Source of the DNA: Fulvivirga marina
Lineage (GTDB): Bacteria; Bacteroidota; Bacteroidia; Cytophagales; Cyclobacteriaceae
Length of the DNA stretch: 64,000 nucleotides
Direction: 5' to 3'
Assembly: GCF_016775155.1 (NCBI RefSeq)
Contig: NZ_JAEUGD010000042.1
Span: 372,001 to 436,000, forward strand
Positions 1 through 64,000 of this stretch are shown in pieces (positions within the stretch are counted from its first letter, which is position 1; each line of letters opens with the position of its first letter). A program made the position numbers and the translations under genes. The notes below the pieces were generated by a model. The model made no database searches. It saw only the letters and a program-made list of their open reading frames with translations, and was not told the DNA's origin.

Positions 1-442
1 TAGTAAGCTCTTTTTCAGTCCATTTCTTGCCCTGAACAATGTAAAACTGACTGCCGCTTGATTTTTTCTCAGGGTTGTTAGTTCTGGCGGCCGATAAGGC
101 TCCTTTGGCATGGTAGAAGTCTTTGTCGAATTCGGCTGGAATTTGGTATCCGGGGCCTCCTGAACCAAGCGGCCTGCCAGGTTTTGCATTTTTAGAATCA
201 GGATCTCCGGTCTGGATCATGAAATCTTCAATTACTCTATGGAACAACAAGCTGTCATAAAAACCCTCTTTAGCCAGTTTAACGAAGTTTTCTTTATGCT
301 GGGGAGTCTCATCATAAAGAATGGCGTGCATATCGCCGTATTCAGTTTTAATGGTTATCAGGTAATCTTTTTCTGAAGCGCAGGCACTAAAAAGCATTGT
401 ACCAGCCAGCAACAGCATCAATAAGAAGTTACTTGCTCTCAT
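1..442 (-). CDS. Cyclophilin-type peptidyl-prolyl isomerase, lipoprotein (3' end outside window)
   Basis: I translated this partial gene by hand; it runs off the left edge. The product starts MRASNFLLML and has a lipobox ending at Cys21 (LFSAC), so it should be a lipid-anchored periplasmic or outer-membrane protein. The body carries cyclophilin hallmarks: FVKLAKEGFYDSLLFHRVI, then the FMIQTGDP motif, a GGPGY turn, and SGSQFYIVQG near the visible end. Cyclophilins catalyse cis-trans isomerisation of prolyl bonds and assist folding of exported proteins. The start overlaps the 3' end of hemC by 14 nt, so it is the last visible gene of the GlmU-like/holB/hemC operon. Confidence 0.93.
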   Translation of the reverse strand, partial: MRASNFLLMLLLAGTMLFSACASEKDYLITIKTEYGDMHAILYDETPQHKENFVKLAKEGFYDSLLFHRVIEDFMIQTGDPDSKNAKPGRPLGSGGPGYQIPAEFDKDFYHAKGALSAARTNNPEKKSSGSQFYIVQGKKWTEKELT

Positions 443-1379
443 GAGTTTGTTTTTGATTTAACTTTTCTTTTATATCTTCTAAAATTTTATCTCCACCTGC
501 TTTTAGCACTTCTTCGGCCAGTTCCCGACCAATGGATTCAGCGTTTTCTGCAGACCCCATAATTCTTTTTCTTATGATTTTTGTTCCTTCCAGATCAACT
601 ATCCCACCTTTTATAGTGAGTGTATCTTCCTGAAGATCTGCAAGTCCAAAAACAGGTATGCTACATCCTCCCTGAAGTGTTTTCAGGAAGCCTCTCTCAC
701 AACGCAACCTTTTTTCGGTATTTTCATGGTTTACATATTTGCGTATAGCCTGCCTTTTCTCTTCGTGTAGTGAGGTGTAACATTCTACCGCTACGCTTCC
801 CTGCCCTACAGGGGGGATAAATTTATCCAGTGGCAGTTTTGAGATTATCATGTCATCGTAGTCCATGCGGTGTACACCCGCGTAGGCCAGAAGTAGGGCA
901 TCACATACACCATCTTTCATTTTGGCGATACGCGTCTGTAGATTGCCTCGAACGGAAACCGTCTTCACATGAGGATAAAAATGTTTTAAAAGGGCTACCC
1001 TGCGAGTAGAAGAGGTGCCCACCACAATGTCCTCTTTGTCTAGAGAAAGGCACATATCCATACCCACCAAAACATCATTTACTACTTCTCGTTCTGTAAA
1101 AGCAATCAGCTCAAAGCCTTGGGGCAATTCTGATTGCATATCTTTAGCGCTATGCACGGCAATGTCAATGTTACCAAGTTGAAGTTGTTCTTCTATCTCC
1201 TCGGTAAATACCCCTTTACTTCCTATCTTGGAAATTGAAACATCTAATATTTTATCACCTTTTGTATCAATGGTGATTATTTCAGATTCAATTCCTCCTT
1301 GCTTTAGCAAAGCTGCCACGTGATCGGCTTGCCAAAGGGCCAGTTTGCTTCCTCGCGTCCCTATTCTGATTTTTTCCAT
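429..1379 (-). CDS. hemC: Porphobilinogen deaminase (hydroxymethylbilane synthase)
   Basis: HemC polymerises four porphobilinogen molecules into hydroxymethylbilane, the linear tetrapyrrole precursor of heme, in the cytoplasm. The 316-residue length is normal. The N-terminus has GTRGSKLALWQ; HSAKD holds the catalytic Asp80; GTSSTRR and RGNLQTR supply the Arg residues that bind substrate carboxylates; GGCSIPV holds Cys239, expected to carry the dipyrromethane cofactor. The usual HSxKDxP proline is not kept (HSAKDMQ). The gene starts 1 nt after holB and overlaps the cyclophilin gene, so it is probably cotranscribed with DNA replication and cell-wall functions rather than with other hem genes. 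Confidence 0.97.
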   Translation of the reverse strand: MEKIRIGTRGSKLALWQADHVAALLKQGGIESEIITIDTKGDKILDVSISKIGSKGVFTEEIEEQLQLGNIDIAVHSAKDMQSELPQGFELIAFTEREVVNDVLVGMDMCLSLDKEDIVVGTSSTRRVALLKHFYPHVKTVSVRGNLQTRIAKMKDGVCDALLLAYAGVHRMDYDDMIISKLPLDKFIPPVGQGSVAVECYTSLHEEKRQAIRKYVNHENTEKRLRCERGFLKTLQGGCSIPVFGLADLQEDTLTIKGGIVDLEGTKIIRKRIMGSAENAESIGRELAEEVLKAGGDKILEDIKEKLNQKQTHESK

Positions 1380-1380
1380 A

Positions 1381-2499
1381 TTATTTGATTATTCTGGCGA
1401 TATGTAATGAAAGATCTAAAAACACCATTTTTGGGCTTGCATTTCGCTCTAAATGATAATGTGCTTCATTAATTAATGAAGAAATTCTGCTCACCTTGTC
1501 TCCATCCATGACCTTACTGAAATTTTCGATAAAGCTATCGATTTTACCACTGACTCTTTTAAGTTGTGGTGCGGCCTGGTAAACCAGTGATTCGCGCAAC
1601 ATGTTCAGGGCGTACACAAACAAACTCTTTTGAGCCACTTTGTTCATGCTGTGGAACTGGTCACTGCGGTTGACAAGCTGAGTGTAGTCTTTTTTGAAGC
1701 AGTCTCGCATCCAGTCGGTAAATAACTGGTGACTGTTATCTTCAAGGTTGCTAATTAGTTTAATGGCCTGGTTAAGGTCTCCGTCGGCTAAATGGGCAAG
1801 TTCTGCTGCCTTTTGCGAATCAACATTATACTGCTCTACAAGCGTAGCGGCTACATTTTCGTCAGTATATTTGGGTATTGTAACAATCTGAGTCCGTGAA
1901 AGGATTGTAGTTAATAGCTTTTCAGCATCATTGGAAACTAGTAGGAAAATAGTTTGCTCTGGTGGTTCCTCTAGTATTTTTAATATGCCATTGGCTGCAG
2001 AGGGGTGCATATACTCTGGTAGCCAGATGATCATAATCTTATAGTCACCTTCAAAAGCCTTTAGAGATAGATTTTTAACGATCTGACGGCTTTCTTCCTT
2101 TGAAATATTAACTTGTTTGTCTTCACCTCCAAATACACTTGTCCAGTTGTCAAGGTTTCCAAAAGGTGATTCTGTAAGGAATGTTCTCCACTCTTTCAGG
2201 AAGCTCGTGCTTACGACATCTTTCCCAGTAATATTTTTTGTTGCACTCACAGGCATAACAAAATGCATGTCCGGATGAATGAATTTAGTATTTTTAGAAC
2301 AGGAAGGACACTTTCCGCATGAGTCGGTTTCGCTTTTGTTGGTACAATTGAGGTAGGCGGCAAAGGCCAGAGCCATAGGTAGGTTAGGGCTACCCGGTTT
2401 GCCTAAAAACAACTGTGCATGAGCAACCTGTCCATGGTTTACAGCATTGATTAGCCTTTCTTTAACATCTTCCTGCCCCTTGATATTGGCAAATTGCAT
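1381..2499 (-). CDS. holB: DNA polymerase III clamp-loader subunit, delta-prime type
   Basis: This 372-residue protein belongs to the clamp-loader AAA+ family that loads the sliding beta clamp on DNA. It has a degenerate P-loop region (LGKPGSPNLPMA, without GKT), a four-Cys zinc module (CTNKSETDSCGKCPSC, about residues 52-67), the LEEPP segment and the sensor-1 ILSRTQ region corresponding to the SRC motif. Loss of the ATP-binding lysine fits delta-prime, which is a non-hydrolysing stator, rather than the tau/gamma subunit. It lies 5 nt after the GlmU-like gene and 1 nt before hemC. Annotation pipelines often call this Bacteroidota protein subunit delta; I prefer delta-prime because of the zinc module. 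Confidence 0.9.
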   Translation of the reverse strand: MQFANIKGQEDVKERLINAVNHGQVAHAQLFLGKPGSPNLPMALAFAAYLNCTNKSETDSCGKCPSCSKNTKFIHPDMHFVMPVSATKNITGKDVVSTSFLKEWRTFLTESPFGNLDNWTSVFGGEDKQVNISKEESRQIVKNLSLKAFEGDYKIMIIWLPEYMHPSAANGILKILEEPPEQTIFLLVSNDAEKLLTTILSRTQIVTIPKYTDENVAATLVEQYNVDSQKAAELAHLADGDLNQAIKLISNLEDNSHQLFTDWMRDCFKKDYTQLVNRSDQFHSMNKVAQKSLFVYALNMLRESLVYQAAPQLKRVSGKIDSFIENFSKVMDGDKVSRISSLINEAHYHLERNASPKMVFLDLSLHIARIIK

Positions 2500-2504
2500 A
2501 AGCT

Positions 2505-3692
2505 TTATTTTTTCTCCCAGTACCTGAATTCGGCGGTTATATCAAAAACATTTTTTATAATATCCTGTTCGGAGCTATCATATATCATACCACGTCGTTG
2601 CATGACCACATCTATAACTTCATTAACCCTATCAAGTTTGTAGGTAGTAAAGCCATTGGCACCACCCCATGAAAAAGATGGAATGAAGTTTCTTGGGAAG
2701 CCTGAGCCAAATATGTTGGAAGATACCCCTACCACGGTTCCGGTATTGAACATAGTATTGATACCACATTTCGAATGGTCTCCCATAATCAGTCCACAAA
2801 ACATTTGGTCTGTATTTTTAAACCCACGTTTTTGGTAATCCCAAATTTTAACATCAGCATAGTTATTTTTGAGGTTAGAGGTGTTGGTATCAGCTCCTAA
2901 ATTACACCACTCTCCGATAACGGAGTTGCCTAAAAAACCATCATGGCTTTTGTTACTGTAGCCAAACATTACTGAGTTACTCACTTCACCACCAACCTTG
3001 CAGTATGGTCCTATTGTGGAGTCTCCACGCATTTTAGCTCCCATGCCTATCTGGGCGCCTTCACATAACGCTAAAGAACCTTTGATAATGGCGCCTTCGT
3101 TAACTGATGCATTTTTACCTATATAAACAGGGCCGGTTTCTGCGTTGATAATTGCAGCTCTTATACTGGCTCCCTCTTCCACAAAAAGGTTTTCTTCTCC
3201 ATAAACTACAGTGTGAGGATCTATAATATCCTCAGAGATGCGATCGTGTGTGAGTAGGTCAAAATCAAGCCTGAGTTGGGCGGCATTTTCATTGAATATT
3301 TTCCAGGGCTGGTCAATAATTACAGCCTCACCAGCGAATTGCTGTTGCTTTAATGTTTTTAGATGGTCATATTTATTTGAGCTGGTGTGTGCCGCCAGTA
3401 TAGTCCCATCTTGTGCTAATGCTGTTTCAGCAGGCAGAGATCCTATTGCCTGTATTAACCCCTGGTTGGGACAAAGTGCTCCATTTATCCATATTTGGTT
3501 ACTGCCGCTCAGGAAAGGATATTTTTCCGTAAGGTAGTCAGTAGTGTGAAAGGAAATATTACCTTCTAGCCTCTTATCCCACTTGTCAGAAATGGTGAGT
3601 ATTCCCACGCGAATTTCTGCTACCGGTCTGGTAAACGTTAGCGGTAAGAGAGATTGTCTGATGAAAGGGTCATCGAAGAGAATAATATTCAT
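2505..3692 (-). CDS. GlmU-like sugar nucleotidyltransferase/acetyltransferase (Bacteroidota type)
   Basis: The N-terminus (MNIILFDDPFIRQSLLPLTF followed by TRPVAEIRVGIL) is characteristic of a Bacteroidota family annotated as UDP-GlcNAc diphosphorylase/glucosamine-1-phosphate N-acetyltransferase. The C-terminal half, about residues 150-370, has hexapeptide-repeat character (IGKNASVNEGAIIKGS, CEGAQIGMGAKM), which folds as a left-handed beta helix. The probable role is synthesis of UDP-GlcNAc for peptidoglycan and lipid A, but the pyrophosphorylase consensus of enterobacterial GlmU (LAAGxGTRM) is absent, so activity is by family analogy. It is the first gene of the four-gene operon with holB, hemC and the cyclophilin lipoprotein. 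Confidence 0.8.
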   Translation of the reverse strand: MNIILFDDPFIRQSLLPLTFTRPVAEIRVGILTISDKWDKRLEGNISFHTTDYLTEKYPFLSGSNQIWINGALCPNQGLIQAIGSLPAETALAQDGTILAAHTSSNKYDHLKTLKQQQFAGEAVIIDQPWKIFNENAAQLRLDFDLLTHDRISEDIIDPHTVVYGEENLFVEEGASIRAAIINAETGPVYIGKNASVNEGAIIKGSLALCEGAQIGMGAKMRGDSTIGPYCKVGGEVSNSVMFGYSNKSHDGFLGNSVIGEWCNLGADTNTSNLKNNYADVKIWDYQKRGFKNTDQMFCGLIMGDHSKCGINTMFNTGTVVGVSSNIFGSGFPRNFIPSFSWGGANGFTTYKLDRVNEVIDVVMQRRGMIYDSSEQDIIKNVFDITAEFRYWEKK

Positions 3693-3821
3693 GTATTTCA
3701 GTTTACCGTCAATGGGGTCTTGCGCAGCAACATGCTACAAAAACATATCCCGGCCTTTATTGGTCTTGTAGCTCATTTGAGCAGGGATGGGTTTGCTGTT
3801 TTGTTGCTTCACAGTACAAAA

Positions 3822-3862
3822 ATAAAAAAGTCTTCAAGATAAGTTTATCCTGAAGACTTTTA
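3822..3862 (-). terminator. Intrinsic terminator downstream of L31
   Basis: On the minus strand the arms AAGTCTTCA and TGAAGACTT close a hairpin, with extra pairing of GATA and TTATC inside, followed by a T-rich run. It sits just after the L31 stop codon and separates that gene from the GlmU-like operon. Confidence 0.8.
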
Positions 3863-3883
3863 ATTCAATGTTCTATAATAGAA

Positions 3884-4129
3884 TTACTTCTTCCTGTATT
3901 TTCTGTTAAATTTCTCAACTCTACCGGCAGTATCCACAAATAGTTTTTTACCAGTATAGAATGGATGAGAAGCAGAACTAACTTCAACTTTTATCAAAGG
4001 GTATTCGTTACCGTCTTCCCATTTGATAGTTTCTCCAGTAGTCATTGTAGACTTCGTCATGAATTTGTATTCACTTGAAGTGTCGTAGAAAACTACGTCT
4101 CTGTATTCCGGATGTATGTCTTTTTTCAT
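3884..4129 (-). CDS. rpmE2: 50S ribosomal protein L31, type B
   Basis: The 81-residue basic protein begins [16 protein letters not shown] and ends with a Lys/Arg-rich tail, matching the type B L31 family of the large ribosomal subunit. It has the conserved [10 protein letters not shown] segment. None of the four zinc-binding cysteines of the zinc-containing L31 form is present, so this is the zinc-independent (C-minus) paralogue. In several bacteria that form is favoured under zinc limitation, but no Zur-type site was recognised here. It is monocistronic, with its own promoter upstream and a terminator downstream. Confidence 0.96.
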
Positions 4130-4172
4130 TTTATATAAATACCTTTTCTGTTCAATCTTCCCAAAGAGGGCA

Positions 4173-4203
4173 CAAAATTACCTATTTAAAGTTTAAGTGC
4201 AAA
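4173..4203 (-). promoter_or_regulatory. Bacteroidota-type promoter of rpmE2
   Basis: Read on the minus strand, TTTG is followed 19 nt later by TAATTTTG. This matches the Bacteroidota primary sigma consensus (TTTG, 19-21 nt spacer, TAnnTTTG) almost exactly. The element ends about 44 nt upstream of the L31 start codon. Confidence 0.75.
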
Positions 4204-4384
4204 ACTTTTCAAAACTTTATTCTGTAAAGATAAACACTATTTTTCCTTATTTTGCAGGATATTCAAATTTCTTAAGTGATCTGGAGGAATATTGCTGCTA
4301 TATGAAATGTGCAAGTTGCCAGTATAATCTGGTGAAGCTTGCTTTGGTCTTTCCGAATTACACTTGAAAGTTAATACATATTAT

Positions 4385-6070
4385 ATGAAACGTCTCCTTT
4401 TAGTTTTTTTATTTATGGGTCCAGGGATGCTGCTAGCGCAAAGCACTAATGCACCTCTGAACAGTGATTATTATCATTTAATAGATAGGTATGAAATTCA
4501 AAGGGGTAAGATATACCCTGATTTTTTTAGTGCCTGGAAGCCTTATCAGAGAAAGTATATTGCTGAGTTTGTCGATAGCCTTAAGCATAGCGATGTGCAA
4601 TGGTCGGCAACTGACAGGTTTAATATTGAATACTTGAGTAATGATAACTGGGAATGGGCGGATAGTTCCGGCAATACAAGTCGCAAGCCTTTTCTAAAAC
4701 GCTTTTATAGGCTGAAGTCTGATCTTTATCACGTAAATACAAAGGATTTTGACTTACACATTAACCCTGTACTATACTTTGGGGGAGGTAGAGAAACGGA
4801 GAGTGAGGAGAAAACTTTTATTAACACCCGGGGAGTGGAAGTAAGAGGAATGATAGATCGGAAGTTAGGATTTTATTCATTTATAGGAGAAAATCAAGCC
4901 ATATTCCCACAATATACGAGAACTTATATTTTTTCAGGCAATAATGTGGTGCCACATGAAGGGTTCTGGAAAAAATTTAAAGATAATGGTGTCGATTATT
5001 TCACTGCCAGAGGTTATATCAGTTTTGCAGCTACCAGGCATATAAATTTACAATTTGGTCACGACAGGTTTAAAGTTGGGAATGGATACAGGTCAATGAT
5101 ACTCTCTGATTATGCTCCTGCGTATCTTTTCCTGAAAATGCAAACTCAAGTATGGAAAATAAACTATACCAACTTGTTTACGGAAATGACAGCTGACGTC
5201 CTTACATCAGGCAAATCTCTGGTAGGTAATGGCAGATACCCTAAAAAATATATGGCACTGCATCACCTGGGTATAAACATTGGTAAAAAACTAAATGTGG
5301 GTGTATTTGAATCCGTGATTTATAGTAATGCAGATTCATTGAGCGATGGACATATAGAACTGAAGTATCTTAATCCTATCATTTTTTACCGGGCAGTTGA
5401 ACAACAGAATGGAAGTTCGGATAATGTGCTTTTGGGTATGGACTTTAAATGGTTGGCTGCAAAAAAAGTTTCATTCTACGGGCAGTTGGTTCTGGATGAA
5501 TTCCTGCTTGAAAATCTTAAGGAAGGAGATGGCTGGTGGGCGAATAAGTATTCGGTTCAATTGGGTGGTGAATATATTGATGCTTTTGGTCTTAATAATC
5601 TTGATTTGCAGTTGGAAGGTAACCTTTCAAGGCCTTACACCTATTCCCATGGAGATATTTACAATAATTACTCTCATTACAGACAGCCTTTGGCGCATCC
5701 TCTAGGGGCGAACTTTACAGAGGTTGTAGCACTGGCAAGGTACCAGCCTCTGGGAAGGTTAACACTGACAGGGAAGTTGATCTTTGCTAATTATGGATCT
5801 GATACTACTGGTGTTAATTATGGAGGCAATATATTAAAAAGCAATACTACCCGGGAAATGGATCGTGGTAATGAAATTGGTCAGGGAATAGGTAATGATC
5901 TTTTCTTTGCTGACTTTACAGCTTCCTATCAATGGAAACATAACTTTTTTATTGACTTAAAGCACCTTTTTAGAAAGGTGGATAGTGACTTACCTGCACT
6001 GAATCAAAAGACTAACTACACCTCAGTTGCACTGAGGTGGAATATTCCCCAACGTTTAAACGAGTTTTAG
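4385..6070 (+). CDS. Wzi-like capsule assembly outer-membrane protein
   Basis: I place the start at the ATG at 4385, which gives MKRLLLVFLFMGPGMLLAQ, a clear signal peptide cleaved after LLAQ; an upstream in-frame TTG at 4364 would add seven residues before it. The mature protein of about 540 residues is rich in alternating aromatic strands (YFGGG, GFYSFIGENQAIFP) typical of an outer-membrane beta barrel. The GHDRFKVGNGYRSMILSDYA segment is characteristic of the Bacteroidota capsule assembly Wzi family. Wzi helps attach capsule at the cell surface in enterics; here the ligand is unknown. It lies 72 nt upstream of an MsbA-like exporter and close to gmhA, which fits a surface-glycan neighbourhood. 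Confidence 0.82.
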   Translation: MKRLLLVFLFMGPGMLLAQSTNAPLNSDYYHLIDRYEIQRGKIYPDFFSAWKPYQRKYIAEFVDSLKHSDVQWSATDRFNIEYLSNDNWEWADSSGNTSRKPFLKRFYRLKSDLYHVNTKDFDLHINPVLYFGGGRETESEEKTFINTRGVEVRGMIDRKLGFYSFIGENQAIFPQYTRTYIFSGNNVVPHEGFWKKFKDNGVDYFTARGYISFAATRHINLQFGHDRFKVGNGYRSMILSDYAPAYLFLKMQTQVWKINYTNLFTEMTADVLTSGKSLVGNGRYPKKYMALHHLGINIGKKLNVGVFESVIYSNADSLSDGHIELKYLNPIIFYRAVEQQNGSSDNVLLGMDFKWLAAKKVSFYGQLVLDEFLLENLKEGDGWWANKYSVQLGGEYIDAFGLNNLDLQLEGNLSRPYTYSHGDIYNNYSHYRQPLAHPLGANFTEVVALARYQPLGRLTLTGKLIFANYGSDTTGVNYGGNILKSNTTREMDRGNEIGQGIGNDLFFADFTASYQWKHNFFIDLKHLFRKVDSDLPALNQKTNYTSVALRWNIPQRLNEF

Positions 6071-6142
6071 GAGTAAAGACCTAAATTGCAAAATCTTTTG
6101 ATGAAGGAAGGATCGATGGGTCTTCGGAATGAAAAATAATTG

Positions 6143-7966
6143 ATGAAAACATTTTTTAGAGTATTTAGATACGGACGCAATCTGGCGGCATTCCTGCCGC
6201 AATATGCAACCTATATTTTATTGGCGGTTGTTTTTAGTGCAATCAATTTCACTTTGCTCATACCATTGTTGAGCGTTTTATTCGGAACTGAAGGAGCTAA
6301 GGAAGTTTCTGATCCGGGAAAGCTTGAGCTGAGTACTGATTATGTGGTTGATTACTTTTACTACACCTTCGGTAGTATTATTGAACAACACGGTAAACAG
6401 GAGGCACTCTTGTTTGTGTGTATTATAGTTATCGTTTCAGTATTTATTACCAATATTTTTAGATATCTGGCTACTATTATTGTAACTAAAATCAGACTTG
6501 ATGTCGTGAAGTATCTTAGGATGGACATCTATAATAGGGTGGCATCTATGCATTTGGGGTATTTTACCAATGAGAGAAAAGGTGATTTGATGTCACGGAT
6601 TACGAATGATGTTCAGGAAGTTGAGGCTTCTATTCTAAGTAGCCCAAAAGCCCTGTTTAGAGAGCCGGTTACTATTATTATTTATTTTATTTTCTTGTTT
6701 ACCATTTCGGCCAAGTTAACCATTTTTACCATACTTGTGTTACCTGTTACGGGTGGAGCATTGGCAGAAATCGTAAGACGGCTTAAAAAAAGAGCAGTTC
6801 AAAGCCAGGAGTCTCTTGGGCGTATAGTTAATATTCTTGACGAAACATTGGGGGGTATGCGTATTGTGAAGGCTTTCAATGCCAGAAAATATGTAACAGA
6901 TAAAATTGACAAGGAAACAGATTATTATCGGAGCGTGAATCTGTCGTATTCTTACAAAAGGGAGCTGGGGTCTCCGGTTTCTGAATTTCTAGGCGTAGGC
7001 ATTGTTTGTATAATTATTTATTATGGCGGATCACTGGTGCTTTCAGCTGATGGAAGCCTTGACGGCCCTCAGTTTATAGCCTATCTGGCTATTTTCTCTC
7101 AGATCATATCTCCTGGTAAGGCATTTGCGGCAGGTATATCAGGGTTGCATAAAGGTATTGCATCGGCAGAGCGAATCTTTAAAGTAGTTGACTCTACCCC
7201 GGCGATTGTCAATAAACCGGATGCTGTTGAGATCAAAGAGTTTACAAAGAATATCATTTTTGATCATGTTAGTTTTGCTTATGACAAGGAAAAGGTGTTA
7301 AAGGATATCTCTTTTACTGTGGAGAAGGGCAAAACTATAGCACTGGTGGGACCTTCGGGTGGTGGTAAGTCTACCCTTGCGGATCTTATTCCAAGATTTT
7401 ATGATCCTACTGAAGGAGCTGTTAAGATTGATGGTACTGATGTAAAAGATTATGATGTAGAGTCTGTTCGTAAATTAATGGGTATAGTAGCGCAGGAATC
7501 CATACTTTTTAATGATACTATTTTCAATAACATTGCTTTTGGTATTGAAAATGCAGACCGTGAGAAGGTTATTAATGCTGCTAAAATTGCTAATGCGCAC
7601 AGTTTCATCGTGGAGATGGAAAACGGGTATGACACCAATATAGGTGACAGGGGTATGAAACTTTCCGGTGGTCAAAGGCAGCGGATAAGCATTGCCAGAG
7701 CTGTAATGAAGAACCCTCCTGTACTGATTCTTGATGAAGCAACTTCTGCTCTGGATTCTGAGTCGGAGAAGCTGGTGCAGGAAGCGCTGTCGAACCTGAT
7801 GAAGAACAGGACATCGATAGTTATTGCACACCGGTTGAGTACAATACAACACGCGGACGAAATACTTGTTATACAAGGAGGAGAAGTGGTTGAGAGAGGT
7901 ACGCATAATGAATTAGTGAACCGCGACGGGTTGTACAAAAAATTAAATGTGATGCAGAATACTTAA
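6143..7966 (+). CDS. ABC exporter, MsbA-like half-transporter
   Basis: The protein has an N-terminal transmembrane domain of about six helices (residues about 15-340) fused to one ABC ATPase domain. Walker A GPSGGGKST begins near residue 403, the signature LSGGQRQR near 507, Walker B VLILDEAT near 527 with Asp531/Glu532, and the switch His is near 563. This layout fits MsbA-type exporters that flip lipid A core across the inner membrane as homodimers. The ATG at 6143 is preferred to the TTG just before it. The neighbouring Wzi-like gene and gmhA support a lipid or glycan export role, but a drug exporter cannot be excluded from sequence alone. Confidence 0.9.
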   Translation: MKTFFRVFRYGRNLAAFLPQYATYILLAVVFSAINFTLLIPLLSVLFGTEGAKEVSDPGKLELSTDYVVDYFYYTFGSIIEQHGKQEALLFVCIIVIVSVFITNIFRYLATIIVTKIRLDVVKYLRMDIYNRVASMHLGYFTNERKGDLMSRITNDVQEVEASILSSPKALFREPVTIIIYFIFLFTISAKLTIFTILVLPVTGGALAEIVRRLKKRAVQSQESLGRIVNILDETLGGMRIVKAFNARKYVTDKIDKETDYYRSVNLSYSYKRELGSPVSEFLGVGIVCIIIYYGGSLVLSADGSLDGPQFIAYLAIFSQIISPGKAFAAGISGLHKGIASAERIFKVVDSTPAIVNKPDAVEIKEFTKNIIFDHVSFAYDKEKVLKDISFTVEKGKTIALVGPSGGGKSTLADLIPRFYDPTEGAVKIDGTDVKDYDVESVRKLMGIVAQESILFNDTIFNNIAFGIENADREKVINAAKIANAHSFIVEMENGYDTNIGDRGMKLSGGQRQRISIARAVMKNPPVLILDEATSALDSESEKLVQEALSNLMKNRTSIVIAHRLSTIQHADEILVIQGGEVVERGTHNELVNRDGLYKKLNVMQNT

Positions 7967-8041
7967 TAAATTTTCTTTACTTTTAATTGTAATGAGTTTA
8001 TCGTTCATGCTATATTGCCAGTTGTCTAAACGAAGAGTTTT

Positions 8042-8389
8042 ATGAGAAAACCAAGGTCAATTTTTTATATAATTTATTTCCTATTTCATATCGGCCTTTT
8101 ATTGGTGTCTATTTATGTGAATTACAAATCGGAAGACTTTGAGTTTCTTTTAAAGCTTCGTGAGAGAATGGACCTTATGATCTATGTTACCATATCCGGT
8201 CTTATTCTATTTTTTATAGATATCGTTTTGATTTCGATGGAAGCAAGAACTCAAAAAAAGGCCAAAGAGAAATTGGAACATGAAGTTAATTCGCTAAAAG
8301 CCAAAATGTTTGACTTGCAGGAGGCTACCAGGTCAGCTTCTTCTCATACCGAAATGGAGCAGAAAGAACAGAAAGAAGACCAGGAATAA
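8042..8389 (+). CDS. Small two-helix membrane protein with coiled-coil tail
   Basis: I do not recognise a named family. The 115-residue product has two predicted membrane helices (IFYIIYFLFHIGLLLVSIYV, about residues 6-26, and MIYVTISGLILFFIDIVLI, about 45-64). They are followed by a highly charged heptad-like region (KAKEKLEHEVNSLKAKMFDL) and an EQKEQKEDQE tail. It could be an accessory or scaffold protein at the inner membrane. It lies 75 nt after the exporter and only 6 nt before gmhA, so it is probably translated in the same operon. Confidence 0.75.
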   Translation: MRKPRSIFYIIYFLFHIGLLLVSIYVNYKSEDFEFLLKLRERMDLMIYVTISGLILFFIDIVLISMEARTQKKAKEKLEHEVNSLKAKMFDLQEATRSASSHTEMEQKEQKEDQE

Positions 8390-8395
8390 GACAGT

Positions 8396-8974
8396 ATGGA
8401 TAATAACCAATTAATAAAACAGGAGCTGCTTCAGGCTTCTGACGTGCTTGATAAATTTTTAACAGACCCCAATAGTTTTAAGCAAATCAACGCAGCGGTT
8501 GACCTTCTGGTTGCTGCCTTTAGAAATGGAGGTAAAGTTATATCGTGCGGCAATGGAGGTTCGCACTGTGACGCCATGCACTTTGCTGAGGAGCTTACAG
8601 GAAGGTTCAGAGATGAACGTGCCCCACTTCCTGCCGTAGCGATATCAGATCCGAGTTACATGTCATGCGTTGGTAACGATTATGGCTATGAAAGGGTTTT
8701 TTCCCGGTTTACGGAAGCATTTGCCGGGGAGAATGATGTGCTATTGGGAATAAGTACTAGTGGAAAATCTAAAAATGTAATAGAAGCTGCAAAGGCAGCT
8801 AGAAAAAAGGGTGCTAAAGTAGTAACCCTTACTGGAAATGGAGGAGGAGAGCTTGCTGAGCTATCCGATGTAGAAATCCGAGTGCCCTATTTTGGTTATG
8901 CAGACCGTATCCAGGAAATTCATATCAAAGTCATACACATAATAATTTTATTGATCGAAAAATCTTTATCATAG
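8396..8974 (+). CDS. gmhA: D-sedoheptulose-7-phosphate isomerase
   Basis: GmhA converts sedoheptulose 7-phosphate to D-glycero-D-manno-heptose 7-phosphate, the first step of ADP-heptose synthesis for lipopolysaccharide core. The 192-residue SIS-domain protein has [20 protein letters not shown] (substrate loop and active-site Glu), [15 protein letters not shown] (phosphate loop) and [15 protein letters not shown], whose His is the expected catalytic base. The sequence is strikingly similar to enterobacterial GmhA as I remember it; no later heptose genes (hldE, gmhB) are next to it. The downstream YifB start lies 1 nt after its stop. Confidence 0.95.
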
Positions 8975-8975
8975 A

Positions 8976-10514
8976 ATGCTGGCAAAAACGTTTGGGGCCG
9001 CCGTTTATGGCGTAGATGCCAAAGTCATTACCATAGAAGTAAATGTAGGGCAGGGTACAAAATTTCATATGAGCGGGCTGCCAGACAGTGCCGTAAAGGA
9101 AAGTGAACATCGTGTTGAATCAGCCATAAAAAATCATGGTTTCAAAATGCCACGTATTAAGGTGGTTGTTAATCTAGCCCCCGCTGATATACGCAAAGAA
9201 GGAAGTGCCTATGATCTTCCGATTGCACTATGTATTTTGAAGGCCTCGGGTCAGATCGTTGCCGAAAAGCTTGATCAGTATATGATTATGGGAGAGCTGT
9301 CGCTTGATGGTACGCTCAGGCCTATCAAAGGGGTGTTACCTATTGCCATTGAAGCAAGAAAGAATAAATTCAAGGGTTTCGTACTACCTAAAGAAAATGC
9401 CAAAGAGGCCGCTATAGTCAATGATATTGATGTAATTGGAGTCAGCAATATTAATGAAGCTGTAGAGTTCTTTGAGGGAGATAGAGAAATTGAGCCATTG
9501 GAGGTGGATACCCGTGATGTGTTTATGGCTGAACTTAACAACTATGATGTTGACTTTAAGGATGTTCAAGGGCAGGAAAATATAAAGAGGGCCTTGGAAA
9601 TAGCGGCTGCCGGTGGGCATAATGTGATCATGATAGGTCCCCCGGGAGCGGGAAAAACCATGCTAGCTAAGCGACTTTCTTCAATCTTGCCGCCGTTATC
9701 CCTCCATGAGGCCTTGGAAACGACAAAGATACATTCAGTGGCAGGCAAAATGGGATCAGATTCATCTTTGATATCGACACGCCCCTACCGTTCTCCTCAC
9801 CATACTATCAGCGATGTAGCGTTAGTTGGAGGGGGAGGTAACCCTCAACCAGGTGAGATATCATTGTCTCATAATGGTGTATTATTTTTAGATGAACTGC
9901 CCGAGTTTAAAAGAACAGTGCTCGAGGTAATGCGTCAACCAATGGAAGAAAGGAGGGTGACTATTTCCAGGGCCAGAATTTCGTTGGATTACCCAGCTAA
10001 CTTTATGCTCATAGCCAGTATGAATCCATGCCCTTGTGGGTATTATAATCATCCGGAAAAGGAGTGTGTCTGTGCTCCGGGGGTAGTACAGCGGTATCTA
10101 AGCAAAGTAAGCGGTCCGCTACTGGATAGGATTGACCTTCATGTAGAGGTTACTCCAGTGTCATTTGATGAAATGACAGCAAACAGGAAAACAGAAAGTA
10201 GTGAAGAAATACGGGATAGGGTGATCAGAGCCAGAGAAAAGCAGGCTGAGCGATTTGAAAATAATGAGTCTATTCATTCCAATGCAATGATGCCCTCTCA
10301 TAGGGTGAAAGAGGTGTGTGAGATCAATGAGGCAGGCAAAACATTGCTGAAAACAGCTATGGAAAAGTTAGGACTTTCTGCCCGGGCCTACGACAGAATA
10401 TTGAAAGTATCAAGAACCATAGCCGACCTGGCAGGTTCAGATCAAATTAAAATTGAACATTTGGCGGAGGCGATTCAATACAGAAGCCTGGACCGGGAAG
10501 GCTGGGCAGGTTGA
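8976..10514 (+). CDS. YifB/ComM family Mg-chelatase-like AAA+ ATPase
   Basis: The 512-residue protein has an N-terminal Lon-protease-S5-like domain (about residues 20-160), an AAA+ core with Walker A GPPGAGKT (near 221) and Walker B LFLDELPEF, and a C-terminal zinc-binding-type CPCGYYNHPEKECVC segment. It ends with a helical domain containing SARAYDRILKVSRTIADLAG. ComM in naturally competent bacteria is a hexameric helicase that promotes branch migration during integration of incoming DNA. The same domain order makes that role likely here, though family members in non-competent species are untested. It closes the plus-strand run and is followed by a terminator. Confidence 0.93.
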   Translation: MLAKTFGAAVYGVDAKVITIEVNVGQGTKFHMSGLPDSAVKESEHRVESAIKNHGFKMPRIKVVVNLAPADIRKEGSAYDLPIALCILKASGQIVAEKLDQYMIMGELSLDGTLRPIKGVLPIAIEARKNKFKGFVLPKENAKEAAIVNDIDVIGVSNINEAVEFFEGDREIEPLEVDTRDVFMAELNNYDVDFKDVQGQENIKRALEIAAAGGHNVIMIGPPGAGKTMLAKRLSSILPPLSLHEALETTKIHSVAGKMGSDSSLISTRPYRSPHHTISDVALVGGGGNPQPGEISLSHNGVLFLDELPEFKRTVLEVMRQPMEERRVTISRARISLDYPANFMLIASMNPCPCGYYNHPEKECVCAPGVVQRYLSKVSGPLLDRIDLHVEVTPVSFDEMTANRKTESSEEIRDRVIRAREKQAERFENNESIHSNAMMPSHRVKEVCEINEAGKTLLKTAMEKLGLSARAYDRILKVSRTIADLAGSDQIKIEHLAEAIQYRSLDREGWAG

Positions 10515-10523
10515 TTGACTATA

Positions 10524-10558
10524 AAAAGAAGCTGCCTTAGAAGGGACAGCCTCTTTTT
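10524..10558 (+). terminator. Imperfect intrinsic terminator after yifB
   Basis: An imperfect hairpin pairs AGAAGCTGCC with GGACAGCCTCT and is followed by TTTTT. It lies just after the YifB stop, between it and the convergent TonB receptor gene. Confidence 0.6.
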
Positions 10559-10641
10559 CAGTTTTCTTTAAATTACTTTCCTGTTGTTGAGTGTTTTACC
10601 TATTAATCGAGCTACTCCAGATAACTTGAAGTGCCCCTCCT

Positions 10642-12789
10642 CTAGAAAGCCACCCTTAACCCTCCCAATAGTAAAGCTCCATTTTCATCAGCTCCCATAA
10701 ATTCACGGCTTTGATCATTAAGTGCATTTCTGGCATTGATATATAGGTTGATATTTTTTGTAATGTCATACGAGATTTTTGCATTAAGAATGAATTTGCT
10801 GTCAATTTCCCCAGAAGTGGTTGCAGGGTTCATCAGACTGTAAAAACTGTACTGATGCTGGCGGCTCATGTAATAAGGGTTAAGGTTAACATTAAGCTGC
10901 TTAAACTTATAATTGACATAAATACCTCCAAATAAAGATGGTGTTTGATCATTGGATACCGTAGCTGTATTGTTAATGTTATTGACAGGGTCTACTGCTT
11001 CGGTATTGAAACCTGCAGGCATATCCTCAACCTCAGTTTTCTGCCAGGTTATAAATGGTTTGACTTGAAGTTTGTTATTGGGTACATAATTAGCTGATAG
11101 GGTAATTCCATTTTGAATGGCTTCGGCATCTATATTTTGAAAATAAAAATATTGAGAAGCCTCTGCGATGTAAGGTTCTGGAGCTTTACCTTGAAGCATG
11201 AAATAGATGTCTTTTCCTGTTTGCCTGAAAAGTTCAACATCAAACTCCAGGTTTCTCATGATTTTTGAACGGAAGCCAAGTTCCATCATACGTATTTGAA
11301 ACAGTTTCATATCTTTATTTCCAGAGTAACTGATCAAAGCTTTTGCTTCCGGTACATTGGGAATTGATACTTCTCCATATATGTTGGCATAATTAGGACC
11401 TATAAATGAGCCACTATTGGATTTTGAATAAACAGCTCTTACCACATTATTTTCATTCATGTGGTACGTTCCGGATAATTGATAGGCTACGTAAATATCA
11501 TCGGGTGATGAGAACTTATCAAGCCGGGTTCCCCCAATGAGCCTTAAAGATTCAGTCAGGTTATAGTCAACACTCATTGAAAGAGCGGAATTTGTCATTG
11601 TTTGCTTTGCATTAAGAACACCAACTACCCCTGATTGTGGTAGTACGTAATCTTTGTCACTGTAAGTGGCTGACTGATAAAATGCACCTGGCCTGATGGA
11701 TAAGTCATCATTGAGAATCCAATTGTACTCAACTGATGCGTCCAAAGTCTCATATTTATATTTAAGCAATGGAAATGACATACCTTTACTAAAGTGGTCT
11801 TTACCATTAACATAGGATACCCTTCCCTTAAGGTTGCCTTTGGTAGTGCTAAGGTTTAAATACTTGGTTTCATACTCAGAAGAGGAAAGTGGAGCCCAGT
11901 CGTTAGTGATGTATACTTTTTGAACTTGAGACTTTTGCATGCCCGATTGAAACCGGATGTTCATATCATCTACAGGGTTGTAGTTTAGAAACAGGTTCAC
12001 CCCATGTTTGTCTATAGATCTTTTGTAATCAGATAGAAATGCTTCAGGTACCGGCTGCTGTAGTCCGTCAAATGATATTAACTCGCTAACGGGTTTGTAG
12101 CTGTCCGAAGTATACTCAAAGTATAAATCATCATACCTGTCACGTATTTCATAATTTCCTGATACATATGCACTGATTTTATCATTGAATTTATATCCGG
12201 CACCAATCCCCCCAATTTGAGTGCGGTGTGTACCAGCCCTAACATCTGCATTTACCGTAAGGCCATCCTTTTCTATTTTTTTTGTAATAATGTTGATTAC
12301 ACCCGCTACAGCATTGGGACCATAAAGAGGTGCGGAAGGCCCCCTGATGACCTCGATCCTGTCAATATCGATTAAGTTTATGGGTATAGTTTCCCAATAA
12401 ACCCCGCCTTGGTTATTGTTAAAAACAGGCCTGTCATCAATCATGATAAGGGTTATGTGGTTTGCTGCATCAGCCCCTCTGCTGTACCTTGTAAGATTAT
12501 CAAAACCCCTCAAGTGGACATCGTATGTGCCATTGGCTTGCTCTCTTACTATAAGGCCGGGAATTAGTCTCAGGGCCTCAGGGATACTAGTCGCTCCTGA
12601 GTTAATTATTTCATCAGATGTAAGTGTTGAACTTGATAATGGTGCGTCAAAAAGTGATTCTGTTTTTTTTGAAACAGAGTATATTTCGATTTGCATGAGC
12701 TCTTCCATAGTAGTTTCATATGGGTCCAACTCCTGAGCCATGACTTTTGTACATAAAGAAAATAGCAGCAATAATAAAAATGATCTCAT
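10642..12789 (-). CDS. TonB-dependent outer-membrane receptor
   Basis: This is a 715-residue receptor that would import a ligand across the outer membrane using TonB energy. It has a signal peptide (MRSFLLLLLFSLCTKVMAQ), a plug domain at about residues 45-165 (SGATSIPEALRLIPGLIVRE, then IDRIEVIRGPSAPLYGPNAV and AGVINIITK), and a C-terminal barrel ending AGLRVAF-like in LLLGGLRVAF. There is no N-terminal carboxypeptidase-like domain and no SusD partner, so it is closer to siderophore/cobalamin/metal receptors than to polysaccharide SusC. The substrate is not deducible. It lies downstream of a Reg_prop sensor kinase on the same strand, with its own 272-nt upstream region containing an operator-like motif. 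Confidence 0.93.
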   Translation of the reverse strand: MRSFLLLLLFSLCTKVMAQELDPYETTMEELMQIEIYSVSKKTESLFDAPLSSSTLTSDEIINSGATSIPEALRLIPGLIVREQANGTYDVHLRGFDNLTRYSRGADAANHITLIMIDDRPVFNNNQGGVYWETIPINLIDIDRIEVIRGPSAPLYGPNAVAGVINIITKKIEKDGLTVNADVRAGTHRTQIGGIGAGYKFNDKISAYVSGNYEIRDRYDDLYFEYTSDSYKPVSELISFDGLQQPVPEAFLSDYKRSIDKHGVNLFLNYNPVDDMNIRFQSGMQKSQVQKVYITNDWAPLSSSEYETKYLNLSTTKGNLKGRVSYVNGKDHFSKGMSFPLLKYKYETLDASVEYNWILNDDLSIRPGAFYQSATYSDKDYVLPQSGVVGVLNAKQTMTNSALSMSVDYNLTESLRLIGGTRLDKFSSPDDIYVAYQLSGTYHMNENNVVRAVYSKSNSGSFIGPNYANIYGEVSIPNVPEAKALISYSGNKDMKLFQIRMMELGFRSKIMRNLEFDVELFRQTGKDIYFMLQGKAPEPYIAEASQYFYFQNIDAEAIQNGITLSANYVPNNKLQVKPFITWQKTEVEDMPAGFNTEAVDPVNNINNTATVSNDQTPSLFGGIYVNYKFKQLNVNLNPYYMSRQHQYSFYSLMNPATTSGEIDSKFILNAKISYDITKNINLYINARNALNDQSREFMGADENGALLLGGLRVAF

Positions 12790-12889
12790 ATTTTAATGGT
12801 TTAAAAGTGTATCCATCAGTCTGTTAATCAGGATGTGTCAATCTGCAATTCTAAGCCTGTTGGTTTTTCTTTTCTTTCATCACCCGGGT

Positions 12890-12921
12890 GACAAAAAGGG
12901 GGGTAATTAGGTGGACAAAAC
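12890..12921 (-). promoter_or_regulatory. Partial copy of the TTGTCnACC operator-like motif
   Basis: On the minus strand this reads TTTTGTCCACCTAATTACC. It shares TTGTCCACC-TAATT with the two fuller copies at 16449 and 30560, but the second half-site is degenerate. It lies about 110 nt upstream of the TonB receptor start. The function is inferred from repetition alone. Confidence 0.4.
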
Positions 12922-13061
12922 GGTGTACATCAATTAGTTAAATATGATTGATTTTTATGTTTTCTCACTTTTCCGTAGTGGCTGACCCTGGTAAATCTGC
13001 ATTTTCACTTTCCGTGATTCGGGAAATACCGAATCACAGTTATGGTGCTGTTTCGTATTAG

Positions 13062-16000
13062 CTATTGAGGTATTGTAAAGGTGAATGTACTTCCTTCATC
13101 TGGAGTCCCTTTTATATGGAGATTTCCACCGTGTAGTTCAGCAAACTCTTTACAGAGCATAAGACCTAGTCCGGAGCCTTTTTCTCCGGCAGTGCCATGC
13201 TTTGTGAAGAATTCCTTGCTTAATATTTTGTCAATTTCTTTTTTAGTAAGTCCAACTCCGGTATCTGTTACCGAAATATGGATGAAACCTTGTTTCATTT
13301 GAGACTTGATGGATACCACGCCATTTTTTAGGGTGAATTTGATGGCATTGCCCACAAGGTTTCGTAATAACAACCTCATCATGTCCTTGTCCGCAAATAC
13401 TTGTAAGTCATCATCTACCGTGCTGATGAGCTGTAGCTCTTTTGTTTCAGCCTGACCCTTTAGCAATCTCAGGGTTTCGTCTATAATCTCAACCAGTTTG
13501 AACTTTGTTCTTTTCACATCAATACCTTTCATCTGACATTTTGCCCAATGTAAAAGGTTGTCAGTCAAATTTGATAAGTTTTTGGAGGCTTCTTTGAGAT
13601 TGGGAATGCAGGATTTAAACTCTTCGTTAGTAATATATCCGGAGTCAAATAGGTTCAGTAGTTCAGGGATTTGTTTTACAGAGCCTCGGAGATCGTGGGA
13701 TATGACAGAAAAGATTTTATCCTTGGTAAAGTTTAATTTCCTAAGTTCTTCAGCTTGCTTGGCTATCTCTTGATTTTTTTTGTTGATATCCTCGTTTATA
13801 GAAGTAATTTCTTCATTCATAATAAGCAGCTCCCTGGTTTTTTCAATCACTTCCTCCTGTAATAGAATCTTTTGACGTTCTACTCTTTTTGTTTTCATTC
13901 GGATAATCCAATATACCGATAGTATGCTCAGTATCACATAATTTAGGTAAGCCCATGGTGTTCTATACCAGGGAGGTCTAATGTAGAATTTAAAATACAC
14001 GGGTTTCCCTACATTATTGTAGACATTTTTGGCTCTGACCATAAAGACATAGTCACCTTCGGGTAGATTGGTATACACTGCCTTTCCCGAGTTGCTCCAG
14101 CTTGACCAATTCTCCTCAAACCCATCCAGTTTGTACTGGTAATAGAGCTTTTCTGCACTTTCGAAAAAGGTACTGGTAAATTGGAAATGCAGGCTGTTCT
14201 TATCATATGATAGTTTGTGTCTGGCTGATTCTTGCCAATTTGAATGGATCAGTGAATCTTTTGCCCATACTTGTTTAATGTAAGTGCGAATAGTGTCATT
14301 GTAAAATGTTTCCCGCCGGGGATTATATGCCATCAGGCGTTTTCTGTTGCCGATCCATACCTCATCCGGGCCGAGGGAAAGCAGTGGGGCATCCACATCT
14401 ATACTGGTCTTGCGTATGGATTCTGCTATTTTTCTGAATGGTACTGTTATTAAATTATAATGCCCGCCGGTTTGTTTTTTCAGTAAGCCAGCTGTTGCCT
14501 CCCCGGGAGTGAGCATGCCCCAAAAATATATATCTCCTTTAGGGGTTTCTGTTATAGAATAGACTAAGGTGTTTTTTCCAAGGGCTTCATTTATACTTGG
14601 TTCAGGCTCAAAGCGGTCGGTTTGTTTGTTATAGTGATATACGCCGTTGGTAGTAGTAACTACTAACCTGTTGTTGTTTAATTGGTATATTCTGTTGTTA
14701 ACATTAGAGGGAAGTCCATTTTTTACATTATAGAATTTCAATGAGATCACTGAATCCATCCGATCATTTAATCGTAATTTCCAGATGCCTTCCATGTCGT
14801 GACTAACCCATATATTACCTTCCAAATCGGCCTGCATAAAGCGGGCGTATTCCTCAAAGCCTTTTATTTGGGTTTTCTCCCATTTGTTGGGTCCCTTTTT
14901 AAGTAGCCATAGACCTGTATTGTATGTCCCGATTATTAGGGTGCTGCTGTCTTGGGGTGTTCCACATAATGACATGATGTAATCATGTCCTATAATTTTC
15001 GTTGCTTTTTCCCCTTCTACTTCATAAATACCGTATGAGTGTGCTGCATATAATTGTTTGCCATTATGATGAAAGTCCCAGATATCTCCTGAATGAGCCG
15101 TGGAGGATAGCATAAAACGGGATTTTCCCTTCCTAAAATATAAGCCCTTTTCGGTGCCTACATAGTCATATCCGCCATTTTTTGCAAAAGAAAGTATATA
15201 CCCCTGCAGACCATCATGTTTATTATAATAATGGAGTGGAGAGCTGGTACTTATTAAGAGTATATCTGATGGATATACCACCCAGAGATTGTGGTTAGAA
15301 TCTATAAAGGAATCTTCGTAATAATAACTCTCTAAAAAACCCGAGCCTACTCGGGTATTTATTTCGCCTTGTTCATTAATGAATATGATTTCATCGGATG
15401 TGAAAAGGGCTATTTGATTGTGTTTGATGTAGCGTATCCTTGAAATTTTACTTTCTTTAAGTTCATTGAGGTAATTGCCTGGAAGCAGAGTCCATTGATT
15501 TTTTTCTGGAGCTTCAGGGGTGAATATCCAGATGCGACTTTTGTCATCGACCGCAAGCCCCTTGTTTTGGTGATAACCTGACATAGAATGAATATAAATA
15601 TCATTATTGAGGCTGATTTTAACCAGTCCCATGTCAGTATACCTGTATAGTTCATTGTCCAGATTTATAATGTATAAATTCTCATCAAGTATAAAAGACG
15701 ATCTGAAAGGGGCTGTTTTTATATCATGTACTTTAAACTTCTGGTCATTATAAATATAAACATGCTCTTCATCAAAAAAGAACACAGACTCATTAAAGAC
15801 TGTTGTTTCATGCACATTACCAGGAGGGGCATATTTTTTGGTTAGAGCGGGTACTAATGAAAAATAGGAATATTGACCTGAAGAGTTTTTTGTTAAATAT
15901 CCAATTGCACCGTTTGAACCTGTATATATTTTTTCCGAGTTGTCAATAGCAATTGAAAGTGTAAACAAATTGTCAGGAAGAGCTATAAGATCCCAGCTGG

Positions 16001-16232
16001 TGCCATCGTAAGTAAGCAGGCCTTCTGTATTGGTTACATAAATAATCCCTTGTTTATCCTGCGCTATCCTGAAGTTTTGGCCACCTTTATATACTTCCTG
16101 CGGAAAGCTGCGAACAAACAATTGCTGGCCGGAGGCCTGAAAACATATAAATAGAAAGAGTATTATGCCCGAAGCTATTAGCCTTAGGTCTCTTTTTTGA
16201 ATTAGATAATGGGAATTGATTATATCAGCCAT
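13062..16232 (-). CDS. Reg_prop / Y_Y_Y two-component sensor histidine kinase
   Basis: The 1056-residue protein has an N-terminal hydrophobic signal/anchor (LIASGIILFLFICFQASG) and a large periplasmic region of Reg_prop beta-propeller repeats (about residues 40-690). A Y_Y_Y domain follows (YYQYKLDGFEENWSSWSN and LPEGDYVFMVRAKN), then one membrane helix near 775-795, a coiled coil, and a HisKA/HATPase pair. The phospho-acceptor is in FSVISHDLRGS; the ATPase has NLVGNAIKFT and GSGLGLMLCKEFAELHGG. It is not a full hybrid HTCS: no receiver or AraC domain follows, so a separate response regulator is needed and none is next to it. The downstream TonB receptor is a plausible target. Confidence 0.92.
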   Translation of the reverse strand: MADIINSHYLIQKRDLRLIASGIILFLFICFQASGQQLFVRSFPQEVYKGGQNFRIAQDKQGIIYVTNTEGLLTYDGTSWDLIALPDNLFTLSIAIDNSEKIYTGSNGAIGYLTKNSSGQYSYFSLVPALTKKYAPPGNVHETTVFNESVFFFDEEHVYIYNDQKFKVHDIKTAPFRSSFILDENLYIINLDNELYRYTDMGLVKISLNNDIYIHSMSGYHQNKGLAVDDKSRIWIFTPEAPEKNQWTLLPGNYLNELKESKISRIRYIKHNQIALFTSDEIIFINEQGEINTRVGSGFLESYYYEDSFIDSNHNLWVVYPSDILLISTSSPLHYYNKHDGLQGYILSFAKNGGYDYVGTEKGLYFRKGKSRFMLSSTAHSGDIWDFHHNGKQLYAAHSYGIYEVEGEKATKIIGHDYIMSLCGTPQDSSTLIIGTYNTGLWLLKKGPNKWEKTQIKGFEEYARFMQADLEGNIWVSHDMEGIWKLRLNDRMDSVISLKFYNVKNGLPSNVNNRIYQLNNNRLVVTTTNGVYHYNKQTDRFEPEPSINEALGKNTLVYSITETPKGDIYFWGMLTPGEATAGLLKKQTGGHYNLITVPFRKIAESIRKTSIDVDAPLLSLGPDEVWIGNRKRLMAYNPRRETFYNDTIRTYIKQVWAKDSLIHSNWQESARHKLSYDKNSLHFQFTSTFFESAEKLYYQYKLDGFEENWSSWSNSGKAVYTNLPEGDYVFMVRAKNVYNNVGKPVYFKFYIRPPWYRTPWAYLNYVILSILSVYWIIRMKTKRVERQKILLQEEVIEKTRELLIMNEEITSINEDINKKNQEIAKQAEELRKLNFTKDKIFSVISHDLRGSVKQIPELLNLFDSGYITNEEFKSCIPNLKEASKNLSNLTDNLLHWAKCQMKGIDVKRTKFKLVEIIDETLRLLKGQAETKELQLISTVDDDLQVFADKDMMRLLLRNLVGNAIKFTLKNGVVSIKSQMKQGFIHISVTDTGVGLTKKEIDKILSKEFFTKHGTAGEKGSGLGLMLCKEFAELHGGNLHIKGTPDEGSTFTFTIPQ

Positions 16233-16578
16233 ACTAAATGCTGTGAAAGGGATAGTTTAGGTTCAATGCTTGTAACAAGCGGTTTTACAAATGCAATTAA
16301 AAAAGGTTAAGACCTGTTTTAACAAGTAAATTATTAACTGATAATTGTTGCTTTCCAGCATCTGAAAAGCAAGGTTTAGATATTGTGATTAATTTGGTCA
16401 ACTATCAAATATAAGGATTGCTTAATTGTTGATACAGAGGGAAATAGGATTGTCTACCTAATTGTCAACCTTGCAATACACGCAAAGCTGGCCAGGAAGG
16501 TTTTGTTATTGATCTATGTTGTGACGCATATAATTGATATGCATTTTATATATTGTTCTTGATTTACTAATCCCGTTA
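16233..16578. other. Divergent intergenic region, kinase / esterase
   Basis: This 346-nt region separates the divergently transcribed sensor kinase and esterase. It is AT-rich, has no credible small ORF, and contains the motif at 16449-16472 described separately. No clear TAnnTTTG promoter with a proper -33 element was recognised for either gene. Confidence 0.6.
16449..16472 (+). promoter_or_regulatory. Direct-repeat operator-like motif, copy 1
   Basis: Two 9-bp half-sites, TTGTCTACC and TTGTCAACC, lie in the same orientation separated by TAA, giving a 12-bp period. The 24-nt block differs from the copy at 30560-30583 at one position only. It lies about 217 nt from the kinase start and 107 nt from the esterase start. 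A dimeric regulator binding one DNA face is the natural reading, but this is inference. Confidence 0.5.
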
Positions 16579-17373
16579 ATGGCTCATCAGTATATGGAAA
16601 AGTCGAAAACCAAAAGGTATGTTTTGCTTGTAGTAGTCTATTTGTTGGTAATAGGCTCAGCATTGTCGCAGGAAATTAAATTTGACATGAAACAATTTAC
16701 CAGTGATAGGGGGGAAGTGATGAATTACCGCTTACTTACTCCCGATTATGATACACTGCGCAAATATCCGTTGATTGTCTTTTTGCATGGTGCTGGGGAA
16801 AGGGGGAATGATAACCGGTCACAGCTCAAATGGGGTGTGATGAATTTTGCTACAGACGAAATGATGTCATTGCACCCGGCTTTTGTTGTTGCTCCTCAGT
16901 GTCCTGAAAACTTGTGGTGGTTTAATTTTGATTTTGTTGAATCATCAAACAATCTGAAGTTACGACCGGAACCTTCTAAGCCGATGGAGTTGGTTATAGG
17001 TCTTGTTGAGCAGTTAAAAAGTACTTTGCCTATTGATATTGATCGCATTTATATTACAGGTGTTTCCATGGGAGGAATGGGGACTTTTGATGCTATTCAA
17101 AGATACCCTGATCTTTTTGCTGCGGCTGTTCCTGTTTGTGGAGGGGGAGATATTTCAAGAGCTAATGAAATTGCACATATACCAATTTGGGTATTTCACG
17201 GGGCTGAGGATCCTACAGTAAGTCCGCAACTTTCGTCCAAAATGGTTGAGGCGCTGACACTGGCAGGCGGACATCCCGGCTTTACGCTTTACCCGGAAGT
17301 GGGACATTTTTCATGGCTTATGGCTTATAGCGATCACTTGATGATTGAATGGATGTTCCGGCAGCATAAATAA
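16579..17373 (+). CDS. Secreted alpha/beta-hydrolase esterase/peptidase-like protein
   Basis: I prefer the ATG at 16579 (MAHQYMEKSKTKRYVLLVVV) to an upstream TTG at 16534, because it leaves a normal signal peptide ending at GSALSQ. The mature part is an alpha/beta hydrolase: FLHGAGERGNDN forms the oxyanion region, GVSMGGMGTFDAI the nucleophile elbow with Ser, HGAEDPTVSP the acid, and EVGHFSW the catalytic His. The phospholipase/carboxylesterase-type arrangement with HGAGERG resembles PHB-depolymerase-like or prolyl-oligopeptidase-like esterases often found with polysaccharide degradation. The substrate is unknown. It is divergent from the sensor kinase. Confidence 0.85.
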   Translation: MAHQYMEKSKTKRYVLLVVVYLLVIGSALSQEIKFDMKQFTSDRGEVMNYRLLTPDYDTLRKYPLIVFLHGAGERGNDNRSQLKWGVMNFATDEMMSLHPAFVVAPQCPENLWWFNFDFVESSNNLKLRPEPSKPMELVIGLVEQLKSTLPIDIDRIYITGVSMGGMGTFDAIQRYPDLFAAAVPVCGGGDISRANEIAHIPIWVFHGAEDPTVSPQLSSKMVEALTLAGGHPGFTLYPEVGHFSWLMAYSDHLMIEWMFRQHK

Positions 17374-17429
17374 TTCTCGACCTTTATCCTGAGTTTGATT
17401 TAAAACTACTTCTCAATAGTTATGAAAGA

Positions 17430-18254
17430 CTATGCTTTTTTGAATATTTTATTATTCAGGTCGAATATTTGAAACCTGGCCTTATCTATTATAGGTATTA
17501 GAGCGTCAAAAAAACCGATGATCAGCAAACCCCCGGGGTTAAGGTTATTATGCAGTTTTTCAAGTACCATTTTCTTGGCTTCTATATCAAAGTAGATCAT
17601 GACATTCCTGCAAAAAATGATATCAAATTTTTGCTGGATAGTGTCGGTGATCAGGTTGTTTTTTTCGAAAATAACATGTTTAACAAGCTCTTGTTGCATA
17701 GTCCGATACAGACCATCATTTGAATAATACTGAGAAAGCCCTGATCCATTGTTATGATATTGTAAGTAATTGTAGTTATAGTCCTTAAACTTCATCTGGT
17801 GGTATTTACCTTTTTTTGCTTGCTGTATAGCATTAGTATTTATATCCGTTGCTAATGCATCTACTTTTCCCTCCAGGCCGAGTTCTCTGAGTATAATACT
17901 TAGCGTATAAACCTCCTCGCCGGATGAGCACCCTGCGTGCCAAACATTGATATTGCCTTTTTCATGGATGAGAGCAGGCAACAATGTGGCTAATTTTTGC
18001 CAAAAAAAAGGATCCCTGAACATCTCTGTCAGGCCTACAGATAATTCATTGATAAATGGATTTACAAAATCTCTTTCGTTGAGTATCTTCAACCATAAAT
18101 CGTGGACTGAATTAAGCTTGAAAATTGATAGGGCCCGGCTGACTCTTCTTTTTAATGACTTAGGTTCATAACAGGTAAAATCGATACCATGCCTGGTCAT
18201 AATGGCAGAGGTTAGCGAATTCAACTCTTCATCCGTAATTTCTATTCTATGCAT
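17430..18254 (-). CDS. cheR: Chemoreceptor glutamate methyltransferase CheR
   Basis: CheR methylates receptor glutamates with S-adenosylmethionine to adapt the chemosensory array. The 274-residue protein has an N-terminal helical domain (SLKRRVSRALSIF), the LSVGLTEMFRDP motif near residues 71-82, a SAM-binding HAGCSSGEEVYTL at about 106-118, and IIFCRNVMIYFD. It has no TPR or receiver fusion. Its start codon shares one base with the stop codon of the upstream GAF/PAS gene, indicating translational coupling. It is the last gene of the chemosensory operon. Confidence 0.95.
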   Translation of the reverse strand: MHRIEITDEELNSLTSAIMTRHGIDFTCYEPKSLKRRVSRALSIFKLNSVHDLWLKILNERDFVNPFINELSVGLTEMFRDPFFWQKLATLLPALIHEKGNINVWHAGCSSGEEVYTLSIILRELGLEGKVDALATDINTNAIQQAKKGKYHQMKFKDYNYNYLQYHNNGSGLSQYYSNDGLYRTMQQELVKHVIFEKNNLITDTIQQKFDIIFCRNVMIYFDIEAKKMVLEKLHNNLNPGGLLIIGFFDALIPIIDKARFQIFDLNNKIFKKA

Positions 18255-20359
18255 TATGTTAATTCGGTATCACTTTCAAATACTCCTAATATTTTAGTTA
18301 TTTCGTTGTCAGCATTTTTTATTTTATTAAATGTGACCCTTCGCTTTATTTCCTTATCTGATTTTGTAACAAAAACTAAATTCCATTGAGTTGAGAGGTT
18401 TTCATGATCATCAATAATGGTCTCTAAAATATTATTTGTGTTTTTTATCAACAGGTGGATGGACTTGTTTCTAACTTCTGTTCTTGAATATTCAAGTGTT
18501 TCCAAAAGCTCCTTATTGGCGCTTTTAACTTTATAGTCTGGAGAAAGTTCTAGAAATGGTGTGGAGGACTTAAATGCATTTATGGTCTGGATCATGTCCT
18601 CCATTCGCACTTTTTCCTGAGTGATAAGTTGGGCAAACATCATAATTTTGATTATGGTACCCTCATTATTCGTAATTGGGTTAAGTGTTCCGCTTAACCA
18701 AATGGACTTCCCATTTTTGTCCTTTTGCCTGAATTGACCATTGAAATAGTTGCCACTTTTTAAGCTTTGCCACATCAATTGGTTCTGAGGTTTCTTGGTT
18801 TCATCTTCAGGCAATAGGTCTGTATAATTTTTCCCTAAGATATCCGAGGGCTTATAGTTTGTAATGTTTAAGAAGACCTCATTAACAGAAGTTATTTTGC
18901 CATTTGTAGTAAACTCCAGTGAAATAAGGGTCTTGTTGAGAGTTTCAAGGTGAGATTTAATTTCTAATTCCTGCTTTTTTCTCAGGGAAATGTCCTGGCA
19001 TAATATTAATACTCTCTTGAAATTTTGGTCTTTATCGAATACTGGAGAATAGTGGATGTTGAGCCAAACCTGCTCATGGAATTTTGATAAAACCTGAATT
19101 TCTTTTTCCACACATTTACCTTGTTTTAAAAGATCGCAGATCTCTTCTTTTTCTGTGTTGTCTATTAATTGGTTGTTGCAAGGTGCTAAATCCTCATTAT
19201 CAAACCCAAGCCTGTCGATTAACCATTCGTTGATTCTGATAATATTCCCTGTTGTGTCAAATTCGGCCAGACCTGAATGACTTTCGATCGCTTTAAAAAG
19301 GCTGTTTAACTCGGCTTGGTGTTTTTCCATTTGCTGGTGAGTCGTCTCAAGTTGGACCATGTTTTGCTTGAGTTCTTCTTCCTGAGTTTTAAGTTCCTCT
19401 GCCATCAGGTGCGATTTATTAAGCAAAATTTGAGCATTTTCACTTGCCTTAACCGTAACAATAGTTGAGGCTATGCTTTCGGCAACCTTTTGGATAAAGT
19501 CGATCTTGTACTGTTCAAATACCTTAAAGGACGCCAATTCAATGGCGCCACAAAAATTGTCTTCTATCACGAGAGGAACGACCAATAAATTGGTAGGAGT
19601 TGCTTCACCCAGACCTGAGGTGATAGTGGTGTACCTGTCAGGTATTTCCGTACGATGGATGAGGTTTTTTTCTAACATTGCCTGACCTAACAACCCATCA
19701 CCTTCTTCAATGGTTTTGTTTAGAAATTTGGTTCTGTTATAGGCAAAGCAGGCTGTGAGTTCTAAAGTTCGTTTTCCGTCGTTTTCAGCTGCTATGAAAA
19801 AACCACCCTGGTTGGCTCCTACATATTTAATGAGGTGTGTTAGAATTTTAACACTGGCCTCTTCCACACTTTGCTTATCTACCCTGAGTATATCGCTGAA
19901 TTGAGCAATGCCTTCATTGACCCAGGAGCGTCTTCGCTCTTCCTCAGCATATTGCTTTTGTCTTTCTAATATCCCTGTGAGTAATATCCCTGTTTTGTTA
20001 TTAGGGTCTATGTAATTAAACTTGAATTCACCTTTATCCAAAGACTGGATGAAGTCAATAACCTCCAGGTATTTAAAGTGTATCAACTGTAAATGTTTTA
20101 CAGTCTCAACTTTTTGTAACTTTTCTGCTATTTCGGGAATAGTCCCATTGGCAATTGAACGGGATACATTATCCAGCTTTTTGAAAATGTCTGCAGTTAA
20201 TTTTAAGGTGGTAAAAAAACTTACTGCAACTAATGTTATGCTGGCTAATGCAATTTTTGTAGTGCCGATAAATATGGAAATTATTGATAAAATGATGCCG
20301 ATGATTAATAAGGCACATGTAACTAAAACCCCTCTATCCGTAAAATATGAATTCTTCAC
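18254..20359 (-). CDS. Membrane GAF/multi-PAS sensory protein without kinase domain
   Basis: The 701-residue protein starts with two membrane helices (about residues 10-32 and 34-54) and a HAMP-like linker. It then has a GAF domain (about 150-290, containing FFIAAENDGKRTLEL and PLVIEDNFCGAIELASF), a coiled coil (residues about 305-350), and three PAS modules (for example YKPSDILGKNYTDLLPED). It ends within the last PAS, with no HisKA, HATPase, GGDEF or MCP domain. It may be an accessory sensor that acts by protein contact on the array, or a remnant of a kinase that lost its catalytic half. It sits between the CheC-like gene and cheR in a tight operon, so loss by simple decay seems unlikely. 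Confidence 0.85.
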   Translation of the reverse strand: MKNSYFTDRGVLVTCALLIIGIILSIISIFIGTTKIALASITLVAVSFFTTLKLTADIFKKLDNVSRSIANGTIPEIAEKLQKVETVKHLQLIHFKYLEVIDFIQSLDKGEFKFNYIDPNNKTGILLTGILERQKQYAEEERRRSWVNEGIAQFSDILRVDKQSVEEASVKILTHLIKYVGANQGGFFIAAENDGKRTLELTACFAYNRTKFLNKTIEEGDGLLGQAMLEKNLIHRTEIPDRYTTITSGLGEATPTNLLVVPLVIEDNFCGAIELASFKVFEQYKIDFIQKVAESIASTIVTVKASENAQILLNKSHLMAEELKTQEEELKQNMVQLETTHQQMEKHQAELNSLFKAIESHSGLAEFDTTGNIIRINEWLIDRLGFDNEDLAPCNNQLIDNTEKEEICDLLKQGKCVEKEIQVLSKFHEQVWLNIHYSPVFDKDQNFKRVLILCQDISLRKKQELEIKSHLETLNKTLISLEFTTNGKITSVNEVFLNITNYKPSDILGKNYTDLLPEDETKKPQNQLMWQSLKSGNYFNGQFRQKDKNGKSIWLSGTLNPITNNEGTIIKIMMFAQLITQEKVRMEDMIQTINAFKSSTPFLELSPDYKVKSANKELLETLEYSRTEVRNKSIHLLIKNTNNILETIIDDHENLSTQWNLVFVTKSDKEIKRRVTFNKIKNADNEITKILGVFESDTELT

Positions 20360-20364
20360 TTGTA

Positions 20365-20931
20365 TTAATTTATGTGCTTGGCAACTCCTAAAAACTCTTC
20401 ACTCATCCTGAAGATGAATGTAGGTTTTACTTCTTCAAATCCTTCAAAATCAAAATACCCTTTAATGAGAATAGGGTATTTACCATCGTGAATATAGTTG
20501 TTGAGGTCATCTCCTCTATTTGTTAAAAGATCAGGAACACCTCCATAAATACTGATATTGAGTGAATTGGATATTTCTGTTATAGTTGAAGCAGATATAA
20601 TATTATCTAACTCCAGAAGAAATTCTGGTTCATCAATTGAGACGGAAGTACTAGCAGGAATTGGGCTTTTGGAGTTTATAAATTTTCGTTCACTTTCACT
20701 GAGTATCAATAGACTTTCACCATTGGTTTCGCCAAATATTTTTGTGCGTAGTATGGTGAATTTCTGCTTAAAAGGCATTTCATACGGTGAATGATTTGCT
20801 TTATTGAAAAGTTCAATGGCCAATATCCCCTTTTTTATTTCCAGGCCGGCCAATTGGGAAAATGAACGGGCAGCATGTTGATATCCCTTCTCAAATATTT
20901 TTTTGATAATCATTTTTTCATTGCTTACCAT
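20365..20931 (-). CDS. CheC-like CheY-phosphatase with one intact active-site motif
   Basis: The 188-residue protein resembles the CheC/CheX/FliY phosphatase family. The C-terminal motif FLLELDNIISAS aligns with the ExxN active-site helix (Glu107 and Asn110 kept), and is followed by the family-like SNSLNISIYGG. The corresponding N-terminal helix, IFEKGYQHAARSFSQL, keeps the hydrophobic pattern of the first CheC site but not its Glu and Asn. So only one catalytic site seems active, where classical CheC has two. It would dephosphorylate CheY-P. Its location next to cheA and in a cheD-containing operon fits, since CheC and CheD partner in Bacillus and Thermotoga. Family call from pattern only. 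Confidence 0.6.
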   Translation of the reverse strand: MVSNEKMIIKKIFEKGYQHAARSFSQLAGLEIKKGILAIELFNKANHSPYEMPFKQKFTILRTKIFGETNGESLLILSESERKFINSKSPIPASTSVSIDEPEFLLELDNIISASTITEISNSLNISIYGGVPDLLTNRGDDLNNYIHDGKYPILIKGYFDFEGFEEVKPTFIFRMSEEFLGVAKHIN

Positions 20932-20956
20932 CTTTTCTATTATTTATTGCAGTTAG

Positions 20957-22744
20957 CTAATTCTTTTTGTTTGTATAATTTCTGATGAATATCAGATTAA
21001 ATAGGGTTGCTACATTCAGAACTGGACAAACATGACCGTTGCCGAGGATGGTGACTCCATTAATCATTTTTGAATTGTCAAAAGGTTTTGAGAGTGGTTT
21101 TTCTACTATTTCCTTCTGCTGTAGCAGTTTATCTACCGCTATCCCCATAACCCTGCTGTTGTATGATACGATAACTATGTTTAAAGCTTTTTCAGCTGAG
21201 GTTCTGTCGTATGTTTTGTGGAGGATTTTTGATTCATTTACTAAATTGGCATAAGACAGCTCGAATATATCTTTCAGGAAAACCAGTGGGATAGTTTTTC
21301 CTAAATGGGAGGTTACCAGACCATTGCTCACTTTGTAAATGTCCTTTTTGTGGATAGATAATACCGCTTCCGTGTAGGAGAGAGGAATGGCATAGGTTAT
21401 ATTTTTTAATTCAAATAGTAGCGTACCCTTTACTGCCATTGAAGCTGGTATCCTTAGAGAAAATGTTGTTCCCACCCCTTTGTGAGTGTTAATTGAAATG
21501 GTACCTCCAATGGAATCAAGGGCTTTTTTTACTACATCCATACCAACACCTCGGCCTGATATTTCACTAATATTATCAGCTGTACTGAAGCCAGGTTCAA
21601 AAATCATTAAAACAATATCATCATCGCTGAAGTTTTTTGCTTCTGCTTCAGTGAGAATACCTTTTTGTATGGCCTTTTCTCTGATTTTCTGGGCGTCAAC
21701 TCCACGTCCATCGTCACTTACGTCAATAATTACAGCGTCACTTTCGCTTATTGCTTTTAGTGTAAGGTGTCCTTCGGCGGGCTTTCCAGCATTTTTACGG
21801 TCTACAATGGATTCTATTCCGTGACCTATCGCATTTCGTATCAGGTGTATTAGTGAATCACTAATAATTTGAAGGATATTTCTGTCGATTTCAGTTTCAG
21901 TACCTTTCAGGGTAAGGGATACACTTTTATTTTCCTGATTGGCAGTGTCTCTGACTATTCGGTGGAACTTGTTAAACAGAAAGCTTACTTGAACCAGGCG
22001 GACATCCATGACAGAATACTGTAGGTCTGACGAAATTCTATTTAGTCTTGAGTATTCATTGCCCCCCATGTTTTCAGCATTCAGTCCGATAATCCTGTCC
22101 CTTTCTATTACAAGCTCTCCTACCAGGTTCAGCAGGTTATCGAGCTTTCGTACTGGTACCTGTACATGGTCAGAAAAAATGATCTTGGCATTTTCCTCAG
22201 GTTCCGGTTCGCTCATGCTCTCCTTTTGAACCGTGTTTGCAGCATGGTCACTGGGGGCTATCCTGTTCTGGTTAGACACAGTTGTAATCGAGTGATCTTT
22301 AGTTGAGGGATCAGTATTTGAGTTAGCTTCTTCATTATCTTCAGGGGCTGATTGTTCTCCTTCCTTTAATGACTTTAAAATGACTTCAAGCTTGGTTTTT
22401 ATTCCTCTGTATTGGACTTTAGCTCCAGTCTTAACGGAATGGATCAAATCTCCCAGAACATCTATTGACTTAAACAGACTACTAAAGATCTGCTCATCCA
22501 GTGCTAATTTTTTTTCTCTGATTGCGCTAAAAATATCTTCAACCACATGAGCAAAATCGGCTATGGTCTTAAAACCCATTCCAGATGCATTTCCCTTTAA
22601 TGTATGTGTAATTCTGAATATGGCATCAACAGGTTTGTTATCGTCAGGCTTTTTTTCAAGCTCAGTGATCAGACGATTGAGTTCCTCGTGACTTTCCACC
22701 GCCTCTGCAAGAAATATTTCCCTATATTCGTTTTCTTTTGACAT
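20957..22744 (-). CDS. cheA: Chemotaxis histidine kinase CheA
   Basis: CheA autophosphorylates under receptor control and passes phosphate to CheY and CheB. The 595-residue protein has a P1 Hpt domain with phospho-His47 in ITHTLKGNA and a low-complexity linker (about 120-190) where no P2 domain is recognisable. P3 dimerisation (VRKLDNLLNLVGELVIERDR) follows, then P4 ATPase (LIRNAIGHGIE, DDGRGVD, GRGVGMDVVKKALDSIGG) and a C-terminal P5 CheW-like domain. The N box has Gly where NSxDHG is usual. Missing P2 is seen in other CheA proteins and implies direct transfer from P1 to CheY. It lies between cheB and the CheC-like gene. Confidence 0.96.
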   Translation of the reverse strand: MSKENEYREIFLAEAVESHEELNRLITELEKKPDDNKPVDAIFRITHTLKGNASGMGFKTIADFAHVVEDIFSAIREKKLALDEQIFSSLFKSIDVLGDLIHSVKTGAKVQYRGIKTKLEVILKSLKEGEQSAPEDNEEANSNTDPSTKDHSITTVSNQNRIAPSDHAANTVQKESMSEPEPEENAKIIFSDHVQVPVRKLDNLLNLVGELVIERDRIIGLNAENMGGNEYSRLNRISSDLQYSVMDVRLVQVSFLFNKFHRIVRDTANQENKSVSLTLKGTETEIDRNILQIISDSLIHLIRNAIGHGIESIVDRKNAGKPAEGHLTLKAISESDAVIIDVSDDGRGVDAQKIREKAIQKGILTEAEAKNFSDDDIVLMIFEPGFSTADNISEISGRGVGMDVVKKALDSIGGTISINTHKGVGTTFSLRIPASMAVKGTLLFELKNITYAIPLSYTEAVLSIHKKDIYKVSNGLVTSHLGKTIPLVFLKDIFELSYANLVNESKILHKTYDRTSAEKALNIVIVSYNSRVMGIAVDKLLQQKEIVEKPLSKPFDNSKMINGVTILGNGHVCPVLNVATLFNLIFIRNYTNKKN

Positions 22745-22792
22745 ATTTAGTCTGTTTTGAGGATCTGTTCATGATCCTTTGTATTCAATACT

Positions 22793-23824
22793 TTAAAAGC
22801 AACTCATTAAAAAGCCTGGAATATCGTTTAGTTTAACTACATAATCTGCGGCTCCCAGTTCAACGGAGGCTTTAGGCATGCCATATACCACACTGGACAA
22901 GGCATCCTGAGTTATAGTCAATCCACCTTGATGTTTTATTTTTAGCAGACCCTGGCTGCCATCTTTACCCATGCCTGTAAGTATTACTCCTATAGCTTTA
23001 GAGCCATAAACCTCAGCCACTGATTCGAATAAACAATTGATAGATGGACGGTCATATTCTTTATATATTTTGTCTGAGTATTTAAAAACAGACAGGTCAT
23101 TTTGATTGGCAACTTCCATATTTCCATCACCAGGCAAAATGTAAATAACACCTGATCTAAGGCGTTCACCCTTTTTTGCAAGTTGAACCTCGAAAGGTAA
23201 CAGGCTGTCTAATCTTTCTGCGAAAGATACCAGAAAACGTTCTGGCATGTGTTGCGCAATGATCACCGGGATGGGAAGGTTGATAGGTAATTGACCAAGG
23301 ATTGTACTGACCGCACTTGGTCCTCCTGTAGAGGCACCAATGACCAGAATGCTATACATTGCAGCATTGCTAAAAGAATGAACTTGGTGGTTTACCCTGC
23401 TAACGTTTTTTTTTAATAAGGCCAGGTTCGTTTCGTTGGCGGCCTTGATTGTTTGTATTAATTTATTAAGGTCCTTTTTAAACTGTATTGAATCTCTGCT
23501 TGTTGGTTTGTCAATAAAGTCAAAAGCACCTGTATTCAAGGCTTCAAAAACCTCCCGGTTGTTCTTCCCTAATGAGCTTAATAAAATAATAGGCACTGGA
23601 GTCTCTTTCATGATGTTTTTTACTGCATATAACCCATCATAATGAGGCATGAGCATATCAGTAACAACTACATCGGGGCGTAGTGCTTTAACTTTTCTAA
23701 CCCCGTCCTTTCCATTATTAGCGGTGCCTATTACTTCAATAGTAGGATCGGATCTCAAAACGTCGGATATCATTATGCGCATTAGGCCTGAATCTTCTAT
23801 TAGCAGGGTTTTAATCCTTTTCAC
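22793..23824 (-). CDS. cheB: Chemoreceptor methylesterase CheB
   Basis: CheB removes methyl groups from receptor glutamates when its receiver is phosphorylated. The 343-residue protein has a receiver domain with Asp56 in DVVVTDMLMP and Lys in IDKPTS. A linker follows, then the methylesterase domain with the catalytic triad Ser165 (IGASTGGPS), His192 (AQHMPERF) and Asp288 (GMGKDG). Length and order are standard. The gap to cheY is 3 nt. It counteracts CheR at the end of the same operon. Confidence 0.97.
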   Translation of the reverse strand: MKRIKTLLIEDSGLMRIMISDVLRSDPTIEVIGTANNGKDGVRKVKALRPDVVVTDMLMPHYDGLYAVKNIMKETPVPIILLSSLGKNNREVFEALNTGAFDFIDKPTSRDSIQFKKDLNKLIQTIKAANETNLALLKKNVSRVNHQVHSFSNAAMYSILVIGASTGGPSAVSTILGQLPINLPIPVIIAQHMPERFLVSFAERLDSLLPFEVQLAKKGERLRSGVIYILPGDGNMEVANQNDLSVFKYSDKIYKEYDRPSINCLFESVAEVYGSKAIGVILTGMGKDGSQGLLKIKHQGGLTITQDALSSVVYGMPKASVELGAADYVVKLNDIPGFLMSCF

Positions 23825-23827
23825 CTG

Positions 23828-24193
23828 TCATTCCTTTATATTCTGGGATATCGTACTTAATAAAGTTTCAGATGTGAAGGGCTTTACAATGTATGCCAGT
23901 GCTCCGAGGTCCAAACCCTGGCTTATTACGGAATCCTGACCAACGGCACTGATCATGATTATTTTTGACGACAACCCTTCTTCCTTGAATACTTTTAAAA
24001 TATCGGTACCGATCATGTCCGGAAGGATGTTGTCCAGTGTAATAATATCAGGCTCCAGCTCAAAAGCCAGATCAATGGCCTCTTCTCCATTGGCGGCTTC
24101 TCCTGCTATTTGATACCCTGCTCCTTGTAAAGCATCCTTGATTAGTGTTCTCATATAGAGAGAATCGTCTACTATTAGCACACTCTTATTCAT
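23828..24193 (-). CDS. cheY: Single-domain response regulator CheY
   Basis: This 121-residue stand-alone receiver has the acidic pair Asp9/Asp10 (LIVDDS), the phospho-acceptor Asp54 (ITLDNILPDM), the switch Ser82 (MISA) and Lys104 (YIVKPF). It lacks any output domain, so it signals by protein contact. In flagellated bacteria the target is the motor switch; no motor genes are present here, so the target may be a gliding, adhesion or regulatory machine. It lies between cheD and cheB. Confidence 0.94.
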   Translation of the reverse strand: MNKSVLIVDDSLYMRTLIKDALQGAGYQIAGEAANGEEAIDLAFELEPDIITLDNILPDMIGTDILKVFKEEGLSSKIIMISAVGQDSVISQGLDLGALAYIVKPFTSETLLSTISQNIKE

Positions 24194-24206
24194 TTTTAAA
24201 GCTTAA

Positions 24207-24668
24207 TTAGATTGTGATATATTTTCTTCCTGAGTTCACCCATAATGTCCCGGATTGAATATCCATTCTGGCGGTTCTGTGTTTACTTCCTCCTACTTCC
24301 ATAGCCTGGATCATTATTTTGTTACTACTCAATTTCTTTCGTATATAATCAATATTTTTTCTTCCTATTTGGAAACTTTTCATTTTCATAACATCCGCAC
24401 CGCCAACCAGACGGGCACGAATGGTTAGCGCGTTGCAGCCCACGTTCAGCATTTCTTGTATTAAATTATCTATAAGGTTATTCTGGGAATCAGGGCGATC
24501 CGGAAGCATGATATGAGCCCCTGCACCGATGCATTTGAATTTATCATATAAAAAAACTCCGATACAAGACCCTAATCCAAAGCAGATGATCTGTCCTGAT
24601 TCTGAAACCACCTTTGATTCTCCCATAGATAAAACATATCGTGTTGTATCAGTTTTAGCTGGTCTCAT
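24207..24668 (-). CDS. cheD: Chemoreceptor glutamine deamidase CheD
   Basis: CheD deamidates receptor glutamines to glutamates and binds CheC-type phosphatases. The 153-residue protein has the family core CFGLGSCIGVFLYD with catalytic Cys35 and GAHIMLPD with His52; their 17-residue spacing matches Thermotoga CheD as I recall it. The position of the third active-site residue (Thr) appears to be Cys29. The start overlaps the 3' end of cheW by 14 nt, so translation is probably coupled. Its presence with a CheC-like gene indicates a CheC/CheD adaptation circuit. Confidence 0.93.
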   Translation of the reverse strand: MRPAKTDTTRYVLSMGESKVVSESGQIICFGLGSCIGVFLYDKFKCIGAGAHIMLPDRPDSQNNLIDNLIQEMLNVGCNALTIRARLVGGADVMKMKSFQIGRKNIDYIRKKLSSNKIMIQAMEVGGSKHRTARMDIQSGTLWVNSGRKYITI

Positions 24669-25188
24669 TTTGAGCTAATTCAATTTTTTCAGCTTCATCT
24701 TCAGTCAATACTCTGAATATATCAATCAGAATAACCAGTTGCCCCTCTAACTTGACAATGCCTTTGATGTATCCAGTATCAACATTTTTATCATGTACAA
24801 GATCTACTTCTTCCTCAATAGCAGAAGCGTCAATTGTTAAGGTGTTTGGTACTTCAGTTACCAGAGCTCCCATTTTGAAGGTATCGCTTTCAATCACCAG
24901 TGTATAATTGCTCCTTTGGTTAACCTCATCCGTCGTAATGCCTGGCCTGATCCCAAACTTTTCTTCCAGATCCATAATGCCAATAATGTTACCCCTGATG
25001 TTGGCTACGCCCTTTACATATGGAGGGGTTTGTGGCATTTTAGTAATATTTGGAGTCAAGACGACCTCTTTTATCTGAGAGATATGGATACCGTAATCCT
25101 CTTCACCTAACTTAAATACAATCAGTTGCAGAGATTCCCCGGTATGCTCCATCTCTTGTTTTAATTTGCTTTCCTTCTTATCCTGCAT
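24655..25188 (-). CDS. cheW: Chemotaxis coupling protein CheW
   Basis: The 177-residue protein is a single CheW domain (about residues 18-160: LQLIVFKLGEEDYGIHISQI, then NIRGNIIGIMDLEEKFG and VKLEGQLVILIDIFRVL) that links receptors to CheA in the array. It has short charged extensions at both ends (MQDKKESKLKQEMEH and LTEDEAEKIELAQ). It is encoded 4 nt downstream of the giant receptor, so both are made from the same message. Confidence 0.95.
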   Translation of the reverse strand: MQDKKESKLKQEMEHTGESLQLIVFKLGEEDYGIHISQIKEVVLTPNITKMPQTPPYVKGVANIRGNIIGIMDLEEKFGIRPGITTDEVNQRSNYTLVIESDTFKMGALVTEVPNTLTIDASAIEEEVDLVHDKNVDTGYIKGIVKLEGQLVILIDIFRVLTEDEAEKIELAQNETS

Positions 25189-25192
25189 GCGC

Positions 25193-28100
25193 TTACAATT
25201 TGGCTTTGGTTTCTCTTAACTTAAATTGATTTACGCTGGCTTGAAGCTCAGTAGAAACCGATGCGAGTTGTTCACTTGCTGCGGTGATCTCTTCCATGCT
25301 GGTATCTAGCTCTTGAGAGCTGCTGGCTACCTGCTGAGTACCGGAAGCAGTTTCTTCGGCTACTACTACAATTTGTTCTATATTCTTCACTACTGAGTCT
25401 ATGGCATCTTTTTGCCCTTTGGCTGAGTTCAGGATCTCTCTGGAGTAGTCAAAGGTTACTTCGCTGGAAGCGGCAATCTCTTTAAAGATTGTTTCTACTT
25501 CTGAAGAGGCAGCATTTCCGTGTTTGACACTTTCTCCCATAGTGTCAATGGCCTTTCCGGCGGATTGCGTGTCCTTCTGAACATCTGCAATGATCTTTTC
25601 TATATCCACGGCGGATTTTCTTGAGTCTTCGGCCAGTTTCCTGATTTCTTCAGCTACAACGGCGAAGCCTCTGCCAGCATCACCAGCCCTTGCTGCCTCT
25701 ATGGCTGCATTTAGAGCGAGTAGGTTGGTTTGAGCAGCTATGTCAGTTATTACATTCAGCGTTCTACCTATTTCCTCTGCTCTTTGGGTAAGTACTTCTA
25801 TAGAGTCAGAGGTGAGACTCGCCGAAGAGCTTATTCCCTCCATGTTTTCAACAAGTGTTTTGACAATTTTCAACCCGTTTTCAGAGCTCTTTTGTCCATC
25901 TTCTGCCGTTTTGTTGATCATTTCGGCTCGCTTCTCCATTTCTTCTGCAGAGGTCAACACTTGTTGTGACAGGTTAGATGATTCATCTGTTTTTTCAGCC
26001 TGATCCTGAGCTCCTCTTGACATCTGTGCAATGGCGGAAGCCATTTCATTAGTGTTGTTTTTCATGCTTTGGCTTCTGTCCTGCAAATTGTCGGCGGAAT
26101 CAGAGACCTGTGTAGAGACTTCGTTTATGGTATACAATAGGCTATTTAGGTTTTCAAGTGCTTTGTTAAGCGCTTCGCCCATTTCCTTTACATACCCATC
26201 AGCATCCATATTAAATTCATTGGTAAGATCTCCCTCAGCGAGTTTGTTAACAATGTCGCTTACGGCAAGAACGGGCATTTTGATCTTTGAAATATCCGTA
26301 GCAATTTTAATGACCCTTGCCACTTGGCCGTTGTCGTCTTTGATAGGCGTGTATGCCGCTTGCAGCCATGCTGTCTCTCCATTTTTCTTTATTCGGGCAA
26401 ACTCTCCATTTTGTACTTCACCACGTGCCAGGTCTTTCCAGAACTTAGTATATTCCATACTTGATGCGTAAGTGCTGTCAACAAAAATGCTGTGATGTTG
26501 ATTTTTCACTTCTTTGATGTTGTTATAACCCAGCGTATTTAGGAAAGCGTCATTGGCTTCTATGATAGTTCCGTCGATATCAAATTCTATATATGCCCAA
26601 CCAGTATCTACTGCTGCTTGTATATTTTCGCCTTTTTTCCTGGCATCGACCATGTCAGTGATATCATTGGCAATTTTGATGACTTTAATTACATGGCCTT
26701 CACTGTCTGTTACAGGTGTATAGGAGGCATTAAGCCACACTAGTTCTCCGTTTTTTGTTATTCGAGCGAATTCTCCGGCCTGAACTTCACCATTGGCCAG
26801 GTCTTTCCAGAACTTTTTATATTGAGCAGACTTTGCATAAGTATCGTCAACAAATATCTGATGATGATTGCCCACTAGCTCTTCAATAGAGTAGTTGAGT
26901 GTTCTTGCAAAATTCTCATTAACAGATAGAATAGTTCCGTTAGGCTCAAACTCAATCGAAGCCCAACCAGTATCCACAGCTGCTTGTAAATCTTCACCTG
27001 TTTTCCTGGCATCAACCATGTCAGTGATGTCATTAGCAATTTTGATGACTTTAATTACAGTACCTTCACTGTCTGTTACAGGTGTATAGGAAGCATTAAG
27101 CCATACTAATTCTCTGTTTTTTGTTATTCGAGCGAATTCTCCGGCCTGAACTTCACCATTGGCCAGGTCTTTCCAGAACTTTTTATATTGAGCGGATTTT
27201 GCATAAGTATCGTCAACAAATATCTGATGATGATTGCCCACTAGCTCTTCAATGGAGTAGTTGAGTGTTCTTGCAAAATTCTCATTAACAGATAGAATAG
27301 TTCCGTCAGGCTCAAATTCAATCGAAGCCCAACCAGTATCCACAGCTGCCTGTATATTTTCACCTGTTTTCCTGGCATCGACCATGTCAGTGATGTCATT
27401 AGCAATTTTGATGACTTTAATTACATGGCCTTCACTGTCTGTTACAGGTGTATAGGAAGCATTAAGCCATACTAATTCTCCGTTTTTTGTTATTCGGGCA
27501 AATTCTCCGGCCTGAACTTCACCATTGGCCAGGTCTTTCCAGAACTTTTTATATTGAGCGGATTTTGCATAAGTATCGTCAACAAATATCTGATGATGAT
27601 TGCCCACTAGCTCTTCGATGGAGTAGTTGAGTGTTCTTGCAAAATTCTCATTAACGGATAGAATAGTTCCGTCAGGTTCAAACTCAATCGAGGCCCAACC
27701 AGTATCTACAGCAGCTTGTACATTGTCTGCTTTCATTTTATTTTCACGCTCTTCGGTAATATCTTTTATGAAGGCAGTATATTGCAAATTGCCTGATACT
27801 TCGACTTTGGTAAGGGAAAGGCTTCCCCAAAATTTGCTGCCGTCTTTTCTCGTCATCTCAAATTCTCTGCTTATTCCAATGACTTTATTGACCCCGGTTT
27901 GCATATTGTCATCAATATACTGATCATGATTTTGACGATGGGTCAAGGGGACGATCATTTGGATATTTTTACCCAGAACTTCAGAGCGAGAGTAGCCAAA
28001 CATTTCCTCAGCTTTCTTATTAAAGAAGGTAATAGTTTTGTCACTGTTGATAGTTACTACACTGTCAACAGCGGCTTCAAGGATTTGCAGGTTTCTTTGC

Positions 28101-29407
28101 TTCTCAAGCACTTGTTCTGAAACATCTGCTGCAATTTTTACTATTTTAACAATTTTCCCATTGTTGTCTTTTACAGGTGTGAATGCCGAGTTTACCCAGA
28201 CCTCCTTGCCACTTTTTGTCAGTCGTTTATATTCACCCGATTTGCTGAGTCCTTTCCCAAGATCGTTCCAAAAGATTTGACATTTATTACCCTTCAAATC
28301 TTCAGAGGTACAAAATATTTTATGATGCTGACCTATGATTTCATCTGCTGACGAGTATCCCATTAGAGTTACAAAATTCTCGTTGGCAGATAATACAGTT
28401 CCATCCGGTCCTAATTCAGCAGAACTCCAACTCAAATCAACGGCCTGTTTTAATGCACTGCCTTCATCCTTGGCTTCCATGAGGTCGGTAATGTCAAAAC
28501 GCACCCCTATATAAGCTTCTGGCTTGCCATCAGCACCCATAATTGGCGCTATGTAAGCATCTACCCAGTAGTAACTTCCGTCTTTGGCTTTATTTTTAAT
28601 AAAACCGTTAAACATTTCGCCTTTGCCAATGGTGGCCCAAACCTCTTTAAATACAGACTTGGGCATATCCGGATGACGGACTATATTGTGATTTTGTCCG
28701 ATCAGTTCTTCACGGGAGTATTTCGCTAATTCACAAAATTTATCATTTATATAGGTGATATAGCCCTTTTTGTCGGTCATGGAGATTAGACATGAGGCAT
28801 CCAGTATTTTGTTTTTAAGGTCAAGTTCCTTGATTTTTACCTGAGCGTCTGCCGGTAGCTGATCAAAAACGCTCGTCGCCAGCTCTTTTGCCATCGTTTC
28901 GGATGTCAAATTAACGGAGTTGTTGCTTTTTGAAATTACTTTACTTTTTTCAATTGTTTCTTTTTTACCCTCTGCCATCTTGTTCAAATTTTGTTTTTGT
29001 TCTGGAAATGTATCGTCACTTATTGCAAAAGCCCTGAACGCATCTGTGGCATCTACAATTTGTTGAATAAATGTTTTCTTAATTTTTAATTCGTTGAGTG
29101 TTTTTTTTAGGTGATCATTGATAGCAATGATCTGGGACTTATCAGGTTTTTTATCTGTCAATAGAAAATCAGCCTTATTGTCGAATGTTGATCTCCCTCC
29201 TAAAATGAAGGAGAAATATTTAATATATTCAGCTTGCTGGTTGATTGCATCATTCCCATTTAATAATGGTTTTAGCAGAATGTCTGCTTTGATCTTCTCA
29301 AGCAGCAATTCAACCATTTTTTGGATGACGGGCTTACCGCCCATCTCATTAAAAATTGATTTCTGTTGATTATTTCTTCTTTTGGCCATTTTATATATTT
29401 TGCTCAT
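25193..29407 (-). CDS. Giant soluble chemoreceptor: globin-like N-terminus, seven PAS domains, MCP output
   Basis: The 1404-residue receptor has no membrane helix. Residues about 18-125 look like a divergent truncated-haemoglobin fold ([22 protein letters not shown], then [20 protein letters not shown]). Seven PAS modules follow to about residue 1080; three central ones are almost identical. A HAMP-like segment ([20 protein letters not shown]) leads into a methyl-accepting signalling domain whose hairpin tip is [19 protein letters not shown]. There is no C-terminal CheR-tether pentapeptide. In the globin-like part the position expected for the haem-ligating proximal His appears to be Leu, so haem binding there is doubtful. 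PAS domains could bind haem or flavin instead. The start overlaps the parA stop (ATGA). Confidence 0.92.
26632..27729 (-). repeat. Three near-identical tandem PAS-coding repeats (366-bp period)
   Basis: Inside the receptor gene, a 366-bp unit (122 codons) is repeated three times with only a few substitutions per copy, for example NGELVW versus NRELVW, SEGHVI versus SEGTVI and EPDGT versus EPNGT. Copy boundaries are approximate. The similarity holds at DNA level, including synonymous positions, so duplication is recent or is kept homogeneous by recombination. The flanking PAS modules are related but clearly diverged. Confidence 0.9.
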
Positions 29408-30153
29408 TTATAATTCATTGCCATCAACTCTTTGGCAAGGTTTAGATAATCTGATGAGCTTTTGGAGTTTGGTTTTTGACTTATAATGCTTTTAGAGTGC
29501 ATGGGAGCTTCAGCCAACTGTACACTTGTGTGTATGCATGACTGAAAAATATTTATGTCATACTCTCTTTTTATTTTGTCTATTATAATTCTGTCGAGTT
29601 TTTTTCTTCTATCGATCATTACTGGAAGTATACCTGCTATGCCTAATTCATGATTGAGACTTTTTTTTATTTCGTCTACAGTGTTTAAGATCAGTTCCAA
29701 TCCCCTTACGCTTAAGATTTCAGGTAAAACCGGAGTTAGTACCAAGTCTGCAGCAACGAGTGCATTTACAGTTAAAATGGACAGAGAAGGAGGGCAGTCA
29801 ATTAATACAAAATCATAATTGCTCACCGCTAAAAGGTCTTTCAGGATCCTTTCCCTGTTGTTCATTTTAAGCATATCAATTTCTGCATCCGCCAACCTGA
29901 TTGTTGTGGGAATTACATGAAGCCCTTCAGTTTCTACTATTGTATCCTTGAGCTGAGTTTCATTGTATATAAGGCTTTCAACTCCAGTGTGAACTTCGTT
30001 TATGCCTAAGCAAAACGATAAACTTGCCTGTGGATCCATGTCAATCAAGAGCACTTTCTTGCCATAGTAAGCAAGAGCTCCACCCAAACTCAATGTTGTG
30101 GTGGTTTTTCCGGTACCTCCTTTCTGATTTACGATGGAAATGATCTTCTTCAC
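29404..30153 (-). CDS. ParA/Soj-family ATPase of the chemosensory operon
   Basis: The 249-residue ATPase has the deviant Walker A of the ParA/MinD family ([13 protein letters not shown] with signature Lys11 and Lys16), Walker A-prime [12 protein letters not shown], and Walker [11 protein letters not shown]. It is the first gene of the chemosensory operon and overlaps the receptor start by 4 nt. No parB or parS-like site is next to it, so a chromosome or plasmid partition role is unlikely. In Rhodobacter (PpfA) and Vibrio (ParC), ParA homologues encoded with che genes position or segregate chemoreceptor arrays. The same job is inferred here and fits the soluble receptor. Confidence 0.92.
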
Positions 30154-30915
30154 AGGCTTGTTCTAGCTTCTGCAGGGGGTGATATCAAAACTGGACATAG
30201 TTCTCCCCCAACCAGAGAACGGCAGTCAGTAATTAGAAGCCTAGACAAACTTTTGAGTGCTTATGGTTTGTTATGGGTGCATTCAGAAAAAAAATTTAGT
30301 TAAATGAATTATCTCTATACCAAATATTCACGGATAGTTTCCGCGACTTTTGTGTTATCAACCCCTATCAACAGGTCTTGTACATTCGTAATAGTTAATA
30401 GAGTACATTACCTGTTTAAAATTGTACCTATTCAGATGGCTTCGGCATTCTTTCTAATAGTTTAGAGCAGCCTCAAGAGAGTGTTTTTAGCTTACTGAAT
30501 GGTAGACAAATGTTTTGCAACATAAATATAAATATTGCACGATTTAGGGGGTGTTAGCAATTGTCCACCTAATTGTCAACCTTTTTTGAGGGCTGTAGGT
30601 CGTTTTTACAGGACAAGTCTGTAAAGAGATAAAGTTCTTAGCCGTTAAGCTTCATTTGGTAAATGAATTTTTGACTGAACTTGTTTACATTCAGATGTAG
30701 ACCTTCTTCAGTTTTCTTGCATAAACTTGCCCTGTAGTATTCCCCTGTTTTGCCTTTTATTAATGGGTTTTTATGTCCTTGAAGAAAGTGTAGTATTAGC
30801 TAAAATTTGTAGTAATATTATTTAACTAAAGCTAGACCTAGTTCAAATACGAACTATTAAAGTGCAGCAGCTAAGGAATGGCTATTAAATAAGAGCCAGA
30901 TGAAATACCTGGCTG
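30154..30915. other. Long intergenic region upstream of the chemosensory operon
   Basis: This 762-nt region between parA and the S24-like regulator (both minus strand) has no credible coding sequence. It holds the direct-repeat motif at 30560-30583. At its left-hand gene-distal end a hairpin (AGCCAG paired with CTGGCT, 30897-30914) overlaps the regulator's stop codon and may terminate it. No consensus TAnnTTTG promoter facing parA was identified. The length suggests a regulated leader or an unrecognised small RNA. Confidence 0.55.
30560..30583 (+). promoter_or_regulatory. Direct-repeat operator-like motif, copy 2
   Basis: The half-sites TTGTCCACC and TTGTCAACC lie in the same orientation separated by TAA, matching the copy at 16449 in 23 of 24 positions. 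It is about 407 nt upstream of the parA start and points away from it. A shared regulator for the che operon and the kinase/esterase pair is inferred. Confidence 0.5.
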
Positions 30916-31704
30916 TTATTTTTTCTTTTCAAATTTTAGTATCCTTTTTTCTAGCTCTTCCTGTCGTTTTTCAAGGAGCATTACTTTTTCATCAATAAGT
31001 TTCGGAGGATTCAGGTAGGTGCTGTACACCCCTTTAACCAGCCATAGTTCTTTAATATCTTTTAGAGTCAGTTCTATGGGAGCATAATTGGGGTCATCAC
31101 TTACAAAATTAAGGGTATTATTATTACATGATTGTAACCTTTTGGTTAAAATCCCATCTTGGTGAACAATTACAAACACATTGCCTGGTGTGGGTTTACT
31201 GTTGTCCCATAATAGGCAGAGGAGGATGTCATTATGGTGGAGGCCATTCTGATGATATTCCATTTCACTACCATTTAACTCAAACGCCCTCGTTATACCC
31301 TTAAAATTGACAGGAAGTTCGATGTAAGGTAGGTGCGATAGAAAATCTCTGTTTGTACAATTGACAATGTATTCGACATAATGAGATGTCTTGACCAGGC
31401 CTATGCCTCCTTTCCTGTAAGTGGGTTCTTGTTTAGAGACAAACTCATGAGCTTTATTGAGCTTTTGAGTCAGTATGTCAAAACTGTAAAGCTCATTTAC
31501 CGATAGCTCCTTATTTAGTAAAAGGTCTATTGATATACCAAAATAATTGGCTATTTGAATGATGGTGTCAATTTTGGGTTCGGCTCTGCCTTCTTCATAT
31601 GCCCCAATACTCCCACGTGTAATATCAAATATATCAGCAAATGCAGCTTGGCTTAGTCTTTTAGCTGTTCTTATCTTTTTTATGTTCTTTCCTATATACG
31701 ACAT
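30916..31704 (-). CDS. XRE-family regulator with S24/LexA-like C-terminal domain
   Basis: The 262-residue protein has an N-terminal helix-turn-helix of XRE type (IRTAKRLSQAAFADIFDITR, residues about 12-31, through NYFGISIDLLL). It has a C-terminal S24 peptidase-like domain. In it NGSEME corresponds to the catalytic-Ser GDSMxP region and GILTKRL supplies a candidate Lys partner, so an autocleavage or ligand-sensing dyad may exist. It ends in a short coiled coil (MLLEKRQEELEKRILKFEKK). Such proteins include phage CI-like and stress regulators, but no prophage is adjacent. Its divergent orientation to the PspA module makes it a candidate regulator of that operon. Confidence 0.87.
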   Translation of the reverse strand: MSYIGKNIKKIRTAKRLSQAAFADIFDITRGSIGAYEEGRAEPKIDTIIQIANYFGISIDLLLNKELSVNELYSFDILTQKLNKAHEFVSKQEPTYRKGGIGLVKTSHYVEYIVNCTNRDFLSHLPYIELPVNFKGITRAFELNGSEMEYHQNGLHHNDILLCLLWDNSKPTPGNVFVIVHQDGILTKRLQSCNNNTLNFVSDDPNYAPIELTLKDIKELWLVKGVYSTYLNPPKLIDEKVMLLEKRQEELEKRILKFEKKK

Positions 31705-31861
31705 ACTGAATTGCTAATTTTTTTTGCTATTCTAAAACCTTTAGCATATGTTTGGCGTAAACATAAATTATATTTGCTTAAATATAAAATTTACTGTTGG
31801 TAGAAGTTGCATTCAGGTTAAATTAGTTAGGTCAAAATAGGAGGAAAACAATAGTAAATTT

Positions 31862-31869
31862 TAAATTTG
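31862..31869 (+). promoter_or_regulatory. Candidate -7 element of the PspA operon
   Basis: TAAATTTG matches TAnnTTTG and ends 38 nt upstream of the YbjN-like start. No convincing TTTG -33 element is at the expected distance, so it could be activator dependent. Confidence 0.35.
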
Positions 31870-31907
31870 ACAACCTTTTTTAATATAAACCAAAACCATT
31901 TTTGATT

Positions 31908-32309
31908 ATGGACAATAATTTCCTCAAGGTCAAAGACTACTTACTCGAATTAGACTATAACATCACTTACGAAAATGAAGAAGATGGCATTTTTATGGTT
32001 GAAAATGAGGAAACCGGCATCAATAACCTGGTTCTCGTGGTAGCAGATCCGCTTTTGATCGTAGAACAGTTTGTTTTTGAAGTCAAGGAAGGGTCAGATC
32101 CTGATGTGTATAAAAAGTTAATGCAGAAAAGTCGTGATATAGTGCATGGAGCTTTTGTGCTAGATGAGTCCGGTACAAGAGTACTGTTTAGAAATACACA
32201 TGAACTGCAGAACCTGGATTTGAATGAGCTGGAAGCGACAATTAATTCGCTGACACTACTTCTGGGAGAGTATTCAAAAGAACTAATAAAATTTTCAGGT
32301 ATACACTAA
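31908..32309 (+). CDS. YbjN-domain / secretion-chaperone-like protein
   Basis: The ATG at 31908 (MDNNFLKVKDYLLELDYN) is used; an upstream TTG would add two residues. The 133-residue acidic protein resembles the YbjN/CesT-like chaperone fold: an N-terminal helix, a beta sheet containing IFMVENEETGINNLVLVVAD, and C-terminal helices. It would act in the cytoplasm by binding partner proteins. It is the first gene of the PspA operon, 15 nt upstream of pspA. A similar small chaperone-like protein (YjfI) precedes a PspA paralogue in the E. coli yjf cluster; equivalence is inference. Confidence 0.72.
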   Translation: MDNNFLKVKDYLLELDYNITYENEEDGIFMVENEETGINNLVLVVADPLLIVEQFVFEVKEGSDPDVYKKLMQKSRDIVHGAFVLDESGTRVLFRNTHELQNLDLNELEATINSLTLLLGEYSKELIKFSGIH

Positions 32310-32324
32310 TACATCAATAAAACT

Positions 32325-33038
32325 ATGGGAATATTTAAAAGACTATTTAAGATTGGAGAGGCAGAGGCTAACGCCGCAATTGATAAGTTAGAAGACCCTA
32401 TTAAACTCACGGAACAAGGTATTCGAGATTTGAAAGCAGATCTGGATAAGAGCTTACAAGCTTTGGCCGAGGTTAAGGCCATGGGAATCCGGTCAAGAAA
32501 TGAGGTGAAAGCTAGCGAAGCTAAGGCCAGAGATTACGAAGAGAAAGCCATACTTTTATTAAAGCGTGCACAAAGTGGAGAGCTTGACCCGGCTGAAGCT
32601 GATCGGTTGGCTACTGAAGCTTTGAATAAAAAGGAAGAGGCTCTGAAAGATGTGGAAAGAGCAAAAGGAGAGCAGGCACATTTCGAGTCCAATGTGGCTC
32701 AGCTGGATCAAAATGTAAAAAAGATTAGATCTACTATAAGTAAATATGAGAATGAGCTAAAGACCCTTAAAGCCAGGGTTAAAGTGAGCTCCGCTACAAA
32801 AAAGCTTAACAAGCAAATGGCGCAAATTGACTCATCCAGCACCATGTCTATGCTTGAGAGAATGAAAGACAGGGTAGCGGAAGACGAGGCTTTAGCAGAG
32901 TCCTACGGTGAGATTGCTAATGAAAGCAAAACCCTGGATGATGAGATAGATAAAGCCCTTGAGGGTGGTAGCAGTGTAAAGTCCTCAGGTGAACTGGAAG
33001 CTTTAAAAGCGAAGTTAGGAATGGATAAGAAAGACTAA
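32325..33038 (+). CDS. pspA: PspA/IM30-family membrane-stress protein
   Basis: The 237-residue protein starts MGIFKRLFKIGEAEANAAID, including the amphipathic membrane-binding first helix. It continues as the long coiled coil typical of PspA/Vipp1 (ESCRT-III-like) proteins, with the IKLTEQGIRDLKADLDKSL segment near residue 30. PspA polymerises on damaged inner membrane and preserves its integrity. The downstream DUF4178, lipoprotein and DUF350 genes resemble the E. coli yjfIJKLM set rather than the classical pspBC system. A strong terminator follows 30 nt later, so pspA and the YbjN-like gene can be made in excess over the rest. Confidence 0.93.
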   Translation: MGIFKRLFKIGEAEANAAIDKLEDPIKLTEQGIRDLKADLDKSLQALAEVKAMGIRSRNEVKASEAKARDYEEKAILLLKRAQSGELDPAEADRLATEALNKKEEALKDVERAKGEQAHFESNVAQLDQNVKKIRSTISKYENELKTLKARVKVSSATKKLNKQMAQIDSSSTMSMLERMKDRVAEDEALAESYGEIANESKTLDDEIDKALEGGSSVKSSGELEALKAKLGMDKKD

Positions 33039-33067
33039 TCTTTCTCAATAATATATATAATAACTAC

Positions 33068-33107
33068 TTAACCGGTGTCTTCGCAGGACACTGGTTAATT
33101 TTTTTAT
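33068..33107 (+). terminator. Intrinsic terminator after pspA
   Basis: TTAACCGGTGTC and GACACTGGTTAA pair with one G-T wobble around a TTCGCAG loop, followed directly by an eight-T run. It splits the PspA module into two transcription units or attenuates the distal genes. Confidence 0.88.
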
Positions 33108-33202
33108 TTTCTTAGCAGCTCTTGTTCATTAAAGGGCTTTTTGCTAAAGCTTGCAGTAATCTTTAACTCTAGTCAGACAATTTAAACTAACCGGAATATA
33201 TC

Positions 33203-33751
33203 ATGGGATTATTTGATTTCTTTAAAAAGAAGAGCCCTGAGCCATCATATGATGTTACTAACCTAAATGTTAGAAATCTGAATAAAGGTTTCATACTTGA
33301 TTATAACCTTAAATCGTGGGAGGTAACAGAGGTTTACCGCTATGATTGGGGCAATAATAATTTTACCGATGAGTATAAGTTGGACTCAGGGGATGAGGTA
33401 GTTTATCTGCATGTGGAAGATGATGGGGAGCTTGAGCTTACCGTGACCAAGCCTATAAAAATTAGAAAGCTAGATGAGGATATTATTGATAAAACCATTG
33501 AGATGGAGCACCCTCCCAAGAAGTTGAGTTACGAGGGAATTAAATATTTTTTGCATACTGATTGCGCCGGTTATTTCAATGATGTAAGTGCAGGGAAGGA
33601 TGATTGGGAGGAGTTGATAGCCTGGGAATACTACGATGATGAAGAAGAAAACATACTTACCATAACCCAGTGGGGAGAAAGAGAGTTTGATGCTGTTGTG
33701 GGAAAAGTTATAAAAGAATTTGAAATATCCAATATCATTCCAGGTAATTGA
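33203..33751 (+). CDS. DUF4178-domain protein of the PspA module
   Basis: The 182-residue acidic protein begins MGLFDFFKKK and contains a DUF4178-like beta-rich domain: LNVRNLNKGFILDYNLKSWE, then YRYDWGNNNFTDEYKL and the ITQWGEREFDAVVG end. The biochemical function is unknown. DUF4178 genes recur with pspA, DUF350 and spermidine-synthase-like genes in bacterial genomes, which is the same order as here. No signal peptide or membrane helix is seen, so it should be cytoplasmic. Confidence 0.8.
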   Translation: MGLFDFFKKKSPEPSYDVTNLNVRNLNKGFILDYNLKSWEVTEVYRYDWGNNNFTDEYKLDSGDEVVYLHVEDDGELELTVTKPIKIRKLDEDIIDKTIEMEHPPKKLSYEGIKYFLHTDCAGYFNDVSAGKDDWEELIAWEYYDDEEENILTITQWGEREFDAVVGKVIKEFEISNIIPGN

Positions 33752-33788
33752 TGAAAAGTCATTATATTAGCTGCTAAATTTTTATTCT

Positions 33789-34514
33789 ATGGTTAAAGGC
33801 TATAACATACTTTCCCTTTTTTTGATTCTTGTGTTATTTGGTTGTGGAGGCAAAGATTTTTCTAAACCTCCTGTAGATGGTTTGATACGTGATATGCCTT
33901 CCGGTCGTGTGTTTTCGATTATATTACATGATATGGATGTAAAGGGTACCTTTTTTCATGATTATTACCATCAGTATAAAGTTATACAGGAAAAAGAGCC
34001 TGGTAAACCTGAGGAGTATATCACCGGCTGGAGTCAGGTTAGTAAAGAATATTTCACTCGTCATGTTGATGATATGGGGATGGAGATCGCCTCCAGGGGT
34101 GAAGATGGTAAATTAAGAAAGAGTGTGAATCCTCCAGGGTATAATAATTATATTGGCAATGCAAGGTATGGAAGCTGGCATACGAGTGGGGGAAGTAGTT
34201 TTTGGCAGTTTTATGGTCAATATGCTTTTATGAGCCATATGTTTAATTTGGCTACTTACCCTGTTAGGAGATCCTATTATGATGACTACAGGGGGCGTTA
34301 TTACGGATCGGGCAGGTCTTACTATGGGCCCACAGTGTCTGGCAGGCCATATTACGGAACCAACAGTGCCTATACCCGAAGCACTCGTCCGAGTTCTACC
34401 TGGAGTCGCAATACATCAAGCTTCAAACAAAGAGTAAGCAGCCGTACCTCAAGGTCAGGATCTCGATATGGAGGTTCTAGTAGCAGGTCGAGAGGCGGAG
34501 GTTTCGGTAAATAA
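33789..34514 (+). CDS. Lipoprotein with Arg/Ser/Tyr/Gly-rich tail
   Basis: The 241-residue product has a lipoprotein signal (LFLILVLFGCGG, lipid-anchored Cys at about residue 19). A folded middle part with SGGSSFWQFYGQYAFMSHMF follows, then a low-complexity tail of about 75 residues rich in Arg, Ser, Tyr and Gly (RSYYDDYRGRYYGSGRSYYG), ending GGGFGK. I do not recognise a named family; by position it corresponds to the lipoprotein of the yjf-type clusters. The positively charged tail could bind surface polymers or membrane phosphates. It lies 38 nt after the DUF4178 gene and 18 nt before the DUF350 gene. Confidence 0.75.
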   Translation: MVKGYNILSLFLILVLFGCGGKDFSKPPVDGLIRDMPSGRVFSIILHDMDVKGTFFHDYYHQYKVIQEKEPGKPEEYITGWSQVSKEYFTRHVDDMGMEIASRGEDGKLRKSVNPPGYNNYIGNARYGSWHTSGGSSFWQFYGQYAFMSHMFNLATYPVRRSYYDDYRGRYYGSGRSYYGPTVSGRPYYGTNSAYTRSTRPSSTWSRNTSSFKQRVSSRTSRSGSRYGGSSSRSRGGGFGK

Positions 34515-34531
34515 ATTCGATATAAATTAAC

Positions 34532-35401
34532 ATGTCTATGATATCCATTCTTGATGGCCTGTTGGCAACTTTAGTATATCTTGTTGCAGCTTTCTTCTTA
34601 TTTTTTATTGGCAAAGTAGTTTACCAGTTATTTCACCCAAAAGTAAAGGTGTCACATGAGTTGGTTGTTAACGATAATTTTGCCTTTTCGCTGGCATATG
34701 TCGGTTATTTTATAGGTCTGTTACTGGCTATAGGAAGCGCTTTGATGGGGGAAAGTGAGGGATTGGTCAATGATTTGATTGATATCGCTATTTATGGTGC
34801 CCTTTCCATCATACTTCTCAATTTGTCAATCCTTATTAATGACAAGCTAATACTCAGACATTTTAGTGTAAAAAAAGAAATACTGGAAGATAGAAATAAT
34901 GGTACCGGTGTGGTGGAAGGTGCTATGGCAGTGGCTACCGGTTTAATTATCTTAGGAGCAATTCATGGAGAAGGGCATGGGCAAGGAGGCCCTATTGTTA
35001 CAGCATTGGCCTATTGGGGGCTGGGACAGGTACTACTTTTTATCACCGCTTTGGTTTACAATGCAATAACCCCGTATAATATTCACGAACACATTGAAAA
35101 AGATAATGTTGCAGTGGGGATAGGTTTTGCAGGTGCATTAATAGCTATAGCCAACCTTATTCGTTATGCATTGATGCATGACTTTGAAAGTTGGATAATT
35201 ACTTTGGAGGATGTAGGAATTGATGTGGGTATCGGATTGCTGTTTTTGCCACTGGCCAGATTGCTAACGGATAAAATATTACTGCCCGGTCAAAATCTTA
35301 CTGATGAAATTATTAATCAGGAAAACCCAAACTGCGGAGCGGCTTTAGTTGAGGCTTTTGCTTACATAGGAGGTTCAGTATTGATTGCCTGGTCTTTGTA
35401 A
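34532..35401 (+). CDS. DUF350 (YjfL-like) integral membrane protein, duplicated domain
   Basis: The 289-residue protein has about eight hydrophobic helices arranged as two DUF350-like halves. Each has a motif around NxGxxxxEA: NNGTGVVEGAMAVATGLIIL in the first and NPNCGAALVEAFAYIGGSVL in the second. DUF350 proteins lie in the inner membrane and are tied by gene context to PspA and polyamine-related enzymes; their molecular role is unknown. It is followed by a hairpin and then by the spermidine-synthase-like gene. Confidence 0.88.
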   Translation: MSMISILDGLLATLVYLVAAFFLFFIGKVVYQLFHPKVKVSHELVVNDNFAFSLAYVGYFIGLLLAIGSALMGESEGLVNDLIDIAIYGALSIILLNLSILINDKLILRHFSVKKEILEDRNNGTGVVEGAMAVATGLIILGAIHGEGHGQGGPIVTALAYWGLGQVLLFITALVYNAITPYNIHEHIEKDNVAVGIGFAGALIAIANLIRYALMHDFESWIITLEDVGIDVGIGLLFLPLARLLTDKILLPGQNLTDEIINQENPNCGAALVEAFAYIGGSVLIAWSL

Positions 35402-35423
35402 ATTAGAAATGCTTCCATTGATA

Positions 35424-35459
35424 GCGTAATGTATTTTAATAATGTATTACGCTTTTTTA
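35424..35459 (+). terminator. Intrinsic terminator after the DUF350 gene
   Basis: GCGTAAT and ATTACGC pair around an AT-rich loop and are followed by TTTTTTATTTTT. The next gene starts 68 nt later, so it may have its own promoter. Confidence 0.7.
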
Positions 35460-35526
35460 TTTTTGCCATTTTAAAATAAAACTTATCACCAGATATTCTT
35501 GTGACCTTCGAAAATTATAAGTGTAA

Positions 35527-37071
35527 ATGAAACTAAGGTCAAACCTTCTTAAGCTAGCATTATTCGCCACCGGATTGTCAGGTATAGTAGCTGAATATGT
35601 GCTTTCCACTCTGGCAACTTATTTTTTGGGTGATTCTGTTTTTCAGTGGACCATGATAGTCTCGATCATGCTATTCTCCATGGGGCTTGGGAGCAGGTTG
35701 AGCAAATGGTTTGTCAATAGTAATTTGCTCCAAAATTTCATTTATATAGAGTTTACACTATCTATACTGGCAGCGTTTGTTTCTGTAATAACCTACATCA
35801 CTTCAGCTTTTTATGGATATGTAGGCTTTGCGATCTATGCCATGAGCGTGGTCATCGGTTTACTGATAGGGATGGAGATACCATTGGTAATAAGGCTTAA
35901 CGATGAATTTGAGGATCTCAGAGTTAATGTATCTTCTGTCATGGAGAAGGATTATTATGGCAGTTTGCTGGGAGGTGTTTTTTTTGCCTTTATTGGGTTA
36001 CCCTATTTGGGCCTTACTTATACTCCTTTCATATTGGGAAGTATCAACTTTATGGTGGCTTGCGGTCTTTTCCTGATGCTGAGGAGTAGTCTTGGTTCCC
36101 GACTGAAACTGAAGCTTTCCGGTATGAGTTTTCTTGTTTTTGCTATGCTTGTTGTGGGCTTCGTTTTTGCTAAACCTATTATAGACTACGGTGAAGAATC
36201 CAGGTACCAGGATAAGATAGTTTATCAGGAGCAGAGCAAATATCAAAAAATTGTAATAACCAAGACCAGAGAAGACTTTTGGCTATTTATTAATGGTAAT
36301 CAACAGCTGAGTAGTGTTGATGAGGTGATGTACCATGAGCCTTTAGTACATCCTGTGATGAAGCTCTCAAAAACTCCTCAGCAAGTACTTGTAATGGGAG
36401 GTGGAGATGGAGGTGCAGTTCGGGAAATTTTGAAATACGATCAGGTTGAGCAGGTCACTCTTGTTGACCTAGATCCTGCTATGACCCGTCTGGGGCAAGA
36501 GCACGAATTGCTACTGCGTATGAATAAAAATGCATTGAACCATAGAAAAGTTGATATCATTAACACAGATGGTTTTAAATACCTGGAAGATTGTCGGCAG
36601 TATTTTGATGTTATAATAGTGGATCTTCCAGACCCCAAGACTGTAGAATTGGGAAGACTTTATTCTTATGAATTTTACCGACTCTGTTTCTCGAAACTTA
36701 GACCCAACGGTCTAATTATTACGCAGGCTGGAAGTCCATATTATGCAGCAAGAGCATTTAATTGTATAGAAGCCACCATGCAGGCAGCAGGGTTTGCTAC
36801 GGTACCTTTACATAACCAGGTTTTAACTCTTGGTGAGTGGGGGTGGGTGCTGGGAAGTAAGGTAGGAAGTACTGAGGAAATTAAAAACGCACTACAGCGT
36901 TTGAAGTATAGTGATATCGAAACACAGTGGATCAATCATGATGCCATGACCTTAATCACCTCATTTGGTAAGGAAATATTTCCAGATGGCCAGCGCACTG
37001 TAGAAGTAAACAAAGTCCACAACCCTGTATTATATAAGTATTACCTTAAAGGGAAGTGGGACTTGTACTAA
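35527..37071 (+). CDS. Membrane-fused spermidine-synthase-like aminopropyltransferase (1)
   Basis: The 514-residue protein has an N-terminal domain with about seven membrane helices (residues 1-220; LSGIVAEYVLSTLATYFLG) fused to a spermidine-synthase-like domain. The nucleotide-binding GGGDGG begins near residue 291, LVDLDP follows, the catalytic-type Asp366 is in IIVDLPDP, and GEWGWVLGSK is near the end. Soluble SpeE transfers aminopropyl groups from decarboxylated AdoMet to putrescine. The membrane fusion suggests another amine acceptor, perhaps a membrane lipid or a metabolite at the membrane. Its 3' end overlaps the convergent FAD gene by 4 nt. The GGGDGG and DxxD motifs are intact, unlike in its paralogue at 39701. 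Confidence 0.87.
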   Translation: MKLRSNLLKLALFATGLSGIVAEYVLSTLATYFLGDSVFQWTMIVSIMLFSMGLGSRLSKWFVNSNLLQNFIYIEFTLSILAAFVSVITYITSAFYGYVGFAIYAMSVVIGLLIGMEIPLVIRLNDEFEDLRVNVSSVMEKDYYGSLLGGVFFAFIGLPYLGLTYTPFILGSINFMVACGLFLMLRSSLGSRLKLKLSGMSFLVFAMLVVGFVFAKPIIDYGEESRYQDKIVYQEQSKYQKIVITKTREDFWLFINGNQQLSSVDEVMYHEPLVHPVMKLSKTPQQVLVMGGGDGGAVREILKYDQVEQVTLVDLDPAMTRLGQEHELLLRMNKNALNHRKVDIINTDGFKYLEDCRQYFDVIIVDLPDPKTVELGRLYSYEFYRLCFSKLRPNGLIITQAGSPYYAARAFNCIEATMQAAGFATVPLHNQVLTLGEWGWVLGSKVGSTEEIKNALQRLKYSDIETQWINHDAMTLITSFGKEIFPDGQRTVEVNKVHNPVLYKYYLKGKWDLY

Positions 37072-38585
37072 CCTTCTATCAGTTTTGAAGCCATTATACC
37101 AGAGTCCAGGGCCTCAATTAAAAGAGGGAGTCGGCCATTGTCAACACCTGCAAATACCATGTTCTTGTCAGGGCGTATTTTATTCTTATCATTGAAAAGG
37201 TACCCGGCAGAAGGTATCGGCATGGCATGGCCCATAGCTTTAATGAAAACCTTTAAGACATTCTTATCTATTGAAACCCCAAAATATTCATTGATTCTGG
37301 CTATAGTAACTTCTGCTATTTTTTGTTTGTTTTTTTCAACATTGATTAAATCAGCCCTTGAGTCAGGTGGCAGGCAATAATATGCAGTTAGTATCCGCTG
37401 TTCGTTAGGAGATGGGTGTTGAGCCATTGAATCTGTAAATCCCATAAATGATTTATCATCGGTTAGCATTTCGTTTTGCCAGTAGCCGATAGAAGGCAGG
37501 GCGTTGTTTTTCTCAACTACAATGTTGACAACCATCCATGGAGCGTAGATAGTATTTTTAAAAAGTGGAGCGGCTTTGGGGTATATATACTTTAGGGCAT
37601 GTTTTTGCCCTGCATAGATAATGTTCTTGACTTGTAAAACTTTAACGACTTGTTGCTTTATATCTATAATGCGTACTTCGTAGCCATTTTTTGACTTGCT
37701 GATGGAGCTCACGAGGTGACTCGGCTGCAGCCTTTCTTTACCGACATGGTCTATCATTTTGTTTATGAAATAATGGTTGCCTTCTGGCGGAGAAAAAAGT
37801 TCAACAACCTCCTTGTAGTATGGTCTGCAGGCATAGTAGTGTATGCCTGCTAAAGCTGATACGTGTTGGGCCCCCGCTCCGTAATCATCTTTCATATGAT
37901 AATCCACGCCACAAATAAATTCGTCGTTGACAGATATTTTGCTCTTTATGAAATCGAGAAAGGTGATATTATTGAGGTAGTGATAATCTGAGTTAATCAT
38001 TCGACCAGGAAGTGTCATTTTTCCTGAATAAGGTGCAATAAGATTTATAAGTTGATCTTTTTGTTCCTGATTAGATATGACATCATGAGTAAACGTACCC
38101 TTGTTATAGCATTGATTTTTTCTGCGGTGTTTAATCAGGTGTTGCTGATCTTTAAAACTCCAGGTTTCGTTCCAGGGCAAATACTCTATAATATTTAACT
38201 TTTCTAGTAGGTGAAGAGCTTCAGGGCCATAGTTTTTGGGGTAGGCATGATCATAATGTGCACCTTGAGAAAATAGGCTGCCATTAAACGAGCCAGAGGA
38301 GGAACTTCCGCCGAAATCCTCAGATAATTCACATAGTAGGAAGTCCTTATCCTTTAGTTTGCATGCGGCAGCCATTCCTGCGATGCCACCCCCCACTATC
38401 AGTGTATTTACAGGAGAAATGTTTCTAATAGTAAAATCTCTGTTTTTCAATAGCAGGTGCCCTGTAGAGGCATCAGATTTAACCTCAATATCAAAGCCTT
38501 TGCTGGTTGCCAGCCAATGGCATGACTTAAGCAGGATAGGTATTGAGAGAAGGGATGTGGTTTTTACAAATTCTCTGCGATTCAT
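37068..38585 (-). CDS. Tat-exported FAD-dependent amine-oxidase-like oxidoreductase
   Basis: The 505-residue protein has a twin-arginine type leader (MNRREFVKTTSLLSIPILLK) with a possible lipobox Cys right after it (LLKSC). A Rossmann FAD-binding motif VGGGIAGMAAACKLK follows near residue 67, then a flavin monoamine oxidase-like body. The C-terminal FAD motif is seen around PDKNMVFAGVDNG. Such enzymes oxidise amines or desaturate substrates, transferring electrons to oxygen or quinone. Its operon with SpeD and a spermidine-synthase-like gene makes a polyamine-type substrate the best guess, acting outside the inner membrane. The gap to the upstream membrane gene is 2 nt. Confidence 0.8.
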   Translation of the reverse strand: MNRREFVKTTSLLSIPILLKSCHWLATSKGFDIEVKSDASTGHLLLKNRDFTIRNISPVNTLIVGGGIAGMAAACKLKDKDFLLCELSEDFGGSSSSGSFNGSLFSQGAHYDHAYPKNYGPEALHLLEKLNIIEYLPWNETWSFKDQQHLIKHRRKNQCYNKGTFTHDVISNQEQKDQLINLIAPYSGKMTLPGRMINSDYHYLNNITFLDFIKSKISVNDEFICGVDYHMKDDYGAGAQHVSALAGIHYYACRPYYKEVVELFSPPEGNHYFINKMIDHVGKERLQPSHLVSSISKSKNGYEVRIIDIKQQVVKVLQVKNIIYAGQKHALKYIYPKAAPLFKNTIYAPWMVVNIVVEKNNALPSIGYWQNEMLTDDKSFMGFTDSMAQHPSPNEQRILTAYYCLPPDSRADLINVEKNKQKIAEVTIARINEYFGVSIDKNVLKVFIKAMGHAMPIPSAGYLFNDKNKIRPDKNMVFAGVDNGRLPLLIEALDSGIMASKLIEG

Positions 38586-38587
38586 GA

Positions 38588-39697
38588 CTACCGTAAAATT
38601 ACAGTTTTGATATAAGGGTTAGTCTTGGTTTTCCAGATAAATCCATCTAGAATGTAATGTGTGACTTGAGGAACCGAAAGGGCTGCCAAGGCCAAAGCTT
38701 GCATCAGATAAGTTTTCAGAGCAGGAAATGGGTAAGAAAATAGTTTGGAGAAAAAAGCCTCATTTTCTCGGAACAAAAACATATCCCACAAATATTCCTC
38801 CCCATAAGCCAGTACAAATATTGCCAATATCATCAAGCAGATATTGCTAATTGCTTTAATGTGTGAGACGTTTGATTTGATTTGCCTTTTGCCTTCTACA
38901 TAGAAGAAAATCAAAACCATGTAAGGCACCCCATGGGCAACAACGTTGGTCAGCGAGAATGCCAGATCTGAATTAAAGTAAACAATACCTAAATACCAAT
39001 TACCTGATGTTGTCAGTATCCAGAGTACTTTACCCCAAGGAAATCGGAGGTTGTTGTTCATGTGAAGATAAACTTCTTCGAACAGCCAGAAGATCAGAAT
39101 ACAGAAGTATATGAAGGAGGTGAATTGGTTGAACGTATTTATGGTGACGTCATTCCATATAGGGACAGTGTTTAACCAGGTTCTTATGTTTAGAAAGTCT
39201 CCATCTATAAACCAGTTAAAGTGTCGGTCATAGTTAATGTGCCAATAAAATAAAGGGTATAACATACCAACGTAAATGGCAGTTTTATCTGATATTCGTT
39301 TTTTAAGATTGAGAAAGCCATATTTTGCTCTATAGATCTGCATAAAGCCGTATTGCTGCTTGATGAAGTGGTAAACCGCCAGGTAGGCAAGAATGCTCCA
39401 AAATAAAGTGGTTGATGATAGGGCCAGAATAAAGAACAGTATTAGTCCAATCAATGGAGCACTTATAAGTAATTTTTTATGTGAGTGAAACTCTTCTTTA
39501 TCCAGATATGTCCGGAAGATTGTACTCCATACATGAGTTACGTCAATGCCCAGGATTATGACCACCCAAAACCATAGTGGTATGCTTTGCTGAAGAATAT
39601 TTTCGGGAAGCAGAAAACAAATTAGCCATGTGAGCCATACAGGCAAGCTCAGTAACCAGATATCCGTTGGTTTATTGAAAATCCAGATTTTCTTCAT
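38588..39697 (-). CDS. Polytopic membrane protein of the SpeD operon
   Basis: I do not recognise the family. The 369-residue protein has about nine membrane helices. It has conserved-looking polar positions in membrane context: GIDVTHVWS, LAVYHFIKQQYGFMQIYRAK, TNVVAHGVPYM and QVTHYILDGFIWK. Repeated His near helix ends could bind metal or a redox cofactor, as in membrane desaturases or hydroxylases. It lies 3 nt after the spermidine-synthase-like gene and 2 nt before the FAD gene, so its function is probably tied to theirs (transport or modification of an amine product). Confidence 0.78.
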   Translation of the reverse strand: MKKIWIFNKPTDIWLLSLPVWLTWLICFLLPENILQQSIPLWFWVVIILGIDVTHVWSTIFRTYLDKEEFHSHKKLLISAPLIGLILFFILALSSTTLFWSILAYLAVYHFIKQQYGFMQIYRAKYGFLNLKKRISDKTAIYVGMLYPLFYWHINYDRHFNWFIDGDFLNIRTWLNTVPIWNDVTINTFNQFTSFIYFCILIFWLFEEVYLHMNNNLRFPWGKVLWILTTSGNWYLGIVYFNSDLAFSLTNVVAHGVPYMVLIFFYVEGKRQIKSNVSHIKAISNICLMILAIFVLAYGEEYLWDMFLFRENEAFFSKLFSYPFPALKTYLMQALALAALSVPQVTHYILDGFIWKTKTNPYIKTVILR

Positions 39698-39700
39698 AGG

Positions 39701-41137
39701 CTAAAAAATCCACGTGCCTGATTTGTAATATTCATGTATAACAGGTTTTTTTAACGTATTTATATCAAAGGTATCCATATGTACTGGAGGCTTTCCGAAG
39801 GACATGACCAACTGCATGGCTTCATGATTAATCCATTTGGTATTAAGGCCTTCAAAAGTACATTGTCGCGCTTTATTGTGTAGTTCGGTTTCAGAGATAT
39901 CTTTGGCTCCAATGATCCACCCCCATTCACCAATTGTTAGTACTTGGTTGTGCAGGGGCAAAGTGGTAAATCTTGCAGCTTTAATAGTATAATCTATAGT
40001 ATAGAATGCAACTGTGGCAAGGTATGGACTCCCGGCCTGAGTAACCAGGAGTCCGTTATCGTTTAGTGCCTTGTGGCATAATTCATAAAACTCTACAGTG
40101 TAATATTGGCTTAATTCAATGTCAACAGGGTCAGGTACATCTACAAATACCAGATCATATTGCGAAGAGTCAGAAGCGAGTAAGCGAAAAATCTCACCGT
40201 GCCTGACCTTTAGTTTATCACTTTTCAAAGAGTGATTATTTAAGTTAGTGAACCAGTTGAGCTTGGTGGAAATACTGAGAAGAGCTGTGTCCACTGGGGC
40301 CAGGTCAATTTGTGTTACATCTTTGTGTTTTAAAACTTCATTGACCAAAAGGCCGTTTTCTCCTCCGATGATCAGTATTTTTTTTGGGACAGAGCTAATC
40401 TCCATGGCAGGGTGTACCATAGGCTCAAAGTAAAGGCTTCTATCGATAGAGCTAAACTGGTTGATGTTATCATAGTAAAACCATTCATGCCCCTTCCAGG
40501 TTGTTATATCTATTTGGTGATATGGAGTTTGAGCAGAATAAAGGACCTTGTCGTAATATCTCTTTTGACTTTCATACATTCTGGTATTGTTTGGAATCCA
40601 GGCACTGATCAATATAACTATAAGAATACCAGTTGCCCATAGTCCGGACTTCTTCCACTTCTCATAAAGCGGATCATTTAGAAGGTGCAGCGTAGCAAAT
40701 GGTATGAAGAGCCATTTGGTCAACGGGTAGTATCCAGCCCAAAATGCCAAAGCAGCTATTGGGATAAACCATATTGTTAGCTGAAAATTCCTTGACTTTA
40801 TAAAAATACCCATGGTGGCTGCCAATATGGAAAGTGTAGTATATGATACAATATTTGACCAATCTACATATCCATAAACCCAGAAAACTAGTTCGAAACC
40901 CCAAAATATTGTGGCCAGGAATAGTAGGCTGATAACTACAGAGACTGATCCTTTCAAGTCAATATATTTTACTGCTACAGCAAATGATGCGATTAGAATC
41001 AAAAATACAGGTGCCCAATCAACAAGGTTGTTTTCGTAGAAGTAATTGAGCAGATCGAATTGCTGCCTAAGTGCTGTGCCCAGTAATAAGGCTGCGATGA
41101 GAAGGTGTAAGTGTAGACCTATATTCCGAAGTGTCAT
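39701..41137 (-). CDS. Membrane-fused spermidine-synthase-like protein (2), degenerate motif
   Basis: The start at 41137 (MTLRNIGLHLHLLIAALLLG) is chosen because its ATG forms an ATGA overlap with the speD stop; a start 18 nt upstream is also open. The product has about seven membrane helices, then a spermidine-synthase-like domain. The nucleotide loop reads GGENG where the paralogue has GGGDGG, and the next acidic motif is DLAPVD. VFVDVPDP and GEWGWIIGAK are kept. The catalytic-type Asp is therefore present but the dcAdoMet-binding loop is altered. It may bind a different nucleotide-amine or act as a partner of the intact paralogue at 35527. Confidence 0.85.
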   Translation of the reverse strand: MTLRNIGLHLHLLIAALLLGTALRQQFDLLNYFYENNLVDWAPVFLILIASFAVAVKYIDLKGSVSVVISLLFLATIFWGFELVFWVYGYVDWSNIVSYTTLSILAATMGIFIKSRNFQLTIWFIPIAALAFWAGYYPLTKWLFIPFATLHLLNDPLYEKWKKSGLWATGILIVILISAWIPNNTRMYESQKRYYDKVLYSAQTPYHQIDITTWKGHEWFYYDNINQFSSIDRSLYFEPMVHPAMEISSVPKKILIIGGENGLLVNEVLKHKDVTQIDLAPVDTALLSISTKLNWFTNLNNHSLKSDKLKVRHGEIFRLLASDSSQYDLVFVDVPDPVDIELSQYYTVEFYELCHKALNDNGLLVTQAGSPYLATVAFYTIDYTIKAARFTTLPLHNQVLTIGEWGWIIGAKDISETELHNKARQCTFEGLNTKWINHEAMQLVMSFGKPPVHMDTFDINTLKKPVIHEYYKSGTWIF

Positions 41138-41436
41138 TTTACCACATTTTTGCATTCCTTATATTCATCCAGCAAAACCAGAAACCTGTCATACATTTCC
41201 GAGTTGCAGCTACTCAGCTCGATATAGGTTTTGTGTTCCTCTGGGAAGGTGTGAATGGCAAAATGACTTTCTGATAACAGCCACAGGCAGGTATAGCCCT
41301 GCGGACTAAAATGATGCTCCATACAGTTAAGAAGACCAAAACCTGAAGAAAGCAATATTTGCTTAAAATCTTTTTTTAAGCTTTCAGGGTTTATGTCTTT
41401 AATCCAGCACGAAAAGTTATCAATCTTAGCTTCCAA
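41134..41436 (-). CDS. speD: S-adenosylmethionine decarboxylase proenzyme-like protein
   Basis: The 100-residue protein has the hallmark of prokaryotic AdoMet decarboxylases: LLSESHFAIHTFPEEHKTYI followed by ELSSC. The self-cleavage site would be Glu56-Ser57, with Ser57 becoming the pyruvoyl group. His62 and Cys77 lie +5 and +20 from it, the same spacing as Ser63, His68 and Cys83 of Thermotoga SpeD as I recall them. It would produce decarboxylated AdoMet, the aminopropyl donor for the adjacent spermidine-synthase-like proteins. It is shorter than usual (about 115-130). It overlaps the next gene by 4 nt and leads the four-gene operon. Confidence 0.9.
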   Translation of the reverse strand: MEAKIDNFSCWIKDINPESLKKDFKQILLSSGFGLLNCMEHHFSPQGYTCLWLLSESHFAIHTFPEEHKTYIELSSCNSEMYDRFLVLLDEYKECKNVVK

Positions 41437-41475
41437 AAATGCTTTTTTTTAGGTGTATTCTCTAATAGTCAAAAG

Positions 41476-41483
41476 CAAAAATA
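41476..41483 (-). promoter_or_regulatory. Candidate -7 element of the speD operon
   Basis: On the minus strand this reads TATTTTTG, matching TAnnTTTG, about 40 nt upstream of the speD start. No clear -33 TTTG was found. Confidence 0.35.
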
Positions 41484-41523
41484 TGATTTTTTTTGGATGA
41501 TCTATAGTTTGGAGCTTTCAAGG

Positions 41524-41567
41524 TTCAATAAAAAAGCAGCGATGAAATATACGCTGCTTTTATTGAA
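41524..41567. terminator. Inverted-repeat terminator after dps
   Basis: TTCAATAAAA...AGCAGCG and CGCTGCT...TTTATTGAA pair nearly perfectly (about 17 bp arms) with A and T runs on both sides. It serves the minus-strand dps gene and could work from either side. Confidence 0.85.
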
Positions 41568-41584
41568 ATCAAATGTAGGGGGTA

Positions 41585-42025
41585 TTATTTCATCCATGCT
41601 TTCATCATCCAAAGCGTTTTTTCCTGCTCATCGATGAAATCTGACATTAAATCCTCGGTGCCGTCGTCGCCGGCTTGGGCAGCCATCTCTTTTATTTCTC
41701 TTTCAAGATCAAGGATGTTTTTCAGGTCATCAATTATAGAAGAAACAGCCCCTTCACCATCATGAATATTCTTTTTTGCTTTAATAGTTGAGTTTTCTAT
41801 ATAATCGTTAAATGAGTGTAAAGGCTTTCCTTCAATAGTAAGGATTCTTTCAGCTATATCATCAATTTTCAGAGCAGAGTCAGTGTATAATTCTTCAAAT
41901 TTGTCATGTAACTGAAAAAAATGTTTACCCTGAATGTTCCAATGAAAACCTCTAAGGTTTTGGTAGTAAATCTGGTAGTCAGCAAGTAAAATATTCAGTT
42001 TGTCTATTATTTTGTCGTTTTTCAT
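41585..42025 (-). CDS. dps: Dps-like DNA-protecting ferritin
   Basis: The start at 42025 (MKNDKIIDKLNILLADYQIY) is chosen because the ferritin-like core begins about ten residues later. Open starts further upstream (42052, 42127) would add an unrelated hydrophobic stretch. The 146-residue four-helix protein has the intersubunit ferroxidase residues of the family: His in RGFHWNIQGKHFFQLHDKFE and Asp/Glu in KIDDIAERIL. Dps dodecamers store iron by peroxide-driven oxidation and shield DNA in stress. The gene is monocistronic with a strong terminator. Confidence 0.93.
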   Translation of the reverse strand: MKNDKIIDKLNILLADYQIYYQNLRGFHWNIQGKHFFQLHDKFEELYTDSALKIDDIAERILTIEGKPLHSFNDYIENSTIKAKKNIHDGEGAVSSIIDDLKNILDLEREIKEMAAQAGDDGTEDLMSDFIDEQEKTLWMMKAWMK

Positions 42026-42189
42026 TCCCTGTTTTTTGTTTTGTTTGATCATCAATTTTATAAACGTAAAGGTGTCACTAATTGATTGGCAAATCAAATT
42101 GATTATGTTTATAAGGGCATAGTTCAAGTCTATATCAATATTTCTTGTGACTTCTGAGGGCTAAACTTAAATTCTTAGCAGTTTTGATA

Positions 42190-42197
42190 TATATTTG
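42190..42197 (+). promoter_or_regulatory. Candidate -7 element of the nuoABCD operon
   Basis: TATATTTG fits TAnnTTTG and ends 23 nt before the nuoA start. A matching -33 element is not obvious. Confidence 0.35.
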
Positions 42198-42220
42198 ATA
42201 TAAATGTTAGTCAAATAGAA

Positions 42221-42703
42221 ATGGATATTGAGATTTCAGCATTTGGAGAGATATTGATCTTCCTCATCGGAGGTGTACTTTTTATTATGGGAGGGTTGGT
42301 GACCTCATGGATTATCAGGCCTGACCGACCCAATGAAGAGAAACTTCAAACCTATGAAAGTGGAGAACAACCATTGAGCTCTGCGTGGGCTCGTTTTAAT
42401 ATCAGATTTTATATTATAGCATTGCTATTTGTGTTGTTTGAGGTGGAAATAGTGTTTTTGTTTCCGTGGGCGACCGTATTTGGCAGAGGAGAGCTTGTGG
42501 AACAAACAGATGGGCTATGGGGGTGGTTTGCTTTAATTGAAATGGTGGTATTCATTCTGGTATTAGCTTTAGGGCTTGCCTGGGCTTGGGTGCGCGGCTA
42601 CCTGGAGTGGCCTAAGACTGAGCAAAGAGAAGAGGAAGGCTATAAATCACCAGTGCCTAAAGAACTTTACGATAACATTAATAATAAGTATAGCCGCAGC
42701 TAG
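42221..42703 (+). CDS. nuoA: NADH-quinone oxidoreductase subunit A
   Basis: The 160-residue protein has three membrane helices (GEILIFLIGGVLFIMGGLV, FYIIALLFVLFEVEIVFLFP, FALIEMVVFILVLALGLAWA) and the family loop YESGEQPLSSAWARFNIRFY. NuoA is a membrane subunit at the junction with the hydrophilic arm of complex I. The conserved acidic cluster FEVEIVFLFPWA is intact. It has a somewhat long C-terminal tail. It starts the nuoABCD set. Confidence 0.96.
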   Translation: MDIEISAFGEILIFLIGGVLFIMGGLVTSWIIRPDRPNEEKLQTYESGEQPLSSAWARFNIRFYIIALLFVLFEVEIVFLFPWATVFGRGELVEQTDGLWGWFALIEMVVFILVLALGLAWAWVRGYLEWPKTEQREEEGYKSPVPKELYDNINNKYSRS

Positions 42704-42724
42704 AACTTATGAGAAATAGAATCT

Positions 42725-43246
42725 ATGGGCTTATTAGATAAAAAATTCAATAGCGGGGGTGTTATCATTACTAAGGTTGATGACCTTATTAACTGGGCAA
42801 GGTTGTCATCGATGTTTCCCATGACCTTTGGTATCGCTTGTTGTGCTATTGAGTTTATGACAACAGGAACATCCGTTTACGATATGGACAGGCTTGGTAT
42901 GGCCCCCAGGGCTTCTCCCAGGCAAGCTGATGTTATGATAGTCGCTGGAACGGTTACGTTTAAAATGGCAGACAGGATAAGGAGGCTTTATGAGCAAATG
43001 TCAGAACCAAGATATGTTATATCTATGGGGTCATGCTCTAATTGCGGAGGCCCATATTGGGAGCATGGTTATCACGTGGTTAAAGGTGTAGACAGGATTA
43101 TTCCTGTCGATGTTTATGTGCCAGGATGCCCCCCCAGGCCAGAAGCACTAATTGGAGGGTTCCTTAAACTGCAGGAAAAAATCAGAAATGAATCTTTAAT
43201 GGCTCCTAAAGCCTTGGAGAGATTGATGAAGAAACAAGAAGCTTGA
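42725..43246 (+). CDS. nuoB: NADH-quinone oxidoreductase subunit B
   Basis: NuoB carries the last iron-sulfur cluster, N2, which reduces quinone. The 173-residue protein has the cluster ligands: the tandem Cys in [11 protein letters not shown], Cys in [10 protein letters not shown] and Cys in [11 protein letters not shown]. It begins 21 nt after nuoA, and its stop codon overlaps the start of nuoC by 4 nt. All ligands are present, so the enzyme should be functional if the missing subunits are encoded elsewhere. Confidence 0.98.
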
Positions 43247-43734
43247 TCATGGAATTAGACAAAATTATATCCTTGCTCAAAAGTAAATTTGGAGACGAAG
43301 TTATTCATGAAATTGATGAAAATGCTTCTCCAAAAGCCGTTGTAGTAGGTGTTGCCGATATACATCGTGTATGTATGGAGCTTCATACCAATGAGCAAAC
43401 TTACTTTGATATGCTCTCATGCCTTACCGGGCTTGACAATGGGCCGGATGCAGGTACAATGGAAGTTGTTTACAACCTATACTCTGTTCCTTTTGAAATG
43501 GGTCTGATGATCAAAGTGAAACTGGATAGAAATAAACCGGAAATAAATACGGTAAGTGATATCTGGAAGACGGCTGACTGGCATGAAAGGGAAGCTTATG
43601 ACATGTTCGGGATTAAGTTTGAGAATCACCCGGATCTGCGGCGTATACTTTTGCCTGCTGACTGGGAAGGGTATCCAATGCAAAAAGATTATCAACATCA
43701 GGAGTATTACAGAGGTATAAAAGTAGAGTATTAG
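43243..43734 (+). CDS. nuoC: NADH-quinone oxidoreductase subunit C
   Basis: The 163-residue protein is a separate NuoC, not fused to NuoD as in E. coli. The family signature is seen in [20 protein letters not shown] followed by [18 protein letters not shown]. It is a structural subunit of the hydrophilic arm at the base of cluster N2. Start and stop are both coupled: it overlaps nuoB, and nuoD begins on the very next base after its stop. Confidence 0.97.
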
Positions 43735-44952
43735 GTGGCCAACGAAATACAATATCAATATCAGGAAGATAACCTGATTAAATCGGAACCCAATAAGTAT
43801 AGGGAGGAGGATCTGAAGTCTGAGGAGATGGTTGTCAACCTTGGCCCACAGCACCCTTCCACACATGGTGTTTTAAGACTTGAGGTGGTGTATGATGGTG
43901 AGGTGGTCAGGGATGTGATACCTCATTTAGGATATCTGCACCGGTGCTTTGAAAAGCACGCAGAGTCATTGCCTTACAATCAGATAATTCCTTTTGTGGA
44001 CAGAATGGATTATCTGGCAGCTATGAACTCAGAGCATGTGTATGTTATGGGCGTGGAAAAAATGTTGGGAATAGCCGACAAACTGCCCAAGAGAGTTGAA
44101 TATATCCGTGTTTTGGTTACCGAACTGAATAGGATAGCATCTCATTTTGTGGCTGTTGGTACCTATGCTATGGATATTGGTGCTTTTACCCCTTTCTTTT
44201 GGTTGATAAGAGATAGAGAGCACATACAGCGAATGTTGGAATGGGCTAGTGGTGCCAGAATGCTTTATAATTATTTATGGGTTGGTGGTTTGTTTTATGA
44301 TCTGCCCGTGGGTTTTGAGGAGCGGTGCGCTGAATTTGTTAAATATCTTCGACCAAAGCTAGCTGAACTGGAAGGACTTGTTATGGAAAACAAAATCTTC
44401 ATAGATCGTACGGCAAATGTAGGTGTACTACCTTTAGATCTTGCGCTTAACTATGGTGTGACAGGTCCTATGCTACGAGGCTCCGGGCTACGTTACGATC
44501 TTAGAAAGGTAGATGGTTATTCTGTATACTCAGAAATTGATTTTGATGTGCCGATAGGGGAGGGAAAGGTAGGTACAGTTGGTGATTGTTGGGATAGAAC
44601 CGATGTACGTGTAAGAGAGATACATGAGTCTTTGAAAATTATCGAACAGTGTTTGGTAAAACTTACCAAAGAACATAAAAGAACCAAAGAATTCGATCCT
44701 CAAGAATTGGTTCCTAAGAAAATCAGGCCGAAGGCTCAGGATTTTTATATACGTGGGGAGACGCCAAGGGGAGAGTTAGGTTTCTTTTTTAGAGCCGATG
44801 GAAAAAGCGATATACCATTCAGGTGTAAAGCAAGATCTTCATGTTTTGTAAACCTTTCCATTATTTCGGAGTTATCCAAGGGAGGCCTTATTGCTGACCT
44901 TATAGCAATTCTTGGCTCTATTGATATTGTTTTAGGAGAAGTCGACCGCTAA
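43735..44952 (+). CDS. nuoD: NADH-quinone oxidoreductase subunit D
   Basis: The 405-residue protein is the quinone-site subunit of complex I. It has [15 protein letters not shown], the [14 protein letters not shown] loop, [13 protein letters not shown], and the C-terminal DIVLGEVDR. The start is a GTG immediately after the nuoC stop, giving [10 protein letters not shown]; a later ATG at [10 protein letters not shown] would give a shorter form. No nuoE-N genes follow; instead the next gene, 2 nt downstream, is the NAD(P)HX repair enzyme. Confidence 0.96.
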
Positions 44953-44954
44953 AT

Positions 44955-46451
44955 ATGAAAGTACTATCTGCAAATCAGATCAGGAATGTAGATAATTTCA
45001 CTATAAAAAATGAACCGATCCGCTCTGTAGACCTTATGGAAAGGGCGGCAAAGGAGTTTACACGTTGGTTTACAACACGGTTTAGTCCCAAATATCAGAT
45101 TGCTATAGTTTGTGGGACAGGCAATAATGGAGGTGACGGTCTTGCAATAGCCCGCATACTTTATGAAAAAAATTACAAGGTTGAGGCCTATGTTATTAGA
45201 AAATCAGGATCTGCTTCTGACGATTTTAAGATAAATGAAAAACGTCTGGGGGGGCTGGTTGACTTAATCGAGATAAGAAGCTCTGATGGAGTACCTGAAT
45301 TTAGCCCTTATCACATTATTATCGATGGTATCTTTGGCTCAGGTCTAACTAGGGAGGTCGAAGGCTTGTACGCAGATGTTATCGAGGCTATCAATTACTC
45401 TGATAACATTAAAGTTTCCATTGACATCGCTTCAGGGTTGTTTTCAGACAGACATACTTGCTCTGGAGCCATAGTTAGACCGGAATACACGGTCTCGTTT
45501 CAAATCCCCAAACAAGCGTTTTTTATGCCTGAAAATGCGGAGTACGTTGGGGAATGGCACATTGTAGATATAGGGCTGATGGCCGAGGCCATTGATAAGG
45601 AGTCTACAAGTTACTTTATGCTGACAAACGAATCAGTCAGAGGCTTATTAAAGGAAAGAACAAAGTTTTCTCATAAAGGCACATATGGAAGGGCGCTGAT
45701 TATGGCAGGAAGCTATGGCAAAATGGGGGCAGCAGTACTATGTGCGAAGGCAGCACTTCGGGCCGGAGTTGGCTTACTTACTATGAATATTCCTGCGTGT
45801 GGTTATGATATTATGCAATCCACAGTCCCTGAAGCTATGGTGCTGCCTGATGAAGGTGATCATTATCTAACAAGTTATGGCGATGTGGCGCAATATGATG
45901 CGCTTGGTATCGGCCCTGGTCTTGGAAAAGAGCAGGAAACGGTTTACAGCTTGATGCAGGCTATTCAGGTATTTGGAAGACCATTGGTCATTGATGCTGA
46001 TGGACTTAATATCATTTCTGAACACCGGGAAATATTAGAAGTACTACCCCCTGATACAATATTAACGCCTCATCCCAAGGAATTTGAAAGGTTAGCGGGT
46101 TCTTGGTCCAACGATTTTGAGCGATTAAAGAAACAGGTAGCCTTTGCAAAAGAACATAAGGTTATAGTAGTGCTTAAAGGTGCGCACACGTCTATTACTT
46201 TTCCTACAGGCGAGGTCTATTTTAATAGTTCGGGTAATCCAGGTATGGCTAGTGGAGGGAGCGGGGATGTCCTGACAGGAATGATCACTTCATTACTTGC
46301 TCAAAAATATTTACCGGAAAATGCAGCAAAGGTGGGAGTATATCTACATGGTGTGGCAGGTGACCTTGCTGCCGAAGTGACAGGTCAGACAGGAATGATC
46401 GCTTCAGATTTAATAGATTTTATACCGGATGCGTATCAAAATATTAGATAA
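44955..46451 (+). CDS. nnr: Bifunctional NAD(P)HX epimerase / ADP-dependent dehydratase
   Basis: This 498-residue enzyme repairs hydrated NADH and NADPH. The N-terminal YjeF epimerase domain (about residues 1-210) contains GTGNNGGDGLAIARIL and the DGIFGSGLTRE loop. The C-terminal ribokinase-like dehydratase domain (about 225-495) contains IMAGSYGKMGAAVLCAKAAL, LGIGPGLGKEQ, LTPHPKEFERL and the anion-hole/base motif NPGMASGGSGDVLTG. The placement directly after nuoD suggests coupling of nicotinamide repair to the respiratory complex that uses NADH. Confidence 0.96.
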   Translation: MKVLSANQIRNVDNFTIKNEPIRSVDLMERAAKEFTRWFTTRFSPKYQIAIVCGTGNNGGDGLAIARILYEKNYKVEAYVIRKSGSASDDFKINEKRLGGLVDLIEIRSSDGVPEFSPYHIIIDGIFGSGLTREVEGLYADVIEAINYSDNIKVSIDIASGLFSDRHTCSGAIVRPEYTVSFQIPKQAFFMPENAEYVGEWHIVDIGLMAEAIDKESTSYFMLTNESVRGLLKERTKFSHKGTYGRALIMAGSYGKMGAAVLCAKAALRAGVGLLTMNIPACGYDIMQSTVPEAMVLPDEGDHYLTSYGDVAQYDALGIGPGLGKEQETVYSLMQAIQVFGRPLVIDADGLNIISEHREILEVLPPDTILTPHPKEFERLAGSWSNDFERLKKQVAFAKEHKVIVVLKGAHTSITFPTGEVYFNSSGNPGMASGGSGDVLTGMITSLLAQKYLPENAAKVGVYLHGVAGDLAAEVTGQTGMIASDLIDFIPDAYQNIR

Positions 46452-46605
46452 TTTTCTTTTATTTAGTAAATACACAACATATTGAAAGTTTATACGTATC
46501 TAAAAGGAGGTCTGCAACGAGAGGCGCTCAAAAAAATTGTGAAGGAGGAAGAATTGTGGATCGGTTTTTGTTCAATAGTTGATAAGAATTGACATCCGAT
46601 TGCGC

Positions 46606-46974
46606 ATGAAAATATATATACTTACTTTTTTATCAGCACTAATTTTAACCTTTAGCGGATCATCTCTACTTGCGCAGAATGGAGAGATCGATCGATTCAA
46701 GGACACTTCTCTGGAGAGAAAAATTAATGAAGTTAGAATGTTTCCTAACCCTACCGCTGATTATTTAAGTGTTAAGATTAATAACTCCACACTTGAAGAA
46801 GCAAGTTTTACCGTTCACAATATTATTGGAAATGTGGTGGATGTGCCGGTAGAAATTATGGGAAAGAATGAATACCGATTCAGGGTGAAAGACTTGGCTC
46901 CTGGGTATTACCTTTTAGCCATAAGGGATGATCAAGGATATTTTAAAGAAACTTATAAATTTTTAAAAAGATAG
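46606..46974 (+). CDS. Mini-protein: signal peptide plus T9SS-type C-terminal sorting domain
   Basis: The start at 46606 gives a signal peptide (MKIYILTFLSALILTFSGSS, cleaved near LLAQ); a TTG at 46579 is the only in-frame alternative. Only about 20 residues separate it from a Por-secretion-tail-like domain (residues about 44-122): MFPNPTADYLSVKI, VHNIIGNVVDV and DLAPGYYLLAIRD, ending ETYKFLKR. In T9SS cargo this domain directs secretion and cell-surface attachment. Here there is almost no cargo. It may be a stand-alone surface protein, a competitor or chaperone for the sorting machinery, or the relic of a larger protein. A terminator follows. Confidence 0.82.
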   Translation: MKIYILTFLSALILTFSGSSLLAQNGEIDRFKDTSLERKINEVRMFPNPTADYLSVKINNSTLEEASFTVHNIIGNVVDVPVEIMGKNEYRFRVKDLAPGYYLLAIRDDQGYFKETYKFLKR

Positions 46975-46995
46975 TTTGAACAGGTTATTGAAATT

Positions 46996-47024
46996 TGACC
47001 TCTCAAGAAATTGGGAGGTTTTTT
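46996..47024 (+). terminator. Intrinsic terminator after the mini T9SS-domain gene
   Basis: ACCTCTC and GGGAGGT pair around AAGAAATT and are followed by seven T residues, 22 nt after the stop codon. Confidence 0.8.
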
Positions 47025-47158
47025 TGTTTAATGCCATTTAGACAATAGCTCGTTTGATCAAGGTGTGTATGGAAGAAGTGTGGGGTAATAGTCTATATTG
47101 ACTGAGCTGAAATGCTTATATGCACCTTAGAGTTTTGAAGAAAGGAGATGTGTTGACT

Positions 47159-50100
47159 TCATACCGGTATACTAATCGTAAATTCGGTAAATTCATTTTC
47201 CTGGCTAGCAACCTCAATGCTGGCCTTTAATTTATCCACACACATTTTAACCAGATATAATCCCAAACCACTACCTTTTGATTTGTCTGAGCCCCTAAAG
47301 AACATTTGAAATATCATATTCAGGTGTGGCGAATGGATTCCGATGCCATTATCTTTAATCTTTATTTCGAAGATACCATCCTTGATACTAGTGGAGATGT
47401 GGATATGATGAGGATCATCACTTTCAGTCTTTCTGAAAATAAGTGCGTTCTCAATAATATTCTTGATAATTATACCCAGTAAATAGCGATCTGATGTGAT
47501 GTTTATCACCTTTAGGTCGAAAGAGTATTTTGTATGGAACCCTTTGTCATGAAATTTGATAAGATCCCTTATTTCACTGAGTAGGGATGGGATGTCTATT
47601 TCCTCTTTATGAGGTTTACTATTGATGATCTCATGAACTTGGGCCAACTTGGATAGTAATACTCCCATATCTTTTGCCGTATGCTCAATCATATCAAAAT
47701 ACTTTCTATTGATATCATCAGGGGATTCAAGCTTGGCCAGTGACGTTATGCCATTAATTCGGCTGATAGGGCCTTTTAAATCATGAGATGCCCTGTATAC
47801 GAAAGTGTCCAACTCTCCATTAATTTGCTGAAGCTTTTTTAGTGTGGCTTTAATTTTAGAAGTTCTTTTTTCAACCTTTTTTTCGAGATACATGTTCAGC
47901 TCCGTCAGCTTCTGATTCATATTCAATATCTCTTCCTGTGAGTCTTTTAGCTGGATGTTTTTCTTCTGAATATCGTCTTTCTGAAGGCTAATCTCTTCAT
48001 TTTTGGTCATTAGAAGGTGATTTTGCTGTTCGATTTCCCTCTTTTGAGTCATCACTTCATAAGTTCGGTCTGCCACAATGAGTTGAAGTTTCTTCCTTTG
48101 GGTACGTACTCTGACTGAATAGGCTATGGTAATAAACCATACCACAAAACCTGCCAGTGCAGACCACAATACATAAGCCCATGCAGTTTGGTACCAGGGA
48201 GCCAATACCTTGAATTTGTAAGTGGCTAACCTACCCTCAGTGCCATATATATTTTTTGACTTAACAAAGAAGATGTACTCTCCCGGGTCAAGGTTGTTGT
48301 ATTCTTTTTTCGTTTCTGTCGACCAGTTAGACCAACCGCGGTCGTTGTTTTCTAAATAATAGCTAAACTGGTTTTTCTCCGGAACCTCATAACTTGTAGC
48401 AGAATACTCAAAAGTGATGCTATTATCATCATAAGTGAGTATTGGCTGCATGTCTTCAGGTTGAATAATACCAATTCCCGGGATGTCAGAGCCGTCTACT
48501 TTGACCGGATAAAAGCCATGAAAGATTACTGAGTCCCTAATAGCAGCCTTTCTAATAATAGTATTGAATGGAATGGTATAGTCTTTCTTTACTTTAGAAT
48601 CATAGCGAAAAAGGCCTTCTGAGCCCGCAATCCACACAACTCCGTTTTTCTCAGGGTATATGGCAAGTATTTCCATTTCAGGAAGCCTTTTAAAGGGGGT
48701 AGTTTCTCTTAAATATTCATCTCCAACTTTATAAAAACGTTCTATATGTTCCGTTCTGTCATCTTGAATGACTGATGCATAGTAATCCCCATTAGCTGCT
48801 TTGGATATTTTCCCAATGTTAACGGGGCTTTTTATTAAGCTTGAGTCTCTTACAAATTTTATGTTGCCGTTTGAGTTAATGTGTTTATAGATTCCATGAT
48901 CGGTAGTGAAAAGTATATCACCTGCATGTTTTATGATATTGATCTTGTTTACATCGGGCAGTTCATTTTCTTTATTTAGTAAATCTATAATGGGAGTATT
49001 ACTGTTCAAGGGTATCTTATATACCCCGGTGAACTTAGATGATGCCCATAAATTGTAGTCATCCATTAACATACTTGTTACTGTATTATTGCTAGTATTC
49101 ATAAGCGGATGTACTGTATATCTATCATTGTTATAGCTTAGTTTGCTTATGCCGGCCCATAATCCTACATATAATTCTTTTTCATGACCATAAGGTTTAA
49201 AAAGTTTATTTATGGCAGGTAATTCTTCAATTAAATTAGCTTTGCCTTGGTCAACCTCATAGAGTCCTGTTTCTGTAGCTACTATTAAAGTTGTTGAGGA
49301 TGCGCTTTTTGATATTGAACTTAATGACCATACCTTGTTACCTATACCTGGAACCTTATTGAATCGGTTTTCTTTTAGGTAAAACAAGCCTTTTGTTGTT
49401 CCAATGTAAAGTGTATCACCTAGTCTATATATATCCCATGGAGTTCCTTCTATACCATCTTTGTTATTCCAATATTTCCATGGTGAAAGGAATTCAATTT
49501 TGGAAATTCCTTCTTGCATAGCACTCCAAAGGTTGTAATCGTTATCGATATACAAAGTTTTTATAAAGTCACTTTGAAGACCCGAAGCTTTGTTGATAAC
49601 GGTGAAATTTTTAAGGTTGGAATTTGTTTCAACAATTCCATTTTTGAATGTTCCAAGTAGTAGCTTTGTTGAGTCAGGTGTATTGACTTCAATTCCGGTA
49701 AATAATATATTTTCAGCTAAGTACTTTGAAAGGTTATTTTGAATTGGTGTGTAGTTTGATCCATTTTTGCTGAAAAATAAGCCGTTTTTAAAGCTGCCGA
49801 TTATGGTGCTGTCGTTTCCTCCATTACTCATAAATGTTAGTATCCCTATATTGGAGATATCTGTACCTAGTATGCTTGTATTGTTATTTTTGTCAATACT
49901 TATCAAGCCCTTGTCTTTTTGTATGCTATATAGGTTGCCTTGATTTTTATATAATGAAAATTGAAATGGGTAGCCATCCGATTCAATAGTTTCTATTGTT
50001 CCGTCTTCGTTAAGTACGAAGATGACTTCAGGTGAAAGGAAATATATTCTTTTATTGAAGGGGATAATTTTTCTGATTGACGAAAAAGAGGACTGGTGAT

Positions 50101-50458
50101 TGCTCTCTTTTAGTAACGAAGTGAAGGAGAGTTGGCCGTTTTTAAGTGGTTTTAGGAATCCGAAATCTTCCTTGCTGCCAACATAAATCCTATTATTCAA
50201 GTCTTTTGCAATACAACTTGCTATAGCATTGCTTGGAATAGCATTGAATTCCCACCAACTGCCGTTGTAGATTAGTACTCCGTCAAAATTCGCAGCATAC
50301 ATCATCCCATCATGCCCCTGTATTATATCAAAATTCGATATCGAGGCTTGATAGTCACTGCGGTTGTAATTATGAATAAAATAATTCCCATTATTTTGAC
50401 CTAAGGCATATATTGTCAATAGGAAGTGTAATGAGAGGAACAGTGTTTTTTTGAGCAT
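47159..50458 (-). CDS. Reg_prop / Y_Y_Y two-component sensor histidine kinase (second copy)
   Basis: The 1099-residue protein has a signal sequence (MLKKTLFLSLHFLLTIYALG), a Reg_prop propeller sensor region (about residues 25-680), and a Y_Y_Y domain (SYYLENNDRGWSNWSTETK, NLDPGEYIFFVKSKN). One membrane helix lies near 760-785. A long coiled coil (heptads from RTYEVMTQKREIEQQ to MNQKLTELNMYLEKK) leads to the kinase core. The phospho-His is in TFVYRASHDLKGPISR and the ATP-binding motifs are IIENALIFRK, DNGIGI and GSGLGLYLVKMC. It ends with the kinase, so no receiver or DNA-binding domain is attached. The architecture matches the kinase at 13062. No response regulator is adjacent. Confidence 0.92.
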   Translation of the reverse strand: MLKKTLFLSLHFLLTIYALGQNNGNYFIHNYNRSDYQASISNFDIIQGHDGMMYAANFDGVLIYNGSWWEFNAIPSNAIASCIAKDLNNRIYVGSKEDFGFLKPLKNGQLSFTSLLKESNHQSSFSSIRKIIPFNKRIYFLSPEVIFVLNEDGTIETIESDGYPFQFSLYKNQGNLYSIQKDKGLISIDKNNNTSILGTDISNIGILTFMSNGGNDSTIIGSFKNGLFFSKNGSNYTPIQNNLSKYLAENILFTGIEVNTPDSTKLLLGTFKNGIVETNSNLKNFTVINKASGLQSDFIKTLYIDNDYNLWSAMQEGISKIEFLSPWKYWNNKDGIEGTPWDIYRLGDTLYIGTTKGLFYLKENRFNKVPGIGNKVWSLSSISKSASSTTLIVATETGLYEVDQGKANLIEELPAINKLFKPYGHEKELYVGLWAGISKLSYNNDRYTVHPLMNTSNNTVTSMLMDDYNLWASSKFTGVYKIPLNSNTPIIDLLNKENELPDVNKINIIKHAGDILFTTDHGIYKHINSNGNIKFVRDSSLIKSPVNIGKISKAANGDYYASVIQDDRTEHIERFYKVGDEYLRETTPFKRLPEMEILAIYPEKNGVVWIAGSEGLFRYDSKVKKDYTIPFNTIIRKAAIRDSVIFHGFYPVKVDGSDIPGIGIIQPEDMQPILTYDDNSITFEYSATSYEVPEKNQFSYYLENNDRGWSNWSTETKKEYNNLDPGEYIFFVKSKNIYGTEGRLATYKFKVLAPWYQTAWAYVLWSALAGFVVWFITIAYSVRVRTQRKKLQLIVADRTYEVMTQKREIEQQNHLLMTKNEEISLQKDDIQKKNIQLKDSQEEILNMNQKLTELNMYLEKKVEKRTSKIKATLKKLQQINGELDTFVYRASHDLKGPISRINGITSLAKLESPDDINRKYFDMIEHTAKDMGVLLSKLAQVHEIINSKPHKEEIDIPSLLSEIRDLIKFHDKGFHTKYSFDLKVINITSDRYLLGIIIKNIIENALIFRKTESDDPHHIHISTSIKDGIFEIKIKDNGIGIHSPHLNMIFQMFFRGSDKSKGSGLGLYLVKMCVDKLKASIEVASQENEFTEFTISIPV

Positions 50459-50573
50459 TATGATGAAGGCCCTCTATAAATCCATAAAGCAATCAATTTG
50501 ACAATAGAAAACTACTGTCAAAAGGACTAAAATAACTTTTGCTGACTAGAAAAAAAATCAGATTAGATATTTT

Positions 50574-51056
50574 TTATTTCTTTATGGATTGAATGTATTC
50601 AGGGGTGTATTTCTCAGCCATGGTTTCGTACCATTTTAACAAAGTTTCTGCGCCTAAATTATCATATATAATACTATATTGTTTTTTAAGCCTTTCCTCA
50701 TGCTCTTTTAATGCTTTCGTGGGATTCTCAATTAATGAGTTACGTTGCTCTTGTTTAATGTTGGGAGGGGTGGGGTCATGATGAATAAACCTTTTGAAGT
50801 GCTGTATGCAAAACTTGTAATATAATTTAGTATGTAGGATGAAATTGTGCCACATTTCATCTATTATGAGCAATGGCTTATCTATGAATAATGCTGTTTC
50901 GGAATTTTGTGTTTTTGATGCTAGCCAAAGCCATTTTTTTGTTTCTATAAAGATATCCTTGGCCTCTTCATAACTAACATTGTATCTTTCCATAAAGCCT
51001 TCGATTACAATCTTCTCAGTATCGCAATCTGTTGCTTCCATTAAATCAATAGTCAT
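50574..51056 (-). CDS. WH/HH-motif protein downstream of the small Cys peptide
   Basis: The 160-residue cytoplasmic-type protein has a striking central motif, IIDEMWHNFILHTKLYYKFC, followed by FKRFIHHDP. Such DxxWHxFxxHTxxYxxFC...HHxP segments are known to me from bacterial proteins resembling the GRDP (glycine-rich-domain protein) family. The clustered His, Asp and Cys could bind metal. The C-terminal half is a charged helix ending TPEYIQSIKK. No function is assigned. It lies 78 nt after a 41-residue peptide gene on the same strand, with a strong hairpin between, which suggests a peptide-plus-partner unit. Calling it a modifying enzyme would be inference. Confidence 0.7.
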   Translation of the reverse strand: MTIDLMEATDCDTEKIVIEGFMERYNVSYEEAKDIFIETKKWLWLASKTQNSETALFIDKPLLIIDEMWHNFILHTKLYYKFCIQHFKRFIHHDPTPPNIKQEQRNSLIENPTKALKEHEERLKKQYSIIYDNLGAETLLKWYETMAEKYTPEYIQSIKK

Positions 51057-51080
51057 GTGAATTTAAATTAGTGGTGAGAA

Positions 51081-51117
51081 AAATATTTGGAAAGTAGAAG
51101 TAACTTTCCAAATATTT
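51081..51117 (-). terminator. 15-bp perfect hairpin between the peptide gene and its downstream gene
   Basis: AAATATTTGGAAAGT and its exact complement flank a 7-nt loop. On the minus strand a TTTTTCTC run follows. A leaky terminator between a small peptide gene and its partner is common in peptide operons, where it gives more precursor than enzyme. Confidence 0.8.
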
Positions 51118-51134
51118 AAGAAAAGGGTGATGGC

Positions 51135-51260
51135 TTAGCCAGCAGCGCATGTTGAGATACAAGCTACCTTGTTGTCATTCAAATTTTTAGCCACTAATTT
51201 TTGAATTAAATCTTTTTTGTCTAGATTTAAAGACGGGTTGTTTGCCAACTGATAGTTCAT
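51135..51260 (-). CDS. Small Cys-containing peptide, RiPP-precursor-like
   Basis: This 41-codon ORF, read by hand on the minus strand, begins MNYQLANNPS and ends KVACISTCAAG before a TAA stop. It has a leader-like middle (LNLDKKDLIQKLVAKNLND) in which LNLD resembles the FNLD box of class I lanthipeptide leaders. The short tail carries Cys34, Ser36, Thr37 and Cys38 and ends in Gly, like a modifiable core. A well-formed promoter lies 38 nt upstream and a hairpin follows the stop, which supports a real gene. No LanB, LanC, radical SAM or YcaO gene is in the window, so a modified product is inference. Confidence 0.65.
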   Translation of the reverse strand: MNYQLANNPSLNLDKKDLIQKLVAKNLNDNKVACISTCAAG

Positions 51261-51297
51261 AGTTTGTAAGTTTTAGTTGTTGTTTGTAATTCGGGTG

Positions 51298-51327
51298 CAA
51301 AGTTAATTTATTATTTTTTGCATCAAA
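51298..51327 (-). promoter_or_regulatory. Promoter of the small Cys-peptide gene
   Basis: On the minus strand TTTG is followed 18 nt later by TAACTTTG, close to the Bacteroidota consensus. It leaves an untranslated leader of roughly 30 nt before the peptide start codon. Confidence 0.65.
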
Positions 51328-51448
51328 AACTTACATACGTGATTTTGTTAAGAAATCGAAATTTCTTGGACTAATCAAATATTATCTTGGATTGACAACA
51401 AAACTTTGTAATTCAAATTGAGGTTTGTAGAATATTTTACATACCGGG

Positions 51449-51486
51449 AGTAAAAAAGGGCTACCATTAGGTAGCCCTTTTTTACT
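51449..51486. terminator. Strong 17-bp inverted-repeat terminator after asnS
   Basis: Perfect 17-bp arms (AGTAAAAAAGGGCTACC and its complement) flank the loop ATTA, with A- and T-runs in the arms. It ends the minus-strand asnS message and isolates it from the peptide unit. Confidence 0.92.
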
Positions 51487-51514
51487 TTTTAACATTTTCT
51501 TACATCAACTTACA

Positions 51515-52957
51515 TCAGAACTCAGCATTGTCAGGAGTTCTTGGGAATGGTATTACATCGCGGATGTTGGTCATTCCTGTTACGAATTGTATCATGCGTT
51601 CAAAGCCTAAGCCAAATCCACTGTGTGGTGCGGAGCCAAACTTCCTAAGTTCCAGATACCACCATAAGTCTTTTTCCGGGATGCCTATTTCGTCAATACG
51701 CTGTTTTAGAATACCATACCTTTCTTCACGCTGAGAACCACCTATTATTTCGCCAATGCCAGGGAAAAGCACATCCATGGCTGCTACAGTTTTTCCATCA
51801 TCATTTTGACGCATATAGAAGGCTTTTATGTCTTTAGGGTAGTTGTAGAGTATTACTGGTTTTTTGAAGTGTTTTTCAACCAAAAACCTTTCATGTTCAG
51901 ATTGTAGGTCAGCCCCCCAGCCTTCGATGAGGTATTGGAATTTCTTCTTTTTATTAGGTTTTGAGTTTCTTAAGATATCTATGGCTTCGGTATAAGTAAC
52001 CCTCTCAAAATCATTTTCTGCTACAAACTTCAATCTTTCCAGTAAGCTTAACTCACTTCTTTCCTGTTGAGGTTTAGTTTTTTCGTCATCAAGGGCTCGC
52101 TGGTTAAGGAAAGCCAGGTCATCACTACAGTTATCTAAGGCATAGTTTACAAGGTACTTGACGAATGCTTCGGCCAAATCCATGTTGTCGTTGATGTCAT
52201 AAAATGCCATCTCTGGTTCTATCATCCAAAATTCGGCCAAGTGACGTGATGTATTGGAGTTTTCTGCACGGAAAGTGGGGCCAAAAGTGTAAATTTCGGA
52301 CAATCCCATACATGCTGTTTCACCTTCAAGCTGACCTGATACTGTAAGGTTTGTCTCTTTGCCAAAGAAGTCTTCTTTATAATTTATATTACCATCCTCA
52401 TCTTTAGCAGGGTTGGCTGGGTCCAGCGTAGTTACTCTGAACATTTCTCCGGCACCTTCTGCATCAGAACCTGTAATGATTGGAGTGTGGACGTTGTAAA
52501 AGCCTCTATCTGTGAAAAATTTATGTACTGCGAAAATCATCGCATGGCGAATTCTATATATGGCACTAAACGTATTGGTCCTTACTCTGAGGTGAGCTAT
52601 CTCTCTTAAAAACTCCAGAGAGTGTTTTTTTGGTTGCAGGGGAAACTTTTCAGGATCAGCATCGCCGAGTATCTCAATGTTCTCTACTATTATCTCTACA
52701 CTTTGACCTTTTCCTTTGGATTCAGCAAGATCACCGGTAACCGAAATACAAGCGCCGGTAGTTATTCTTTTGAGGAGTTTCTCGTCAGTATTTTCAAAGT
52801 CTACTACGCCCTGAATATTGTTGATAGTTGAACCATCATTTATTGCTATAAACTGGTTGTTACGAAATGTTCTAACCCAACCTTTCACGTTTACTTTTTT
52901 GCCAATGACGGGGGCATCAAGAAGTTCTTTGATCTTTGTTCTTTTCAAGTCTTTCAC
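51515..52957 (-). CDS. asnS: Asparaginyl-tRNA synthetase
   Basis: AsnS charges tRNA-Asn with asparagine. The 480-residue class II enzyme has an N-terminal OB-fold anticodon domain ([20 protein letters not shown]) and a catalytic domain. Motif 1 is near [14 protein letters not shown], motif 2 is [19 protein letters not shown], and motif 3 is [20 protein letters not shown], followed by DVIPFPRTP. Length and motifs are normal, and the [12 protein letters not shown] stretch fits the Asn rather than the Asp enzyme. It is monocistronic. Confidence 0.97.
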
Positions 52958-53057
52958 AACTAAAATATGATTGATTTGTTAATGCTTAACGGAACTGTAA
53001 GCAGTCGGCAAAAAAACGATAATTTGAGCTTTTATTCAAAGAATCATAGAAATATAA

Positions 53058-53065
53058 TAACTTTG
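53058..53065 (+). promoter_or_regulatory. Candidate -7 element of rpoN
   Basis: TAACTTTG fits TAnnTTTG and lies 41 nt upstream of the rpoN start. The only TTTG upstream is too far away (31 nt), so this assignment is weak. Confidence 0.35.
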
Positions 53066-53106
53066 ATGTAAATTTATTTGAAGCAAGATTTAAGAAAAAT
53101 CAGAGG

Positions 53107-54546
53107 ATGCAGAAGCTTGGATTAACCCAAAGTTTACAACAGAAATTATCTCCACAGCAGATACAGTTTATCAAGCTGTTGCAGATTCCTACTGCCGAGT
53201 TAGACACCCGCGTGGAGGAGGAGCTGGAAGACAATCCTGCTTTAGAGGAAGGCAAAGAAGAGTCAGACGATATTACCGACGAATACGAAGATACAGATAC
53301 GGATACATCTGATGATAATGAGTTAGATGTTGAAGATTATCTTAGAGATGATGATTTCAGTGGTTATAAAATGCACGGCGATGGTGACAATGAAGATAAG
53401 GAAATGCCAATCGCAATGCAGAGTACGCTGAATGAACATCTTATGGACCAACTTGGGTTCCTGAGGCTGGATGATCGTCAGTATACTATAGGGAAACAAC
53501 TTATCGGAAGTATAGAAAGCGACGGTTATATTAGAAGAGATCTGGAATCTATAATTAATGACTTGGCTTTTTCCCAAAATATAGATACAGATATTGATGA
53601 AGTAGAAGAGATCCTGCGTAAAATTCAGGACTTTGATCCTCCGGGTATTGCTGCACGGGATTTGCAAGAATGTCTTTTGCTACAGTTGGAAAGACGTGCG
53701 GATGACCAAAATGTAGATGTTATAGTTTCGAAACAAATCATTTCTAATTGTTTCGAGGAGTTCACAAAAAAACACTATAACAAGATCATGAAAAAGCTTG
53801 ATCTTGAAGATGAGGATTACATCAAGGATGCTATAGAATTGATACGAAAGCTCAATCCCAAACCAGGAGGGAGTTCTTCAGGCTTGGTTCGTACTCAATA
53901 CCTTATACCTGATTTTATATTGAGCAATAATAATGGTGAGCTGGAGTTGGCCCTTAACTCCAGAAATGCACCTGAGTTAAGGGTGAGCCGCTCTTATTCA
54001 GAAATGCTTCAGGCTTATGATAAAAGTGATAAATCAGACAAAAAACTGAAAGAAACAGTCTCTTTTGTGAAGCAAAAGCTTGATGCCGCAAAGTGGTTTA
54101 TTGATGCTATTAAGCAAAGGCAACATACGCTGTTGAATACCATGAGAGCCATTGTTGACTTTCAATATGAATATTTTCAGGAAGGGGATGAAAGTAAGTT
54201 AAGGCCCATGATCCTAAAGGATATTGCTAATATCATTAATATGGATATTTCCACAGTGTCAAGGGTTGCCAACAGCAAGTCTGTTCAGACAGATTTTGGA
54301 ATATTCCCACTTAAATACTTCTTCTCAGAGGGTATTGCTACAGACTCCGGTGAGGATGTGAGTAGCCGTGAAGTTAAAAATGAATTGAAACAAATTATAG
54401 AGGCAGAAGACAAGAAAAAGCCATTGAGCGATGATAAACTGGAAAAATTATTAAAAGCTAAAGGGTATAACATAGCCAGAAGGACTGTTGCTAAGTATAG
54501 GGAACAGATGAATATTCCGGTGGCCAGATTAAGAAAAGAGTTATAA
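53107..54546 (+). CDS. rpoN: RNA polymerase sigma-54 factor
   Basis: The 479-residue protein starts with the glutamine-rich region I that contacts enhancer-binding activators (MQKLGLTQSLQQKLSPQQIQ). It has an acidic region II (about residues 45-100, many Glu and Asp), a core-binding region with GIAARDLQECL, a helix-turn-helix near DISTVSRVANSKSV, and the invariant RpoN box ARRTVAKYRE at residues 457-466. Sigma-54 directs activator-dependent transcription. The next gene begins at a GTG on the base after its stop, so the two are probably translated together. Confidence 0.97.
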   Translation: MQKLGLTQSLQQKLSPQQIQFIKLLQIPTAELDTRVEEELEDNPALEEGKEESDDITDEYEDTDTDTSDDNELDVEDYLRDDDFSGYKMHGDGDNEDKEMPIAMQSTLNEHLMDQLGFLRLDDRQYTIGKQLIGSIESDGYIRRDLESIINDLAFSQNIDTDIDEVEEILRKIQDFDPPGIAARDLQECLLLQLERRADDQNVDVIVSKQIISNCFEEFTKKHYNKIMKKLDLEDEDYIKDAIELIRKLNPKPGGSSSGLVRTQYLIPDFILSNNNGELELALNSRNAPELRVSRSYSEMLQAYDKSDKSDKKLKETVSFVKQKLDAAKWFIDAIKQRQHTLLNTMRAIVDFQYEYFQEGDESKLRPMILKDIANIINMDISTVSRVANSKSVQTDFGIFPLKYFFSEGIATDSGEDVSSREVKNELKQIIEAEDKKKPLSDDKLEKLLKAKGYNIARRTVAKYREQMNIPVARLRKEL

Positions 54547-55167
54547 GTGCTAAAGAGTCTGGCTAATATCATTTCGGTTGTGTTCCACCCGTTGTTGATG
54601 ACAACGCTATTGGTGGCGTCGTTGTATTTCTTTGCTCCTTCAAGTATCCTTCCTATCAATAGTAATTCGATACTGTTGATCTTGCTGATGGTGGTTATTC
54701 TAACCTATATTCTACCTATGTTAAGTGTAGGTATGCTTAAATTGACTAAAAGTATAAGCAGTATTCAGCTCAAGAATAGAAAGGAGCGTATTATGCCCTT
54801 TTTCTTTATTACAGTCTACTACGGGGTGACTTCTTATTTCTTTTCAGAAAGGCTTGTGCTGGGTAATGCCTTGGTAATTATGCTGGCTTCCATAACGGCC
54901 ACTATTTTTCTGATAACTGTTATTAGCATGTTTTTTAAAATTAGTGCTCATGCAGCAGGCACGGCTGGGATACTTGGTTTTTTTGTGGCTATTCATTTCC
55001 GTTACCTTGACAGTCTTTTGTTTTGGCCCATAATTGCAGCCTTGGTATTGCACGGTGTAGTTAGTTCTGCCAGGTTGTATTTGCATACCCACAGCCCTAA
55101 AGAAGTTCATTTTGGTGCCTTGTTAGGATTTATTGTTAATTTCGGGGCAGCTTATATTTTTACATAA
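54547..55167 (+). CDS. PAP2-superfamily integral membrane protein
   Basis: The start is a GTG directly after the rpoN stop. The 206-residue protein has about six hydrophobic helices and degenerate PAP2 motifs: KISAHAAGTAGILGF in place of the PSGHxxx motif, and ARLYLHTHSPKEVHFGALLG in place of SRxxxxxHxxxD. Proteins of this superfamily dephosphorylate lipid phosphates such as undecaprenyl diphosphate. The canonical Ser of the second motif is kept (SAHA) and the final Asp position is Glu, so activity is plausible but not certain. It is likely translationally coupled to rpoN. Confidence 0.75.
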   Translation: MLKSLANIISVVFHPLLMTTLLVASLYFFAPSSILPINSNSILLILLMVVILTYILPMLSVGMLKLTKSISSIQLKNRKERIMPFFFITVYYGVTSYFFSERLVLGNALVIMLASITATIFLITVISMFFKISAHAAGTAGILGFFVAIHFRYLDSLLFWPIIAALVLHGVVSSARLYLHTHSPKEVHFGALLGFIVNFGAAYIFT

Positions 55168-55183
55168 AAAGTATCAATTGACG

Positions 55184-55963
55184 ATGTACGAATTTATAAA
55201 ATACGATAATAGCAATGGTATAGCTACCATAACACTTGATAGACCTGAGGTTTACAATGCACTTAATGATGGTATTACTTATGAGCTTCAGGATGTTTTT
55301 AAGCAGGTAGGGAAAGATGCATCTGTACGTGTGGTAGTACTAACCGGAGAGGGTAAGGCATTTTGCTCAGGGCAGGATCTTAAGGCGTCTTCAGGGCAGG
55401 AGAAAAGATCTTTTATTGATTCTCTTCATAAGCGTTACAATCCTATCATACGAGCTATGAGAAATTTGCCTAAGCCAATCATTTGTAGACTGAATGGTGT
55501 TGCTGCGGGGGCTGGCTGTTCCATAGCTTTGGCATGTGATCTTATAGTAGCAGCAGAAGAGGCTATGATGACTGAGGTATTTGTAAATATAGGACTGGTG
55601 TTAGACTCAGGGTCATCCTATTTTTTGCCACGACTTGTTGGAAGTGCTAAAGCATTTGAGTTAAGTACTATGGGATCGAGAATAAAGGGTAAAGATGCAT
55701 ATGATATGGGGCTGATCAATAAAGTTGTTCCACTTGATCAGCTTGATGAGGCAGTGAAGAGTTACACGAATTATTATGCACAAGCGCCTACGAAAGCTAT
55801 TGGGTTAATGAAGAAGATGCTAAATAAAGCTGGTAACGCTACACTGGATGAGATGTTGGAATACGAAGCTTATTGTCAGGAAATTGCCGGTAATTCTGAG
55901 GATTATAAGGAAGGTGTTACAGCATTTTTGGAGAAAAGAAAGGCCGAGTTTAAAGGAAAGTAA
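55184..55963 (+). CDS. Enoyl-CoA hydratase/isomerase family protein (PaaG-like)
   Basis: The start at 55184 (MYEFIKYDNSNGIATITLDR) is chosen over an upstream in-frame codon at 55133, which would overlap the PAP2-like gene and lacks homology. The 259-residue crotonase-fold enzyme has the oxyanion-hole motifs AFCSGQDLKA and GVAAGAGCSIALACDL. The residue opposite the first catalytic Glu is in MMTEVFVNIGLVLDSGSSYF, with Asp in LDSG. That pattern resembles 1,2-epoxyphenylacetyl-CoA isomerase (PaaG) or related isomerases more than a two-Glu hydratase. No other paa genes are near, so the substrate is open. A strong terminator follows. Confidence 0.86.
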   Translation: MYEFIKYDNSNGIATITLDRPEVYNALNDGITYELQDVFKQVGKDASVRVVVLTGEGKAFCSGQDLKASSGQEKRSFIDSLHKRYNPIIRAMRNLPKPIICRLNGVAAGAGCSIALACDLIVAAEEAMMTEVFVNIGLVLDSGSSYFLPRLVGSAKAFELSTMGSRIKGKDAYDMGLINKVVPLDQLDEAVKSYTNYYAQAPTKAIGLMKKMLNKAGNATLDEMLEYEAYCQEIAGNSEDYKEGVTAFLEKRKAEFKGK

Positions 55964-55972
55964 ACTTCAATT

Positions 55973-56027
55973 GAATCATAAAAAAAGAGCTGGTTTGAAA
56001 ATCAAATCAGCTCTTTTTTTATGATTC
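55973..56027. terminator. Long bidirectional terminator between convergent genes
   Basis: GAATCAT, seven to eight A, GAGCTG and a central TTTGA/TCAAA pair with the mirror sequence ending CAGCTCTTTTTTTATGATTC. It serves both the enoyl-CoA hydratase gene and the outer-membrane protein gene that meets it. Confidence 0.92.
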
Positions 56028-56037
56028 TTGTCTTTTG

Positions 56038-56802
56038 TTAAAATCCTGTAAAGGAAAGTCCGACAGTTACGTTTGTTAGGTTTTCAGTGTTTTCCGGACC
56101 ATCATCAAACATTTCAGAAAGACTATGATAGTAGAACAAGTTAAAACCGCCTATACCGACTCTTCCGGTGACCCCATAACGAAATCTGTTTAGGCCATAA
56201 TCTTTTTTAATTTTGGTTTTAATGTTTTGATCGTCGTCTTTATACTTCAGTTTAGTGTGTGAGCTAAACCTGATTCCAGCTCTACCACCAATGCTTACGT
56301 TGAAGCTCCTTTTTTTGTCATCAGGGTTAGTGTAAAAGCGAAGTTCAAGAGGTATATCGATATAGTTAGCTATAAGTTGAGATTTCTTAACATCCCAACC
56401 TTCGTCTAAATCTTCAACTGTAACCACAGTATTGCCATCTGTATCAATACTTTGAACTAAGGTAACATCGTTGTCAAATTTGAATTTATTAAGACCAACA
56501 CCAATGCCAGGCATGAGTACAAAGTTTGAATTGCCTATCTGCATGTCGTAGTAGTAATACAGGTTGACAGTTCTTGAGCCAATTAAGTTAGTCTCAAAGT
56601 TGTCAGGAGCACTTTGAAGCATATTCCAACCAAAGTCAATTAAAAATGTGCCGGGAACATCAGGTCTAGCAGCTCGGTCTCGTATTTTCATGGGAGACAA
56701 TTGTGCTAATGGTTTGTCACCATTTTCAGGTTTGTCATTATCACCAGCATAAGTACCGGTAGCAATGCCTAAAGTAAATATATAAATAAAAATTTTTTTC
56801 AT
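56038..56802 (-). CDS. Outer-membrane beta-barrel protein (PorT-like family)
   Basis: The 254-residue protein has a signal peptide (MKKIFIYIFTLGIATGTYAG) and a body of amphipathic strands (VNLYYYYDMQIGNSNFVLMP, IDIPLELRFYT, SIGGRAGIRFSS) ending in NVTVGLSFTGF, with a terminal Phe as expected for an outer-membrane barrel. It resembles the outer-membrane beta-barrel proteins of Bacteroidota, a group that includes PorT. The segment between signal and barrel is Pro- and Asp-rich. The specific role is unknown. It has a candidate -7 element and shares a terminator with its convergent neighbour. Confidence 0.82.
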   Translation of the reverse strand: MKKIFIYIFTLGIATGTYAGDNDKPENGDKPLAQLSPMKIRDRAARPDVPGTFLIDFGWNMLQSAPDNFETNLIGSRTVNLYYYYDMQIGNSNFVLMPGIGVGLNKFKFDNDVTLVQSIDTDGNTVVTVEDLDEGWDVKKSQLIANYIDIPLELRFYTNPDDKKRSFNVSIGGRAGIRFSSHTKLKYKDDDQNIKTKIKKDYGLNRFRYGVTGRVGIGGFNLFYYHSLSEMFDDGPENTENLTNVTVGLSFTGF

Positions 56803-56843
56803 AATATCTTAACCTAAATCCCTCATTTTTATTGTTTGGTGGG

Positions 56844-56851
56844 CAAAGATA
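56844..56851 (-). promoter_or_regulatory. Candidate -7 element of the outer-membrane protein gene
   Basis: On the minus strand TATCTTTG fits TAnnTTTG, 41 nt upstream of the start codon at 56802. Confidence 0.4.
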
Positions 56852-56906
56852 AGGTTTTTTAAAAAAGTACGAATCAATAAGACTTTTTTTAAGAATAATA
56901 ATTATT

Positions 56907-56914
56907 TACATTTG
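56907..56914 (+). promoter_or_regulatory. Candidate -7 element of the tRNA-Arg gene
   Basis: TACATTTG followed by GCACCGCG fits TAnnTTTG and resembles tRNA and stable-RNA promoters of Bacteroidota. It implies a 5' leader of about 75 nt to be removed by RNase P. Confidence 0.5.
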
Positions 56915-56996
56915 CACCGCGTTAGCAAGTAACCGTTCGAAACATTGATATGCACCAGTTGTAGAAAGTGTTTACGAGTTAAGCGGTTATCTATAT

Positions 56997-57070
56997 GGCC
57001 TCGTAGCTCAACTGAATAGAGCACCTGATTACGGCTCAGGAGGTTTCAGGTTTGAATCCTGACGAGGTCA
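56997..57070 (+). tRNA. tRNA-Arg, anticodon ACG
   Basis: The 74-nt gene folds as a cloverleaf. Acceptor stem GGCCTCG pairs with CGAGGTC (one G-T), the anticodon stem CCTGA/TCAGG encloses TTACGGC with anticodon ACG, and the T arm TCAGG/CCTGA encloses TTTGAAT. The discriminator base is A, and CCA is not encoded. The A34 would be deaminated to inosine to read CGU, CGC and CGA codons. A terminator follows within 5 nt. Confidence 0.97.
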
Positions 57071-57074
57071 CTGA

Positions 57075-57107
57075 AGGTGAAGTTACAGTTGTAATTTCAC
57101 CTTTTTT
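57075..57107 (+). terminator. Intrinsic terminator after tRNA-Arg
   Basis: AGGTGAAGTTAC and GTAATTTCACCT pair with one G-T wobble around AGTT and are followed by TTTTTT. Confidence 0.88.
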
Positions 57108-57346
57108 ATTATATTGCATTTATGTCATAGTCTCTGCATACCCCTTGGCAGAGTACTAAAGCTTGAGTTGCCATCCCCCCCTTAGGCTTCTCTGGGTTTT
57201 TAATGGCATTGTAATGAATAGTTGGGTTGGCCAGTTCAAGAGAAATTTTAATGTAGCGATTGTTCAGGCATAGCATAAACCTGCTACTCAGAGAAAGTAA
57301 ATTTTAAGCTTACGATTGTTATCCTCATATGTTTAACCGTTGGCAT

Positions 57347-57369
57347 GCTGCAACTGTAGAAGTTGCAGC
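57347..57369 (+). promoter_or_regulatory. Perfect 9-bp inverted repeat in the leader of the GH43 gene
   Basis: GCTGCAACT and AGTTGCAGC flank the 5-nt loop GTAGA, ending 41 nt before the GH43 start at 57411. The about 300-nt region from 57108 to 57410 otherwise holds no credible gene. It could be an operator or an RNA hairpin. Confidence 0.5.
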
Positions 57370-57410
57370 GCAGAGATCATATTAAAAACACTTACATTTT
57401 ACTTACCGAC

Positions 57411-58928
57411 ATGAAAAAAATAATTACTACGCTATTTCTGTCAATCATAGTATGCATAATATTGAATGCTCAACATCAAATGGATGACAGGTATTCAAAT
57501 ACCAATCAGTTTATTAACCCTGTATTTTATGGAGACTATCCTGACCCTAGCATTTTAGTGGATGGAGATGACTATTACGTGGTTCATTCCTCCTTCGAAT
57601 ATTATCCGGGGTTAACTATATGGCACTCAAAAGATTTGATCAGCTGGAATCCTGTTACAAGTGCATTGACCAAATATGTAGGTTCTGTCTGGGCCCCTGA
57701 TTTGGTAAAGTACAAAGGTAAATACTATATATATTTCCCTGCTAACAATACCAATTATGTTATTGTTGCTGATTCAATCGGTGGGAAGTGGAGCGACCCT
57801 ATCGATTTAAAAATTGGTAACATTGATCCGGGGCATGTGGCGGATGATAAAGGGAACAGGTACCTGTATTTCAGTAGTGGAGGTTATGTGCCTTTGTCAG
57901 AGGATGGTTTATCGGTAACAGGTGATTTTCAACATGTATACGATGGCTGGCCTATTCCGAGAGACTGGACCATTGAGTGTTTTTGTATGGAAGGGCCAAA
58001 ATTATTTAAGAGGGGAAAGTATTATTACATGACTGTAGCGGAAGGGGGAACAGCTGGTCCGGCGACTGGCCATATGGTAATTTCCGCTCGCTCAAAATCA
58101 CCTCTTGGCCCATGGGAGAATTCCCCTTATAATCCAATTATTCGAGCAGAGAGTACGTCTGACAAATGGTGGTCTGTAGGGCATGCAACCATTTTTGAAA
58201 ATGCAGCCAGTGAATGGTGGATGATGTTTCACGGATACGAAAAAGATCATTATAACATGGGCCGCCAAACATTACTTGCCCCTGTTGAATGGACTGAGGA
58301 CGGATGGTATAAATTGCCTGATAACTTTGATCTGACAAAAGCAACCAAAAGACCATCAGCAAAGCCTTTAGAGTCAAACTACTCACTTAATGATGATTTT
58401 GAGGGCAAAGAACTTAAACCTCAATGGAAGTTTTTCGGTAAGTATGATGCAAGCCGCTATGATTTTGTTGAAAACAATGGTATTGAAATTAAAGCTAAGG
58501 GAAGTTCAATACCCGAAAGTTCACCACTGCTTTGTATACCCGCTGATCATTCCTATACTGCCCAGATAGAAATTGATCTTGAAGGTGATGCAGTCGCCGG
58601 CTTAGTATTGTTTTACAGTCATAAAATTTATTCGGGAATACTAGCTGACAGTAAAAACATTTTAGCAAACCTGAGAGGTTGGCAGTTTCCCACTGAGAAA
58701 ACCGTAATTGATAATCATGTTTACTTAAGACTTAAGAATATAAATAATGTGGTAGATATGTATTATAGCACGGATGGTGTAAACTGGATAAAAATTGAAA
58801 ATTCTTTTGATGCGTCTGGTTATCACCACAATGTGCTAAGCGACTTTTTAAGTTTACGAATTGGCTTGGTCTCTATGGGGGAAGGAAAAGTAAGGTTTAA
58901 GAATTTTAAATATGAACCGATAAAGTAA
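57411..58928 (+). CDS. Secreted glycoside hydrolase family 43 protein
   Basis: The start at 57411 gives a signal peptide (MKKIITTLFLSIIVCIILNA); an upstream codon at 57363 would bury it. The 505-residue enzyme has the five-bladed propeller landmarks of GH43: the base Asp45 in DYPDPSILVDGDDYYVVHS, the pKa-modulating Asp139 in NIDPGHVADD, and the acid Glu194 in CMEGPKLFKRGKYYY. The C-terminal part (about residues 325-505) is a concanavalin-like domain of the beta-xylosidase C-terminal type. The likely activity is beta-xylosidase or alpha-arabinofuranosidase on plant or algal hemicellulose. It stands alone, without SusCD or other carbohydrate genes. Confidence 0.92.
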   Translation: MKKIITTLFLSIIVCIILNAQHQMDDRYSNTNQFINPVFYGDYPDPSILVDGDDYYVVHSSFEYYPGLTIWHSKDLISWNPVTSALTKYVGSVWAPDLVKYKGKYYIYFPANNTNYVIVADSIGGKWSDPIDLKIGNIDPGHVADDKGNRYLYFSSGGYVPLSEDGLSVTGDFQHVYDGWPIPRDWTIECFCMEGPKLFKRGKYYYMTVAEGGTAGPATGHMVISARSKSPLGPWENSPYNPIIRAESTSDKWWSVGHATIFENAASEWWMMFHGYEKDHYNMGRQTLLAPVEWTEDGWYKLPDNFDLTKATKRPSAKPLESNYSLNDDFEGKELKPQWKFFGKYDASRYDFVENNGIEIKAKGSSIPESSPLLCIPADHSYTAQIEIDLEGDAVAGLVLFYSHKIYSGILADSKNILANLRGWQFPTEKTVIDNHVYLRLKNINNVVDMYYSTDGVNWIKIENSFDASGYHHNVLSDFLSLRIGLVSMGEGKVRFKNFKYEPIK

Positions 58929-59131
58929 AGTGCAGGATATTACGGACTTATTCAACCGTACTTAGTTTCAACTGTTTCATTGCAGAATAACAGAAGTGAA
59001 AGAAAAAAGCTTATGGGAAGTTTGGCAATGACTTCCTAAAGCTTTCCATAACAATGGCTGAGAGCTGGCAACGGCTCCCTATTGGGAAAGTAACATGATG
59101 ATTCAAAAATACTTTGCCATGCAGCTTCATA

Positions 59132-59380
59132 TTAAGCTATCTCTCTGGAGTTTAGGTAAGTAACCCTTTGTTGGTTATCATAGCAGGTGATTTCAACCTG
59201 ATATTTATCGGCTGTCTGCTGACCAGTTTTTCTTCTGTAAATATTGCTGGTCATTTTATGGTCTAGTGCTATGAAATGAATCTTACCATGTTGGTGATCC
59301 TTGTTAAACTTGATGGTAACTTCGCTTCTATCCGGAGTAGAGCTACCGTGAACAGCGTTGATCTTTAAAGTATAAAACAT
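59132..59380 (-). CDS. Hypothetical 82-residue protein
   Basis: I do not recognise a family. The sequence is beta-rich and basic: MFYTLKINAVHGSSTPDRSE, VTIKFNKDHQHGKIHFIALD, RKTGQQTADKYQVEITCY, ending TYLNSREIA. There is no signal peptide or membrane helix. The start codon lies at the foot of a large inverted repeat (59380-59435), so expression may be controlled by RNA structure or a DNA-binding protein. That context, rather than homology, is why I keep it as a real gene. Confidence 0.5.
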   Translation of the reverse strand: MFYTLKINAVHGSSTPDRSEVTIKFNKDHQHGKIHFIALDHKMTSNIYRRKTGQQTADKYQVEITCYDNQQRVTYLNSREIA

Positions 59381-59435
59381 GATATAACTGCTTTTAACAG
59401 GAGTAAATTTTCAACTTTTAAAAGCAGTTATGTCA
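59380..59435 (-). promoter_or_regulatory. 18-bp inverted repeat abutting the start codon of the 82-residue gene
   Basis: TGATATAACTGCTTTTAA and TTAAAAGCAGTTATGTCA pair with one wobble or mismatch around a 20-nt loop. On the minus strand the structure ends at the ATG itself and could hide the start codon. A terminator or binding-site reading is also possible. Confidence 0.6.
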
Positions 59436-59545
59436 AATTATAAATTATGGATTAATTAAGAAATTGAGGCTGATTTTACCGAATTGTAAAGCTCTTATTT
59501 CAGTCAGACTTCAAACTATTTGTTGTCAGAAGTTTAGTACAGGGA

Positions 59546-60376
59546 TTATTTGTCTATGGCCTGTAATCGTTTTTGAACCTTTGATTCATTATCTATACTA
59601 TAATCATTGTTATAGATAGCTCCTTCCCATTCTCCATACATTGGGTTGGGCAGAATCACGAAGTTATATAAAAGCTCACTTTTATTTTTCTTAACCAATT
59701 CTTTACCCATGTCATTGCCTCTATCTGCATAAAGCTCCGAATAGTCAGTAAGATTGTCGCCTACAAATACCAATATGGTATGCGAGTTGGCAACTTTTTC
59801 CCTTCGTTCGGTTTTATCACTGGTACTACTTTTCAAAATCACATGTTTGGTATCGGCATCGGGGAATCTGTATTTTTTTAAGTTCTCAATAGTAGCGTCA
59901 AGCTCATCAGTGTCTCTATTGGAAATGTAAAATATTTCTAACCCCTTTTTCTTGGCAAAATTCACAAATTCAAGAGCTCCGGGAAGTGCTTTGGCTCGAG
60001 CTTCGCTTGTCCAGGCCTTCCAGGTAGAAGGCTGATATATTTTTCCTTTTTCAATGAGTTGACCTTCATAAGGGCTATTGTCCAGCACAGTCTCATCGAT
60101 GTCTAATACCACTGCCAACGGTAAGCTTGATCGTACAGTTTTTAACTTAGAGTCAAGTAGCATTTCAGCATATTTATAAGCCTGTTGATAAGCCGCAACC
60201 ATCTCAGCTGATTTTTGGTACCATAATACACCCATTACAAGTTGCTGAGACATCTGTTTTTTTGCTGATTCAGATGTAGCTTTTGAGGTAGCTGTAGTTG
60301 TTTTTTTCTCCGCGGCACAGGAGATTAGTAATGATGAAGTGATGAATATGATATAATACTTTCTTAGCTGTTTCAT
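59546..60376 (-). CDS. HAD-superfamily acid phosphatase lipoprotein, e(P4)-like
   Basis: The 276-residue protein has a lipoprotein signal (FITSSLLISC, anchor Cys20). It has an HAD subfamily IIIB phosphatase fold with nucleophile and acid Asp92/Asp94 in VVLDIDETVLDNSPYEGQ, the Ser/Asn motif FYISNRDTDE, a Lys-bearing HVILKSSTSDKTERRE, and the metal-binding VFVGDNLTDYSELY. The Haemophilus e(P4) family dephosphorylates NMN and nucleotides at the outer membrane to let cells take up nicotinamide riboside or nucleosides. The same use is plausible here. It has no obvious operon partner. Confidence 0.93.
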   Translation of the reverse strand: MKQLRKYYIIFITSSLLISCAAEKKTTTATSKATSESAKKQMSQQLVMGVLWYQKSAEMVAAYQQAYKYAEMLLDSKLKTVRSSLPLAVVLDIDETVLDNSPYEGQLIEKGKIYQPSTWKAWTSEARAKALPGALEFVNFAKKKGLEIFYISNRDTDELDATIENLKKYRFPDADTKHVILKSSTSDKTERREKVANSHTILVFVGDNLTDYSELYADRGNDMGKELVKKNKSELLYNFVILPNPMYGEWEGAIYNNDYSIDNESKVQKRLQAIDK

Positions 60377-60653
60377 GAAATTTGGTTAGGTTTTGATTTT
60401 TTCATTACAATTATATCATAATTTAAATAACAATACGTACTTTCTTATTTAGCATTTGATATGGAAAAAGGATACCTTAATAGTTGCGACAGGCTGGAAG
60501 TTGTATGTAATAGTCCTTACTAATTATTTGTTAAAGGGGCGAGGTTTGACCTTCGGGAGGATCATAATTTTGCTTTTTTTTGAAACCTTTGTACTTTTGG
60601 TTTAGTTAAAGGCATTGTAAGACTTTGAATAGATGTACAATAATGTGAAAAAT

Positions 60654-61073
60654 ATGATCAGAAAAATATCGGCCCTTGGTTTGGCGGCGATCATATTTAT
60701 TACTAGTACGGGTTTTCAGGTTAGCGCCCATTATTGTTCAGGGCAACTCAAGTCCTTAAAATTGTTTGGTACGGCAAAGGCCTGCAAATATGAGCGGCAG
60801 GTGACCAAACCTTGTCCTATGCATGGGCAAATGGTCATCAAGTCAAAAAAGGATTGCTGTGATGATGAAAATATCAAGCTTGATCCTTCAGCTTATGAAG
60901 TTACTGCTCAAGCGAAGGTTATGGTGGAGCATAACTTTGATTTTATTTCGCCTAAGTACTTTACCTTTGAACATATTGCCTTTCATGTTGCACATGTAGA
61001 TTTTGCCACGTTATATAGACCCCCTCCGATTGACCGCGACATCCCAGTCATGGTTCAATCCTTCCTTTTATAA
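60654..61073 (+). CDS. HYC_CC_PP family secreted Cys/His-rich protein
   Basis: The start at 60654 (MIRKISALGLAAIIFITSTG) gives a signal peptide; an in-frame ATG at 60633 would add seven residues. The mature protein of about 115 residues has the ordered motifs HYCSGQLKS, a CKYE, CPMHGQ, DCCDDEN and the final YRPPPID. These are the hallmarks of a Bacteroidota family called HYC_CC_PP, which is repeatedly found next to heavy-metal efflux genes. The Cys and His clusters suggest metal binding in the periplasm. The efflux pump gene starts 82 nt downstream, probably in the same operon. Confidence 0.85.
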   Translation: MIRKISALGLAAIIFITSTGFQVSAHYCSGQLKSLKLFGTAKACKYERQVTKPCPMHGQMVIKSKKDCCDDENIKLDPSAYEVTAQAKVMVEHNFDFISPKYFTFEHIAFHVAHVDFATLYRPPPIDRDIPVMVQSFLL

Positions 61074-61155
61074 AATATTCTGTTGACAGTTTTATCTGCA
61101 GGGTGATCAATATTGCTCTGCCAGAACTATTTCTTTATGCTCAATAGATATTTTT

Positions 61156-64000
61156 ATGCTCAACAAAGTAATACGTTTTTTTCTGGAAAATAAGCTGGTT
61201 ACAGTCCTGATTATAGTGCTTTTTGCTGGTTGGGGATTGGTAACGGCACCTTTTGACTGGGATCTGGACTTTCTCCCTCGAGACCCAGTGCCGGTTGATG
61301 CTATCCCTGATTTAGGGGAAAATCAGCAGATAGTATTTACAGAGTGGCCAGGCCGCTCACCTCAGGATATTGAAGATCAGATTACTTATCCTCTAACGAC
61401 CTCTTTATTGGGTATTCCTGGTGTTAAGTCTATTCGCAGCACTTCACTGTTCGGTTTTTCCAGTATCTATATCATTTTTAATGAAGATATAGAGTTTTAC
61501 TGGTCAAGGTCAAGAGTGTTAGAAAAACTGAGCTCCATGCCCTCAGGTTTATTGCCAGACAACGTGCAGCCTTCATTGGGGCCGGATGCTACGGCGCTGG
61601 GTCAGATTTATTGGTATACCCTCGAGGGGCGTGACACGGATGGTAATCCTACTGGGGGCTGGGACCCGCAGGAGCTAAGAACTATTCAGGATTTTTATGT
61701 CAGATATGCTCTTTCTTCTGCGGAAGGGGTGTCAGAAGTAGCTTCTGTGGGAGGCTTTGTGAAAGAATACCAGATAGATGTTCGCCCTGAAGCATTAAAA
61801 GCCTATGGGCTTGGGTTGCAAGATGTAATGATGGCTGTAAAGAATACCAATCGTGATGTTGGAGCTAAGACACTTGAAGTAAATAAGGCTGAGTATCTAG
61901 TGAGGGGATTAGGCTATATTGAAACGGTTGAGGATATTGAAAAAGCAGTTATTAGGTCTGTAAATAACGTACCGATAAGAATTGGAGATGTGGCCGTTGT
62001 TTCCCTCGGGCCAGCTGCCCGGAGAGGGGCTCTGGATAAAGAAGGGGCAGAAGTCACCGGTGGTGTAGTCGTAGCCCGTTATGGTGCTAACCCGTTGCAG
62101 GTGATAAAAAATGTAAAGGAGAAAATAGCTGAAGTAGAAAAGGGACTTCCGGTTAAAACTCTGGAGGATGGCAGCGTTACGAAAGTGACCATTGTTCCTT
62201 TTTACGATCGTACGCAGCTCATTTATGAGACACTTGGTACCTTGGAGCAGGCTCTTTCACTAGAGATATTGATCACAATTCTGGTGATCATTGTTATGGT
62301 TGTTAACCTGAGGGTGTCTATAGTTATCTCTTTTTTATTGCCATTGGCAGTGCTAATGGTATTTATAGCGATGCGGTATAGTGGTGTGGACGCAAACATA
62401 GTGGCGCTTAGCGGTATTGCTATTGCCATAGGTACCATGGTTGATCTGGGGATAATACTGACGGAGAATGTTATTAAATACCTGGATGAAAATAAGAATA
62501 AAAGCTTGTTGGAGACTGTTTATGACGCTTCTGCGGAAGTAAGTGGAGCTATTGTAACTGCTGTTTCAACTACTATTATCAGTTTTATACCTGTGTTTAC
62601 CCTTGAGGCGGCTGAGGGCAAACTTTTCAGGCCATTGGCTTTTACCAAAACATTTGCATTGGTAGCAGCAGTTGTTATTGCATTGTTTATTCTTCCAGCT
62701 CTTTCTCATTGGCTTTTTGGAATGAAAATCGAAAGAAAGCAAGTGAGAAAGTGGGTTAATACTCTACTTATTCCTGCTGGAGTGTTGATCTTTTTCGCAT
62801 TTTCCTATTGGGCCGGAATAGTGATACTTCTGTTTGGAGTTGTAGGGGTGATTAAAGGTTTTACCAGCTATAATAATTGGTTTGTTCGCCATAGTGAAGT
62901 GCTCGTTTCAGTGCTGGCAGTGGTTTGGCTTTTAGCAATATACTGGCTTCCATTAGGGGCCGACAAAAGCTTGTTGCTTAATATCATATTCGTGGTGCTT
63001 ATAGGAGCAGTTGTTTTAGGGGGTTCTTTATTGATGATCAGGTATTATGCATACATTTTGACATGGTGCCTCACTAATAAATTCAAATTCATAGTTGTAC
63101 CTGTGTTTGTTGTGCTTTTTGGTATCACCGTTTGGCTGGGTTTTAACAAGGTTTTTGGTTTTGTGGCAGATGGGTTAGATACAATTAACATTAATATTCG
63201 TGTTACCCGGGTATGGTCAGCTCTTGCCCAAGGTTTTCCGGGAATAGGAGAGGAGTTTATGCCTTCCCTGAATGAGGGGTCTTTTCTTTTGATGCCTACT
63301 TCAATGCCTCATGCTGGAATAGAGGAGAGCGTTAAAACTTTAAAGTCATTAGACATGAGGGTAGCTTCTATTCCTGAGGTAGACATGGTAGTTGGTAAAC
63401 TTGGTCGTGTGGAAAGTGCACTTGACCCGGCTCCTATATCCATGTATGAGAATGTTATTAACTACAAACCGGAATATGTGGTGGATGAGCAGGGCAGAAA
63501 AGTGAGGTTTAAGACTGATGATGAAGGTAGGTTTTTGCTGAAATCAGGGGATTCACTTTCCAGAAATGAGTTTATCGCTTTGCGATTGTCTCCGGAAAAA
63601 CTAGTAAAAGATAAAAATGGTAGCTACTTCCGGAACTGGAGGGATGAAATAAAAAGTGCTGATGATATATGGAATGAAATCATAAAAGTTACAGACTTGC
63701 CCGGTATCACGTCGGCACCTAAACTTCAACCTATCGAAACGAGGTTGGTGATGTTGCAAACAGGTATGAGAGCCCCTATGGGAATTAAAGTAGCCGGACC
63801 TGACTTAAAAACCCTTGAATCATTCGGTTTTGCCCTTGAGGAAATTTTAAAGACAGTACCGTCGGTGAAAAGGGAGGCCGTTTTTGCAGATAGAGTAGTA
63901 GGGAAGCCTTATATTCAGATAGATATAGACAGAGATGCCATTTCACGCTATGGGCTGAGTATAGAACAGGTACAAATGGCTATTGAAACAGGAATTGGAG
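61156..64000 (+). CDS. CusA/CzcA-family heavy-metal RND efflux pump (3' end outside window)
   Basis: This 948-codon fragment, translated by hand, begins MLNKVIRFFLENKLVTVLII and runs off the right edge in frame. The periplasmic head has PVDAIPDLGENQQIVFTEWP, then YPLTTSLLG and LPDNVQPSLGPDATALG-type porter sequences. The fourth helix carries the proton-relay motif MVDLGIILTENV, and SLNEGSFLLMPTSMPHAG is the second-head signature. These fit copper/silver or cobalt-zinc-cadmium pumps (CusA or CzcA) rather than drug pumps. A long insert with TLEGRDTDGNPTGGWDPQEL is present near residue 155. The upstream HYC_CC_PP protein supports metal handling. Confidence 0.94.
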   Translation, partial: MLNKVIRFFLENKLVTVLIIVLFAGWGLVTAPFDWDLDFLPRDPVPVDAIPDLGENQQIVFTEWPGRSPQDIEDQITYPLTTSLLGIPGVKSIRSTSLFGFSSIYIIFNEDIEFYWSRSRVLEKLSSMPSGLLPDNVQPSLGPDATALGQIYWYTLEGRDTDGNPTGGWDPQELRTIQDFYVRYALSSAEGVSEVASVGGFVKEYQIDVRPEALKAYGLGLQDVMMAVKNTNRDVGAKTLEVNKAEYLVRGLGYIETVEDIEKAVIRSVNNVPIRIGDVAVVSLGPAARRGALDKEGAEVTGGVVVARYGANPLQVIKNVKEKIAEVEKGLPVKTLEDGSVTKVTIVPFYDRTQLIYETLGTLEQALSLEILITILVIIVMVVNLRVSIVISFLLPLAVLMVFIAMRYSGVDANIVALSGIAIAIGTMVDLGIILTENVIKYLDENKNKSLLETVYDASAEVSGAIVTAVSTTIISFIPVFTLEAAEGKLFRPLAFTKTFALVAAVVIALFILPALSHWLFGMKIERKQVRKWVNTLLIPAGVLIFFAFSYWAGIVILLFGVVGVIKGFTSYNNWFVRHSEVLVSVLAVVWLLAIYWLPLGADKSLLLNIIFVVLIGAVVLGGSLLMIRYYAYILTWCLTNKFKFIVVPVFVVLFGITVWLGFNKVFGFVADGLDTININIRVTRVWSALAQGFPGIGEEFMPSLNEGSFLLMPTSMPHAGIEESVKTLKSLDMRVASIPEVDMVVGKLGRVESALDPAPISMYENVINYKPEYVVDEQGRKVRFKTDDEGRFLLKSGDSLSRNEFIALRLSPEKLVKDKNGSYFRNWRDEIKSADDIWNEIIKVTDLPGITSAPKLQPIETRLVMLQTGMRAPMGIKVAGPDLKTLESFGFALEEILKTVPSVKREAVFADRVVGKPYIQIDIDRDAISRYGLSIEQVQMAIETGIG

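Follow-up and report, generated by a model that had tools for sequence, protein, structure and literature searches.

A cysteine-tailed peptide ORF, a partner protein and a propeller sensor kinase in Fulvivirga marina: a candidate peptide-signalling cassette

A contig of Fulvivirga marina carries a 41-codon open reading frame (ORF) with a cysteine-containing tail, followed by a 160-residue protein (c0) that belongs to no Pfam or NCBIfam family. What might such a peptide and such a partner do together? A first-pass annotation of the window—the whole 64,000-nucleotide stretch of DNA analysed here—had treated them as a two-gene unit and had put forward a new class of peptide maturation or a peptide-sensing pair as possibilities. 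The best supported reading, though not a proven one, is signalling: judging from sequence comparisons, we give nearly an even chance to the unit being a cassette for peptide signalling, with a new, RiPP-like family of precursor and partner at its base. That family is real and recurrent and, as far as we have searched, undescribed, its novelty being provisional: no description of the pair was found in the literature searched, which covered few subscription papers and included parts of PMC5831011 and of a study of RiPP mining in Bacteroidales (PMC10352776).

All parts of the unit lie on the minus strand. A promoter-like site of the form TTTG-18 nt-TAACTTTG (51298–51327) precedes the 41-codon ORF MNYQLANNPSLNLDKKDLIQKLVAKNLNDNKVACISTCAAG (51135–51260), a precursor-like peptide in which a leader-like part (residues 1–31; 51168–51260), with a K-K-x-L-I-x-x-L-x-x-K-N pattern common to related loci (group A, below), runs into the hypervariable core VACISTCAAG and the stop codon (51135–51167). 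A perfect 15-bp hairpin with a short T-run, TTTTTC (51081–51117), separates the peptide from c0 (50574–51056), residues 65–95 of which (50772–50864) hold the conserved block IDEMWHNF...Y...C...HHDP. Peptide ORF, Cys tail, hairpin and c0 are thus all present as first annotated, but the two-gene frame was too narrow: a third gene, encoding a sensor kinase of 1,099 residues (47159–50458), follows c0 after a gap of 115 nt.

A 480-residue ORF of the same orientation lies upstream of the unit (51515–52957), and we take it to be an asparaginyl-tRNA synthetase gene; a strong inverted repeat with T-runs between it and the peptide promoter (51444–51485) is probably a terminator. Inspection of the listed neighbouring ORFs revealed no recognisable lanthipeptide or radical-SAM gene, in agreement with the first-pass annotation. 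Neither an exporter nor a protease nor a response regulator was seen in the window cassette, which counts against a signalling role, and no linked transporter or protease for export or leader removal was seen beside the unit; the genome does hold one unlinked C39 ABC gene.

Recurrence of the peptide ORF and its flanking signals

Peptide ORFs were scored by a fixed rule: an ATG start, 25–80 residues, the same strand as the following gene, a stop codon at most 300 nt upstream of it and at least two Cys in the last 30 residues. Such an ORF precedes 44 of 49 distinct c0 genes (L049 left aside); for other genes of the loci, the figure is 45 of 300 (six loci and genes <400 nt from a locus end left aside). 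The 44 include two picks that we read as spurious, in L064 and in L080, where the true peptide has a later start. The five misses are the second copy of L046, L047, L048, L059 and L063; the peptide of L048 is there to be seen and exceeds the length limit, L063 falls at a contig start, and L047 and L059 have no recognisable peptide, which counts against the signalling reading. The recurrence that the annotation had proposed looking for is therefore present, and its picture of a peptide with a dedicated partner is supported: short ORFs adjoin most of the c0 homologues examined, in Bacteroidota, Gammaproteobacteria and cyanobacteria.

The two ends of the peptide differ in conservation. The helical leader pattern K-x-x-L-I-x-x-L/I is common across loci, leaders of the GG type being broadly similar, and throughout group A leaders are conserved and cores hypervariable. 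Between the window and L032 only 3 of 31 leader codons differ, all at third positions and two of them silently, and yet the cores cannot be aligned; against L033, 18 of 30 leader codons differ, eight silently. At least two Cys are kept in 20 of 21 group A cores, the exception (L130, with one) counting against the signalling reading. Some of the residues first singled out fared less well than the Cys: the LNLD leader is present in the window but otherwise found in its closest relatives only and absent from most group A leaders, and the tail of Cys, Ser, Thr, Cys and Gly is there in the window but its Ser and Thr are not conserved, three of the 21 cores having neither from the first Cys onward. 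By layout, the ORF would pass for a ribosomally encoded RiPP precursor with leader and core, and c0 is the sole linked candidate for a modification enzyme at the window unit.

The site at 51298–51327 resembles a Bacteroidota-type promoter. Its pattern alone is not rare (six occurrences in the window, 4.4 expected). However, 10 of 21 group A loci have an element TTG-N17..24-TAnnTTTG placed 66–69 nt ahead of the start codon, compared with 68 of 5,640 random 150-nt stretches, and this recurrence at a fixed distance favours the promoter first proposed; the other 11 loci contain no such match.

The window hairpin is exceptionally stable (minimum free energy −15.9 kcal/mol, z −9.4, none of 200 shuffles equally stable). 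Among peptide–c0 gaps of 40–160 nt (excluding L049, L064, L056 and the second copy of L058), 35 of 37 fold at z < −2 (median −4.5), compared with 22 of 66 control co-directional gaps (median −0.9); that so many controls fold strongly counts against the signalling reading. The hairpins keep their position behind the peptide ORF. Since their stem sequences are unrelated between loci and many relatives' stems have no T-run, we put their role no further than partial terminator or mRNA stabiliser. An Rfam search of 50400–51600 returned only matches below each family's gathering score.

The partner protein and the linked sensor kinase

Searches with Pfam, NCBIfam and PADLOC gave scattered weak matches for the c0 family, none of them meaningful. 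The WHxF...HHxP motif noted at first pass is real: it reads WHNF...HHDP in the window, and none of D66, W69, H70, Y79, C83, H93 and P95 varies among 35 aligned c0 sequences, nor do the corresponding residues vary in eight remote bacterial relatives. This invariance in both sets is our ground for a possible metal site made of D66, H70, C83 and H93.

An AlphaFold model of c0 is almost all helical (pLDDT 91.3). Foldseek found no fold for it in the PDB (best E-value 1.3), and four matches from a profile search of PDB sequences (E 0.12–0.3) were read as chance. Against BFVD, no match reached E ≤ 0.001; the two best had probability 1.00, E near 0.017 and TM-scores of 0.29–0.49, and one of them is a GRDP-like viral protein (probability 1.00, E 0.017, TM 0.43/0.49). 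The c0 profile aligned with that of the eight remote relatives in hhalign (98.5%, 2.5e-15), and two of those eight give sub-threshold matches to PF07173 (E 0.00095 and 0.0019). From these profile and model comparisons, c0 is best described as remotely related to GRDP-like proteins; its D-W-H/C/H-P motif is invariant. Three of the remote relatives (L018, L020 and L027) have Cys tails of their own, in the form of CGSC or of a terminus rich in Gly and Cys, which gives the impression of a peptide joined to its partner in one protein; L027 also matches a YxzE-like putative bacteriocin weakly, below cut-off.

The kinase has Reg_prop, Y_Y_Y and HATPase_c domains above the Pfam cut-offs and HisKA just below (25.0 against 26.9 bits). 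Judged by eye, its N-terminus and a stretch behind Y_Y_Y are hydrophobic, which points to an extracytoplasmic propeller. A full-length kinase lies downstream in 21 of 62 distinct c0 units, and one cut at the contig end in two more (L032 and L038). Across 196 genomes of the family, with three candidates scored per genome, kinase matches at E ≤ 1e-120 occur in 11 genomes, as 12 copies. The 11 are exactly the genomes with a c0 scoring >150 bits, and all 12 copies adjoin c0; this linkage speaks for the signalling reading, the scoring of only three candidates per genome against it. Fourteen of 15 genomes of the genus have a kinase match at E ≤ 1e-100. The genome that holds the window has two c0-linked kinases, which score 888 bits against each other; no other of the 96 kinase matches there exceeds 241. 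Linkage of kinase to c0 goes beyond mere synteny, because the upstream genes vary between sub-groups.

There are exceptions to strict linkage, and those in G585 and G589 also count against the signalling reading. Four kinase fragments from three draft genomes are not linked to a c0 there: G584 has two of them, G582 and G585 have one apiece, and c0 finds no match in G585. A close c0 copy of the genus, in genome G589 (L132, contig C138; 183 bits) has no kinase in the 8 kb examined; a 61-codon ORF there, KNDLVNAMIREN, with the leader pattern and one core Cys, overlaps the longest c0 reading, and the ORF downstream of this c0 is presumably a membrane-type AraC-like regulator. As in peptide quorum sensing, a precursor gene stands beside a membrane sensor kinase in these units, L132 being an exception, and in the window's group the three genes, propeller kinase included, make up a near-strict module. 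The peptide-sensing pair raised as a possibility at first pass thereby acquires a candidate receptor. A kinase tree gave no verdict on a single clade of c0-linked kinases, as paralogue branches were long and one 'paralogue' (L090) was the linked kinase itself. At L069 on contig C63 of the window's own genome (1025911–1027101), the second c0-linked kinase has a further related kinase beside it, encoded on the other strand.

Of all parts of the 21 group A kinases, the propeller varies most, with a mean pairwise identity of 0.30 (residues 25–680), compared with 0.62 for Y_Y_Y, 0.59 for membrane and coil and 0.49 for the catalytic part. Comparisons of close pairs, with the propeller taken as residues 25–600, suggest that its divergence may track that of the core. 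Window and L124 are 92% identical in the C-terminal part and 45% in the propeller, and their cores share no similarity. Four pairs with C-terminal identity of 0.86–0.90 and core similarity of at least 0.67 have propeller identities of 0.65–0.77; L040/L072, L037/L039 and L066/L070, with similar cores, reach 73–77% in the propeller at 86–90% in the C-terminal part. L037/L073 counts against co-variation, having similar cores and a propeller identity of just 58% (C-terminal part 81%).

With C-terminal (kinase) and c0 identity removed, the partial correlation of core with propeller (residues 25–600) is 0.80 (permutation P 0.0013) when only the 16 pairs whose C-terminal parts are ≥0.7 identical are taken, and 0.48 in 23 pairs (P 0.026). 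Over all 210 pairs it is 0.04 (P 0.38; under an earlier definition r 0.18, P 0.08), which counts against the signalling reading. For leaders against propeller, r is −0.61, −0.49 and −0.04 in the sets of 16, 23 and 210 pairs. The 16 close pairs are non-independent, and since close pairs were inspected before the thresholds were chosen, the co-variation is suggestive only.

Distribution and genomic settings

The window's own genome contains a second c0 copy, 58% identical and with its own short Cys ORF; some 107 kb from that copy lies an unlinked LanB-type gene (G000:C63:1129427–1131691). At E ≤ 1e-3, c0 homologues occur in 30 of 196 genomes of the family; at E ≤ 1e-8, c0 is found in 13 of 15 genomes of the genus and in 12 of 390 of the order; and a c0 profile matches 3 of 395 genomes in a phylum sample at E ≤ 1e-10, own genome included, with at most eight candidates scored in each. 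The distribution of c0 is accordingly patchy. Further homologues came from 32 loci of genome contigs and from 41 plasmid records, 25 of them from Escherichia, one of which was opened; phage records gave two weak matches only. The opened record (L064), the mobilizable 7.9-kb E. coli plasmid pHUSEC41-3, encodes a JmjC_2 protein and an ABC transporter in addition to a c0 homologue whose own tail is rich in Cys, and has no clear separate peptide.

Clustering of the loci gave four settings, in each of which Pfam domains were checked in single loci. Group A (Fulvivirga, Marivirga and their kin) has the order peptide, c0, kinase. Group B (Shewanella, Alteromonas and others) combines one to three GG-leader peptides and one or two c0 genes with HlyD and a C39-peptidase ABC protein (checked in L058); in Shewanella (L046, L053 and L058) up to three similar GG precursors stand in tandem, with two c0 copies in each locus. 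Group D (Flavobacterium and Chryseobacterium-like hosts) has a GG peptide, c0 and an S9-type hydrolase (checked in L041).

Group C, found in Mucilaginibacter, on the plasmid of Aureibacter and in a number of genomes from the genus and family to which the window belongs, joins an HCSNCGHC-type peptide and c0 to a SIFPKR protein of ~300 residues, a TonB receptor, DUF4374, an ABC ATPase and a DUF3526 permease (checked in L077). The SIFPKR protein has no Pfam match, and its predicted structure was set aside (pLDDT 73.4; Foldseek E-values down to 2e-5 at query TM 0.16–0.27 and rmsd mostly >15). Just before the group C peptide, the Rfam DUF805b RNA (RF02914) passes its gathering score in five of seven loci searched (L065:5669–5703, L054:809–843, L137:3757–3791, L079:6783–6818 and L077:7645–7680), and one or two TGCAACAnTGTTGCA-like palindromes stand upstream in most of 14 loci compared by eye. 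Several of these clusters (L061, L062, L065, L077–L080, L134, L136 and L137) resemble a peptide metallophore for which uptake genes are encoded alongside.

Interpretation and known systems

The same pair occurs elsewhere without this kinase—with exporters in group B, with a TonB receptor, DUF4374 and ABC genes in group C, with a secreted S9-type hydrolase in group D, or on a plasmid that also encodes a JmjC-type protein and an ABC transporter—as would suit an antimicrobial or otherwise active RiPP-like compound made by peptide and c0, the kinase controlling the unit in response to some other cue. We consider this unlikely for the window, if well worth keeping in mind: no exporter or immunity gene was recognised in its group, and core and propeller divergence move together among close pairs. 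If c0 instead loaded a Cys/His peptide with metal, the cassette might sense or deliver that metal in a metallophore-like way, and the invariant H, C and H of c0 and the group C cores that adjoin TonB receptor and DUF4374 genes (HCSNCGHC, for example) are what one would expect. The window-group cores, however, have no conserved His, one has a single Cys, and no uptake genes were recognised beside these units, all of which makes metal handling improbable here.

A lanthipeptide-like route, with an unlinked LanB acting on the peptide and c0 as an accessory, could draw on the one LanB-type gene elsewhere in the genome and on the window's LNLD leader, which we take to resemble class I lanthipeptide leaders. 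We rejected the class I reading on core composition, given the 3 of 21 cores without Ser/Thr; LNLD is missing from most group A leaders; and neither LanB nor LanC was recognised beside the unit, the genome's sole LanB-type match being on contig C63 and the window on C37. This route strikes us as very improbable. Hardly credible is an untranslated short ORF, with the leader region and the hairpin working purely at the RNA level: strong, recurrent hairpins speak for it, but the leader differences between the window and L032 are confined to third positions, and reading frame and Cys tails are kept across phyla.

Under the signalling reading, the 41-codon ORF would supply a precursor whose helical leader is conserved and whose C-terminal core is hypervariable but holds one to three Cys, parts that are plainly encoded. 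Promoter-like site and hairpin are likewise in place: the former would drive the peptide, and the latter may stop part of the transcripts or protect the peptide mRNA, so that peptide exceeds c0. Through its D-x-x-W-H / C / H-x-P site, c0 would recognise the leader and process or load the Cys core, probably with a metal, and the product would leave the cell via an unlinked exporter. The extracytoplasmic propeller of the adjacent kinase could then sense that product, a step for which we rely on the observed three-gene linkage and on the partial co-variation of core and propeller. A wider proposal, which we regard as rather doubtful, is a new RiPP-like class in which a GRDP-superfamily maturase with a metal site acts on Cys cores; beta-propeller histidine kinases would read strain-specific peptide pheromones in Fulvivirga-type bacteria, the pair serving exported or metal-scavenging peptides elsewhere.

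Were the signalling reading true, Bacteroidota would have a system of peptide signalling that is encoded in the genome and comes with a candidate receptor, and the bacterial relatives of the GRDP-like superfamily—whose biochemistry was not found described in the literature searched—would gain a function. Mining for RiPPs by marker enzymes would probably miss such a precursor/partner pair. The unit, no more than a kinase with a short peptide and its small partner protein, lends itself directly to tests in culture.

Several known systems touch on parts of the unit. With GRDP-like/DUF1399 proteins (PF07173), c0 appears to share a fold (at the Foldseek E-value of 0.017, above 0.001) and the motif D-x-x-W-H / C / HH-x-P, whereas the window c0 has no Pfam match and PF07173 is absent among 25 of the 27 families listed for 35 members; plant GRDP2 is, in the part of the source available to us, a multi-domain protein of unknown function (PMC4299439). 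GG-leader RiPPs and bacteriocins with C39-peptidase ABC exporters find a likeness in group B, with its GG leaders, HlyD and C39 ABC protein (Pfam, one locus, L058), but the window peptide has no GG, c0 matches no known maturase and none of ten precursors tested passed an NCBIfam cut-off. Group C has its TonB receptor and DUF4374 protein (checked in L077, annotated in L065) in common with Xus-type siderophore uptake, the DUF4374 family including, in the portion of the source seen, siderophore-binding XusB (PMC13142918); it adds its own Cys/His peptide and c0, and Xus-like genes are not part of the window unit. MNIO enzymes (PF05114; MbnB/TglH/ChrH-type) have no match in the window's own genome.

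A further parallel to the window unit comes from Gram-positive bacteria. In peptide quorum sensing of the Agr/Com type, a small precursor is encoded beside a sensor kinase, the peptide is hypervariable and part of the sensor is variable. The window kinase has a Reg_prop propeller instead, c0 is without counterpart in Agr/Com, and no AgrB-type protease, exporter or response regulator was recognised in the window cassette. The likeness lies in the arrangement: in the window, too, a small precursor stands beside a kinase, the peptide is hypervariable and the sensor has a variable part.
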